Below are positions 1-64,000 of a stretch of DNA of 64,000 nucleotides, one piece after another. The position numbers and the translations under genes were made by a program. Each line of letters begins with the position of its first letter. Positions within the stretch are counted from its first letter, which is position 1. The stretch spans positions 3,968,001 through 4,032,000 of the forward strand of contig JAGMUV010000004.1 in the NCBI GenBank assembly GCA_020744425.1. Reading direction: 5' to 3'. The DNA comes from Dactylonectria macrodidyma. Its lineage: Eukaryota; Ascomycota; Sordariomycetes; Hypocreales; Nectriaceae. The notes under the pieces are model-generated. The model saw only the letters and a list, made by a program, of their open reading frames with translations, was not told the origin of the DNA and made no database searches.

Positions 1-1831
1 AGTCGTTTGTTGACCGTTGCGCCATGTTGAATCAGGAATCTGATCAATTCTTCAGAGCCCTTCATGGCAGCCCGGCTCAACGGTGTCCACGAAACGGTTT
101 CAGTTTCAGTAGACATTGAAATGAGCCCATTGACATCAACCCCTCGTTCAAGTAGCAACTTGACTGCTTTTAGATGATCGGCGTCTGCAGCTTGGACTAG
201 CAGCCTAACACCAAGGGAACCAAAAAAGACCCTTCGATCTGCGGCAAGAAGTAGGTGGAAAGCTTCGCGAGGTTGGCTCTTGAAGAAATCCAGCTTCTCT
301 GAAGAGACATGGCTTTCAAAATCGCCCGTAGAGACCGCTTCCAGGATTTTGACTATGAAGACACGGGCACCAGCGAGTTCGGGTGAATATCGTTGCAAAA
401 AGTTTGACAGGCTTTGAGCGTGACCAAAGTCGACGACCCATTCTATGAAACTTCTGATCTGATTGAGTCGCAGGGCGGCGTTGGAGGCCAGGTATGCTGA
501 AAGAGCAAAGATTTGATGGACTGTATTCTCATCAATATTCATTGATTTCAGTGCATAAAGTTTTCCAACGGCCGATAGAACAGAATCTTCAGAAATGATA
601 ATTTCAACCACGGTCGCAATTGGACGTAGGATATGCAACGCGGGATCCATGCGGGTCAAGTGTGCTGCAACTAGCCCAGTCTTTGCTAAGGTTTCGACTC
701 TTATCAAGTCGCAGCTGATGTTTATGGGAGAGGCGCCCTGGGCATTTATCCCTGGAAAAATCTCAGAAATGGCTATAGATCATGTTAAAAACCTCGCAGA
801 AATCATACGGGAATTATTTCAAACCTTTAGAGGCCCAAAACGATCCCAAATGTGGTAGCAGGCAACCAAACGTGTTGTTCGTAGCCCACGGGACGATTCC
901 AAGCGAAACACCGTGGGAAGGAGAAAGAAATTGTCCTTGATGTTGCCACATGCACTCGTGATCCTGGCAGGCTGGGCTGATCGCGTTCTGTATCGGGCAT
1001 GTGCTCTGCGTAATGAATGACATCGAGGCTCGATCTGTGAAACCTACAACATCCTGTAGGTCGACGGGAAACGAATCCTGGAAATGAGCTGTGAGACTCG
1101 CATTTAGAGAAGAACTTCCGGTAGAATGTACCTGGTCAGTTTGCTGGACGTTAATAATGTCATGGCTTGCTGATACACGTGACAAACGTTCGTTACGATT
1201 TGTTTCCACAAGGCTTTCTTCTCCCAATAAAGATGCAAGAATGAGGTCCCCATGACATAAATTTCCGTCTGAGCCTTGCAATCCAAAGAACTCCTGGCTT
1301 TCGTTGCACTTTAGATTCAAATGCCGCTTGTCACAATCTGCATCATCGACTGGCTCTTCGCTTTGTAACGCCGGGGTCCTGACATAGAGGCGATTTTCGT
1401 CAACTAGTTGTACCGATCAGTAACGTGGAAGAGACGTTTCAAAGTGAAAGATAGCCTACAAGTGCTGGCAGAACTTCGCTCTGTGCTCTTGCCGTATCTT
1501 CGTCTGGCCCTGTTGACGCGACTCGGGTCAAGTCGACGACCAAACAGGCACACTTCAGAGTCTTTTCCTTCAGCTTTGCGTTTCCGAACCTCTTGAAAAA
1601 CAGCCTTCCATTCTTTGGCTTGGAGATTTTTCAAGTTCCCATACTGCGTTTTGAACTGTCTGAGCCTTTTCCATTTGTCAGAGCTGGCTATCTGGCTGGG
1701 TGGTATGAAACTTACTTGATGTCAACTCCATGTTTGTCATTTAGGTACTCGATGGTCTGTTCAGCTGTCTTCTTCCCTTCCACGTACAATTGAATGACCT
1801 CAGGTCGGTAGGCATCCCAGCTGATAGACAT
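1..1831 (-). CDS. Clr5-domain / ankyrin-repeat protein (3' end beyond window)
   Basis: Partial gene; the C-terminus runs off the left edge. Exons read as 1831-1716, 1665-1460, 1403-825 and 772 to <1; phases join cleanly across all three introns. Exons 1-2 encode an N-terminal Clr5 domain (starts MSISWDAYRPEVIQLY, later LRQFKTQYGN). Exon 3 is Ser/Asp-rich and probably disordered. Exon 4 is helical and leads into ankyrin repeats near the window edge (AVKLLLERGVDVNG, then TPLSRAAMKGSEELIRFLI). Clr5 domains are common in fungi at the N-terminus of ankyrin, TPR or zinc-finger proteins; their molecular role is unknown to me. Exons 1-3 and the upstream region are paralogous to the gene at 57469-62089, with identical exon-1 length (116 nt) and conserved intron positions. 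The last donor (gtttga) is weak, so the 824-773 intron is the least certain. Confidence 0.75.
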
Positions 1832-2240
1832 GGTGATCAGGGCGTTGGATGCACTGGCATACAAGAAAATGCCAGTGTTTTTTGGATGTCAGGAAAGTGG
1901 ACATGTCAAAGCCGCACCAAGCTTTGAAAACTCTGGCAGTGATTCTGGCTCGACTTGGGCATCATGCTGGCTTATCTACTCCCCCAAGGTTGCATTCATG
2001 CAAATAAGGAATAACTACGGGCCGGTTCTTTTGGTACTGCAGTTGAAGTGGTCGCCTCGCCTGCGAACTTTTGGCTGCCCAAAAGTGCAATTCAACCCCG
2101 CGCGAGGCAAACTTCGGTTGGAAGTGAGGCGGTGCTGTCAAGCCAATCACAAAAGGTATCACTTGAGGTAAATAAGCTGATGACGTGTCTGACATATCTT
2201 ATCTCGTGTTCATTCAATCCAGTCTGCGTCATCTGGTCAA
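1832..2240 (-). promoter_or_regulatory. Upstream region of the Clr5/ankyrin gene, copy 1 of a duplicated promoter
   Basis: About 400 bp upstream of the start codon can be aligned by eye with 62090-62525, upstream of the other Clr5 gene. The best-conserved blocks are a 17-bp identical stretch (tggtcgcctcgcctgcg at 2049-2065), tttggctgcc, a ccaatcac box, and tgacgtgtctga. Similarity fades near 2240. The remaining stretch to 2570, between here and the neighbouring transporter stop, shows no gene. Confidence 0.6.
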
Positions 2241-2570
2241 ATGAAGTCAGAGGGTTGACCATTTGGTCATTTTCATCCAAGGTGAAATGTGATGCAAATT
2301 TAGTGCCGGCTCACCTCACTGCCAAACTGAATTACACCGGCACCTTAGAAATTCGGTCTTGAGGTGGTCCTTTCTATTTTGTTTGGGAAACACGAAGGAT
2401 TAACTCGACTAGAAAGGGGGGGATATCCAGTGGAGGACTATTAGTTTGTCATATCTACCTATCCTAACCATTATCTTACAGCTACTGTACATGTTTTGTC
2501 TATACCAAGTCCATATAATCCGCTGTCTAATTGACATAAGAAATCGTTCTAGCACCTCCTGTCGACGCCC

Positions 2571-3893
2571 TCAATGGTGATCCTCGGTATCTTCGTCTTT
2601 TCCCGTATACATGATATCACCGACCACCACAGCCCGCATATTAAAATAGAAGACGACACAGAATGTGACAAAAATGAGCACAGTCAGTGCATTCGCAAAC
2701 CAGAGAATTCCTTCGCACTCGAGTGCGCTGCCAATGGAAATGGTAGCAATCGTGAATCCGACGTTAGGGAATACCATTGGCCACCAGCCAAGGTGGAAGT
2801 ACTCTGGCGGAGACATTGCGATTGCAACAAATGCAATGAGAAACCACCACAAGCTCAGTGCCCACAGGAATATGGCGCTCATAAGAGCCACGGCGCGGAC
2901 AGTGTCGACGTCGACGGGGAAGTTGCCAGCACTCACAAGGTCTTGTGGCAACTGGTTTGCCATGCCGACTAGAGCAAATGCCGTAAATGCCGGTGGACCG
3001 ACGCACATGAATAGCCCCGGGCGATGCTCTCTATTTGGGAGACCGGATTGCATTAGCCGCCCGACCATGTGGGCGTACATCATCACAGCGACCCAGAAGC
3101 CTAGTCCTTGACAGGTGACGCCGGCGACGATGATGGGCATGGGGTTGATATGGCTCTGCTGCTCCAAGATGACGGTGGCGATGGTTCCCGTCAGCATGAT
3201 GGGGAAGATTGGCAAGATCCAACTAGGCATCATTGTCTGCAGGCCGAAGCTATGACCCGCAAAGAGGTAGCTGTACTGTCCGACAGCCAGGACAAGTGTG
3301 ACTACCAGATACACCCAAAAGATTGTCTGCGTTGACCAGATGAAGGTTGTATTGTTTTCTGGTATGGCATACCGCTCAGTGCTTGTGATGAGCGTGGCTA
3401 CGGCCAAGAAAAACGTAGGGAAGAAGAAGCCCTCGCGAGGATGTAGCACACTCTTGGTCATGTCATCGCGATGCAGCAAGAAACGACACAACATTGTTAG
3501 ACAGACGATAGTGAAGGCTAACAGTGTGAAGGCGTAAAAAACGGTACCAATCACCTTGAGCCCCGAGAATTGGTGAGGCTGCACATAGATGAGTAATGAG
3601 ACGCCGCCAGAGCTCATTGGGAGAGTGAACCAGGCCCAGGTGAAGTGGTGTATCCGTTGCCGTAGAGACAGCTTCTGAGGGATTGAATCGGTGCAGTCGA
3701 TGTTTTTTTCGATGTCAACTTTGCAAGGCTTCTCAACGATTGGCGACATGATATTTAGGGGATGGCATCGAGCGTCGTGGGCCGCATTGTCGTCGGGTGG
3801 TGATACGGTCATGGTCGGAAGCGACTCGATGGAATTGCGTCGGGTCGACACATTGGAGTCGACCCACAGGGCATCTAGATCTCTTCGATCCAT
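2571..3893 (-). CDS. SLAC1/Mae1-type (TDT family) transporter
   Basis: Uninterrupted 440-codon gene. After a hydrophilic N-terminus of about 80 residues come roughly ten hydrophobic segments. The family signature is the tract HHFTWAWFTLPMSSGGVSLL at the first membrane segment; the central segments PSWILPIFPIMLTGTIA and the loop FMCVGPPAFTAFALVGMAN also fit. Members of the tellurite-resistance/dicarboxylate family (SLAC1 fold) include yeast malate permease Mae1 and sulfite exporter Ssu1. They act as plasma-membrane carriers or channels for small anions. The Phe-rich, Mae1-like sequence favours C4-dicarboxylate transport, but the substrate is inference. Length is normal for the family and no defect is seen. 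Confidence 0.88.
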   Translation of the reverse strand: MDRRDLDALWVDSNVSTRRNSIESLPTMTVSPPDDNAAHDARCHPLNIMSPIVEKPCKVDIEKNIDCTDSIPQKLSLRQRIHHFTWAWFTLPMSSGGVSLLIYVQPHQFSGLKVIGTVFYAFTLLAFTIVCLTMLCRFLLHRDDMTKSVLHPREGFFFPTFFLAVATLITSTERYAIPENNTTFIWSTQTIFWVYLVVTLVLAVGQYSYLFAGHSFGLQTMMPSWILPIFPIMLTGTIATVILEQQSHINPMPIIVAGVTCQGLGFWVAVMMYAHMVGRLMQSGLPNREHRPGLFMCVGPPAFTAFALVGMANQLPQDLVSAGNFPVDVDTVRAVALMSAIFLWALSLWWFLIAFVAIAMSPPEYFHLGWWPMVFPNVGFTIATISIGSALECEGILWFANALTVLIFVTFCVVFYFNMRAVVVGDIMYTGKDEDTEDHH

Positions 3894-4858
3894 GTTGATT
3901 TCAAGGTGGGTATTTGATGTGTTGCAGATGGGAGAAGAGAGGGGAGAGTGTTGGAATCGATGTGCCCATGGTTAAGTAACATAAAATTCGCAATTGAGTG
4001 GCGAAACCGTGTTATTTATAAACGATTAAAGGAGTGTTTGCTCGCAGCTATCTGTGGAAAGTTCTGCTCCATCACCTCATCCATGAAACCAGGCCCAAAA
4101 GTAAATGATCCGTATTGGCGCCGCAAATCATGATATGCTAAGGAATCTCGTGATGGGGGGTGATACGTAACAAGGACACGGCCACGGCGATATCTTGGCG
4201 AAATAAGAGCCCAAACGGAACCATACCATGCCCAATAACGAACGAGCCACAATGTCAGAGTTTTTCGACGTATCCGTCAGCTCGTCGTCAGGACATGACA
4301 GGACGTGCTTCGATTGCCGTTCCGTTGAGGCTCCGACCGGAGGCCCAGCGACCAGGGACCCCCGTGAGGCTGGGCCATGTCGATGAACCCCCACCCCTTT
4401 TTGCATGCTACGCAATAGGCATAGGCCCGGCAAGCGAAGCAAGCGAAGAACGATGCGTCACCTCTGCTGCCAGAGAATCATGTTGCATCAGGCCGCGCGC
4501 TAGCGTGATCGAGCCACCCTCGCGGCTTGACGTTCCGGTCCGCGGGCTCGGTTCCCAGCCGCTTGGTGCTCGGTGAGTGGCACCCCCCTGAAGGGTTGGG
4601 CCGAGACAAACTTGGACGAGCAGGGGTTTAAAGATAAGACCGAGCCTCAATGATGCCAACAAGGGCATTGCCACACGCTCGACGCCGTTGCTCGGAGGGT
4701 GAATTCCGTTAGAAAAGAATATGCCACCAGAAGGTTTTATAGAACTCTTAAAATTCGCGGATATCCTGTAAGAGCAGTTCTAGTCTTCTGATGATTTAAA
4801 ACGTCACTAGAAGCAACAAATTGCAATATCTACAGCACGTTTCCTGAACATTGAACAT
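3894..4858. other. Intergenic, no gene seen
   Basis: Upstream region of the transporter. Short ORFs here on both strands have no recognisable family features. The stretch ends at the TA target duplication of the adjacent transposon. Confidence 0.6.
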
Positions 4859-4860
4859 TA

Positions 4861-4907
4861 ACGTATGTGATAAGCGAGTGTCCCGGATAAGCGAGTGTCC
4901 CATAAAT
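4861..4907 (+). repeat. Left inverted terminal repeat
   Basis: 47 bp, exact reverse complement of 6674-6720. It contains two direct copies of gataagcgagtgtccc (4869-4884 and 4886-4901) spaced 17 bp apart, a plausible double transposase-binding site. Confidence 0.95.
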
Positions 4908-4958
4908 CCTTCAACCTCTTCACTTTTCATCCGATCATCAATATCTCAACCATCCAAG

Positions 4959-6599
4959 ATGTCTCAATTAAATGAAGAGGCAAATATCCTTCTTGCTCTT
5001 CAAGCCCTTCAAAATGACCCAAAACTAAGCATTCAACGCGCTGCATCAATCTACTAAGTCTGTAAAAAAAAGCTTGGTCGCCGACAGAAGGGCATTCTTT
5101 CTCAACGCGATACCATCACTAAATCACGCAAGCTGTCTGATCTAGAGGAACAGATCATTATTCAGTTCATTCTCGACCTGGATTCGCGAGGGTTTCCCCC
5201 GCGACTGCGTGGTGTTGAAGAAATGGCTAACCGACTGCTCGCCGACCGCGACGCGTCACCTGTCGGCAAGCGCTGGGCTTCTAACTTCGTTAGGCGATAC
5301 TAAGAGCTTAAGATGCGTTTTTTTTGTAAATATGACTATTAGAGGGCTAAATGCGAAGATCTGGCCATTATTCGTAACTGGTTTAGGCTTGTGGAGAATA
5401 TAATCGCGAAATATGGTATCGACCTTACTGATATTTATAACTTTGATAAGACTGGCTTTATAATGGGCCTTATTATAAGCAGAATGGTTATCACAGGCGC
5501 AGAAAGGCGTGGAAACCCAAAATCAGTCCAGCCTGGAAACCGGGAATGGGTTACAGTCATTTAGGCAATTAATGCGGAAGGCTGGGCGATCTAGCCGTTT
5601 ATCGTGGTTGCGGGCCAATATCACCTCGCCAACTGGTACTAAGAAAGCAACCTCCCGGGCGATTGGGCTATCGCCACGACTCAAAATGGCTGGACCGATA
5701 ATAAGACAGGTCTTAAGTGGCTAAAGCACTTTGATCAGCACACAAAGGCCCGCTCAACCGGTCGCTATCGTCTTCTGATCCTCGATGGGCATGAAAGTCA
5801 TTACTCGGTTGACTTTGAGAAATATTGCGAAGATAATTATATCATTACGCTTTGTATGCCGCCTTACTCATCTTATCTGATTCAGCCTCTTGATGTCGGG
5901 TGCTTTGGGCCGCTCAAGAAAGCCTACGGTCAAGAAATTGAGCAGTTAATTAGATGCTCTATAACCCACATTTCAAAGACCGAGTTCTTCCTAGCCTTTT
6001 ACGCTGCCTATCAGGCCACTATGATAAAAAGCAATATCAAGGGAGGTTTTAGAGGAGCCGGACTTGTTCCTTTGGACCCGGAAAGTGTCATATCAAAGCT
6101 TGATGTGCAGCTACGGACTCTAACGCCTGTCGAGGAGGAGGCCAGCCTCCCGGACCCTTGGGTCTTAAAGACCCCTAAGACAGTTCTTGAAGCTAGCTCT
6201 TAGTCTGAATACCTTGAAAGACGAATTAGGAGGCATCAGAGTAGCTCCCCGGTATCTATTCTTGAGGCTGTTAAGTCATTGACTAAGGGAACGAAGGCAA
6301 TAATGCATGAGATGGCATTATTAAAGTCTGAGATGCAGATCCTTCGACAGTCAAATGAGGCCCTTAGTAAGCGGCGCAGAGCAAAAAGAACCCGCCTGTA
6401 GAATAGAGGGAAGATGACTCTAGATGAGGGGAGGGAAGCGATTGATCAGATGGATATCAATACGCAGATAGAGGCCGAATTGTCGAGAAGTGGTGGCCGA
6501 GGAGGGTTAGCGCGACTGAGGGAAAGGCGCTGTGGAACGTGCGGAAAGACCGGTCATAATGCGAGAACCTGTGAGGTTATTATTGAGACGTCTAAATAA
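4959..6599 (+). pseudogene. pogo-type transposase with eight in-frame nonsense codons
   Basis: A single frame from ATG 4959 to TAA 6599 (546 codons) would encode an N-terminal HTH region, a DDE domain and a C-terminal CCHC zinc knuckle (CGTCGKTGHNARTC). DDE landmarks are IYNFDKTGF, LILDGHESH and YLIQPLDVG, the usual acidic positions of the pogo group. Eight internal stops interrupt it: TAA at 5055, 5301 and 5640; TAG at 5340, 5562, 5592, 6201 and 6399. There are no frameshifts. Context suggests most replaced glutamine codons (for example before AINAEGW and before PFIVVAG), as expected when RIP turns CAA/CAG into TAA/TAG. The protein is not made from this copy. Confidence 0.9.
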
Positions 6600-6673
6600 G
6601 AGTATAGCGATTAAACTAGATTGATTGAATGCGTTATTATGTTTTTATCTTCGATCCTGTCTTAAAGGTTAGA

Positions 6674-6720
6674 ATTTATGGGACACTCGCTTATCCGGGA
6701 CACTCGCTTATCACATACGT
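6674..6720 (-). repeat. Right inverted terminal repeat
   Basis: Exact inverted match to the left end, including the internal 17-bp-period direct repeat. Followed by the TA target duplicate at 6721-6722. Confidence 0.95.
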
Positions 6721-9095
6721 TATTGAATTACGACGTTCAAACGTGATGAGTGGAGCAAGGTCCACAAATGCAGGCCCAATTTACGGGCCCATGTTTGTAC
6801 CGAACGCCCCCTGGTCGGCATGTACATTTTGCAAGGACAATCGGTATGCTAATAGGAGAACACGATGCCGCTCCCTTGTAGAACAAAACTCGATAACTTC
6901 AATTGAGACTTCTTGCCTCCGACGATCCATAGTCGGTCACAATATCTACACAGTAGCTCTATAACTACCCCCGTCTGTGATGCTGTCGATACTAATAACA
7001 AAGGTGTTGGTCTCGATAAATGAGTCTCTTTACAGAGTCATGATCAACTTCAAGATCTCTCAGGCCCTTCCCACGCCTTGCTATTCTATAGTGGGTGGGA
7101 GAAGGAGACTAGCTGGCTAGCTCAGTCAACCAGCTCCGGTGGATATGTCTTCAGAGCGGCTTACCTTGTCGATCAGATTCAAGCGAATTAGACGGGCACC
7201 CAATCTTAAAGGCTATTGAAGCTCTCAATCTTGAGTGGGTGGGAAGTTCAAATCCATATCCATGATTGATGCCCAACGGCATCGTGCATCTCAGACCGTA
7301 GCTATCAAAGCGGCACGCGAGATAGGTCAGGGTCGAGACGGACCGCACATACGCCATACTAATGAATGATGAGCAATTTCGAGGGTAATATAACACGTCC
7401 AACTCTCTCCTCTTTTGATGTGCAGGTTTCACTCTTCGTGGCCAAGACATAGGGTGAGAATGGTCGATACGCGATTGGGTTTGAAGAGAAATGCAACTCT
7501 TAGGTACTTGAACCAGGATAGGGCCTCGTCCAACCCGAGTCAAGAGGAGCCCAGTAGTTTTTTTTGCAATATGTTTTAGCCAGCGTAACGGCAAGTGAAA
7601 TTAGGAGTGGAGTGAGGATCTACGGGAAACGATGACGGCAACCCGCCATGAGAAGCCCTAGTAACACGCACTATGGAGAAGGTTTGCATTTCCCTTCTGA
7701 AACGAGTAGGATTTCACTGGCCTGTCTTACATCAAACAATTTCGGGAGAAAAAGGCCACTGACAGTCATGAGTATTCGTTGGTCAAGAGTGTGTTTTGGA
7801 ATGGTGACAACGATAGGTAGCCCACGATGATGAACTATTTCATTCAACCCAAACCCACCGTAACTCCTCCTCATGCTCATGGTTTCAAACCCATCTCTCC
7901 CGTATCTATTAAGAAATTTCCCTTGCAGATCTCATTCGATCTTCGCCAGTCGCTCAACTTTGTTCTTCTTATCGACCGCGTCCCTCCTTGGCATCTGAGA
8001 GCAGCCAACAAGGCTTTTACTGCTACCATTTCCGGTATTGGCAGGACTAAGATGCTAGACCAGTGAGCGTATCAGTGATCGAGGAAATGCTCAATCAGGG
8101 TAAATCACGACATGCAGGGGTGAAGTTGGCCCTTTTAACCTGCCGCATTCGTAATTGTTCCAGAATGAAACACCAATCAGCCGCATTATTCATAACGCAA
8201 TGCGAAATGACAAGTGGGGGCAACAGTCACTGTGGCAGTGAGCATTCACATAAACCACATAGCGGAGACCTCCGGGTGCCCAACAGCAGGGATTAAGTTA
8301 AAAAACGGACCTCCCATGTACCTGAAATGCCGATAATACGGTCGAGGTCAGACCAGGATTCGCAAGGTGACTGGTAGCGAGTCGAGTAGCCTTGTATTTT
8401 TAGTCCGTGTTCGGAACAGACCACTCGCCCCGATTACGGCCGATGGATGACTGGCTGGCGCTTTTTTTCCTTTTGCCACAGAGCACCTGAGGAAGATTCC
8501 GGAATGCCTCGAGCTGACGCGGTTACTAAATTGTATTGAACCCATTTTTCTTTTTTTATACTTTTTGTTCTGACTCGTCCTCAGGACGGATCCAGCTTCT
8601 CAATTCTGGGCCATATCAAGGTCTCGGTGAGGAATGAATATCTTAATCTTACACCTCGCAGGGATTTGATGCATGCACTTTACTCGCGTACAGGTCAATG
8701 CGTGTTCTCCTTAATATTTTACGTTTCACAACCTCGCCCCTAGCGATAAGCACATCCTGTACGAATTCCTTGGCCAGAAAATTTCTTCCCATCAAGTTTA
8801 GTAGCAATTCGTCGCCCATGTTCTCTGAGGCATCATGGCATATCTCTGATCCGTGTTTTGTGACCTTTTTATGAGTAGACGTGGGGGTCGTTTGGACATG
8901 CATTGCCTGGGATCCTTCGCACAAGAGATCAAATTCATCCAGACAGTCGTATCATCTCAAGTCCAGCTCGAAGAAAACATATAGAACGCTTTCTAGCGTC
9001 CACTTCATGAGGAGATGCGAACTACATGGTCGACTACAACATTGAGACTCTGCCTCAAAGAGCAGCACCTTAATCCACATGTCTCTTCGTGCTCC
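6721..9095. other. Intergenic, no supported gene
   Basis: About 2.4 kb between the transposon and the lectin-like gene. Longest ORFs (7151-7594 minus, 147 codons; 8649-8924 minus, 91 codons) have no domain-like pattern and no convincing splice partners. No tRNA A/B-box pair was found. Confidence 0.5.
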
Positions 9096-10169
9096 TCATG
9101 CCCAAGGGTCAACCTGAACTTTGATGTCCTTTGAATCAGCAGACGTAGAGTACACAATAACGTTGTGTTTCTCTCTCTCAGACACAGCTACCGAGAGAGC
9201 TGCAATTCCTGACGGGGCTGAAGTGTTGATAACACTGTTCGTCTCCCACGCTCCTTCACCGCCCCTCCAAGCTTTCATGATGGCGCCAGTAGCATTGTCG
9301 ATGAAGTAGATAATGATAACAGCTTGGTCGTTATCGTTTAGATATGAAGCCGCGGCAAGAGGCGTGCATGTCTTCGCAGTGATCGACATGTTAATGGTCA
9401 TTCCTATAGAATCGAGAACAATGGTTAAGCCATGGGCAATCAATACATCAAGAGCCCGCAAAAGAAATTTGTTTCTTACCAGACTTCTTTCCAATGTCGT
9501 ACACTCTGATCCGACCCAAGTCTGTCTGGTAGACAATGTAGCGCGATCCGGTGGAAGCGACGTAACAAGCCGCGAGGTGGGTTCTGGCATCTTGGTGGTT
9601 TAAGAGACCAGCACCAGTAGCATCAATCAAGGCGGGCTTTGACTTCTCCTGGCCAACTGAGCACTCGTAGATTCCTGATGGACTGTCGCTTTTCACGCAA
9701 GGTCAGAAACACATCCATGCATCCGCCAAGAGAGAATTACCAAAGATAGTATAGCCAACCTTGCTCGTCGCCATCGGTAGATACGGCCAGACTGCCAGAT
9801 ACGGTCTCTATGTTGAGTGATTGCTCTATAGGACTGAGATTTGAGATGTATGATTTATCTCCCTCCACTTGACCATTCGGTTTAATCACACCAAATACAC
9901 GAATCTAAGACGAGACCTTTTGTCAGCATATTTGAAAGGCAAACCAACAGGGTAGTGAAGCCGACCATGTCCTGAAGTTGCGCCACCGCCAAATCCGAGT
10001 CCTTTCGTATATTCGAGCTTCCGGTGCGTTCACCCCACGATGCCTCGGCTCCGGACGCAGTCCATTGGCGAAGCACAAGGTTGAGCTTGGGACTGGTGGA
10101 GAAGATCAAGAGCTTCGACTTGGCGCCACCAGATCCCGACAGCGGGTTCCAAATAGCCGCACAGGACAT
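9096..10169 (-). CDS. Fucose-specific-lectin-like beta-propeller protein
   Basis: Four exons give a clean 301-residue frame: 10169-9945, 9904-9741, 9688-9480 and 9403-9096. Phases agree at every junction. The protein is built of repeated strands ending in tyrosine-rich blades (IRVFGVIKPNGQ, WLYYLW, RYIVYQTDLGRIRVYDIG, AVIIIYFIDNATGAI). This resembles the six-bladed Aleuria-type fungal fucose lectins, whose usual length is about 310 residues. No signal peptide is visible, also normal for that family. Such lectins bind fucosylated glycans and are linked to defence or host recognition. Family assignment is by pattern only; another propeller family is possible. The gene model itself is firmer than the function. 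Confidence 0.6.
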
Positions 10170-12165
10170 TGTGACGATCTGGTTGAGTAAGACGATGCGG
10201 GAGAAGGGCAGTCGATCAGTGGGTTTTCTTGCACCGATGCTCCTCTTTAGTACTTGTGCGAAAACAACTGTCTCAGTCCACTTCGGGTTACCTGCATTGA
10301 GAGCGTGTTGAAGAGTCTAGATCTCGGTCTATTGAGCAGCCGGCTGTGCTAAGCATGACACTTTTAGTTGTGCGCTAACCAAGTACAGAGCAGGCATCCC
10401 ATAGCGCTCAATAGTTTGTAGTTGGTATGCACTTTAAGCAATTTTGGTGCTTTGATTGGCTACACAAGAGCGTGAATGCATACATGCAGGTATACAGCCC
10501 AGTGAGAGGAGTTGCAGGTAGAGCACGAGGCAACTAGGGATCAGCTCCTTGCAGACTAACGTCCGAAACGAGCGAGTTTAAGAGCCAAATAAAATGGAAC
10601 ATTTTAATACCATGTAACTCAGAGACAAAACCCAAGCAAACTAGAATCTATTCCATTTCTAAAGCTGGGTTCTGGCCGCATTAGGCTGAGCCGCTACTGA
10701 GCGAGTGCTGAGCAAGTGGTGGAGGAGTGAAGGGCTCACTTTTGGAATCACAAATCCCGACCATGTCCCAGATTTGGGATAGAGCTTCATGTTTCGTGCC
10801 CCCGAATTCAGCCCACGCACCAGATTCACCAGGAGAAGCAGTAACTGAATGCGTGAACGACCCAATATGAGGGTACTCCGGCTATCAAGAAATGGCCTGC
10901 ATCTAGCGCGGAACAAACAGCCAGAGTATCCTCGACGAGCCGTATTGCCGGATCTATCGCCTCAACCCTATACATAACTCAATATCCATCTGCAACAATA
11001 TGTATCGGGGATAATACCAAGAGCCTAGTTGGCTATAGCATTTACTATTACCACTCCGAACCAGTTTCTTAAGATAATCTCAGACTACATCGCGGCCACT
11101 CTAATCGTTGAAACAGATTAAGTTACCTTGGCATACACATAGACACTAGGTAAGATTTTAAAGAGATGCAAGGCAACTTTGATACTAGTTGCAAAAGGTT
11201 GGCATTCTCAAATCGCCACATCTCGCCGCGCAGCTGTCTTCGACAATCCGTATCACGATTGAGTTGAAGGCGAGAAATATCTCTAAGTGGATACCTTCGC
11301 GTTATATAAGATGGTCTACGCTCCAGAGACCTAAGGGGTACCTCCGGTCACCGACCTTAAGAGCATAGTCTACAACCTCACCGACGGCGAGAAGCTCATA
11401 GCATAACCCTAGTCTGAGGATACAATAGAAGGCACTAGATATTCATATGACAACACAGAGCCAGGATAGAAGTGTGGCAGACTTTGAGAGACCAAGACCA
11501 AGGTGGCAAAAAGTTAAAAGTCCCAGGTCGCGAAGCATTAAGCACGGGTCGATGCTGCTACTATCGCTGCAGTGTGTCACGAAGTCGCAGGTTGCGTGTT
11601 GCGGGAGGCGAATACCGAATTGGAGGTGCCAGCGAAATACTGTAGGTAATGACATAAAAACAGAGAACTTCCCAACAACGTTTTTTTTTTGTAGTTTGTT
11701 GTTGGACCACGCGACCGACTGCGAAAAATTTGCGTCCTTGTGCCTCTCAAAATGCCTTGCTTGGCCTTGTGGCTAAGTTAATCACGGCGCTTGGTATGTA
11801 GGTTATCACTATCACACCGCCATACCTCATAAGCCATACGAATTTTTTCCAACCCTAGACCACGTAGATCCTGCAAACTCCTCGTGCAGAAAGTTCAATC
11901 CCTGCAACCTGGAAACCAAGGCTGACTTGGGGCCAGGTGGCTGGTTCCCAACAAATCGAGACTGCAGCCCACCCAGTAGTTACCGGACCTATTTGGTTGG
12001 TCGAGGCCCAGGGAAGAGGGTGTAGGCGGTTGTTTTCATTGCTTCTTCTCTTTGCAGCAATGGGCCCGACATTGAAGGACGCCCTTACGGCAGACTGCCC
12101 GCCCAACGAATGACCTCCAACCTTGCACGGCAACAGCCTCATTTTTCGCATATGCACGGAACAAC
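10170..12165. other. Intergenic, mostly empty; possible 5' exon of the next gene near its right end
   Basis: No supported gene between 10170 and about 11850. A pyrimidine-rich acceptor (ctctttgcag, ending near 12058) followed by an open stretch suggests that an upstream exon of the WD40-like gene may lie here. Its frame does not run smoothly into the downstream exon, so I could not model it. Confidence 0.4.
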
Positions 12166-15079
12166 TTGGTCATATGCTGTCGGCACAACTCCCTTGAAAT
12201 CCAGAGAGTCTTCGAAGGGCATTCAGCAAAGGTTGATCTGCTCGTTGCTGACGCTCACAAGGGATATTCTGCGAGCGAAATCATATTCAGCTACGATGGC
12301 TCAAAGGTCGGAATATGCTGGGACTTGTTGACCGGCAGAGAGAAGGTCCAGTTTGTTACTCGTGAAGTATTAACTGCGGCAATATGGCTAAACAACAGGA
12401 AAATTGCACTCGGTAGATTGCCCTCACATTTGGCCAGACAAGTAGATGATTCTTGCTTACATTTGGGATGCCTAGGGTTCGCCACGGGCATGCTCAGTCT
12501 CTTTGAGCTGTCCAGCGCCAAGCATGTCTCGACCAAAACCATTGACAGTTCAATCTCAGCACTATCAACTGCATTAGACGGCAACAAGTTTGCAATTGGG
12601 TGAGCCAATGACCAACACGAACTGCACCTATACTAACCCGTCACATGCAAGCTACCACGATGGAACCATACTCATCGCGAACTTGGCTCCGCGGTTCACA
12701 ATTTTAAACCAACTCTCCATGCCAAATGTCGCCTCTCCAATAGTCAGTTTGTCTTGGCATCGATCCTTTACAATCCTGGCTGGGCAGAATGGCCGGGGCG
12801 ACCTCTGTTGCTGGCATACCAAGTTTGACCCCCCCAAGCTCGTTCGGAGATTCAAACCCCTAGTTAAAACCACCCCAGGTACCAACTGGATGGGTTGGTC
12901 AAAAAATGGCCGGATAGTCCAATTCTTCAGTGCGTAAGTCCAACCCGAAACCCCTCTCTATGGGCCTTTCTCAAGTAACCTCGGTCTATAGGCGGGCGCC
13001 TCTGGCGTTGCGGGATGTTAGGACAAAACGCACCAAATGCAAGGCGGTTCCCATGCCCGAAATCATTAAAGGGCTTGCCATCTATAGCCCAGGCGCAATG
13101 CTCTTTGTCTTGGGTGCGAAGCACACCATCCAACAAATCAAGTTGGAGCCCAACCTTGAACTAGTAGCCACTGTCCAGAACTCGTCGTTCTGGGCACATA
13201 GAAGAGCCCGTTCAGTACTCGAAAGGAGTTCTATTGCTCTTGCAGATCCCCGGATGCATCTAGGAGAAGGCGGTGAGATGGGTGCAAACTCCTTCATTGA
13301 TAACGACTCCGGATATACAAAACCGTCCAAATCAGCGACAGGCTCCTCCGCAAAACGGGACAATACGATGAGCGCCCAGGGAAAGGGCAGCATGTTCTTG
13401 CTTGATCATGTCCTGAACGAGCAAGATACCGACCTGAAAGACACTCTTGACGACACTGATATAGAAGAATCATGCTTTGACAAGGATGACGCTTCGAGCC
13501 AAACTAGCTATGGGACTTTTTCGAACCCAGAACCCGTTGCTGAGTTTTTGACGGTCGACCAACCATCCAAGCCCCACAAACGAAACCTCCACAACTTCCC
13601 CAACTCGCCGCCAGCAATAGTCATTAATCGAGAAGTAGAAAAGCCGCTGCCGCTGACAAGCGAATACTCTCGTTCGTCTGCCAGCAAATCTAATCCTGCC
13701 GTTGACTCGGCCGAGGAGTTGCAGACCTTCAAAGATACAGAAAAACCAGCCCCCTTGGAACACCTGCCCGAACTGAAAAGGAGCTTCGGCCAGAGGTTTG
13801 TTCACTCAACGAAAAAAATGTTGTCCAGACTTTCATTGTTGGCGAAGATGACGAGGCCAAGGCTGAGAGATGGGTACCATCGCGTTGAGTGGATGTGCGT
13901 AAGTAAAATTACCGTTTCCTTCCGTGGACGCGCCGCATCATGTTTGAGTTGTCTTTGGCGGGGAATAATTTCTATCTCGTAAGTTACGAAACACAAGACT
14001 AACAGCGTTTTATCAGGATTGTGGCGTTGAATTATACGCCGATTTCCGCGTTCAAGATATGGAGCAATTGGAGGGCCTCATCCGCTCCCTGAAGAATCCA
14101 ATCCAATTGGGTGTTAACCAGAGCGAACCGAATCACCGCGGGTCCCATCCCACTCATGTACCTAGAGAATGCGAGAAAACGCTGTCAATTGACGAATGCC
14201 AGTGTGGCGAGCAGGGTTCCGGCAACCGCAGCGATAGCAACACCAGCTCTAGTTCCTTGAGCAGTCCATCATCTCAAGGTACCGCAATCCCAAGTCCTAC
14301 GACAGCCATGTCTTCTTCGGAGGCCGCTAGTGTGGATTTCCAGTCTCCAGGAACCAAGTCCAAATTTCTTGCTCTCTGTGTCAACACGGGCGGAATTTAC
14401 AAGACTCTCACAGAGGTTGACTTGACGGGCATCAAGTCCGACACAGGCGGGTTTCTTAAGATGAAAGAAGCATATGTTGGCGCTCGTGGTCTACGCTCTC
14501 GACTAGAGTTTCTTATCAAGCCGGTCGGCTTAGAGTTCGTCCAGGTCAGTCATCTCCAGGAAAGAGAACCAGCATGACATCAAATGCAGCACACCGCTAA
14601 AATTCTAGCACCCTCTTTAGTTCACGCTATGGAATCGAAAACATGGTTACGTGTCAATCTGCAACAGGCCCGAGAGCATTCCGCCACACACAATGAGCGA
14701 CTACGAATACATCCCCAAGCCGCTTAAACCACTTCCTCCTATGCCTCCAGAGATCTTCATCCACTACTTAGAGCACGGCGAGGGGGAGTTGAATGCGGCA
14801 CGCCACGATTGGCTTCCTCGCCTCCCTGTGCGGCTAGACAACCGAGTCATTGATGGCGACGAGGCATGTTATGGATACGGCGTTCACATTATCGAGGGGC
14901 CGAATCGGATATCAATTTTCTGGATATTCATGATCACTATGGCGGGCAGTGTACTGGCATGTGTGCTTTGGTCCGCTTTGAAGGAGGACATTCAAGGAGG
15001 CACGTCGTTGGGGGGGTTGATTGTAGCTCTTCCTGCCGCGGTACTGGCGGCATTCTTATTCCGGTTCGAGGGCATGTAG
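12166..15079 (+). CDS. WD40-like protein with a conserved C-terminal membrane module (5' end unresolved)
   Basis: Exons: about 12166-12412, 12476-12599, 12652-12933, 12992-13898, 14017-14544 and 14621-15079, with consistent phases (about 848 codons). The N-terminal part has beta-propeller strands (RVFEGHSAKVDLL, FSYDGSKVGICWDLLTG, GYHDGTILIANL). A long Ser/Asp-rich linker follows, then a Cys motif (WMCDCGVELYADF). Next comes a well-ordered block (FLALCVNTGGIYKTLTEVDL, LEFLIKPVGLEFVQFTLWN, PKPLKPLPPMPPEIFIHYLE), and finally two hydrophobic helices (ISIFWIFMITMAGSVLACVLW; LGGLIVALPAAVLAAFLF). The tail resembles that of uncharacterised ascomycete proteins; I know no function. No in-frame ATG precedes 12166 before a stop, so an upstream exon is missing from my model or the 5' end is damaged. 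Confidence 0.6.
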
Positions 15080-15680
15080 CAATCTTAATCCAGTAGATAA
15101 CCTGTCGGAAGTGCCAATTCTCCTTTTATTGCCATCCGAAGGCCGAGCTTAGGACTACCATATTTGCCATGCTCATCCGCCCTTTCATAAAATAACTAGT
15201 GGGTAGTTGCTTATCATTTAGACTATGTTGGCCTCAGTCACCCATTAATTAACTAATTAGACACACTATTATTGGGACGGTCCGTTGGAAATGCCCCAGA
15301 GCGTCGGGGCCCTGAAATTGGAACATGGGATGCCACAAAGCTGCTGGTCAGCCAGAGGGGGCTGAGGAAAGCTGATGAACAACTGAACCGAAGCCGAGCC
15401 GGCGAGCAAGAGCGGCCACCGGTGCCAAGTCACATGTCGCTTTCTTTTCGTCGCATCTGCCAAGAGAATATATATATACAGTGTATCTTTTGTACGTAAA
15501 AGTTTATATACCAACTTAAGCGGTGCTGTCCCTTGACACCAGCATCTTGTTTCTCGCATAGTCAAGTGTGACAGCTCCGACGTGGAAAGAAAGAGGGCAT
15601 GGCTGTCTTAATCCGCTTGTTCCGAAGTACCACACCAAGGAACTGTTGTCTTTCTTCCACCAGAAGAGAACTTGGGTCAT
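15080..15680. other. Intergenic between convergent genes
   Basis: The 3' ends of the WD40-like gene and the pectin lyase face each other here. No gene seen. Confidence 0.6.
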
Positions 15681-16903
15681 TTAAATGCGTCCCACTCCAG
15701 CATTCTCAACCACTGACGCAGGCACATTTGCGGCGGAGATATGGCCCACGAGGCTGGCCTTGTACGACGCAAGCTTAGTGAGAACGGCCGAGCTCGTCAG
15801 CGACGGAAAGCTTCCCGAGCTCGTCATCTTGTTCCACTCGCAAATGTATCCCAATTTACTCGTGCAGCCTGACGCATCAGCCACGCTGATAACGCTGTAA
15901 ATGGCGCCGCCGGCGCTCAGAGAGCCCGACGTCAGTGGCGTGGTGACGGTGTCAAAGTAGTTACCCTCCAGCAGCGCCCAGACGTTAGTGTCGATGTCGA
16001 AGGCGTGGCCGCCCACGTCCTGGAAGTAGTTGTTGACGGCGTGGAAGATGATCTCGCTGTCGGTGTAGTCGGTGCCCATGTGCGGTGCTCGGCCGGAGAC
16101 GTCGTGCACCCAGTTACCCGAGAAGGTGTAGTAGTCCTTCTCGCCGATGAACAGCATCGTCCAGTAGTGCTTGCCGTTGCACGAGGCCGACCAGGAAGTG
16201 ACGCCGTCGAACTCGTTGTTGGAGATTGTAACGTGGCCAGCGGCACCCCATCCAGACACGATCATCTGTCGGCCGATGAGGGAGAACTTGTTGTGGTCGA
16301 TCCAGACCTTGTCGGCGCCGTCGAGGGTGATGGCATCACCACCCCAGACGTACTGCGGGTTGAGGTTGGTGAAGTGGACATTCTGGATGATGACGTTACT
16401 CGCACCGCCGCGGATCCGAAGGCCCTTACCGACGATGACACCGGCGGTGCCAACGCCCACGATGCTCTTGTTGCTGCCGACGTCGATCGGCGTCCTGGCC
16501 GAGTTGTAGTAGGTGCAGTCGACCCAGGTGCTCGGCGACGTGCAGGTGTCCTGGATCCAGGCCTGGCCCTTGGTGGTGCCTTTGGAACAGACGGTTGTCG
16601 ACGGGTCGCTACAGCATTTGCCTGTTGTTGTGCCCTCGCTCGAGCGGAAGTCCCAGGTCTTGTTGATCATAATGACGCGAGGGGTCGAGTCGGTCAGCCA
16701 TGTTTTGAGCCTTTTTCAGAGTTAGAGCAAACCTCAGCGGCATCAGGGGCAGGAGGAACATACTCAGAGAGGCTCGAAGGATACTGAGGGGTAGCGCTAC
16801 CACCACCGGTGGTTCCCTTGGCGAAGCCAGACGGGGTGCCAGTGACTTGGCCATATGCCTGGCCAACGGCAGCCGCGATCATAGATAGTAGAACAGCCTT
16901 CAT
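15681..16903 (-). CDS. Secreted pectin lyase (polysaccharide lyase family 1)
   Basis: Two exons (16903-16764 and 16710-15681) encode 389 residues, the normal length. A signal peptide (MKAVLLSMIAAAVGQAYG) is followed by the pectin-lyase start GFAKGTTGGGSATPQYP and TDSTPRVIMINKTWDF. Further family motifs: GGDAITLDGADKVWIDHNKF (parallel beta-helix core), HYWTMLFIGEKDYYTFSGNW, and SGRAPHM, which carries the catalytic-type arginine. The enzyme cleaves esterified homogalacturonan by beta-elimination outside the cell. The 53-bp intron (gtatgt...aag) restores SLSELKTWLTD. Pectate lyase is the alternative within the same family; the N-terminal GFA.G.TGGG pattern favours pectin lyase. No defect seen. 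Confidence 0.9.
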
Positions 16904-18120
16904 CTTCGATTGATAGGGATCGTGCTAAGTTCTGATCTACATCATAGGCTGCGTCCAGCTTTCATAGTAATTTATAGGCCCCGGGTTCGTCCTTCATCTC
17001 CAGTCCCGGTAAACTATAAGGCCCTGAAACCCCCCACAATATCGGCTCACCCCGAACCCGCCGTTTTGTCCACCAATGGGATAGCACGGATCTCCAAACA
17101 AAAGTCTAAATCGGGCATTATTCCGTCCGCCTACAGCACAGATGATCCTCCACAGGCCAACTTTTAATCTGCCTCGTTTGAAAAGGGTTTCGGTAGGCAG
17201 GCCTGGGAGGAAGCGGATCTCGTGTTGGGAAAGCGGAGGCATTGGCTACCGAAATGGGCTCGGAACGTCGAAGGGGCGCCGGAGAATTACACTCATGACA
17301 ACGTGCCGCACACAACCTTGTACGAAAAGAGCGGCCTGCAGCTGGTTTTGTGTGTGCGAGAATTAGAGGCGAACCACTCACATCTAAAGGTTCAACAACC
17401 AAAACGTGCCTTGCCAGTCTGGAAGACAGAACCCACCCCGCGATCAACATTTGACACTGCGCACACCCGCTATGGAAGTCCGCACAGTTGGATATAAGGT
17501 TGTTTAATCTACTATGCGCTTTTAGTCACTGTTTCAATTGAAATAAACTGCATATTTTTGGAACTCGCTGTTGTTTCCGTCAGCTGATTAGTTACCTGTT
17601 TCACCATACCTACCCTGGAGCAACACATCCCTTTGTTTCTGAGGCACCGCGACGAATCAGAAAATACGAAATACCAAGTTTGGGGGACTCATCGTGAACA
17701 GACAACGTAACCCATTCATTCTTATTAGGGGGGCAATCCGAGCCATTCCTCAAGATAAGAATGAACAAAGTCAGTGTCACGCTAGCCTACAACTGAGCAA
17801 GGAATAGGGATGATTCTGGAAAGAGATCATGATGATCACGAATCACAGAACGGAGGATGAGGCTTGTGGTAAAGTGAACATTTCTTTGAGTATATATCAT
17901 GAGGCTAGGCTAATACGTGCACTTCAAAGACGTTTGTCCAATTTCAGCGTTACTAAATACCTCGGGCATGTCCGTGACAGCAGCCTGGCAAGCCAGGCCT
18001 TGTCTTCCAGATGTCCACGAGGGGGTATCCATAGAAAGTATTAGATGTCGATTAAGGGAAGAAGTCGCTCGCGCAGGTAGTCTTCGGGTTTTTCCAGTCT
18101 TCCCAACAGAGATCTGTGGC
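16904..18120. other. Intergenic, upstream of pectin lyase
   Basis: 1.2 kb holding the pectin-lyase promoter and the 3' flank of the PLAC8 gene. ORFs here are short and without family pattern. Confidence 0.6.
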
Positions 18121-18716
18121 TTATTTGGAGGGATAGGTCATGCCGTCGTCGGACTTGTACTGCTGGGAGACGGCGACGCCCTGGGCCTCACGGTGGGCAG
18201 CCTCCTTATCCTGCTGGACAAGATCGCAGATACCGCAGCAGCAGGCGGTGGCGATGTCGACAAGGCAGCTTCCCTGAAGGTTGTACTTCTCGCGGATGTT
18301 GGCGCGCTGGAGGGACATGGGGATCCAGTGGAGACCGAAGCAGGTGGAACCGAAGAACATCAAGCACTGAGAATTGAGTGTTAGTCTGAGCAGAAAAGAA
18401 AGAGTCATGTCATGGCTCAACATACAGAGGTGTTGATGGGCTCATAGCCATCGAGGTTGCCATTCTTGCGGAGACGGTGGTGAGTCTTGCCGAAGGTGAT
18501 GCAGGGCAAGCACCAGGTGATCAGGCAGGTGTCGATGGGGTTGCAGCAGCCGAAGAAGGCGCTGTCCCAGGGCTGGGAGGTCTCGGGGGACTTGGAGTTG
18601 ACGTGCTCGCTGGGGCGGGCGAGGACATCGTTGAAGCGGTTCTTCCAGTCGTTGAGGTCATCGTGGTCGATGGGACCGTTGTTGTGCTGGTTCTGGGCGG
18701 GGGTGGGGGCGGCCAT
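18121..18716 (-). CDS. PLAC8-family cysteine-rich protein
   Basis: Exons 18716-18426 and 18366-18121 join in frame to 178 residues. The core is FFGCCNPIDTCLITWCLPCITFGKTHHRL, given here in pieces: FFGCCNPIDTC, then WCLPCITFGKTHHRL. These are the typical CC...C..WC.PC clusters. A second Cys-rich part (GSCLVDIATACCCGICDLVQQDKEA) matches the C-terminal half of the family. PLAC8 proteins are small membrane-associated proteins, linked in plants to cadmium resistance and cell-number regulation and in fungi largely uncharacterised. The start is set at MAAPTPAQNQ because the ORF upstream is low-complexity and lies in the probable 5' UTR. Confidence 0.88.
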
Positions 18717-21238
18717 TGTTGCGAAGAAGAAAGTTGGTGTGTGTAAGTGGTTGTTATTGAAGAGAACGAAGGAAACGTTGAAACAGGCTGTGCTGTTGTG
18801 ATGAGAAAGTGGTTCAAGGAGAGACTGGGAGTAAATGAAGAGAGCGTGTGAGAAGGTTCTTGGCCCCAAACCAGGACGAACGGGTCAACTTATGTGAAAA
18901 CGACAACGGGACTTGGTTGTTGGCAGGCCGTACAGCGTGATACATGCAGTCTGCCCAGCCCAAGACCTGCATCTTCCCCTAGTCGCCCACTACGCAACGT
19001 TAGGATAAGCAGGCGTTGTGTTCATCCGGGCTAGCCCCACACTATCACGACGATGAAAATGGATGCTGAGACTGATTGGACGCACGGCCTGCTCCTGCGG
19101 GGACATGGCTTCAGCCCTGTGGCTCCCGTGGGATATTTGATTCGGCATCGCGGAATTGTGTGGCTAGTCCACGAGACATCGGGGGAGACGAGACTAATTC
19201 CGTCCCAAGCTGAAGCGCCACCAAATTGCTTCTCTGGGGCTGTCTGCAATGCAAACAGACTGAGATTAGGAGCCAGGAAAGTCTCGTTGAAGCCCAAGGC
19301 CAAGCTTCACGCTACATCAGCCACAACACTGTCGAGGCGTTTTTTTTGCTTCTTTTGCTTGCTCACGCCGGCGAGCTGGACAGAGTCTAGTGTTGCGAAT
19401 GGCTTCCAGGCCGTTGTTTCACGGGCGGTGCCAGTGGCCGGGTGCAGATTACTCTCTGTATTGGAGCGTGCAGTGGTGGACATTTGATAGCGGGAAGGGT
19501 GAAGCTTCTGAAGCTCGGGCGGACGGGCTGATGAAGCACTGACTGACTGGCTATGATTGCAACGCTGTGGACGCTCGATGGCTCCATGGTTTGCTAGAGA
19601 AAAAGTAAAGCCAAGGTTTAACGGCCCAAACAATCCCCCGTCTCACGCATTCAAGCTCCTCCGTCTCACGCATCATGCAGAATGCGGCACCCAGGGGACA
19701 CTTTCTCATCCCCCCTGTCACTTTTCCTCAAAGCCGACCGGCATCATCAAGTACCGGCTGGCCCATTTTGCCTCGTGCAACGCCCTGCGCACCAACACCA
19801 ACACCAATCAAGGGGCTCCACACGCACGTTGAATTGAAGAGAGGCTGTGGGGACATCTAGGGCCGCCAGCTGAAGGCGCTAAGAGGGAAGCTGGAGCATC
19901 TTCATGACAAACAGATGCATATTCCGCGGTGCTGGACGGAGGAGCTGTGTGCTGCCTGTGCTCGACCCGCGCAATGCATACCGGACATGGTAATGATGGA
20001 CAGAAGACGCACCAGGTAAGCTTCCAAGTGTCCGTCTCGGGAATCCAGTCCTGTCTCCTCTCCACCATCTCGGTTCTCGCTTCGAGTTCACGGTTGCACC
20101 TCATGGCACATCGCTTGCACACGGATCACATGCCAGCCCCCCCTCCAATGAGTCTGATTTCGCTGCCCAATCCAAAGCTCCCTTTCCCGCCCATCGCAAG
20201 ATGACAATCCTCCCCTATTCTTCCATATCCGGTCCATCGTCATCCTCAACTCCCCATCAGTCTTTTTTTATTTTGTGCCGTCAACTGTCATTTCTACCCG
20301 TGTTTTATCGTATCCCCCTGCACCTTAGCACACTCGATTCCCCTGCATAAGCGCCAGCTCAAACGAAGCTACTAATGTTGAGAAGGCAATTTCTCTCCTC
20401 CATCTGCCTTGCTTGTTGCATAAATTTCCTGCCTGCATTTTGATGCTTCCTCATCGTCTAGACTTGCATTATTTATTATGTGGTAACAGCAGACGAGTCA
20501 GGCCGCACTAATTGAGACGGCCCTTGCCGCTTGCTCCTCGGGAAATGATTTGCCGAGCTTGTTGTTTATCTTTGAGCATGCTCTCGCATCAAGCCATCCC
20601 CTAAATTCCGGCCCGTCGAATTTTGACCTTAATGGGCGCCGCAGCCATCTCAGTTCTGGTCGATGGGTGTCAGACCTCTAATCTGCCTTCCCTACCTACA
20701 TAATTGCCGTTCTGCCGTAATACAGGCTGAAATAATCTGCTCTCGGCAATCTCATCATTAGCGCAACACCCGCCGCTTCTAGGTCGCCCGAGATTCATTT
20801 CACTATGAAAGCGGGGACCAAACCTCGCCTCCATGCTTCCTCAAATTTTCGTATTGTGGAACGATGCCCTGAAACCAAGCTCGTTCACTCATCATCTACT
20901 ATGTAGCTAGGAATCAACTGTGGACTAGCTTCATTGAACCTAGTCATTTTCTCCCAAGGCAGTTTTCACGTCTCGATGGGCACGGCATGGCTAGCAGCTC
21001 GATTGTGGAGATCCCAGGCTCGAATAATTTTGTCCCCGATTATGTTTAATCAAGCATCTGAAACAGCTGATGCACAAGTATCAGAAAAATTTTGCCCCTT
21101 TTTACTAGCATTCGCAAACAGCGTTACCGCCTCTTACATATGCGGGCTGACCCGAGCCCTAAAACGCAGAATTAGACGTTGCACGCCCATAGATAGGCAA
21201 GCCACCTGTCTCGATGGCTATGCTCCATTCTTAGTAGA

Positions 21239-21253
21239 CCCCCCCCCCCCCCC
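21239..21253. repeat. Poly-C tract (15 bp)
   Basis: Uninterrupted run of cytosines within the long intergenic region; such tracts are prone to slippage and sequencing error. Confidence 0.9.
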
Positions 21254-21638
21254 ATCAAAGAAAAATTCACGAAATTATTGGGTTTTCACTTCTCGGGCTA
21301 GGCTGACACAGCGTTCTAGTTCGTCTCTTTGCATCTTCCAGCCAAGCTTCAGCACGGTGAGTCACGACCCGATGCTTGATGACATTGACACGGAAGCGAG
21401 CTCTAGCTCGAGAATCACAAGTGGGCCGAGCCCTCAGCTTCGATATTTTCGAGAAACAATTCCGCACTTTGGCAGGGTTGGCTATGATCAACCTGTGAAA
21501 CACATGCGGAATGGTCTGTTTGCTATGATCTATGCACTTGGCCATTCGCTTTGAAAGGCCGCGCCTGACCTGCATCCTCTCCCCTCATTTGCTCTCTCTG
21601 TCACTGGCTTCCGGTTTCTAGTTCATGGTTGCCTAGGC

Positions 21639-21664
21639 TTTTTTTTTTTTTAAGGGGGGGGGGG
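21639..21664. repeat. Poly-T then poly-G tract
   Basis: About 13 T, then AA, then 11 G, about 385 bp after the poly-C tract. No coding role is apparent. Confidence 0.9.
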
Positions 21665-23035
21665 TTGGTTTCTTGAAGTCTGAAGCTGATTTAGCATCGA
21701 CTTCTTCCAAGACTACTGCTCTGATCTGTGCGTTACCCATGTAATATCTGCTAGTTTGATTCCATTGTGGAGTGTAACTTGCAATGAGGTTTGAGTGAGA
21801 GTGGGAGTTTTAAATAACTGATCCGCTGCATGTGACGTCCTTGATAAGTCCCGCGTGTCTAAACACTGCCTATAGGCAGTCGGATAGTATTTTCCTATCA
21901 CGAGAAATTCAATCACTCATAAAATACCTGTAACTTTCCTGCTTCGAACTTGAGCTAGATCAGACCGCGTAGTCATAGTCGTGGTATAGGGTAGGCAGCA
22001 TGCACGACCTTCCATGAGCACCCATTTTATCCATCGACATCTTTTGCGAAACTTATAGCCGGGTCATTGACTTATCTATGATTGAGCAATCGGATTTTTG
22101 TCAGCTTCTTGGTTTTTGATATGTTTAATCGTGAATTTGTGATATCTAGGTTGAGGCCAACACTCAAAGACTCCGCGCCAACCTTCTTTCACTCTACGCA
22201 TCATTTAATATCAGAAACTATTTTTGGGTCGGGCGTGGAGCTTCATTACGTCATTGGTGATTTTGTGGAACATCACATGCGTTGGAATTTTGGTACATTG
22301 GCTACACAGTCCTGCTATGGTCGCGCTTACTATAATACCAGCACACCAAGTGCCGTTTGCATGCCCAAATGCCAGATCTCCGGTCCGCGACACACGTCTA
22401 TCCACGTCCATCTTCGGCATTGGCCTCCGATGAATCGCGGCAGAAACCGAGATTTCCCCGCAACGGTGGTCTGGACACAAACGTGTTGATGTTACCTATT
22501 CATAGGGTAATACTATCCGGGCATCTAGTCCATAGGAAGCAACTGTCACGTAATTGCGGAGTCTTCTTCCGAGATTCTGGAATAGTTGGCCGACCAGGTG
22601 TGTGGGGTAGATAGCTAAGCGCGCTATCAATCGAGCTCTTCGATCCCCCAGATCTTGATTTCTTTATGATGCAGTTGGATGACCGTTTGCTCAAATTTTT
22701 GGTTATCGATTCGGGATTTGATGTGCACAATCTCGCCTTATCATACTCTTCAGTACCTTGATGATCTTTGCTCATGCAATGATTGGCTAGAGTTTTGCTG
22801 GGACCGCGGTCTCACTCCTTGCATCCTTATCCGCGACCCACCCTCTGGCGGTATTGCCCCATCAGAGAAAGTTCAACAGTTTAGCAGGCCAATCAAGTGG
22901 GCCAAGTTTGAACTGACTCAGCTTGTGTTCACATAACAAGTTGACAATCTCCTTCACGTCGGGACGCGGTATCTATCTCCCTTATCTCACAAACGACAAA
23001 TCCATTTTCTCTTGAGTTGTTGCCCTTGGCCTGCG

Positions 23036-25255
23036 ATGCATCGCGTGTCCTTGCGAAAGCAGCTTAGGCTGCCGCTCGGCGTGGCTCCTTGTGGGCCTTT
23101 GCGACATACCCTTATCAACCCTTGCCAGGCCAGGTTCTATCAACGGGCGCGAGCATCTGAAGCCGCGAGAGCCATCACTGACCGCCAATCTGTTGGGAGA
23201 CGATCACAAAGCGCACTCGGTGTCCAGAAGACTCAATTGAGTGCGACGAGGGCCTTCAGTACTCGGGCCAGTGAAAACGCCGACGACAATGGCGAGCACG
23301 ACGACACAGGGACGTACAGCGAGGCGGATCATGAGCATGCCGTTATCTCAGCCTTTGATCTCTTCTCCATCGGCATCGGCCCTTCGTCATCCCACACAGT
23401 AGGGCCAATGCGCGCCGGCAACATCTTCGTCGCAGACCTGGTCGAAGCCGACCTTCTGCGTAAGGTGCATAAGATCCGCGTCTCTGTTTATGGCAGTCTG
23501 GCGCTCACGGGCGAGGGCCATATGACGCCAAGCGCACTGCTGCTTGGACTCGAGGGAGCCGACGTAGAAACTGTCGACACGGCTTACGTGCCCACACGCT
23601 TTGAAGATATCAAGAAGCTCAAGAAATTGGTGCTTGGCCACGGACTTCCAAATGGTGTCGGCAGAGAGATTGCCTTTGATTACGAACGCGACTTCACATG
23701 GGAATGGGGGCGAAAGCTGCCATTGCACAGCAACGGCATGCGGTTCAGCGTCTTTGACGAAGAAGGCATTATTCTGGCGACCAACGACCTCTTCAGCGTG
23801 GGCGGCGGCTTCGTCGTCAATGGCGCGCTCTCCATTGTGTCGACTTCACCAATGCCAGATGACCAAGTTTCAGCTGGCAGCTCGGATGAGGCCGGCGCTT
23901 CTAGCAAACATCATCCGGCTGATTTGGCCGAGAATTTGTTTTACAAGGAGATTAGACGTTCGGATGCGGCAGGAGATCGCAGAATTGGTTCTGAAATCAA
24001 GCCTCGCGAGTCTGAAATTGATGATGCGTCGACGCTGCTTGAGTCTGGAGCAGGGTCACCTGGCGGCACTGGTCTTGAGACGAGGGATACGCAGGCGGAT
24101 ATCGAGGCCACCCAGAAGGAATCCGAAGAAAAGTCTGGTCAACAACCTACATATGCATTCCGAGACGCCAACAGCCTGCTCTCACTCTGCACCCGTCACA
24201 ATCTAACCATCGCCCAATTGGTATACGAAAACGAAAAGAGCCACGGTTACACAGATGAGGAGATTTTCAACAAGCTGTTTAAGATCTGGGAGGTCATGGA
24301 CAACAGCATCCTGGAGGGTGTTCAAGCGCCTTTGAACACAACGCTACCTGGTTCGCTCAAGCTGCACCGTCGCGCGCCGGCGTTGTATCAACGGCTGACT
24401 AGGGGTCTTTATCCTTCCCCGTCCTCTCACCCCAAGGGGAGAGCCAGTGAGACGCCGGTGCAGAATGCACTTTCAGAGGGTCTCAGTAACGGCGAAGAGA
24501 CTGGCACAAAACTCACTACGCTAAAACCCCGAGCGATGTCATCGTCGACTATGATGCAACGAGCACGCCAGCCTCCTCGGGTACATGGTTCACTCCACCA
24601 CCCAATTTTGCCATCTCCTATGCGCCGAACCTCACTCCCGGCCATGGACTACCTGTCAGTCTATGCCATCGCAGTCAACGAGACCAACGCAGCCGGCGGC
24701 CGAATCGTAACGGCGCCCACCAACGGTGCGGCCGGCATCATCCCTGCCGTGCTCAAGTACCTAGTTGAGTTTATCAGCGACGATCCGGAGCGGGATATCC
24801 CAACGTTCCTGTTGACAGCTGCGGCGCTGGGCATGCTGTACAAGAGAGGCGCTACTATTTCTGCGGCCGAGGGCGGATGCATGGCTGAAGTGGGTGTCGC
24901 ATGTTCCATGGCCGCCGGCGCTTTTGCTGCTTGTATGGGTGCTGGGCTTGAGACCGTCGAACAGGCAGCTGAGATCGGAATCGAGCACAACCTCGGCCTC
25001 ACCTGCGACCCCATCGGTGGGTTGGTTCAGGCGCCGTGTATCGAGCGCAATGCTCTGGGTGCCATCAAGGCCATCTCCAGTGCCAATATTGCACTGAGCA
25101 GTGAGATTGGAACGCAAAAGGTTAGATTGGATGACGCTATTCGCGCGATGCGTCTTACAGCGAAGGGAATGAGGAATGAGTTCAAGGAGACGAGTCTCAG
25201 CGGACTGGCAACTAGTGTACCGCTGTATATCCCCGTTAGTGTGCCAGATTGTTAA
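23036..25255 (+). CDS. Iron-sulfur L-serine dehydratase, probably mitochondrial
   Basis: 739 residues without introns from ATG 23036. An Arg-rich N-terminus of about 75 residues ([15 protein letters not shown]...) looks like a mitochondrial presequence. The beta domain starts at [20 protein letters not shown]; the alpha domain includes [20 protein letters not shown] and [20 protein letters not shown]. Cluster-type cysteines are Cys615 ([11 protein letters not shown]), Cys657 (GLTCDPIGG) and Cys668 (VQAPCIERN). The protein ends in cysteine (VSVPDC, Cys739), as in bacterial enzymes where the C-terminal Cys is the fourth ligand of the resting [4Fe-4S] cluster. It converts L-serine to pyruvate and ammonia without PLP. 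Two low-complexity insertions (about residues 285-368 and 450-535) lengthen it relative to bacterial single-chain enzymes. Confidence 0.9.
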
Positions 25256-25485
25256 CACAAGCTTCTGTAATGTCATCGTATTTAAGATTATCCAAACTCA
25301 TTTGCTATGGCAGACTTGATGTCTATATTTCCTATTAATCCCAAATATGACCATCCCTCGGATCCCAATCCAAGAGAATTGCATATAGTCGATAATGATA
25401 GCCTGAGTGGAGCAAGTCGCAGTTCAGTGGCATACAGTGTCACATGTAATATGTTATCCGAGCCCCCGTGCCATAGAACGCGAGC

Positions 25486-26453
25486 CTACATAACCATTGC
25501 TGTCAATAGACACACCGCCATCGCCAAAACAGGCTTTGGCATCATCCCGGTCGCAAAGTTCTCTGGCACAGGAGTAGGAGTAGACTCAGAAGACGACTCG
25601 ACCGCATCATCGCCACTCTCAAATTGCTCGACAACATATGCGGCGACTTCAACACCGTAGTCCTGGATGTAGGTCAAGTGCGTTCGAGGAATCACCAAAT
25701 CGCCCACGTCGCAGAACGGGTCGCCCGCAGAACAGTAGGATCGGATCCGGTCGCCCAAGGCCTCGCAGCTGCTGATGTCGGCGCGCCAGAAGATGCCTTG
25801 GCCGGTGGAGTTACCGTGGTTGTACGGGGCATCGTCGCGGTGGGTTGTGTCACCGAAGACTACAACAGACACAACTGAGGAATGGTCAGTGAACGGTCAG
25901 TGGTGTATTATGTGTAGAGTGCGCACCGTTCTTGGTGGCGTTCGTGGGTAAGGGCTTTGAGAATTCGATAATCTTTTCCAAGTCTCCGCCGCCGACGCCG
26001 CCATACGTAGCCCATACGGGCGGTTGTCCACACATGGCATTGGTAGTTATTTGGCCACCCTTTTGGATAGTATTAGTCGACGAGCCGTTGGAGATGAACA
26101 CATGCACATACCTGGGAGTATCCAAACAAGGCCATCTTGGAGTTAGGGCATGCTTGGGCATACTCTGTGACAGCCTCCTTGATGAGCCCGGTGCCATTGG
26201 CGGCCGAATCAAAGTAGGACGGGTTGCCATCGGTCGCTGGGTATGCGATGTAAACCGAGTCAGAGCCCTCGATTTGCTGTGCGATGGCGTTGACCAATGC
26301 TCCTGTCACGCCGAACCCCATGTCCTCGTCTGTTCCTCGGGACACGAACATCTTCAGACCTTTGGCGCACTCGACGGTCGAGTTCTGGGCGAACCCTACG
26401 GCTAAGTGTGCGGCGAGGAGGCCGGCAGATCCGAATGCGGTGAAGCGGTGCAT
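25486..26453 (-). CDS. Cutinase-family (CE5) esterase with GPI-type tail
   Basis: Three exons (26453-26112, 26059-25927, 25874-25486) join in frame to 287 residues. The signal peptide is MHRFTAFGSAGLLAAHLAVGFAQ. The nucleophile motif GYSQ-GGQ is assembled across the first intron. The catalytic Asp is in CSAGDPFCDVGD and the His in RTHLTYIQDY, completing the Ser-Asp-His triad of CE5. A Ser/Thr/Pro stretch and a final hydrophobic segment (PVLAMAVCLLTAMVM) fit a GPI-anchor signal, which would hold the enzyme at the cell surface. The family hydrolyses cutin or acetylxylan esters; sequence alone does not decide which. The neighbouring M43 protease is also secreted. Confidence 0.88.
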
Positions 26454-27226
26454 GATGATGGCTAATTCTGGGGAGTATCAGAGTGCAGATGAAAGTGAAG
26501 GGTCAGATTGATGTGGTGTGTACGGCTGGAGTATCGATTTGCTGTGAATCTATCCATCTTTATATACTCCTTGCTTCTGGAGTGACGCCTCCTGTGATCA
26601 ACTTTATTATCTAGAGGGCGCAGAATGAATCCCAATTGAGAAAAGCACTGTGCTTTTGGAGTGGCGTCAACTCCATTACCGTTGGGGAAGCGCAGAATGG
26701 ATCCCAATTGGGAAAGCCCTGCGCCACGATGCCAAGCCGCTTACAGCCCTGCGGCATGCAAAGTGGGAGGCTCATCATCAGGATGAATTATAGGGCTGCT
26801 TATATCCTCCGAGTGGTGATATCATTATTCTTGGTCAGGTGTGATTCGTCCTCGAGCGTGGGGATATGGGCCGTGAGCCAAGATCTTGTAGAGGCTGAGT
26901 GAAGCGTCTACACCAATCAGCCTCTGGCATTGGTAGCTTGGAAATGAAGAGGGTGATGGCGAAACTTAGGTGATCCGGCTGATGGCCAGATCAGCCCTTT
27001 GAGATGGACGACAAGAGCTTCTCGGTAAGGTAAACTGGATGCTGTGCACGAACCGGTGGGCCCGATTGGACTACACCTGGCGTTAGTCACCCCCTGCCGC
27101 ATTTCCCTTAGCGGAGTCAGCCTTGAGTTATTGCGATTGCGATATAGTGTGTTGGTCGTCAGCAGTTGGGCAATATTTCTTTTTACTACTACTTCATCCA
27201 GTCAAGGCCCGAGCATGTCGTATTAT
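26454..27226. other. Cutinase promoter region and M43 3' flank
   Basis: No gene. The cutinase-proximal part contains the imperfect tandem duplication listed separately; the rest to 27226 shows nothing recognisable. Confidence 0.6.
26572..26718. repeat. Imperfect tandem duplication of about 73 bp upstream of the cutinase
   Basis: Unit one carries cttctggagtgacg and gcagaatgaatcccaattga; unit two repeats them as cttttggagtggcg and gcagaatggatcccaattgg at a 73-bp offset. The middle is more divergent. Position is about 120-265 bp upstream of the cutinase start, so it may duplicate promoter elements. Confidence 0.65.
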
Positions 27227-28167
27227 CTACGGGTGTCTCCTGTACCCGAAGAACGTCTCAAACATACGATCCTTTTGTCCAGCAGTAAACTGAGTGGTGC
27301 TAGAGAGAAAGTATTAGTAAGTATCTGCTCAAGCATAGACTGATATAGAGGGAAGATATACCAATTGTCTTGAGTGTAGCCCATGAAATTGTGAATCGGA
27401 TCTAAGCCAGGTTGACCGGGGCAGCTATCCGAACCGATAGGACACCCGTAGATCTCCGTCCTTTGCGCAGGCGTATCAGCCACAAAGTCACCAGGCTCCG
27501 AGCAGCCTCCGGTGAAGGTGTGATTTAGGCCAAACCAGTGCCCAGCCTCGTGAACAGCAAGATGGCCTAGGTTCCACTCCTCGAATGCACCTTGCTCGAC
27601 CGTGAAGCCCGGCATGGTCATGGCGCTGAGTTGACACGAGTCTGCGCTAAGGGTCACGTCGTCACCCTCATTGAAGAGAGTCGGCCAGCTGCAGTATCCC
27701 GTAGCGCCAGGAAGATACTGGCTGAAAAAGTACAGATTGAGCGCGTCGTAGCCGCCCTTGCGCGTGCGTTTGTAGTACTCATTTCTCTCCTCTTCGTGGG
27801 TAACCCAGCCTTGATCCGGTCCTTCATAAATGAAGAATGCGTGGCCAGTGAGATTGTTAACGACGCGGTCGGTCGAGTTCAGGACGAGATTGATGTTGTA
27901 CTTGGCGAAGGAGTCGTGCAGGACCTTCCATTGGGCGTCGACGATGGCGTCTGTGATGAGGTTCGCATCTTCCTCAGTGCTGGCGATGTGGAAGTTCACA
28001 TCCACAGTGATGTCGCTGGGCAGATTTTGGCGACGGCTGGGCTTGCGAACGGTCACATCTTGCACGGAGCCATCGCTTGAGACTAAACATCCGCGGGCCC
28101 GAGGTGCCGTATGATCGGCATGGGCCACAACGCCAGCCAGACCTAACAAGAGCAAGCCAAATATCAT
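27227..28167 (-). CDS. Secreted M43 (pappalysin-type) metalloprotease
   Basis: Exons 28167-27362 and 27299-27227 give 292 residues. The start is placed at MIFGLLLLGLAGVVAHA, a clear signal peptide; upstream codons are probably 5' UTR. The zinc site HEAGHWFGLNH matches HExxHxxGxxH, preceded by NLGHLAV. After it come the disulfide-rich region and the Met-turn segment (NFMGYTQDN). The 62-bp intron restores DNCTTQFTAGQKDRM, the usual C-terminal pattern of fungal M43 proteases. These are extracellular zinc endopeptidases. The Met-turn has Gly where many homologues have Asp (MDY), a minor oddity. Function by family, confident. Confidence 0.9.
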
Positions 28168-29186
28168 ACTTGATTCGTTCAGCCACTCGTACAGTTGACG
28201 ATGAAGTGAATTAACAAGGCGAAATAGGTGGGACAAGCCATTTACTTATACTTGACAGTATTCCTGTTTAACCAAATGTTATTTACGAGGATTAGATATT
28301 CTCATATCCACCTTCCTCGTATTACGGGCGCTTCGACTATTTTCATCTCGAAATACGACCTTAGAGGCTTGGCTACTGGCTTGATCGGCCAATCAACCTA
28401 TTTGCGGTGTTAGTTCCGTGCCTGATCGGCGGCGGCAGGAAAAAGTATTAGAAGACGCCTTCCCTTTTTGGCATTGGATACGAACTATAGATGGGGGTAT
28501 CAAGCTTAAAGATAGGGGTATATGTTACCTAAAAGAAGGTCTATCGACTTTAAACTAGTTCCGGGTCCGACTACGTTATATCTAAGTGCAGGTTGATCAA
28601 TTCTCCTTAAGGAGACAGTCTATTCGGAACGGTCTCAGGTGTGGTACTGGTTTCGTGTCACCCACCGTACCCCGCTTTATGCCCAGTGACTTCATCCCAA
28701 CTTTGTGGCCGGTGAGCCCTCATGGTATGACGAGCCCCCCATCGTTGTTACATGCCTTGATCACCAATTCCTCCCTTTCTCTATCAATCCTGAGCAAGTT
28801 CATCAGGCATTTTGAGACCACTTGCTGGATATTCTCAGCGCAAGGCGCATGCATACCTCTACCTCAGTGCTCTCACCAGCTTCGAAGCTATCAATGATCG
28901 GGCCTCACTGCCTTTGGAAATCTCAAGGCAATGCTTCCATAGTGTGCCTACTCCACCTGACAAGACAGAGGTAAATGAAGGACAAAAAGTTGGGGCCCAA
29001 GTGAATACTTTTTAATTTCTTATGCAATATATTCTAACTTTTCTTTAAATTTTTCTATATCCTATTCCTTAGTGTTAAACTTTTATACTTCATTTATCAA
29101 AACAACTCTCAATCTCAATAAATTACCACTTCTTACTATGGGTACATCCCTCAATCCAATACTGAGACAACGTGTATAATTGATTC
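28168..29186. other. Intergenic, AT-rich toward the Helitron
   Basis: No supported gene. The 103-codon ORF at 28586-28897 has no family pattern. Confidence 0.55.
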
Positions 29187-32100
29187 AGCCCGAAGGGCGT
29201 TTTACTCAGTCAGAAAGAAGAGCATAAAACCTCCTCTGATTGGCTAATTGGCCTGGCCTGTACTCAACTCGTGCTGGAATTGGTCGGCTGCTGAAATGAC
29301 GCCACTAAATGAAGGCCATGTTACAAACCCCTGAGCGTTGACTAGGTAACTAGCTAGCTTAGCAAGCTCTCCAAGAGCTTTCAGGTTCTTCTTTTCTTCA
29401 ATGCAATCAATGTTGGGTTTCTAAGCAAGATTCTGGCCGAACAAGCCCTGTGCCCCTTACACCGCCGGCAGCTGCTTCCCTTTCCCGTCAAATCTACCAA
29501 ATCCATCAGTTACTAACGGTATCTAGGCTCACATATCACCTCCGTAGCCGACCCACCCCTCGACATTCCCCGGTCATCCTGCCTCCGGGCAAACAGCGCA
29601 GTATCCTTAAAGACAACCTCCCTATCGAGATCTATCACGGCATTGGACTTATAGGCTATCAGACAACTCACTTACACAGAGCAAAGTCTCCCTGCCCAAG
29701 CGATATTCAGCAGTCTAGGTAGATAAGAAGTAGATAGATATACAGCCAGATAGAGAACGATATACCCCAGGCGGTTCGGAACTGCCGTACCTATAAGCAA
29801 GACCTGCCCGAAGTCGAATTTCGAAGCGTTAAAGACCCTACGAAGTTTACAGGACAGTATAGTAACTATAGAGCACGCCAAAAGGAACGGGTAACCGAAT
29901 CCCGAGCCGCCGTTACCGCCATGCGGAATATCGCCTCAAGGCTATCGCCATGCAGAGCCACGAAGAGGACCGATTCGCTAGCTAAATTAACGCCTCCAAG
30001 GCGGGCTGCGCCAACGCCCGCGTCTATAAACGGCTCGCAACCTCCTGCTATACCTGCTTTATTCCGTGGCCTAGCGCCCGTACTCCAGGAACTGCCTAGA
30101 CCTCTGCTGGGTCCATGTACCCCAAGCGCGGTAGAGGGACCTCCCCTTATCCCTCCTACCCTTAGCCTGCTAACAGTAGTTCTGGGCACGCCGATTCCTC
30201 AAACGCCAATTTCTCAAGGCACTCTTCCAACGGCTCCCGTTGTACTAAGCACGCCTATACTACGGGAATCGTTTCCTACCACTCCTTCATTACTGCCACA
30301 GAGTCATCATCACGGCCGCTATATACGTCAAGGCGCACATGCTCAAGAGCGACAGTTTAATCAGATAGTTGATCCGCCTTTTACAGCTGACCTTAACTTG
30401 CCTGCCCTTAGTGAGGAGGATCAGGCGCTTGTGCAGGAGTTCTATACTGCTCTAAATGATGATAAGATGCATAGTTGCATTCATTGCTAGGAGTATTGGT
30501 TCGATATGAAGAGAAATAGCTTGCAAATCTGCAGCCGCTGTATTAGTCGAGACAGGGAGAGAGCCCCTGACGAGCCCTATTTCTTTAGCGCTATGAATAA
30601 CCTTGACTTTAGGAAAGTCTCCGGCAATCTACCTGATCTAATGATGGTTGAGGAGATGCTTATTGCTAGGATTCACGTACACGTAAAGGTCCTATAGGTA
30701 CGTGGTGCTTAATATAAATATTGCGGCCATGTTGTCCACTTTCTTCGCAATGTTAGCAGGCTATTTAAAGAGCTCCCAGTCCTACCTGAAGAGCTAGATA
30801 TTGTACTCCTGTGGCCTCCTAATATGGAGGGCGACCCTCGCTTCTAGCAGCAGTTTGCTTGCGATTTCTAGGTATGCTGCTCATGCCTGTTGATTTGGCT
30901 GCATTACTTACAGCGCCACCACCCGGGCTATCGCGATATCGTCGTGAGCCAGGATCGCCTGCAACGGCTTCCTCTTAATGGCAGCATAGTTGATTCCGTT
31001 GCTAGCCAAGTGGCTGACATACCTGACGGCGAGGTCCCCCAAGGCCCTGTTGAGGAGGTAGTAGAAGAGGATCCTTGCGATGCCAATGCATCAGCGATCC
31101 CGAATTTGCAGGTTACCAATACCGAATTAAACGCCCTACAGTCCCGATTCCTTAATGGTACCCCTGACCCTGAGCGTATGGCTGATCTTGAGCATATGCC
31201 GCTTGGCGCGCAGGCTCAACACCATATGCCGTTGCCTTCCATTCGCAGGACCCCTATTAATGAATTCAACCGCTCCCAGCCGCTGTTAACGCTCGCGTTC
31301 CCTACCCTCTACCCTGACGGCAAGGCGGACTTCGTAGAGCCTCGCCTACGGAGCATCACGTACTAGGACTACCTTGCACATGCGATGAGATGGCAAGACG
31401 GACGTTTTGCCCGCCATAAGACGTGGCCCTTCGTCGCTCTTAACACGCTGTTATGTGCGCAGGTCCGAAAGCGAAGCAACTACTTCGTCAAGCAACACGA
31501 AGGCCGCCGTCAAGCCCTTACACGCGCTGACCTAGAAGAAGCGATGGCTAAGCCTGACGAGCCAGAGGCTTAGGCACTGATCCAGTCGATCACGCGCCAA
31601 GCCGCTGTAATCAGGGGCACCCGGCCGTATTAGTATAAGCAAAGGAAGGAATTAGAAGCATATGCCTATAATCTAAGCAGGCCTGGCCTTTTCGCTACTG
31701 TAAGTGCAGCTGATTACCATTAGGAATCCCTATACTGTCATATGCCTCGGTTCCACGAGTAGCAAGCAGCTCCTGAGGCGAGCCGGATGGCCCTGTCCTA
31801 GCAACTACTAAGAGACAACGCCTACATCGCCGCTTACTACTTCCATAAGCATTATACGCTATTTAGAACTATTGTCCTAAAGCAGAAGTTTAACCTAACT
31901 GACTTTTAGGGTCGCTACGAGTGGCAGGGCAGGGGGTCCAGTCACTACCACGGCCTCTATTGGTTAAATAGCCTTCCAGACTTAGATCCTGACAATGATC
32001 AGTCCCAAGAGCGATTCGCCCGTATCTAGGGATATCACGTATCTACTATTAACCCAGAGCCTCAGTAAATACAAGCGCCTGGGGAAGGGAATCCCTTGAT

Positions 32101-35100
32101 CAGTAATCTATTAGAGTATCCCCTTACCGTTCAGTTCCTATTAATGGTAGTCAACCGTGTGCAATGCCACCGCTATAATAACTACTGTATGCAGCTCAAT
32201 AAGTATACTAAGCAGGTAGAGTGCCGCTTTGGATTTCCTTACGGGCAGCGCCTCCTAGCCTCCCTTAATAAGGTTCCTCATTCTAAGCACTGGAGTTTTA
32301 GGGGCGAGCGGAACGATAGCTATATTAACCACTATAACCGCTTGCTTACCGTTGTATGGCTAGCTAATACAGATATCTCGCCCTGCACGAGCCTACAGCA
32401 GGTGATCGATTACGCAGCCAAATACTGCTCTAAGTCGGAAAAGAAAAGTGAGTCTTTTGCCCAGATTGGGAAAGCTCTGATGCCTCAGGTCAAGGACCAT
32501 AACCCCCTTATTTCCTTCACGTCAAAGCTCCTAAATCAGCTGGTTGCTGAGCGGGATTACTTAAAGCAGGAGGTTTGCTACTTGCTCCTCGGCCTGCCGT
32601 TACAAAAGGGCTTACGAACCTGCCTATATATTAACTGCTATTATCCTGATAGGCATTCCCACTCCCTATATATAGATAGCGATGAGGTTAATAAGACCTT
32701 CAATATCTATGAAAAGTACAGTCAACGCCCAGAAACCCTAGAGGACCTAACGTACGTTTCCTTCCTCAAATACTGGAATTTCCGCTCTAGGGACCCTTCT
32801 AAGTAGAAGCAATAGCAGCCAGGAAATGTTAACAGCAGGCCTCGTGTATTAGTTTACTTCCCTCGCTATCATGCTGATCCAGAAGGTCAACAGTGGCCAG
32901 ATTACTACTATGTAAAGCTAACATTGAACCACCTACATCGCCGAGTTAATGAGCTTCTGACATTTAACGGCTAACTTTTCAGTTCCTATGTTAAGGCTTT
33001 CTTGCATTGTTGGCAACACCACAGTCATGGTGATGACTATTACGGCTGGCCAAAAGAGGCTCAACTACAGCCTCAAGAGGATTAATATAAGGCTCTGCCT
33101 GTGGAGGAGGAATTTGATGACGAAGACTGGATTCGCCTCGCCGCCCTTTTACCTGACAACCCCCTTACCCAAGAAGGTCTTGACCTACTTGGCCGCCGCG
33201 ATATCAACGTTAATTATAACTAGACACGGCATGTAGGTACTTATCCAGAACTTCGAGACGGCTACTAGAAAGACCTTATCGCTAGCCACCCTATAGCCAA
33301 CGATATAGAGGTCCTTAGCCCTCACTAGCGTAACCAGCTTAACCCATAACAACGGCTCGTGTACGACACCTTCATGGGCCACTTCCAGGCGCAAAATCCT
33401 ACTCAAATCCTTCTCCACGTTGACGGTAGTAGTAGTACAGGCAAGTCCTTCCTTATCAAGGTGCTTTCCTCCCATCTTCAGGCGGCTGCCCTACCGAATC
33501 CTAGCCCTATTTGCCGCGTAGCGCTAACAGGCATTGCAAGTAACCAGATACAGGGTAGTACTATACATTCGTTACTACGTCTCCCAGTACGTGGTGCTTT
33601 TACCGACCTTCCCCCAGCCGATGCGGCCGCCCTTCAGTCCCGCCTACGGCACGTCAAGTACCTCGTTATCGATGAAAAGAGCATGCTAGGGCTTGAGCAG
33701 CTAGCGCGGATCGATTCCTGTCTACGGCAGGCCTTCTCATAGCGTAGCCTCGAGTTCTTTGGTAGCGTAAGCGTCTTGCTGGTGGGCGATTTCTTCCAGT
33801 TACTACCCGTCCGGCAAAAGCCGCTGTATTCGACTAGTACCAGCCTGTCTCCGCTGGAAAGGAGAGGGCAGGTGGCCTATCGGTTATTTGACCGCACCAT
33901 CTTCTTGACCACAGTATAGCGCTAAACTGGCGATGATCAGGCCCAGTTCTGTCAGGCATTGTAGGAATTGTGTGAAGTTAAGTTATCTATACTGTTATAG
34001 AACCTCCTTAGTAATCGGGTACAGGCTAAGCTAATACAGAGCGAGATTGATAGCTTTAGGGCCGCTTTGCGGGTGTATTCTACAAAGGCCTGGGTTAACG
34101 AGTACAATTACGAGCATATGGTGCACCTTAACGACCTGGCAGTATAGGTGGAGGCAAAGAATCGGGGCAATGGCGCGGGGCAGGCGCTAAGCGATAACGC
34201 TGGCAACCTATCTAACAGGTTCCCTGTTACTAAAGGCGCCAGGGTGATGCTTACGACTAACCTATAGTAGCTAGCTGGCCTAGTTAACAGCGCCCAGGGT
34301 ACTGTATACGACATCGCCTAGAACGAAGGCACCAACCTATGGGAAGAACCCCCGGCGGTTATTATGGTGGATTTCGATAGCTACGACGGGCCGCCGTATC
34401 TAACAACGAACGAGGGCAGGATAATCATACCTATCCTTCCAGTCATGCGTGATTTCCTAGTAGGCAACGAGACCTGCGCTCGCACGCAGTTTCCCTTAAT
34501 CGTGGCATTTGCTATTACGGTTCACAAATGCCAGAGCCTAACGAAGGATCAGATAGTTACTGATCTCGCTACACGCGACTTCCAGGCCGGTATTAGTTAT
34601 GTTGCCGTCTCACGAGTTACCTCGCTAGAAGGCCTACTCCTTGAGGCGCCGTTCGACCGCCAGAGCCTCTATAACCACACGCCCACAGAAGGTTTATACG
34701 CCTGCGTTTCCTACGTACTGCGTTTGTGGCTAACTATAAGGCAGGGATGAAGATGCGCCTTGCTGACCAACAACGCCGTCAGGCTCAACAGCTGACCGAT
34801 CCGCCGTATCCACCACGCTACATTGATTAAATGACGTTTTCCTATAAGCTACAAGGAAAGGGGAAATTCGATATACGGTATATAGTTGATTGGGCCTGTC
34901 AGGAAGTGGTAGAGGGACCCCTATGTCTATCAGTCAACTCCCTGACTATAGGTTTGAAGTGGTTTAACAGCTGGTTACTGCTGCAGTTAAAAGGGGGGTT
35001 CTAGGGGGTTCCCCCAGGAGAATTTAATAGCAGGTATACGGTATTTACCCTTCGGGCTGGATATTCAGCCGTTAAGTCCCTTGCCTTGGCAACTTAATGG

Positions 35101-35110
35101 GTGTTCGAAG
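29187..35110 (+). mobile_element. Helitron (rolling-circle transposon), RIP-inactivated; boundaries approximate
   Basis: The interior is almost entirely one degraded Rep/helicase frame. Proposed ends rest on a 12-bp inverted pair, cagcccgaaggg near 29187 and cccttcgggctg near 35049, and a hairpin (ttaag...ttgcc tt ggcaa cttaa) at about 35072-35098. Such asymmetric short inverted repeats plus a 3' hairpin are typical of the Helitron2/Helentron type known from Fusarium. The element would then end about 45-55 bp from the stop codon of the NLR gene. Confidence 0.75.
29738..34750 (+). pseudogene. Helitron Rep/PIF1-type helicase with about 30 nonsense codons
   Basis: One reading frame runs through roughly 5 kb. 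The Rep part holds the HUH site (SSHYHGLYWL, near 31941) and the catalytic tyrosine motif (VIDYAAKYCSK, near 32403). The helicase part holds Walker A (GSSSTGKSFL, near 33427), Walker B (YLVIDEKSML, near 33658) and the C-terminal motif VAFAITVHKCQSLT. About 30 internal stops are all TAG or TAA; most sit where related proteins have Trp or Gln, such as DF-stop-GRYEWQG and YH-stop-ESLYCHMPR. No frameshift is needed until the extreme C-terminus. This is the expected RIP outcome on both strands. The 5' end is uncertain. Confidence 0.88.
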
Positions 35111-35153
35111 TATTTTAGTCATAAGTCTATTGGCAGTAACTTATAATCTCAGC

Positions 35154-38100
35154 CTAATTTTCGGACGAGAGGCGAAAACAGAGAGATTGACCAGACTCGC
35201 GGCCAAATGCAAGTGCTTCACCTGATACAGCTATACGGGAACAGTCAGGTCGGTAATCTGGAGGTAGCCATAGGTAGGGCTCGCCGTTTCTCAGGATCCA
35301 GTTGTGGTCGTGGGTTATACCAATGCCTGACACAGTATCTTTGGGGAAGGCGTTGTATATGCCACGGCTAGTCTGAAGTCCTGCTGAATTCCGTGATAGT
35401 ATGTGAGGGTGATGTCCCTGAAACAGCAGACACCAGCCTGTTTCCACATGCCAGGCTTGTAGGACGCCGTACGCCGATATTGATGCCACCCACTCGCTGC
35501 TGGGTGAGAGGGCTACTGCAGCAACCCAGTCTCTGCGAAGCTGGAAGTTAGTCGGATGGACGATATAGGCGCTGGTACACAAAAAACGCCATCGGGGCTG
35601 GATACTGACGAGTGTTCGTTGTCAAGATTGGAGTGAAGCGTCCGCAAACACATCCCATTCGTAATATCCCAAATTCGGACATTAAAATCCGGATGCGCTG
35701 TTACAATTCGCTTATTATCAAGTGAGAAATTCATAGAGCAAACTTTGCTGCGATAATCAAGGCCATTGCAGCCAGCGCCTTTGAGCGTTTGTCGGTGTGA
35801 GCATGGTGCTGTATCCCAGATCTGTACTCTCAAACCGAAATTTAATGCCACCAGCTTTCCGTCGGGCGAGAAAGTAGCGGAATGAGGACTGTAGTAGTCA
35901 CCGCAATTATGCATGTGCAGGCACCTGCCCGTTGCCGTATCCCACGCTCGTAAAATGCCATTGCGGGACACTGACATGACTTGCTTGCTGTCCGGTGAGA
36001 AGGCGACGACGATAGAATAAATTGTCCCTTCGCCTTGCCTGTCAAGTGTGTGCAGGCACCTGCCCGTCGTCGCATCCCATAACCGCACAAGACCTATTTC
36101 GTGTATCGAGAGGAACTGCTTGCTGTCAGGTGAGAATTTCAATTCACAGACCCAGCCGCAGCCGGATGTGTCTTGGTCGATTCTTAGATGACCTCCAAAG
36201 CAGTGGAGTCCCCTGTCCGTTGCCCACGTCAACACCGTACCATGTTCAGACCCCGATGCGACCCGACTGCCGTCTGGTGAGATAGCTATTGATACGACCA
36301 CATTGTCGTGACCTGGAATCGGAACCTCCTCAGTACTGCGCCCAAGCGTGTGTAGGCGTCTTCCCATCGTCATATCCCACACTCGTATCTCGCCATCCTC
36401 GCACCCTGTCACCATTTGGTCCATATCAGGTGAGAAGATAACTGAATTGACACCATCGACGTCGATCTTGAATCTTTGCAGGCATCCGTCAGCCGTTGCA
36501 TCACTCAGCCTTACCGCGTCGCAATCTACTGCCGCAACCTTCTTGCCATTAAGCGAGAAATCCACTGAAGTCACCGAGTAGTGAGTGAGCTCCAGTATCT
36601 GCCGAAACCTGCCCGGGATTACATCCCACACTCCCACTATACCGTTGCGGAATCCTACCGCTGCCTGCTTGTTAACAGGCGAGAAGGCCATTGATGAGAC
36701 GGAGAAATTTCCTGGGCATGAGAGAACTCGCCCGTCTCTGCCTGTGGCCACATCCCACACCCGTATCGTATCTAAAGATTCCGACAACGACATTAGCCAC
36801 TTCCCGTTGGGAGAGATGACGATTTGTTTTATAGGGCTGCCGCCGCCTCTTTGCGTTTGTATGCACTCGCGTGTTGTAGTATCCCATATTTTTAACATTG
36901 CATCACCAGATACCGATACCAATTGCTTGGCATCATGGCAAAAGGCGACTGATTCGACGTTGTCACCATGGCTCCCAAGCATCTTGAAGCACGCACTAGT
37001 CGCTAGGTCCCATATCCCTACCGTGCCGTCGCCGTAGCCTGACGCTAACCATCTGCCGTCTGGAGAGAAGGTCATTGGCAGCGTAGCTTTGTGGAACTGT
37101 ATGTACTCGAGTATCTTCACACACTCGCCAGTCGCCAAATCCCAAACACGTATTTCTCCATGGAGATCCACGGACGCCACCTGCTTGCCGTCTGCCGAGG
37201 AAACCATTGAAACAATATCTGCCTCATGACCCTCAAGTGTTTGGAGGCATGCGCTCCAGTACGTCTGCATCAATGGCCTTGTGGAAAGCCAGCTTGCCTC
37301 CCCATCATGCGAAATCTGTTTTATCAAACTATGTGTCGGGGAGAAAATGATCGCCAAGGCATGTACTTGAAGCGGGTAAGCCTCGAGTCCTGTTTTGAAT
37401 TGCCGGAGGAATCTCCAGATATCGTAAGCCAACTCGGCTAACTTTGACCGCTGTTGACTCGGCCCACCCTCGTCCCCTATATTGACCTCTGCCAAGGACA
37501 ATATCTTTGCTGCTGCCACAATGCCAGTCCCCAAGCTTCTGAGAAGGCTCAGGGCCTCAATCCAATGAAGAGAATGGTTCTTGAGAAATGTATTAGTTGG
37601 CTCGACATCGAAAAGTTTAGTTTGGCGCGATGCATCATTAAGATGGTCGACCCAATAAATGCAGGAATATCGCACGGTCGCCAACGGATCCGGTTCTGGG
37701 GTTTTGGTATCATTGACCGAGCAGCTAGGCATACGCAATCTGTACATGTCTCGATGCAGTACGTTGCTCATTGTGTGTAGAGACTGCATAAATATGCCCC
37801 GGTGAATTTCTGAGCGACCATGGGGATAGAGGGTGGCAGTTTCTCTGTCTTCCAAGTAATCTTTGGCCGAAAGATGGATGATGTATACTCGTCCGCTTCG
37901 CACAGTGAGAAATGATCCGCATCGCTTTATGATGTCCTCGAGCCCTTCGGCAGTCTTGAACATTCCACTTGGGAACTTGATGAGAGTGCCAAGCTCGATC
38001 AATGTGACTGGTCTATATACAAGTGCGATGGCGGCAAGAATTTGATAAAAGAGATCAAGGTCTTTGGGATGTTCCTTTTTGATCTGTTCCATCATGCGCC

Positions 38101-39133
38101 TATACAGAGGATGAAGACCAGACGGAAACTTTTCCAATGTCTCGAGTGCCCTCCATTGCGGAACTTTCCGTAGATTTTGACAAACCAATGCTACCCAGAG
38201 AAAGGTATCGTCGGCCTTTGTACGCAATGACTCTGTGATGTTGTGTTCCGTGTCAGGGTCGTAACTCTTCAGTCGTGTCAATTCAGCCACCTCGTGGTCA
38301 ATGTACACACGGACAGCAGCAGCGATAGACTTATGATTAAGCTCAAGACTGAGCCTGACCTTTTCATTGGCAGGTTCCAGGAGCTCTTCGATTTCCGGTA
38401 TGTTACGGCTAGAGACGATCCACTTAGTAGAGAAAGCAGACGCATACTCGACGATGAGATTTAGGAGCTGTTCTAGTTCGGTGTCGCATTCGTCAAGGGC
38501 ATCGATGAATACATACGCCCTTCCCACGCTGGGGTCTCTTAGCATGTTGCCAAGTATGCGAGAAAGGGCAAAAAACGCGTTGGGGCCTTCGAAGAGTTTA
38601 CTGCCAGAGTGGTTGTACTCCTTGCGTAGATGTTTGGTGAGCGATTGGTGTTGGATGGCGAGGTGGAAGATAAGCCCTCGCAGTACTGCCGTGCTATTGT
38701 TGAGGTTCGAGTCGGTGCCTTGACAGAAGAAGTATGCGAGCAAGGTCACAGGGGAGGTTGGTTGTTCAGGTTGGTTGCACTGCTCGAGCTCCCGCTCCCG
38801 CTCCAGTTCCTCAGTGATACCGATCATCAGCATCGTCTTGCCTTTGCCTGGGTCGCCTTTGATCCAAAGCAGCCGGCTTTGGTCATCGGTGCGCCACTGT
38901 CGGAAATCCGGGTGCTCGAGAATCCATCTGGACGAGTCCAACAATAAACCACCCTTTGTGTCTCTGATGCGCCTTTTATCGTCTCGCGGGTCGGTCAGAC
39001 GTAGGGCCTTTAAGCAGTCGCTGTCCGCTGTGTCGCAATTGTTGTTGGTGATATTCCCGTGATTGATTCCTAGTTGGAAACCCGCATTCCCGCCTCCGGT
39101 AAAGTTGACGGCATTGCGCGTGCTCATTCTCAA
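35154..39133 (-). CDS. NACHT-WD40 NOD-like receptor with N-terminal amyloid motif
   Basis: Intronless. The first 31 residues carry an amyloid-type signalling motif (AGFQLGINHGNI, about residues 17-28) instead of a large effector domain. NACHT follows: Walker A GDPGKGKT (93-100), Walker B AYVFIDALDE (206-215), and a sensor-like WIVSSRN. From about residue 640 there are 13 divergent WD40 repeats (IRVWDLATGE and similar). The main frame stops at 35513, but the last WD repeat and the conserved tail (WILRNGEPYLWLPPDYRP) continue in another frame to 35154. The shift lies at a six-T run (35581-35586, coding strand), so it is either a one-base assembly error or a real lesion. Such receptors sense ligands through the repeats and seed amyloid in a partner; the HeLo gene at 42843-43622 is the likely partner. 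Confidence 0.9.
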
Positions 39134-40128
39134 CTGCCTGATTTTGGGCTCGGCTGCGGGTCGATGGGCGTTCGTGGGAGTGTTCTCGTGCTCGATGTAT
39201 CAGGGGACGTGGACCGATGTCTGCTTCGCGACTTGAGTACCAGATGAGAGCTGGTCCGCAAGTTGAGTCGTACCCGGTGGTGGACCTCTGTGCCGAATTC
39301 TCGTGTTGGGCGTCTTGATGCGGCGAGGAGGAGATGCCGGTGAGCCTCGATAGACATCCCCGCTTTTTCGTAAGCACAGCCTGGTTGGGCATCCATGTTT
39401 TGTCAAGCCAACAGCCTGTTCTATTAATGAATGTGCAGGTGATTCATGCAACCAACAGCCACGTCCCAAAAGAGTTATCCGTTAGCGCCATGCCAAAGAT
39501 ACAATAACTAAACTACTCTACAGCCGGATACACGCCCGATTTTGAGTTTGTCCTTTGTAATGGACTCGTGTAGATGCAATGAATGCTGAATTTCTTCTGC
39601 GATCTGGTTATGAGACTGAATTGATGACAGAGCATGCTTTTAGGGCCTGGATTTCTCACCGTGTCGCATGTTTTCAAAGCGTTGGGATGACATAAGACAT
39701 GTGGTGACGGTTGCAGAGAGGCTTTCGAATGAGGTGTGAATTTTGACTCACCCATGAAGGAAACGAGTTGGATTCTTACATGCGTAGGATAGTATGCGAA
39801 AATTGAAAGACATCACCTATCTATCGTTTCGTGATCCGGCAATATGATGAACACAGCTGCCGTCTGACCCATAGACATTTCGAAGAAGGGCATACCTAGC
39901 CAACAGTTTTAAACATACACATGAGCGGACACTAGGTTAATGCAAGTGTGCGATTCTAGATTGTATTGACGCTGCTTATATGAATTTATAATTGCCTAGC
40001 GAGAGGAACCGTGTGAGATGTCTGAGATCAAGTCGACCGTCATCCATTCCCAGTCGGATAAAACCTCCAGCCATCGATATAATCAGGCTGTCACGGTAGT
40101 CCACCAATGACTGCAAGGACTCTTAAGC
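39134..40128. other. Intergenic upstream of the NLR
   Basis: About 1 kb with no supported gene. Overlapping short ORFs near 39130-39470 probably lie in the NLR leader. Confidence 0.55.
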
Positions 40129-40837
40129 TTAATCATGATTTAGCGTCTGCTTATTAACTTCCGTTGCTTCTCCATGTGAACCATTCTGAGATTCACTGAA
40201 GGCGAGATTAAGCCTGCTGTAATCCCACTTGCGCGCGAGGAACAGGAAAGCAAGGCTCAGAGCTGGCATCAGGAGATAAATCCAAGATACCAAAGAAAAT
40301 GAAACTGTTGGTCACGCTAATTTGGTCGCCGCCATCGCTCAAGCCAAATGCTACTGGGTAAAGTAACCGCAACAGATTGGTCCACACGGCTAGAATGATG
40401 TAGTCTCAGGCCACACCCACGCGTGCCGCCGCCTCATGACTCCCGTTGAGTGTGCTCATGGCCAGAATGAGCCAAGCGAAGGTCCCGAAAGTGAAGAAAC
40501 CCCATTTGTAGACCGTAGTAGTGTAAGCAGCGGTGAGGTAAGTGAGGACCGAAAACCATGATATGAAAATATTGCAGAGGATTGTAGTCCAAGAAACGTC
40601 AGACAGCAAGCCTAGGGCTAGATTGATGGAGGGAAATGCAACGGCCCAGTTTATGTACTTTGCGTAGAAGACCTGGCGAGATGGACCATTGTCAACTTGT
40701 TTAATTGCGTACCAGCCTAGATCGGAAGCCTCAGCGAAGTAGGTGACAGAGCCAGCCAAGAGCACACAGGTGAATAAGTAGTGGAAAACTCTATTGCTTT
40801 CGGGCGTTGTGAAACAGAGAATGAGGAGTCCAAACTA
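40129..40837 (-). pseudogene. Opsin-related (YRO2/HSP30-like) protein, decayed
   Basis: Homology to the fungal seven-helix opsin family spans FAEASDLGWYAIKQ, AKYINWAVAFPSINLALGLL, YKWGFFTFGTFAWLILA, DYIILAVWTNLLRLLYPVAF and WDYSRLNLAFSE. Lesions: an in-frame TGA (40406-40408) between ARVGVA and DYIIL, and a frame change near 40280-40300 inside the last helix. The first helices are not found upstream of the acceptor at about 40838. Asn replaces the proton-acceptor Asp, and the helix-G segment (FFGILDL) lacks the retinal-binding Lys, so the ancestor was a non-photoactive opsin-related protein. Confidence 0.75.
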
Positions 40838-40859
40838 GGTGATCAAAGCAGATGTTAGT

Positions 40860-40864
<5 letters not shown>

Positions 40865-40905
<41 letters not shown>
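40865..40905. repeat. (AG)n microsatellite, about 41 bp
   Basis: Roughly 20 uninterrupted AG units immediately 5' of the opsin-related pseudogene (in its orientation), possibly within a former intron. Confidence 0.95.
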
Positions 40906-40908
<3 letters not shown>

Positions 40909-41437
40909 GACTGTTCAGAGTGGTGGAAGAGAATCTTGGGTGCAGATGCAGTTTCGGTAGTCGAGGAATGCGCAATACTATGGAGACAGAAGGAGGATAG
41001 CTGAGTCTGATGTGAATAGCTTCTGAGGAATAAAAGACAAAGGGATAGTCCCACCAAGCTCTGCAGAGAGAAAGCACGTCTTTATAGCTCTATTATGCAA
41101 ACATATCAAGTCTCGCTCCTGCTCGAGTTCCGCTCGCCAACTGATTCCGCCGTCATATTGTCTAGGATCCTGATAGGATGTCATGTGTGTTCCGTGGCAT
41201 GAATGAGTGGTCGCCGGAAGCAAAAGTGAGTAAGCAGCAACGCAATGCACCCCTCGCGGGAGCGGATTTTCTGGTAACCCATGTCTTAACCAATGGGAGC
41301 TCCGTCCTGGTCGGAAACAAAGATTGCTTCCGTGGCTTACCTCATCATGGGTGATGATACTGGATATCTGTGATTCCCATCACAGAGTACGGGTGCAAAT
41401 TTCTAGCTGACTTTCTCTCCTAACTCCGCGAGCGAAA

Positions 41438-42442
41438 ATGGATCCCTCCGAAATGACGCGAATTGCCCCAGCGGGCGCTGGTAAAGTCCTTATTGTAAGA
41501 ACCCTGGGCTGTTAGAACCACCTCCCTTTCATATCTGACACTTTATAGGCTTGTGTCGCTTGCAAGACCCGCAAGATCCGGTGCGATGGCAAAATGCCCC
41601 AATGCAATCACTGCATCGCACGTCGCGTGGATTGCATTTATGCGGCTGTCCGAAGATACCGTGGCCCAGGAAAAGGGTGATCTTGAACATTGCGATTTCT
41701 TCACTACATCTGCTAACTCGCTCCTAGTAAAAAGAGGGTAGAGGACTCTACAGAAAGGGCCCCACAAGGACCTTTCCCATTGTCCAGCGCAAATATCTCC
41801 AATCAAGAGACAAGGAACCGATCCATTAACTCAACACTACTCTCGACAGACATTACAAGTAATCTGCATGAAATAGGTGAACTCACCACCAATCATTCAA
41901 CCCTAGCACCATTGGATGCCTTTGTGGTTCCGTCCCAAACGCAAGCGAGCGCCATCAGTCAAATCCCGATGTTCCCCAGATTCATGCTTCCAGGCACATT
42001 CGATACGCACCTGAAGACTGCAAAACGTCACCTCAGTGACATCAGCACTGTCGGACGATTCACGCCGCTTCTACCCCAACATATATCGAGACGGTTGATC
42101 CAAAACTCTTTTTTTGAGATTATGACAGATCATCAGCTACTGGATCTCCCGTCCTTTTTGACACTCATTGACACTCAGTACGCCGCCAGCGACGTTGAGC
42201 CAGCCGGTGAACTAGCTAGGGGGGCCGCTGTTAATGCCTTCATAGCCCTTGCGGTTCGACATAAAACAGCCCCTGGTTCCGAGGCCGAGTTGTCTGGAAT
42301 TGCGGATAGATTCTACCAGAACGTCATTGCAGTTCTCCCGGAGCTCATCTTGAAAGAGCCCAGCTTGCTCTCACTGCAAGCACTCTTAGCCATGGCCATA
42401 TATGCCCAAGCTATACAAGACAGTCGAGCATGTACGGTGTGA
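41438..42442 (+). CDS. Zn2Cys6 transcription factor, C-terminally truncated
   Basis: Three exons (41438-41494, 41549-41676, 41728-42442) keep the frame. Exon 2 encodes a perfect Zn2Cys6 binuclear cluster (CVACKTRKIRC, then CNHCIARRVDC; spacing C-x2-C-x6-C-x6-C-x2-C-x6-C). A Ser/Thr-rich linker and the first third of the fungal-specific regulatory domain follow (LIQNSFFEIMTDHQLLDLPSF, LSLQALLAMAIYAQA given in parts). The frame then ends at RACTV, where relatives continue for several hundred residues. I find no continuing exon before 42842. It is therefore probably a truncated gene, perhaps a DNA-binding-only product. It lies between the NLR and its probable HeLo partner, on the opposite strand. 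Confidence 0.8.
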
Positions 42443-42842
42443 AGGCCAATGCTTCACTCCAGCTGGAATCACTGAGATTAGAATGGCTAGAAGGTACCAC
42501 CATTGCCGATTTGGAAAAGAGCTAGCAGTATACGCGAGTATCTCAAGTGGTGTCAATGCTCAATGAGGACAGAAGTGCAGGATTTTAGACTTCTCTAGTC
42601 GTGATTCAGTGTTAGAGTAAAGGAAGAGCATGATAGAATATATATGTATATATATTCTTTAGAGGCGAGAAGATATTTGACTGGGGCCGCGATCCATGTA
42701 CGAGGGAGGTCAGCATGCTAGCTGATCCGGTCTAGCAAACACTTGTATTAGAATTGAAAAACCAGGCCCAAAATATCCGTCATAATATATTGCTTCGCTT
42801 CGTGCTCGCTTAAACCTTGCGTGAGCCTTTCGTTGATTCAAG
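42443..42842. other. Short intergenic stretch
   Basis: No coding signal; includes a small TA-rich stretch near 42641. The lost 3' part of the adjacent transcription factor is not recognisable here. Confidence 0.5.
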
Positions 42843-43622
42843 TCATCCAAATGAAATCCCGCTGATGGTACCCGTATTGACTCCAAGCTGAAACCCCGAG
42901 TTGTTATCACCCGAGAAGGTGACCGTATTGCTACCAGAAGACGAACCCAAGAGTTTCTTGATAGTCTCGGTCAGCACCTTGTCTTGGTTGGCGGCAACAT
43001 TCCTTAGCTCTGCTAGTTCGGCCTCACTATTCATCCCGGATATTTCCGCCTCGCACAAGCGCCGCTGGCCGTCCAAATCGGGGTGGAGATCCATGAGCTC
43101 GTTGACCAGATCGTGAATATCCTCAATCAGCCTTGAGAGCTGCTTCTTTCCATGCAAAGCCCACTTCACCTTCTCTCGCAACCCAGCTGTTCCCTGGCGT
43201 CTGATAGCAATGCCGTGCATTCTTTGATGAAGCGACGCAGGCACGCCATCCAGATCGGCCGTTGAGTAGTGTGCAGCCAGGCTTGTCTGCGAGGAAGAGG
43301 CATTCTGAGTTCTGTTCGACGCTCGTTCCGCTTCTGTGAATAGGTCCAGTATTTGGCCGAGCAGCCTCTCTGCTAGAGGAACCTCTGTTGAGGAAAGCCG
43401 AGTAGGAAAAAGTGACTGCACCTCATCTAAGGCAGAACCTAGCCCCATGGACTCGCCCCAACGAGTGAGCTGGAGCCTTGCCACATCTAGTCTTAGTAGG
43501 CTGGTCTGGAAGTCTCTGCCAAGACTTCTGCCGATCTGCACATATTCGAAACAGTCGACCGCATTGTTGAAGAGGCCACTCAGGCCGATAATACCAACGG
43601 CAAGACCAGCAGCTTCAGCCAT
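42843..43622 (-). CDS. HET-S-like HeLo-domain protein with C-terminal amyloid motif
   Basis: 259 residues from ATG 43622. The start at MAEAAGLAVGIIGLSGLFNN is chosen because it matches the start of HeLo domains; the 24 upstream in-frame codons are probably leader. The HeLo domain covers about residues 1-225, with the diagnostic stretches CFEYVQIGRSLGRDFQ and LLRLDVARLQLTRWGES. The last 28 residues form a glycine/asparagine-rich motif (SGFQLGVNTGTI) matching the N-terminus of the NLR at 35154-39133 (13 of 22 positions identical). In Podospora HET-S, the C-terminal amyloid refolds on contact with a template and the HeLo domain inserts into the membrane, killing the cell. By analogy this is the death effector of the local NLR. 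The frame is intact. Confidence 0.92.
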   Translation of the reverse strand: MAEAAGLAVGIIGLSGLFNNAVDCFEYVQIGRSLGRDFQTSLLRLDVARLQLTRWGESMGLGSALDEVQSLFPTRLSSTEVPLAERLLGQILDLFTEAERASNRTQNASSSQTSLAAHYSTADLDGVPASLHQRMHGIAIRRQGTAGLREKVKWALHGKKQLSRLIEDIHDLVNELMDLHPDLDGQRRLCEAEISGMNSEAELAELRNVAANQDKVLTETIKKLLGSSSGSNTVTFSGDNNSGFQLGVNTGTISGISFG

Positions 43623-44589
43623 GTTTGAAGAGGTTTTTTGGCGGAGGGGTTTTCTGATGAAGTTCAGAGAAAAAAAATTGCCGAAGGAAAACACGCAAGT
43701 TACAGAATGCAGTGATTGCCTAGGACTGCACAGCCCCTAGGTCTCGTGTGTTCATTGGCCGCCTTTCCTGCACGGCCACGTTCTCAGCATTCCAGTCTGC
43801 CTTACCATTGGACAACTGCTACGGTAGATGTACCCACTATGGGGAGATTTACTGGGCAAAACACCACAGCAGGGTAACTATCCAGCACGTACGGGTCTGT
43901 ATGGCTCAGATTCTGTTCTTAAGTTTGAGAGTTCTCAGATGCTCGACGAGGAGATTTTGCTGTGGATCTCATCTTAGACAGTGGTAATTATCGTAGGTGG
44001 TTAGTGGTGTTTCTTGGGGAGGCAGATGGCGGGTGGCCGGAGGAGCAGCGGAGGAGTACTTCCGCCATTGTGCTCTGCCTTACCTATCATACCCATGTCT
44101 CGAGAATGTAATGAGGTTCGGGGCAAGCCGCTTGCTTACTGTATTACTTGACAACTAATGACAATTTAGCCGCTTTGGCGATTACTTTGAACACGAAGGC
44201 TCAAAGCACTAGTAACTTATCGCGGTCGCGGCGAAATCGGTTGGTGAACGGTGGGTGGCTATAGGGAAGACGGAAAACGTGATTGTGATTTCTCCTTCGC
44301 CGTGTCACCTTCCAAAAGATCCCAATGAGGTGTGAGGTGCATTTACAAACAATAGGGACTAGATGACCTGCTGCAACCGCGAGGAGGAAACTTTTGTTTA
44401 TGGTTGCCCTCTTCTTTTACAGCCATGAGTTTGCTGTAGAGGCGACGCTGTCTCAATCCCGCGACGGCAAAAAGGAATGTAAACCCCTCTTGCCGGCAGT
44501 GAATTCTAGTACATGCTCCGTCTGATAGATACGGACATGCAAGTATTGGTATCAGGCGACGACGGGACTTCTATGCTACGTAACACAGC
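43623..44589. other. Intergenic upstream of the HeLo gene
   Basis: About 970 bp; no gene or repeat recognised. Confidence 0.55.
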
Positions 44590-45370
44590 CTAAACCTCAG
44601 ACTTGGCCTCGATTTGGCTGACAAGAGAGCCAATATAAGCCTGCAAAACCTCCACTCCAGTCTTCAGATCCTCCTCAGTCTTACCAGGTGGTACGTGAAC
44701 GAAGGCCACGTTTCGAGGCGCCCCTCTCTTGTAGCCCTCAACCAACGAGTTCAAGAAAAACCACTCACAGAGGTTGTGGCCCGCATCTGTGGAGACCCTC
44801 ATCTTGTGGTCCTGCTCAATTGCTAGGTCAGCGAGCGTGGTCCAACGGGGATGAATGGGAGACAGAAAACAGAGAATTGTCAAGAAACAAGGGGATGATT
44901 CTTACAGGGAGAAGTTGCTGGGCAGCGTTGCCGGCCGCCACGATGTCCACGTCGGGGCGCAGCTCCTCAGGGCAACCGCCGAAGTAGCCGTCGGGGTCGT
45001 AATCCTCTGGGTTTGGCAACTTTCCAAGGTTGTCAGGATGAACGTAGTCATCCCTTCGTGCGACGGTCTCGAAACAGTAGTTAGGCTCCTTGGTGCGCAT
45101 TCCCATGTGGATCATAAGCCGCACCTGAAGGCCATCGGCAGGCTCCTCAGTTGGGTCGTACATGGAGAGATTCCCCGCCTACAAGCCCTGAATCAGCTTG
45201 CGTGAGGGGTAGTATTCGGCCAGCAGGTTGTCTGTTGCCTTGAGGATCTTGATGGCTGGCCTGCCTTGGCGATGGAAGGAGTAGGGGGGAGCATCCTTCA
45301 GCACCGTTGCGGAGTTGTAGTCGAAGCCAGAATTGTAAAGCTTGAGCCTGTAAGCAGGCTGCGATTGCGA
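44590..45370 (-). pseudogene. Pyroglutamyl-peptidase I-like (C15) gene with an in-frame stop
   Basis: The 3' exon (44811-44590) encodes STDAGHNLCEWFFLNSL and NVAFVHVPPG, carrying the Cys and His of the C15 catalytic triad. The preceding exon (to 44906; intron 44905-44812) has VRLMIHMGM and VARRDDYVHPDN, typical of the family core. Upstream in the same frame, KILKATDNLLAEYYP continues the fold but is cut by TAG at 45179-45181 (a CAG-to-TAG change would explain it). The N-terminal segment (GVTGGG, near 45410-45470) could only be joined through an unusually short intron. Pyroglutamyl peptidases remove N-terminal pyroglutamate. Either this copy is dead, or the 5' gene model is more complex than I can see. 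Confidence 0.6.
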
Positions 45371-46085
45371 GGGGTAACAACAAGGAAACTTACTCCTCCA
45401 CCAGTCACACCCACCAAAAATGGCGCGCCCAAGCCGGCAATCGGTTGCTGCAAGGACATGTTCGCAGCTGAAAAGGTGCTCGTAAAGGAAAGGTTCTGCT
45501 GATGGCGATAGCGACACAGAAGCTGACCTTGTTTGAGTTGGCAGAGGAGAATGCGCCGATGATGGAAAGTTTTCAACATGAAGGCTTGTTGCAGGCCGTG
45601 AATCACGTGTGAAATAAAAGACATCGCCAGGTGTTGGTGACGGGTAGACTACTTGTCAGGCATCCATGCATACCACCCTACCGGCTGGTGAGATGCCGTG
45701 GTGGAGATCCGGCAAACTGGCCTGGGGAAGCCTGAGCCGCACGATGTGTTTCTGGGGCAGTTACATGGGTTTTCCTGCAAAGAAATAGAGAGGTATCGGT
45801 GCATATATAGCGAGGATTAGTTATCTATCGTTGCAGCTGACGATGCCCAGGCTAGAAAGTGCAAATGCTTGTCTCATTTCCAACCCTTTAACCTCGGAAA
45901 TCAGGTTTTCCAATGTTTCACCGCGTTGGCCCGCGCCTGGATACAATGAGAGGCACCATGGGCTCGTCTGTTTTTCCATTTGTAGATAAGTAACCAAGCC
46001 TACCCTAAAATTCAAACACAGACCTTGCCATCATCCTTACAAGAAAAGGAGTAAGAACAAGAGCAAGAACGCAAAGACAGTACAC

Positions 46086-46434
46086 TCACCTGCTCAGTCG
46101 AGCAAGGTCTGTTCCCCTGACGTCCTCTTTAACGAGGCTTTCTTGCAACATCATGTTAACTTTGTCTGGCAGCCCAATTTCGGAACCCTCCACTCCCCAC
46201 CCCCCTTGCGATTCTCTTCCCAGATCCAACATGGACAGAAATTCAGCGGTCAGCCCGCTCTCGCGGGCATGACTTGAGAGAGTCGAGGACACGGAGCGGA
46301 AGGAAACACGCACCCAACCTTGGAAGAAGATCTACGGGAACAGAGTTGACTGCGTGTTTGATGATGTCGAAGAGATTGTCCACGTCGAGAACAAAGGTCC
46401 TGGGGCCCAGACCATCAAGTTCGTCGACTATGAT
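46086..46434 (-). CDS. Hypothetical small spliced ORF
   Basis: Two open segments can be joined over a short intron (donor gtgcgt near 46310): IIVDELDGLGPRTFVLDVDN...LLPRLG, then LTAEFLSMLDLGRESQGGWG to a stop at 46086. A possible acceptor (gcttgcag) precedes the first segment, so an upstream exon would be required. I recognise no family. Support is weak: only openness and plausible splice signals. Confidence 0.22.
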
Positions 46435-46440
46435 CTGCAA

Positions 46441-48124
46441 GCCAATGGCTAATTAGCTCAACACAACATGCTGCTAGTACGGCCTCATTGTGTAACTCTA
46501 GTCAGCCCACATATGTAGTTGCACAACTGCTGCAGTACTATTGGAGTAAAGTTGCTACTCTCCAGATGCTCCACATGCCGCATTCCAAGACCCGGTGGTT
46601 AGACCCAACGGAAAGCCTCGTCAAAGTATCGAAGTTCGCTGCTTAGTTTTCACGAACCCGAAGACCCTTGATACAAGTTCCTGAAGGGACCTCACCTGAG
46701 ACCAGGGGCGGCTAGGCTTGGGATTGATGAGGCTGATGATGGCAGCACTATGCAGTTACATAGTATTCCACATTCAATGTCCAATGAGAAGATTTCCCTC
46801 TAGCATTAAAGAAACCGCATAGTAACAGATATTAACCAACTCTGGGAGAAAAGGGAACACGAGTTGGTAATAAACCCCCAGTCGCGAGGTTGTTTCGAAT
46901 ATCTAAAGGGAATCTACGGTAAGCTTGATTGCATAGATGAAGTCCTAGGCGAAGACCTGCAGGGCGACCCAGAACCAAATCTCCCAGTTTCTCATACACG
47001 CCGTGGCTTTCTCCGATAGTTTAGTTTAAATGATGAGGGATCAATGCTTGGCTCGGCCATCTTGATCCGAACGCGCCCATTGCAAGTGGCGAACAAACCG
47101 ACTGGCGCTGAAGCTGGCGCTGGCCGACGGCGAAGTCGGACCTGGCAATCAATCTTTGGTCCCACCGCCGGCATCTTGCGGGTGGGCGGCTTTTGCGGTA
47201 AGATTTCCCTTTTGGGCGCAGCGTCTGACGCACGTGCAATGTTCCAGAAGGGTAAGTTTGAAATGAGCCGCGACAAAAGGGGAAATGCTGCCCCCTGGCT
47301 GATAGACACCTGATGCTTGGAGATACCGCATGTGATGATGTGAATGGATGAGTTAGAGGTGACTGGTGATGGTTATCGAATGGTTGTTTTTTGTGGTGTG
47401 ATAGATTGCATGAATTGGGGTTGGACTGTAATGGTGCTCTTCTGGTCCATTGGCAGTAGATAGTGCAGCTCCGGCAGTTCCGTAACTCGATGGACGAAGA
47501 CGACTCTGCTCACAGGGCGAGATGGACCCTGACATGCAAGTTCCTCCTCGAAGCTACCAAACAAGCATCCGAATATTGGTATCTTCACATCCTCCCATCA
47601 TTCGCTGCGTATCGCCCCCCGACGCTAAACGTTCCAGAGCCCCGGATCTGGTGCACACGAGTCGCGTCGTTCCGCATGACAGGGCGCCGGCGCCGCAAAA
47701 ACTCTCCCTCCTCCCTCCTACGCCTCTTCTCTTCCCCGCGAGTCGCTCTTGTTTCGGAAATCTCAACATTACGTATTCGCTGGACGAAGCTTTTGAACCC
47801 CAGATCCTCTCCCCCCAAGTATTCCCTTCTTCCCCAAGGATTCAAGTAATAAAAATCCACTACCTGTGTGCGGGGTAATTTCCATTACTCAAGGATGACT
47901 GGGGTTGGCTGAGATAGCCAAGCTTGCTACCCCAGGTCTCTGGCCTCTTTCGCCTCTTTCTCTCCAAAGGCCGAATCGGGAAGATTTACCGCTTATCGGA
48001 TTTCGTGGTTTGGTCGCAGCGCAGCTCGACGCGACCTGTTCGCCAAGAAACGTTGATAAACCTCTTGACCTCCCCCCGACCAGCTTGGTTTCTTTCAATC
48101 CCACAACTCCAATTGCTGTCATTG
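46441..48124. other. Intergenic, upstream of the permease
   Basis: 1.7 kb. Several overlapping ORFs of 60-128 codons on both strands (47044-47313, 47463-47878) lack family features. The final 200 bp, pyrimidine-rich, is probably the permease leader. Confidence 0.5.
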
Positions 48125-49728
48125 ATGACTATGGAGGACCGAACCATGTCCAAGACGAACCCCGTCGCCAAGGAGGCCGAACAGGATGATGTCGGCCATC
48201 CGCCGGCGCTCAAGACAACCTCCAACCAAGAAGTCCACCTCAACGCCTCGGGCCACGTGCAAGAACTGCAACAGAACTTCAACCTGCTCGCTCTAGCTGG
48301 CGTCGGACTCGTCGTGGGCAACGTGTGGCCTGCGATTGGCGGTTCGATCCTGGTCGCCATCTTCAACGGCGGACCTCCCGGCGTGCTGTACGAGTTCATC
48401 GTCGTGTCCGTCTTCTACTGGACTGTCGCCGCCAGCATCGCCGAGCTGGCCAGCGCCATCCCGTCATCGGCCGGCGTCTACCACTGGGCCTCCGTGACAC
48501 CCGGCCGGCGATGGGGCCGCGTCATCGGCTTCTTCGCCGGCTGGTGGAACTACCTAGCCTGGGTCCTCGGCGCCGCCAGCATGTCGTCCATCCTCGCCAA
48601 CACGCTCGTCCAGATGTACGCCCTCAACCACGACGGCTTCCAGGCCGAGCAGTGGCACGTCTTCATCGCCTACATCCTGACCACCTGGATCGCCTGCGCC
48701 GTCGTCTGCCTCTTCAACAGCGCCATGCCCATGCTCAACAAATTTGGCGTCTTTGCCGTCCTCGGCGGCTTCATCATCACCATCCTCGTAGTCACCATCA
48801 TGCCTGGTCGGGGCGGTCGACCCGCGCATGCCAGCTCGGCCTTTGTATGGAAGGACTGGCAGGCTGATATTGGCTACCCCAGCGGCTTCGTTTTTGTTGC
48901 TGGTATGCTCAACGGTGCCTTCAGCGTTGGTCCTGTTGACGCAACCACGCATCTGGCTGAGGAAATTCCTAACCCTCAGAGAAACGTCCCCATCGCTCTG
49001 CTCTTACAGGTCGTTACTGGCTTCGTTACCGGGCTTGTCTACCTAATTTCCATCATGTATGCCATCAACGACTACGACGCGCTCTTCGAATCCTCCTACC
49101 CCATCGCCGAGATTTACCGCCAAGCCACAGGCTCAGCAGCGGGAGCAACCGGCTTGCTCTTTTTGGTGCTCATGTGCATCGCTTTGACCGTTGTCGGTCT
49201 ATACATCACTTGCGGTCGAACACTGTGGGCGCTTGCTCGTGATGGCGCCACTCCCTTCCCCCATGTTCTGGGACAGGTTCACGAAAATCTCGACATGCCC
49301 TTGTGGGCTACCCTCGCGACTGTCGCTCTCGTCACTGTTCTGGGAGCCGTCAATGTTGGAAGCACAACCGCGTTCAACGCATTCGTCGGAAGCTTCATCC
49401 TTCTGTCCAGCAGCTCGTTCCTCGCAGCCATCCTGCCCAACCTGCTGACCGGAAGAAAAACATCACTTATGGACCCTTCCAAATGAACGGCTGGGTGGGT
49501 TACGTCATCAATGGAATCGCATGTTCATACATGCTCATCTGGAGCGTGATCTACTGCTTCCCGTATGCTTTGCCCACGGACGCCGCGAGCATGAACTACA
49601 CATGTCTCATTTGGGGCGGGTTTACCATCTTTGTTGCATTGTGGTGGCTAGGAAGTGCTAGGAAAGGCTACCAAGGCCCGACTACAACAGGAGGAATGGT
49701 GGTGGGAATGGATATTAATCATGCTTGA
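48125..49728 (+). CDS. APC-superfamily amino acid/choline permease (frameshift near 3' end)
   Basis: Start at MTMEDRTMSKT (48125); codons upstream lack ATG and look like leader. Signature segments are FNLLALAGVGLVVGNVWPAI, VFYWTVAASIAELASAIPSS, AGVYHWASVTPGRRWGRV, NGAFSVGPVDATTHLAEEIP and TCGRTLWALARDGATPF. This is the fungal GABA/choline-type (HNM1-like) branch with about 12 membrane helices. The frame ends at 49486, but the last two helices (MNGWVGYVINGIACSYMLIW and YTCLIWGGFTIFVALWW) continue in another frame to 49728. The shift falls in a five-A run (49456-49460), where one extra base would restore the family sequence. Either an assembly error or a recent mutation. Substrate not decidable. 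Confidence 0.88.
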
Positions 49729-52700
49729 GTTTTTGAGGGTCGTCATAACTGAGTTCACTGAAAGCGAATCTGAGGAATTGGAGATGGATGTGGAGACCTG
49801 AAATATGTGGAGATTTGGAGTAATTATAGCGGAAGAGTATCAAGCCATGCATCAAGGTTCAACGCATCCTCCCGACAAGCTTCGAGGCCAGCTGGATGGT
49901 GGCAGATGTAGGATAGGAACAAGGACGATCGAAGTGTATATAGCAATTTGGAAATCAACGTTTTGGATCAAAATCGGCAAAAATTATCTCACCCTGCTAT
50001 TGACCCTACAGCCCCGCTCGTCTCCCAGGGTCCGCGGTGTCGATGTGTTGTTCAGCGGAAGCGCGAACAAATTCATATCTGATGGTGGACCTAAGCCGAT
50101 CATTACTGAGCTCGGTCGCAAAGGAATCATTCCTGATGGTATGAGCCCCCCGCACCCGATCTCGTCCCATCTTTCAGACATCTTCTCACGAAAGCAGGGA
50201 TTGCAATGTCGTCGAGCGTTGAAAACAAGGCCCTTGTGAAAATTCGCTCTCAATTTGTAGGGCATGGTGATACGTCATCGGGCGTGGTGATTGTGGGGAC
50301 ACCATGGACATGGGAGACGAGCTTTTTCCAGGGTCTGGGGATGTTCATGGGGTAAGTTAAGGTGAGCGAGGAAGACTCGGTGACATCTGAATACTAGCGC
50401 AGGTACGGCTAATAAGGGTAGGGTTGATGCTGATATCTAGCCTACGGACATCTAACTACTCAAGTCTCCAGGTTGTCATGGGTTCGTACTGGGGGAGAAC
50501 CTGATGCTCTTCGGAGCACGGTTGACATTCGGCCGATGCAATTCACCAAGTCCGTATCTAGGATACTCCTTGCTCGAATGCGAATAAAGGCAAAGGAAAG
50601 TTAGCAACAAAAGAAATACCTATAGTAGGTCCAATATGTCGCACTGAATAAGGATCTAGTGGGGTTCGCGCTTGCGGTGGTGGTGGTGGTCAAACTTTTG
50701 ATGTGCGAACTAAACACCAGACCAAGATACCTGGATGCCTACCTCGTGAAAAAACCGCACCAGACATTGACTAGAATCCATGGTCATTGAAACGGAGTCT
50801 CAACGGCCTGCGCGCGACATTCTCCATCAGACACTACCTATTATTTACAAGTCGTGCGTTTTCTCTTTCCCCGTGCCAACCTAGTGATCAGCTAGCAGGC
50901 TGGCTGCTTGTTTACCCTAAACGGGCCGCGCCGTCATGTCTCACAAGAGTTGAGACAGTCATAGTCACGTCCAATGCTATAAAAAAATCATAAGGCGGCC
51001 ACGTAGACTAACGAAGAAGAATGACACAGAATTCAACCTACGCAGGCGGGAGGCTTGTTGAGATTATTTGTTGACGAGTGCACGTTTTCTGGGGTGGCTT
51101 ACTTGCCTCGCCATGTAAGTAAGACGGCCAGCAAACAGATACGAGGCCTCGTTAGCAGAAGAGTCATTCAACCAAGGCCGCCTTACGCGGCCATTTTTGG
51201 TATACTTTTTGCTTCTCGCGGAGTATAGAGGCCCTCTATCTCGCCGGAAAGATTTCCAGGCGGCAAAAACTGGGCTTCGGAGCCCTGGGATTTTATTTAA
51301 CACTTTCTGAGTAACCGTGACTCTTGGTCGATCCCTCCGACGTGGAGCGTCGTGAGCGAATGGCGGGTGCCCACATGGGGTTTTATTGGGGCGTCCAAGA
51401 TTGGCGCCCGTCCTTGCAGCCCAACGCACGCACATCTCACGCGCCTGACCTGGCCTCAATCCCTCAAAAATACAGTGGAAAAAATTGAGCAAAATAGGGC
51501 ACGGGCGGCTTTGCCTCAAGGGGCAGTGAGCAGCCATGAGCCCTGACTGGCCGCCCTGGGTGCAAAGGACTGGCCGTGGCTTGTTCGCCGGGTGGGTGAA
51601 TAAAAATGGCTCGGCTGAGGGGACAGGATAGACAGGACAGGATAGGATAGGACAAGGACCACGTCGGCGAGTAGTACATGCACTGGGTCGCGGGGCCGCT
51701 TGCAAGCGAGGAATCACGGCTGAGTAATTTTGTCATTATTTGCTGTCGTCCAGACGATTTGGCAGGGCGAGCATAGGCTTGATGATGAATGGGGCTGTTG
51801 CACTTGAGAAACACGACTGGCGTCTCCACTTACAAGACGGGCCTCAGAGCGGGACAGGCGCGTGGATGGCTTTGGATGGGACCGGCTGGCTGTGATGTGA
51901 TTGTGATATTGGCTGACGGGGTGTAACCTGTGACGTATCGTCAGTAGCCGAGAACTGGGAGAGGGGTCGTACTGCACTGCAAGAGGCCAAGCTCGTGTGG
52001 TGTTGCTCCTCCGTTTTCCTGCTGTCCTCCATTCGCAATCCCGAGATGCATCACCCCGGGACGCCGCTTGGCCGCCCAATCGCCGCGGCCGGGGCTGCCG
52101 GGATGCCGTAGGCAATGGACCTCAACATGTTTAGTGTCTCCTCCCCGGGAAGACTCCATCCTGCTGGTCTCCCCCGGGAATGCAAGGGATGCTTGCCGCA
52201 CAACCCGCCTTCTCTGGTCGCCTGTGACATGCCTTGGCCTCCCACGCAACAACCAGCCTCCCTACGTAACGACAGCTGCTGCCCCCGTTAAAAAAAAAGC
52301 ATTGGCTTGGCTTTGCTCTATCAAAGCTCCCCGCCGGGCCGCCCGACGTTGCCTAATATGGTTGGGTTGGTGGACCTCGAACCACGTCTTACATTGGGCT
52401 CCGAGGAGGGATCCTGGCTGACTTACAATATCAGCCTCTGCCTGTGCGTCCCCCGATCGCCACCGGAAAGAGAGGCATATCCATCAAAACTGCTTGTGTC
52501 CCCTCTCCTCCAGCGTAGCGGATTTTCCTTTCCTCTCTTTCATGTACCATACCTACCTATGCAGTATTTGCGACAATATACTTGAGAATTAATTCACACG
52601 CATTCTATTTGACGCGCCCCGATACACACGAGCATATCAGAAAGTACACGAGAATATCCCCAGTCGTCACCTATCACACCATCAACAACGAGACCCGCCA

Positions 52701-52802
52701 CCGGCCCGCACCTGAGAACCCTTGAAGATACACAAACTCCTCATACCGATTCACCTTCTCCTAACACCGAATACTCCAAGCACAAGGGACACACTCAACA
52801 CC
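49729..52802. other. Intergenic, 3.1 kb, no gene seen
   Basis: Largest ORF is 51064-51717 (minus, 217 codons), Arg/Pro-rich with no domain pattern; probably chance in GC-rich sequence. A short GGACAGGATA-type tandem repeat lies near 51618-51656. The last few hundred bases are probably promoter and leader of the coiled-coil gene. Confidence 0.5.
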
Positions 52803-55800
52803 ATGCCGTCTCTCACCATCCGGGGCTATCCGCCCAAGAATGGAAACTCCTCCTCCGAGGGAGCTTCCAGGTCAAACAACACCACCACCACCACCACCAC
52901 AAACAGCAGCAGCAACAACAACTCCGCACCATACAGATCAAGCAACAACAATGCCCCCTCACGGCCAAACAACAACAACGCCATGGTCCCTTCACGGCAA
53001 AACACCGTCAGCTTCGCACGACCCAGAGCCAAGTCACAGTCCCGTCCCCAACCAGACGACGATGGTCTATCCACAGTCTCAGAGGTGTCTACTTCCTCTA
53101 TGACCTCCATGTCCACCGTCACAGACTCTGAATTCTCCCAATCCGACGCATCGTCCACCTTCTCAGCCCCGCCTCGCCAAGCAACAAGACGGCCTACACA
53201 GCAACAGCAACAATCTGCAAACCCCCTCCGATTCAAGCCTCCTACTCTTCGCTTCCGATCCAGGGATGATCCACCCCGAGCTAGGTCTCCTGAACCAATG
53301 GCACCTCGGGGACCATATGGCACAGATGACACCCTCTTTGATTCAGAGCCAGACTTCAGATGGAGCTCATCCAGCCTCTCAGTAACCACGGATGCCACTA
53401 GCGTTGTCTCCGATGACTATGATTGCGAGAGTAAGGCTGTTGAGACGAGGCTTGTTCGGTCACAGTCTATCACCCGGCGGCAGAGCGGGAACCAAACTCC
53501 CCCGGCTCGTCAGTCAGACAAGGACACAAAGGAATCAAAGGATTCCAAGACTCGGTCTCAAAGCCGGGGGCGTACCTTTCACATTCACATCGAGCCTACG
53601 GCACCAGCTCAGCAGCCGCAGCAACAACAGCAACAGCAGCAGCAGCAACAACAACAACTACCTGCCTTGGTTACCCAGCCTCAACAGCAGATGCTTTCTC
53701 ATCAAGGGCAGCATATGATCGCACCCCCTCCCCAGCAGGTCATGGCCCCCCCACAACAGCAGATTATGGCACCGCAGCAGCAGATGATGGCTCCCCAACA
53801 GCAGCAAATGATGGCCCCTCAACAGCAGCCGATGATGAGCCAACCTGGCACCATGGTCCCCCATCATAGCTCTATGATCGCTCAACAGGCTCCCATGGTC
53901 ACACAGCAGGCTCCCATGATGCAACACGCTCCGATGGTTCAGCATAACCCGATGGTTCAGCAACCCCCAGTGATTCAGCATGCCCCGGTGGTGCAGCAGG
54001 CTCCGATGGTTCAGCACGTCCCAATTGTTCAACATGCCCCGGCCGTCACACAACGTGCTGAACCCACCAGCAGACAACGGGCACGCTCTAGGCATGATGT
54101 TGAAGCCACCATGGAAGTCAAAATCGAGGACTTGAAGAAAGAAGTCCAAGTTCTCCGAGACCAAAGGTTTAACATCACCAAGGAGCTTGACGAAGCGCGA
54201 CATCAGCTTTCCTGCATGCAGACTGACAAAGACGAGCTCAGAGAGGAGCGCAACAAGGCCAGAGAAACCAGGGACAAGCTCGACAAGGACCTTGAGGCTC
54301 AGACCCGCGTCCTAGAAAAGACCAAGACCAAGTTTGACGAGCACAAACGGATGTTTGACAAGTTCGAAAAGGACTCCGATGTCTCCATCAGGAGCGCCCA
54401 GAAAGACCGGGAGCTGACACTCCAGAAAGCCAAGAAAGAGTATGACTTGTCATTTGAGCGCATGAGAAGGGACGGCGAGCTGTCACTTGAGAAGGTTAAG
54501 AAGGACCGTGACATCACGTTCGAACGCCTGAGGAGGGAGGGTGAGCTGTCGCTTGAAAAGATGAAGAAGGATCGCGACATGTCACTCGAGAAGGTTAGAA
54601 AGGACCGCGACCAAGCACTCGACAAGCTCAAGAAGGAGCGAGACCAAGCTGTCGACAGACTCAAGAAGGAACGCGACCAGACCGTCGACAAGCTGCAGAG
54701 GGAGCACAGCCAAAAGTTGGACCTGCTCACCCGTGAGCGCGATCAGCTCCTCGAGACGGAGCGCAGCTACGAGAGCAAGGTCAGGGAGCTAGAGGGCCAC
54801 GTCAAGCGCTACAGAGAGTTCAAGGACATTCTCGAGGCAAAATGCGACTCGCTCTCGAAAGATGCAGAGTCAAAGACCGAGACAACCTCCAGGTTCGAGG
54901 CTAAGTCTATCAACCTCGAGCGCGAGCTCGCCGATATCAAGGCCATTCGACAGTCTCAGGAGACGGGCTTTACCGCGCAGATCGCCGGGCTGGAGATTTC
55001 CAAGGAGGCGCTGCAGTTCCGCCTTGATGGCCTTGAGACCGACTTGGTGCAGAAGGCTACCCAGGTTGGCGAGCTGACTGCCGACCGCGACCGCCTTGAC
55101 GCCGACTTTAAGGCGAGCGTCAAGGATATCGAGTCACTGGGCAAGGACATTGAATTGCTAGGCAAGGAGAAGACTGCACTCGAAGAGGAGAAGAACACCT
55201 TCCAGAAGCGGTCCGAGCAGCTGGAGGAGGAAAAGAATGCTCTTCAGAAGAGGTTCGACGATCTAGAGGCCGAGAAGAAGGCCCTCCAAGAGCAGTTCGA
55301 CAGCGTCGATGGCGATAAGAAGAAGCTCGAGGAGCAGGCAATAGCGCTCCAAGCTACCATCGACGAGCTGAAGAAGGACAACGAGGAAAAGGCGGCGCAG
55401 ATTTCCAGCGCTGACGCTGTCAACGGTGACCTCACCACCCGCATTGAGGGCCTCGAGAAGGAGAAGGAAGAGGTCAACGAGCGGATAGACGACCTCGAGT
55501 CCAAGCGCAAGAAGCTGCGGAAGCGAGCTGAGCTGCTCAACAGCGAGAACAAGATGCTGCACGGCCAGATCCAGGAGTTGCTTCGGGACCAGGACGACGC
55601 CTCTTCGCGCGTGCTTCGGCTTTCTGTCGAGGCGCAGAAGCTCCGCGATGAGAACTCGTCGCTCAAGTCGCTGTCCGAGGCTGGTACCAGCGTGACTGGC
55701 AGCACCATGTCGTCGATGTCGAGTGCTGTTAGTGTCAGCACAGCGACGGATGATGGAACCGCCAGTGTAGCCTCGGACGCAACCGAGAAGCCCGACCCTG

Positions 55801-56672
55801 CAACCGTCGAGCCCGCGGAGGCGGAGGCGGAGGCGGAGGTGCCAGTGCCGGAGCCTCCGACCGAGCCGCCGCCTGCGCCTCCGGTCGAGGCCGAGGTGGC
55901 TCCGGCGGAACCGGAGGTAGCCCCCGCGGAACCGGAGATGCTCATCATCGTGGAGGAGGAAGTAGAGGCGGAGGATGCTCCCGCACCGGCACCCGAGCCG
56001 GAAGTGTCTCCGGAGGCGGCACTCCTGGCGCAGCTCCAGGAGCAGAACAAGGAGCTCGAAACTCGCAACGCCGAGCTTCAGGAGAAGGTGGCCAACGTTG
56101 AGTCTCTGACGACGGAGCGAGACGACATCGCAGGTAAGCTCGCTAGCGCAGAGGAAGAGGCTGCGAAGCTGGCCGAGAAGGAAGCCGCTGTCGAGTCTTT
56201 GACGGCAGAGCGTGATGATGTCGCCGGCAAGCTTGCAGCTGCGGAGCAAGAGTCGGCGAAGCTCCAGGAACAGGTCGCGGGTATTGAAGCTCTTACGGCA
56301 GAGCGAGACGACATCGCCCAGAAACTCGACGCCGCCTCTAAAGAAGCAGCTCTTGTCCCGCAACTCCGTGGTGAAAATGCCAGCCTTAACGTACAACTCG
56401 CCGAAGCCAAGAAACAACTCGACGAGGCTCAGAAGGCACAGCAGGCGTCCCTCGACGAGATGGCATCCCTGCAAGCCCAAGTTGCGGCTCTCGTGATGCA
56501 ACTCGGCGCCTCGTCGGCCAACACGGTGCCGCAGCGCAGAAACAGCGGGCGCAAGAAGGACGGCGGCAAGCGAAAGAATGAGATCGTCGTCGTCCGCGAC
56601 CCGGCCACCAAGGGCGGAGCCATGCAAGTCCTTCCCAAACCGCTGGCTCTGTTGGGCCTGTCGCTAACGTGA
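52803..56672 (+). CDS. Large coiled-coil protein with Q-rich N-terminus
   Basis: 1289 residues from ATG 52803 (context caacaccATG; the 27 in-frame codons upstream are probably leader). Residues 1-260 are Ser/Thr/Asn-rich. Residues 270-285 are polyglutamine, followed by a Met/Gln/Pro-rich section with hexapeptide repeats (APMVQH, NPMVQQ, APVVQQ). From about residue 435 to 965 the protein is a long coiled coil, including ten or eleven perfect 11-residue repeats (528-648). An acidic Pro/Glu/Ala linker (about 995-1065) precedes three 31-residue coiled-coil repeats (1099-1191). The basic C-terminus includes RRNSGRKKDGGKRKNEIVVV. No enzymatic domain is seen; a structural or tethering role is likely by composition only. 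Family not recognised. Confidence 0.85.
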   Translation: MPSLTIRGYPPKNGNSSSEGASRSNNTTTTTTTNSSSNNNSAPYRSSNNNAPSRPNNNNAMVPSRQNTVSFARPRAKSQSRPQPDDDGLSTVSEVSTSSMTSMSTVTDSEFSQSDASSTFSAPPRQATRRPTQQQQQSANPLRFKPPTLRFRSRDDPPRARSPEPMAPRGPYGTDDTLFDSEPDFRWSSSSLSVTTDATSVVSDDYDCESKAVETRLVRSQSITRRQSGNQTPPARQSDKDTKESKDSKTRSQSRGRTFHIHIEPTAPAQQPQQQQQQQQQQQQQLPALVTQPQQQMLSHQGQHMIAPPPQQVMAPPQQQIMAPQQQMMAPQQQQMMAPQQQPMMSQPGTMVPHHSSMIAQQAPMVTQQAPMMQHAPMVQHNPMVQQPPVIQHAPVVQQAPMVQHVPIVQHAPAVTQRAEPTSRQRARSRHDVEATMEVKIEDLKKEVQVLRDQRFNITKELDEARHQLSCMQTDKDELREERNKARETRDKLDKDLEAQTRVLEKTKTKFDEHKRMFDKFEKDSDVSIRSAQKDRELTLQKAKKEYDLSFERMRRDGELSLEKVKKDRDITFERLRREGELSLEKMKKDRDMSLEKVRKDRDQALDKLKKERDQAVDRLKKERDQTVDKLQREHSQKLDLLTRERDQLLETERSYESKVRELEGHVKRYREFKDILEAKCDSLSKDAESKTETTSRFEAKSINLERELADIKAIRQSQETGFTAQIAGLEISKEALQFRLDGLETDLVQKATQVGELTADRDRLDADFKASVKDIESLGKDIELLGKEKTALEEEKNTFQKRSEQLEEEKNALQKRFDDLEAEKKALQEQFDSVDGDKKKLEEQAIALQATIDELKKDNEEKAAQISSADAVNGDLTTRIEGLEKEKEEVNERIDDLESKRKKLRKRAELLNSENKMLHGQIQELLRDQDDASSRVLRLSVEAQKLRDENSSLKSLSEAGTSVTGSTMSSMSSAVSVSTATDDGTASVASDATEKPDPATVEPAEAEAEAEVPVPEPPTEPPPAPPVEAEVAPAEPEVAPAEPEMLIIVEEEVEAEDAPAPAPEPEVSPEAALLAQLQEQNKELETRNAELQEKVANVESLTTERDDIAGKLASAEEEAAKLAEKEAAVESLTAERDDVAGKLAAAEQESAKLQEQVAGIEALTAERDDIAQKLDAASKEAALVPQLRGENASLNVQLAEAKKQLDEAQKAQQASLDEMASLQAQVAALVMQLGASSANTVPQRRNSGRKKDGGKRKNEIVVVRDPATKGGAMQVLPKPLALLGLSLT
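53610..53660 (+). repeat. CAG/CAA polyglutamine tract
   Basis: About 16 mixed CAG/CAA codons inside the coiled-coil gene, encoding QQP followed by 14 Gln. Confidence 0.9.
54384..54746 (+). repeat. Eleven in-register 33-bp (11-residue) repeats
   Basis: Units such as SLEKVKKDRDI, SLEKMKKDRDM, SLEKVRKDRDQ, ALDKLKKERDQ and AVDRLKKERDQ follow each other without gaps. An 11-residue (hendecad) period gives a nearly straight coiled coil. Confidence 0.9.
56097..56375 (+). repeat. Three 93-bp (31-residue) tandem repeats
   Basis: Each unit starts with VESLTTERDDIAGKL or a close variant (VESLTAERDDVAGKL, IEALTAERDDIAQKL) and is exactly 31 codons; recent internal duplication. Confidence 0.88.
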
Positions 56673-57468
56673 TGAGCAGCCATATTGTGCGCAGACGCAA
56701 CCTCCACCTTACCCGCTCGGCGTCACAGTCTGAGGGCTCTGGCGCTGAGTCTTAAACGACTTTTATTCTGTAACGACTAATGACTTCATGTGCACTGTAC
56801 GATTTCTTTCTGTGCGAGTAGGGAGTTACGAGCGATGGGTTGAGATATGTATGGCGTGTACGAGATGTCTTTTTGGGTTGTGACACACAACCGTCCATTC
56901 ACTTACGAGACTTTTCCTTTGTTTATTTCACATTTCCTTAGCAGGCCTTTGTTTTGATAACATGTGTTTCATTTGTTATGACATTGCTTTAGAGAGGTTA
57001 GTTGGTTGGTGGTCGGTTTAGACACTAGACAAAGGACAACCTTGATGGAGGCATGGACATCTAGTATGAAGATTAGAAAACAGCGAAGAAAATGACAAAA
57101 ATTGGGATATAATTTAACCATGTGTGAACTTTTGAAATGACCAAGTAAGAAAGAATATGTTTTAATCTGGGTTGAAGCATGTCCATTGCTTGCCCGTGGA
57201 GCTATTTCGTTATCGTGAGGTGCACAAGCTTCAGAATTATTTACATCGGGAAGGGTGCTCACCAGAAACATCACGCGTTTAACAAAGAAACTTGGAAACG
57301 GCGCATGCAATGTGGATCTTACTGCTTTAATTGCGCACTTTAATCTAAACATAACCACAATACTTCTAAATCTAAATCTTGTGGGGGACTGGGTATGATT
57401 ATATAAAAACTTTTTCGGAACATGCCTTAATACCACTGAATAACTTAGAACCACTAAAGATATGAAGG
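56673..57468. other. Intergenic between convergent genes
   Basis: 3' flanks of the coiled-coil and Clr5-C2H2 genes. The 161-codon ORF at 56969-57454 (minus) is AT-rich and shows no family pattern. Confidence 0.55.
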
Positions 57469-60400
57469 CTATTCGGTCGCATTGTTTGGATATGCAACAC
57501 CTTTCAACAAATCGTCAAATGTTGTCCAGTCAGTCATGGTCCAGCTGAAATCTTGAGAAACACCGAGCAGGTCACGGGAGCCACCATCGGGGGATCTAAC
57601 TGCGCTTGGCTCGAGCGCTGAACACCACCCTGCGGCAGGCTGAGGATTCGTACTTGCGTATATCCAATCCATTAGAGGAGAGTGTGCTCTGTCAGCTGTA
57701 GAACACTCCGTGGTGAGTGGAATTACCGAAAGTGCATCTCTGATTTGCGCTGAGTCTGCTATGACACGTGGTTGAAGAAACCTGGAGTTGCTGTCTTGGA
57801 AATTGCTGACTGCCTGTGACTGCAGTGGATCAAGTCCTGTTTCCATGGATTGTAGATTCTCGCTTGCAGATTGCTGATCCACACTCTCCACCCTGATAGC
57901 CGATGGTAAGGGGGCTGAATTTTCTGCAAGAGTCTCTCTTGAAGAATGAAGAGATGATAGCATCACACCACTGTCTCCATTAGAACCAGCTGGGGTACCT
58001 TGCCGAGTTGCCTGGGTTAGATCGGGATCTTCGCGACTCGATATCTCAGGATCTCGGGTGTCTGTTGATGAAAGCGACTGATAAAGTTCAAACATCAATC
58101 GCATAGCCCGTTGCAGCGTCTCCAGCAATTGCTCTTCAGAGGTCTCGGGCCTCAACAGGCGTCCGTCGGCCTGAAGTTGGTCTCGGAAAATTGAGACACC
58201 CTGTCGCTGGCTCATTTCTCTCAGTCGACAATAGTCCTCAGATCGGTCGGAGTCTAGGTAGATCGAAGAGGGCTTTCGGTGTTTAGGAAACAAGAGTTTC
58301 CATATGGCAAACCATTGGTCTTCCACAGAACCCTTGCCCTTGTGTGATAGTCGCTTCCTCTGTGGCTCTGAAATACCATCGAGTCTTGCCGATGGTCCTC
58401 TGGTGCATGATGCGTCTAGAACGTGACGGTCGTATGTTTCCGCATCCGGGAAAATGGCAAAGCACCGGTGACAGTAAAACTCTGGTGTGTGCTGCCTCGC
58501 AAGGTGCTGCTTAACGTCCCTAACCCTACGAAGCTTCCTGGAGAAGCATTTCTTATGAAGGACTGGATTAAATTTCCAGAAAGGGCATGCTAGAGATGCA
58601 GGCTTCCCCGGTTCTTTCGGCTGCTCTGTCTTGAGTTTCTTAGAGTGATGCCCGTCTTCATCATCGTCTCCGTTGCCCGAATCTCCTTTTTCTTGCCGTG
58701 GGTGCTTGCGCCTCCGATCTGGCAAGAGCGCAACGGGTGTAGAAGCGGAATGGCTTGCACTGCTCTGTGTAGCTCCATTACCATTCAACTGAGCATTGCT
58801 AGAATCGCCATCGATTTCGCCTTCAGCTTGGCATAGCACAAACAATCGACTGAAGACACGCTCGAAGAGACGGAGCCCTGCGGTAGCTTGACTTATATAC
58901 TCGGGATTCTCTGAATCACTTGATATGGAGAACAAATCAGAGTCGAGGGACTCATCTGTGGGAGATGATGTTGAAGTTAGAGTGCTTTGGATGCCTGCGT
59001 AATCGTTAGTATAGGAAATCGGAGACTTAGTCGAATGTACTTAGTTTTGGGTCGACGGTCATATTTTGGCAGTAATAGATGATATGGCGACCAGTTTGCA
59101 ACTTGGCATTGTCGATGTTATCTTGATTCAAATTGCCAACGACGTTGTCCAAATGGTGAAGATCACAGAACCATAATCGGTTAGAGGGCTGAATTTCATG
59201 CCAATAAAAAACACCACGAGCCCAGTGGAGTAGTTTCAGAAAGATTCCAGACGACTTAAGATAGACGTATTCTAAAGGAGAATGAATTTGGCAAGTTCCA
59301 ATTGCTTTAAGAAGCAGGCTGAATGAAACCTCGATACCGTCACAGGGCTTTGGTCGACGAAGGGTTGGGTATCCTCTGACAGTTATGGGCATCTCGGTAG
59401 AGTCAAGTAGTCCGGTCAAGAATTTAGCGGGTGGTCGTTCACCGATCAAGGTTTCGTGGGTGGAAAGACGAAAGCTGAGGGTTTCATGGTACAAAAGCTC
59501 GAGGTTCGAAGTGGGCAACGGAGGGTTATATGTTGGCTGATCCATGACCTGATTCCCATCTGGGTCAGTTCTAGTAACTGGGTCAACCAATTCTGCTGGG
59601 CTTCCTGAATGGCGAAGAACATCCGGATATGAGTATCCAGCCCTCGCTATTGAAGGTGTGACGAAGGTCAACTGCCCAAGCCGGGTAGGGAGAAGAGCAC
59701 AAGTTAGCCATGCCAATTGTTCACCATACTCAGCAACGGAGAACCTTGATCCCTCAACTGTGACCAAGAGACTGTCGGATTGGACGCTGATAGCAATCCT
59801 CGCTTTATCAGACGTGGTAACAACAGCGACGTAGTGTTTCTTTGGGACGTCGTCTGAACGTCTCGTGTTAGGTAGGAGCTGGGTTGCATTGCTGCTATGA
59901 TATGACTTACTGGATCTTGACCCACGGATATTTTGTAACACTTCCTGTAAGGCTTCAAGAAATCTTAGCCCACTGGATGGCCACGTCTGTCTGAAATATT
60001 CGTCAATCGTGGTCACCTGTATGTCCTCGGTAGATTGAGTGAAAACAGTGAGCCTGGAGAATTCATGTGTTTGCGTTGAGGGAGATTTCAAGCCGTGGTT
60101 GAGTCGAGCCTCGATGGGCTGCCATGGCACTGCAAATGTAACCCGATAGATTAGAGGCACTCTGTACTTGCTAATCCTCTCTGGTGGGAATTGCTGGAGA
60201 ATCTCCTCACGGATCTTGTGGACTGTGATCTCCTCAGGCTTTTCACTCCGTTGGAGAGAGCATTCTTTTAGAAGCGCGGTAATAAACCAGTCGTAGGCAG
60301 CACTGTTCTGAAGGGTCTTGTGATAAGAATCGAGTCCCAGTTGAATCGGAGTACTGTCGTCGTCATCCACATCTCCTACTCCCTTGAAAAGCTCAGTCTC

Positions 60401-62089
60401 TTCCACTTCTTTTTGACTTTTTTGATTAAAATCATCCCACATGTTCATCTTGTCGTGAAGGGACATTCCGCCTAGGTTACGATGAGAAATATCCTCGTCG
60501 TCATGCATAACCATGCTTTGAAGTTGAGCACAAATCTTGCTACATCTCTGTTTAGCCATCTTCAATGAGTCCTGGGCTTCTTTGGGAGGAGAACTAACGC
60601 ATGGTTAAAGTGAACGAAGTACATGACATCCCGACTCGCCTGGCAGGAATCCTCCTGGCCGATCTTAATGGCAAGCGCTTTGATGAGCTCCGGTAATGTC
60701 TTTGATAGTGCTGACCAACCACGAGCATCGACGTGGATCTGAAGTTTGGTATTTATATCATGACAAAGCTCAGAAATATAGGACTGAGCGTGGGAAGGGT
60801 CGGCAATGGTAGCCACCGAGTATGTCGTCCGAGTGTCATCATCGTCAGTTCCGCCCCGTTGTTTTAAGCCTAGGTCTTTGAACCGCTGCTCCTCTTGGTT
60901 CCCATGCAGTGAGTCTGAGCGACGCAATGGGTATGGGCAAGATGCATATCCAGAATCAGTTAAGGGAGCTCCTTTCGCCGCGGCTGAGAGTGCAGGTTGT
61001 GCTTCGAATAATAGTTGAGAATCGTTTTGTGCCTGCAAGTTCATGTCGAAGCCGGAGAAGAATGTCCCTGGGTGGATTCTGGTCTTAGGTGATACATGCT
61101 CATCATCATCTTCCGGGTCCGAGGTCGCCCAATATTCTTCTGGCTCCTGGTCAAAAGTGATTTTTTTCATAAGCCTCGAATTTGGATGTCTCTGGCCCAG
61201 CTCTCCCTCAACTTCTGGTAATAATTGCGTCTCGGACATGTAGCTTCGCGTTGGGTCGTGTGGGAGGGTGATGACTTCGTATTTTGGCAGGTCGTTGAGA
61301 ACAAAACTTCCAGTAGGTTGACTCTCTTGGACGGTTTGCTGGTTGCCGATGCGGCGATGGTTTGCAGATACGCTTGACAACCGTTCGTTACGATTTGCGT
61401 CGAATGGATGTTCTTTTCTAAATGGGGAAGTAAGAACAACCCCCCTATCACAGGAATCTTTGGTTGGGTCATGGAGCCTAAGATATGAGTGGAGTTTGTT
61501 GAGCTTTAGATTCAAATCCCCCTCGACATTATCTCCTTCAACAGTCGGTTCGATATTCTGTGGCTCCGGCGTCCTGACATAGAGGCGATCTTTTTCAACT
61601 AGATATATCCGTAAGCAATGTATATTGAAACCAACTCGCCCTTGACCGAGCGGACAGCCATTTCAGCAGTTCAGCAGTATACTGAAACATCATCAGAGTA
61701 GAAAAAGATGGCTTACATTTGCTGAAGGGAAATTCAGACTCAGAAGACTTGCCAAATCGTCCTATGGCCCTGCTGACGCGGCTCGGGTCAAGTCGTTGAC
61801 CAAAGAAATATACGTCAGACCCTTTGCCTTGGGCTTCTCGTTTGCGTATCTCTTGAGCAAGAGTCCGCCATTCCGTAGCTGAGAGTTTCTTAAAATTCGC
61901 GAAACGAGATTTAAACTGTCTCACCCTTCTATTTGTTAAAGCTGGTTATCTGGCGGTGTGGCATAGAACTTACGTGACCTGAATTCCATACTTCTCATTT
62001 ATGGATTTAACCGTCTCTGCAGCTGCCTGATTCTCTCGAATATATAGCTGAATGATATCGGCCATGTAGGTGCTCCAGTCGATGGGCAT
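57469..62089 (-). CDS. Clr5-domain protein with C-terminal C2H2-type zinc-finger module
   Basis: Five exons join with consistent phases into one 1451-residue protein: 62089-61974, 61928-61717, 61598-60628, 60571-59041 and 58994-57469. Residues 1-55 are a Clr5 domain (MPIDWSTYMADIIQLY...). A disordered acidic region (KFEKDRLYVRTPEP onward) and a large uncharacterised fungal block follow (AYDWFITALLKECSLQ, PLIYRVTFAVPWQPIEARL, LEYVYLKSSGIFLKLLHWA, RLWFCDLHHLDNVVG). The C-terminal part has a fungal C2H2-like cluster at about 1080-1140 (LACPFWKFNP, RVRDVKQHLARQH, YCHRCFAIFPD). It could be annotated as two or three genes if the short introns were missed. The first three exons and promoter are paralogous to the gene at 1-1831. 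Function unknown; nuclear regulation is a guess from the zinc finger. Confidence 0.82.
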
Positions 62090-62525
62090 GATAAGAAGAG
62101 CGTGGATGGACCAACATCAGAAGAAGGGACCAGTGTTTTCGCAGACTTCGGAAGGATGGACAAGCTCTGCTAATATGAAGCTATAAAGGCTGAGGCGGGA
62201 GTTTTAACTCGACTTTCTCTAGACGTCAGGCGGGCTGGCTGGTTTAGGCTTCTAAGGTAGACGACAAGCTTACGCCGGACTTTTATGTAGCCAGGGAATA
62301 ATGATGGGCCGATCTTTTCAAACTGCGGCTGAAATGGTCGCCTCGCCTGCGGGCTTTTGGCTGCCTAATATTTCAATATAACCCCGCTCGAGGCAACTGT
62401 GAGTGGAAATGTGGCGTTGCCATCGAGCCAATCACGAAGTGCATTACTCAAGATTAGAAAAAGTTAATGACGTGTCTGATTTTTCTTTTGTTAGGTTTAT
62501 CTAATTCAGTCTGTGCCATCTAGCG
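62090..62525 (-). promoter_or_regulatory. Upstream region of the Clr5-C2H2 gene, copy 2 of a duplicated promoter
   Basis: Aligns by eye with 1832-2240, including the identical tggtcgcctcgcctgcg (62335-62351), ggcttttggctgcc, gccaatcac and aatgacgtgtctgat. Similarity ends near 62523. Confidence 0.6.
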
Positions 62526-62780
62526 ACAGGCAGTTAGAATATGCCGCTGTTACTGTTAGATTGGATCATGTACAAAGCATCAGACCAGGGGGTCACGTGA
62601 TGACATCCGAGGCGCTGCCCGAATAGGAAGGCGGTCATGATCGGCTATTGGTGTAGATGCCTCAGGCCTCAACTTTAGTCTTGATTAGGTGGTCCCGGCC
62701 GGGATCCCTCCCGGCCACACACACACACAATACACACAAAGTCCAGGTCCTCTGAATGCCACGCTAACTTTCCGACAATA

Positions 62781-64000
62781 TCAGTGTATCCAATTGCCGT
62801 CATAGCTCTGTCCATCTACGTCCACATTGCGACCCCTCGTCCACTCATCAATCAACTTGGCAGTGTGATAGCTCGTCGTCCAGCCCAGATCCCTCTCAAT
62901 TCCAGTAAGCAACTCTAGCACTGCATTCTGCTCTCGGTCTTCATGAAACACCTGTCCTGCGACGAACAGCGAGTGCAAAGAGTTGATGCGCACCGGGTCA
63001 GTCGGGTTCGCGAAGCTGATGCCACAAATCTCCTTCGCGTGGCGGAGCACTCCGCTCTGTATATGCCGATACGACTTGAGCCGGGCTGAGACAGTGGACC
63101 GGATCGCCGTCGACTCTTGTGGTCGGTTCACGAGCAGCAGGATCATGGCCATGTGGTAGCTCTGCATCGTCGCTGCGCACAGGGGCAGGTCGTACCAGAT
63201 CTGGTCGAAGATGGCGCTGCTGATGTCGTGTTGTTGGTATCTGGTGCGGCTTGACGCTTTGGTGCGAGCGCTTGCTGTGAAGGTCGATGGAAGCCTCGAA
63301 TGCCAACTCTGTAACTCGGTGAGCAGCAAGTTCCACCGCTCGAGTAATTGCTCCTGCGTCACTCCTATCACGGGTCTCTGTCCCTGAGGGAGTGCGTAGT
63401 CCTCAGGGTTCAAAGCGTCTCCGGACGTGAGAAAATTGGCAATCTTTCCGAGCAGCCATGTCAACTCATTTGCTTTCGTGTCCTCTTCCACATCCGCCAA
63501 AGTGCGCACGTCTGTAAAGTTTGGCGGACTGAAGGGCAGGAGGAAGCCGTATTCGTCCGCGGCTAGGCCTGCATTTTGCCACAGCCGGATGTCTTTTAGA
63601 TCAAGGCGAGTCTGGGTCTCGCTGATAACTAGTAAAGTCAGTAAATGAAGCCATGTCACCTCAATCCTTGAGCCTCGAACTTACAGGCACAAAGAAAGTC
63701 CTGTCTTGCAAGACTCCAGAAGATTGGCCCTTTGATAGCAGCTCTCGGGATGATAACCGGTGAGGATGGCACCAACGACGAGTCTTGCTCGGGACTAAAG
63801 AGCGGGAGCGCACTGAGATGTGCCCTCCAAGCCGTCCCAGGAGCATCCATTAACTCATACGTACACAAGATCGCCACTGCCGCGAAGATTTCCTCCTTGT
63901 CAGCGGGATCCTCGTCGAACCTCTGCAGATTGACGGCAGTTTTCAGGTGGCCGATCGCTTGATCGTAGTATGTTGCCGATTCATAATGCCAGTCCACGTT
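62781..64000 (-). CDS. Fungal-specific transcription factor, C-terminal part (5' end beyond window)
   Basis: Two exons seen: from the right edge to 63685, and 63628-62781; the 56-bp intron joins QDFLCA to FISETQTRLDL. The sequence has the helical pattern of the fungal regulatory domain that follows Zn2Cys6 clusters (EEIFAAVAILCTYELMDA, GTAWRAHLSAL, SFANPTDPVRINSLHSLFVAG, LLTGIERDLGW). The N-terminal DNA-binding domain would lie beyond position 64000. The target pathway cannot be told. Confidence 0.82.

Follow-up and report, generated by a model that had tools for sequence, protein, structure and literature searches.

We consider it highly probable that the window analyzed here, a stretch of 64,000 nt from Dactylonectria macrodidyma (GCA_020744425.1, JAGMUV010000004.1, 3,968,001-4,032,000; genome 77 Mb), encodes a fungal amyloid signalosome that consists of two genes and belongs to the PP (pseudopalindrome, RHIM-like) class. 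By analogy with characterized systems, the pair is most likely one more case of an already described type of cell-death switch triggered by amyloid, comprising an NLR with an N-terminal PP motif and a HeLo-domain protein with a C-terminal one. The features on which this reading is based are as follows.

42843-43622, minus strand: HeLo-domain effector gene, single exon, 259 aa (Pfam HeLo, PDB SMALL S PROTEIN, dN/dS)
42864-42929, minus strand: C-terminal PP motif, HeLo protein residues 232-253 (Ses_B PF17046; NxGxQxGxN at 42902-42876)
35154-39127, minus strand: NLR gene, PP-NACHT-WD40, 1,302 aa with a predicted intron (domain matches and splice prediction)
39127-35606, 35605-35541 and 35540-35154, minus strand: NLR exon 1, intron and exon 2, respectively (predicted)
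39050-39115, minus strand: N-terminal PP motif, NLR residues 5-26 (Ses_B below cut-off; NxGxQxGxN at 39088-39062)
38405-38935, minus strand: NACHT-type nucleotide-binding domain (NPHP3_N/NACHT) of the NLR (PF24883, E 1e-33; PF05729, E 6.9e-7)
35154-37252, minus strand: WD40 repeat region of the NLR, limits approximate, repeats diverged (PF00400, nine stretches)

The effector and receptor genes

The HeLo protein was identified based on a Pfam HeLo match (PF14479) at residues 6-206 (E 1.6e-46, 159 bits, above cut-off), and the same search of the full protein placed Ses_B at residues 230-255 (E 5.3e-10). Consistent with this assignment, the best three matches among PDB sequences were SMALL S PROTEIN chains (E 4e-36 to 3.9e-32), the remaining 12 listed matches having E values of at least 0.27. 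The HeLo-like domain, for which a passage of PMC9815663 gives the accession PF17111, was not matched, as Pfam at E<=1 listed only HeLo, Ses_B and PAH_ZNF598 (E 0.21). The gene looks to be under selection, since comparison with the C21 paralogue gave a dN of 0.19 and a dS of 1.02, or a dN/dS of ~0.19 (258 codons, a single paralogue, dS near saturation). An AlphaFold model of the HeLo protein alone had a mean pLDDT of 39.7 and was discarded.

In the NLR, residues 65-241 match NPHP3_N (E 1e-33) and NACHT (E 6.9e-7), with WD40 repeats downstream, which agrees with the original prediction of a NACHT-WD40 receptor that starts with a 22-residue motif. Just 64 residues lie ahead of the nucleotide-binding domain, and Ses_B was the sole Pfam family matched by the first 58 residues after the Met; because this leader matches Ses_B alone, there is no sign of a further N-terminal effector domain, as had also been predicted. 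The WD40 units of this NLR are not near-identical, as those of a highly conserved-repeat NLR would be: the best internal match was 19/38 aa and 58/120 nt, and the only nucleotide repeats were 31-nt units, mostly 65-77% alike, with a best pair at 90%.

The NLR reading frame changes near 35,6xx, where an ORF at 35154-35582 follows in another frame. A frameshift was considered and dropped in favor of a predicted intron of 65 nt, in phase 0 and with a CTAAC branch-like site, after which the spliced protein continues in the WD40 register. The ORF is best read as the last exon of the NLR and, since the predicted intron accounts for the late frame change, the gene is probably intact. The frame change could otherwise indicate that the pair is a relic, with motifs that are real by descent, an NLR broken near its 3' end and its signaling lost, and both the gene fragments that lie between the partners and the already degenerate motif core of the C21 paralogue would fit such a history. 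We judge this to be rather unlikely given the intron prediction with its continuing WD40 register, a first exon of 1,174 codons with no stop, and the dN/dS of the HeLo gene.

Paired motifs of the NLR and HeLo proteins

The two genes are in tandem and 3,715 bp apart, with a rhodopsin-like gene fragment and a weak Fungal_trans match between them; the partners are not immediate neighbors. NLR residues 5-26 and HeLo residues 232-253 are identical at 13 of 22 positions, so that the HeLo protein some 3.7 kb away does end with a motif corresponding to that of the receptor, and each motif lies at the terminus that its class would predict. That the two segments might be unrelated low-complexity or chance stretches was suggested by their both being G/N-rich and by the receptor copy falling below the Pfam cut-off. 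We regard this as very improbable and already largely refuted, as the local alignment score of 75 for the two 60-residue ends was never attained in 20,000 shuffles that preserved composition (best shuffle, 57). In addition, the core NxGxQxGxN occurs as codons at two sites in the window versus 0.03 expected, with no dinucleotide-shuffled window in 100 having two, and a search of the genome with the NLR motif alone returned only two places, the NLR itself and the neighboring HeLo gene. As the genome motif searches scored only the candidates of a loose first look (two for the NLR motif), distant copies may be missed. Eight of the 13 identical residues are encoded by different codons, so that the likeness is one maintained between the proteins and does not stem from recent copying of DNA. 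Together with the domain matches, these motif statistics and the search with the receptor motif uphold the proposal of an NLR/HeLo pair with matching amyloid motifs as a candidate system.

Assignment to the PP class

Against a Pfam cut-off of 23.2 bits for Ses_B (PF17046), the HeLo motif scored 39.4-45.6 bits, the upper value being that of the last 35 residues (E 5.9e-12), whereas the NLR motif alone scored below it (17.4-17.7 bits, with E 0.0037 at 17.6 bits). At E<=10, Pfam listed no family other than Ses_B for either motif-bearing end. Pfam also contains a sigma model and a RHIM model. No RHIM family was listed at E<=10, although HMMER filters drop most weak matches, and a four-row motif profile matched no solved PDB chain at E<=10. 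Neither protein matched PF11558 or PF17108, and the R1/R2 effector repeats and NLR R0 of the HET-s class were accordingly not found, which bears out the statement that the motif is unlike the classical HET-s repeat. By reading, each motif is one palindromic unit, whereas the sigma submotifs GxGxQFNxx/GGTQNINT are described in a passage of PMC3321046 as repeated three times.

Both motifs fit exactly the PP core NxGxQxGxN given in a passage of PMC9815663. Relative to the longer 2012 consensus, FxGx(x)NxGLQLxGxNxGxL in the relevant section of PMC3321046, both read FxGxxNxGFQLGxNxGxI, with F replacing L before Q, I replacing the final L, and the extra x between L and G absent. According to PMC9815663, NLR PP motifs mostly lie at positions 5-9 (the window NLR motif starts at residue 5), and the class is recognized by the same motif on an NLR N-terminus and on the C-terminus of an effector clustered within 20 kb, which is the arrangement of the window genes. 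The match of both motifs to the published core, with Ses_B alone listed for either end, supports assignment to the PP class and not to HET-s or a new one. Of the original suggestion of a PP/sigma-like subclass or a new one, only the PP part therefore stands. The resemblance of the F-Q-L-G core to the RHIM concerns the core alone: the G-hydrophobic-Q-hydrophobic-G core is common to the RHIM of RIPK1/RIPK3, a likeness published for PP (in passages of PMC5485727 and PMC7885112), and the window motifs have only GxQxG in common with it.

Related motifs, HeLo proteins and receptors in the genome

The genome query with the HeLo motif also matched C11:45461, the HeLo paralogue on C21, and fragments on C16 and C1. 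C11:45461 (E 0.02) had a Ses_B score of 12.1 bits, below the cut-off, and no recognized effector domain. No lipase partner like Chaetomium SBP was present at the genome motif matches examined, the C11 frame being read only in part. These matches, and the case of CgPNT1, one NLR described in a passage of PMC5485727 as driving two effectors, raise the idea that the receptor acts mainly via another, unlinked PP effector and that its HeLo neighbor is incidental. We find this improbable, because the NLR-motif query, in which two candidates of a loose first look were scored, retrieved none of the four loci, the matches on C16 and C1 are fragmentary, the C1 one having a stop, and the motif core on C21 is broken.

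Other HeLo proteins in this genome, on C6 and C31, pass PF11558, and related NACHT receptors have a HET-s-type look; as such, one effector family looks to bear two amyloid codes, HET-s and PP. The labels on the NACHT rows were set largely by eye, and a Pfam match supports that of L042 alone (E 1.3e-4, under the cut-off): the N-terminus common to L030 and L031 gave E 0.25, L038 gave E 0.32 and L035 no match. L027 and L029 were labeled by eye only. L065, labeled x, is also HET-s-type in look.

In a HeLo tree of 12 rows (L011 and L014 left out), the two PP rows fell, without a resolved placement, outside a seven-row group (85/84) in which six rows were labeled HET-s-type and one (L012) was not. 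In the NACHT tree (30 rows), the window NLR fell within a group of 26 (82/94), its placement inside being unsettled. A forced grouping of the window NLR with the seven HET-s-labeled rows was rejected (p-AU 0.00017), which says little about the window NLR because those seven rows do not group together even without it. We raise only tentatively the possibility that receptor and effector exchanged their signaling motif together, given the same HeLo and NACHT-receptor families with the HET-s type at several loci and PP in the window pair. The C21 paralogue with its broken core would then be a by-product or decoy.

Comparison with known systems and proposed mechanism

HeLo proteins with a single PP motif have already been published, as have clusters of PP receptor and effector genes (passages of PMC3321046 and PMC4518210), with 98 PP matches in 579 HeLo-related proteins, a set that includes HeLo-like and sesA relatives (Daskalov 2015, PMC4518210). 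The PP-HeLo/STAND pairs of Daskalov 2012 (PMC3321046) likewise have a HeLo protein with a single C-terminal PP and an adjoining receptor with an N-terminal PP, but the two Arthroderma HeLo pairs described there have NB-ARC-TPR receptors, whereas the window receptor is NACHT-WD40. NACHT-WD was named among motif-bearing receptor types in 2014, in a passage that does not assign particular motifs to particular types (PMC4986451). PNT1/HELLP of Podospora and Chaetomium resembles the window pair in having PP on receptor and killer and clustered genes (passage of PMC7885112), but its effector is HeLo-like and its receptor NB-ARC-TPR, as opposed to HeLo (PF14479) and NACHT-WD40. Podospora NWD2/HET-S also couples a NACHT-WD40 receptor, whose short N-terminus is amyloid, to a HeLo effector whose C-terminus is amyloid; the window pair differs in its one PP motif in place of two HET-s repeats, with no HET-s_218-289 match, and in its tandem genes 3.7 kb apart.

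From NWD2/HET-S and PNT1/HELLP we infer the ligand, oligomerization, templating, membrane killing and biological role of the window pair. Binding of a ligand to the WD40 region would let the NACHT receptor oligomerize and so bring its N-terminal PP motifs together. These would adopt a short amyloid fold, on which the PP motif at the C-terminus of the HeLo protein would be templated. Once converted, the HeLo protein would expose its N-terminal helix, relocate to the plasma membrane and cause cell death as a defense or non-self response. There is precedent for prion formation by PP motifs and for their activation of a HeLo-like killer (passage of PMC7885112).

The window pair adds to the known PP kind and opens no new class. 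If it works as read, a PP-class HeLo killer would be under the control of a NACHT-WD40 receptor in a genome that also has HET-s-class HeLo genes beside NACHT receptors. Such a genome would be a ready set for testing the insulation of RHIM-like versus HET-s codes on related receptors and killers and, if the motif exchange were true, would represent a natural experiment in rewiring an amyloid code without cross-talk.

Receptor and effector genes in the window

Two genes of the window carry a pseudopalindromic (PP) amyloid signalling motif, the receptor gene (NLR) at the N-terminus of its product and the effector gene (HeLo) at the C-terminus. The window spans G000:C34:3968001-4032000, and its HeLo, NACHT-WD40 and fungal transcription-factor sequence points to a filamentous fungus.

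Start at 39127, minus strand: NLR, a NACHT-WD40 receptor gene (Pfam NPHP3_N, NACHT, then WD40)
43622-42843, minus strand: HeLo effector gene, 259 aa, single exon (Pfam HeLo and Ses_B)

Residues 6-206 of the HeLo protein matched Pfam HeLo (E 1.6e-46) and residues 230-255 matched Ses_B (E 5.3e-10), while against PDB sequences three SMALL S PROTEIN entries were identified at E 4e-36 to 3.9e-32, the remaining 12 listed being at E >= 0.27. In the NLR, residues 65-241 are a NACHT-type domain (NPHP3_N 1e-33, NACHT 6.9e-7 in Pfam), with WD40 after it. The mechanical ORF stops at 35513, and WD40-like sequence runs on to 35154 in a different frame; a predicted phase 0 intron of 65 nt (35605-35541), in which CTAAC is followed by six bases to the intron end, would join both frames into a 1,302-aa protein with the WD40 register maintained. 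The WD40 units are diverged (best internal match 19/38 aa, with a second repeat analysis in line), so the NLR does not belong to the receptors whose repeats are highly conserved.

Between the two genes lie a bacteriorhodopsin-like gene fragment (40409-40765, minus strand; Pfam 6.3e-7), a GA-repeat near 40870 and a weak Fungal_trans match (41783-42442, plus strand; 0.0044, under cut-off). Just past the NLR 3' end are helicase-like fragments (33359-34750, plus strand; weak Pfam helicase match of 0.033 for 34364-34750), which are reminiscent of a PIF1/Helitron remnant. A 1,317-aa frame (52719-56672, plus strand), whose Pfam matches are weak and coiled-coil only, sits where the AT skew is strong (0.31 at 54-56 kb).

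The paired motif

When residues 5-26 of the NLR are aligned with residues 232-253 of the HeLo protein, 13 of 22 positions are identical, as in the original prediction. Eight of the 13 identical residues use differing codons (DNA identity 41/66 bases), and therefore the likeness is held at the protein level and is no fresh copy. The alignment score was 75, versus 57 for the best among 20,000 shuffles. The published PP core, NxGxQxGxN (PMC9815663), searched as codons, occurred twice in the window versus 0.03 expected, with two copies in 0/100 dinucleotide shuffles; plain shuffles at the protein level gave 2 matches per 60 windows, a rate equal to the codon-based expectation. Both copies fit the 2012 consensus FxGx(x)NxGLQLxGxNxGxL (PMC3321046) except for the F before Q, the terminal I and one position fewer. 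At E<=10, Ses_B was the sole Pfam model listed for the HeLo end (45.6 bits) and for the NLR end (17.6 bits, under the 23.2-bit cut-off). Of the classes first considered, a PP/sigma-like subclass or a new one, PP is borne out by the two cores and by Ses_B being the only model listed, and a new class is dropped.

PP motifs elsewhere in the genome

Across the genome (77.3 Mb, 77 contigs), Ses_B identified five places. Three exceeded the cut-off, namely the window HeLo, a HeLo gene on C21 and a fragment on C16, while the window NLR and a stop-containing fragment on C1 fell short of it; among 14 control genomes it matched in one and exceeded the cut-off in none. The HeLo motif alone recovered these five places plus C11:45461 (E 0.02), and the NLR motif alone recovered only itself and the window HeLo. 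As the first looks yielded just 7, 6 and 2 candidates for scoring, respectively, distant copies may be missed. A scripted, relaxed PP pattern found the window's two copies and C16, and none besides, over 45 loci; the N-termini read for NACHT matches were those inside these loci plus one further match (L065).

No effector domain was recognised in either of the motif-bearing fragments, C16 (552071-552151) and C1 (6463812-6463904, stop inside). By eye, the C16 fragment resembles the C21 gene's 3' end beyond its stop. At C11:45461-45541, a 141-aa frame (4950-5375 of locus L053, minus strand) has a PP-like end with a GMQIG core, and reverse-transcriptase-like frames are nearby (by eye). No effector domain was recognised in this frame, which is possibly an unlinked effector exon.

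G000:C21:326456-327241 (L002): HeLo paralogue, 68% identical to the window HeLo

This paralogue looks, from its codons, to be under selection overall (dN 0.19, dS 1.02 over 258 codons versus the window HeLo), with a looser pair of values (0.33/0.51) in the last 43. Its motif core is degenerate, GLQPE in place of GFQLG, and its Ses_B score is just over cut-off. Among the at least 110 NACHT matches listed, and for this receptor type only, none lies within 150 kb, and the paralogue is an apparent orphan effector.

HET-s motifs on related proteins

The HeLo search gave at least 31 matches (15 retrieved) and the NACHT search at least 110 (20 retrieved, plus 10 further match stretches). When five HeLo proteins were scanned with Pfam, HET-s_218-289 was over cut-off in those of C6 and C31, under it in that of C32 and without a match in that of C18; the fifth was the C21 PP paralogue. 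Some HeLo genes adjoin a NACHT gene: divergently and ~260 bp apart on C32 and on C21 (there a HeLo with seven stops), divergently on C1 (a HeLo with two stops) and in tandem on C31. The C6 gene (1516329-1516973; L005) is of HET-s type with both repeats present; by eye, none of the NACHT matches listed lies near it, and no frame of >=180 aa within ~10 kb looks receptor-like. Identity between the window NACHT and NLRs whose N-termini look HET-s-like by eye is 49-58%, and with the nine retrieved receptors classed as having a longer N-terminus of another kind it is 51-57%; trees gave the window NACHT no settled position. Given related HeLo and NACHT proteins with HET-s or PP ends, the HET-s-like NLR ends being assigned by eye, differing amyloid codes are mounted on related chassis within one genome.

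Proposed mechanism and precedent

What is shown for the window pair is its anatomy, and its mechanism is proposed by analogy with NWD2/HET-S and PNT1/HELLP (PMC3321046, PMC7885112, PMC5485727). Ligand binding would oligomerise the receptor, whose PP motifs would then nucleate an amyloid; this would convert the PP motif of the HeLo protein, and the HeLo domain of the converted protein would attack the membrane. The 2012 definition of PP rested partly on two HeLo proteins adjoining STAND receptors (PMC3321046), and 98 PP matches were reported among 579 HeLo-related proteins (PMC4518210). A 2022 survey placed the main PP motif (NLR07) in 296 NLRs, with 37 matching genomic neighbours, and linked PP to pore-forming and enzymatic effectors (PMC9815663); further reports are consistent with this receptor/effector picture (PMC12881547, PMC12258605, PMC7889193). 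In the portions of the PP literature covered, no explicit description of HeLo-PP combined with PP-NACHT-WD40 was found, and the combination would be expected to be contained in the published PP data sets. The window pair thus adds another example to the already known PP systems.
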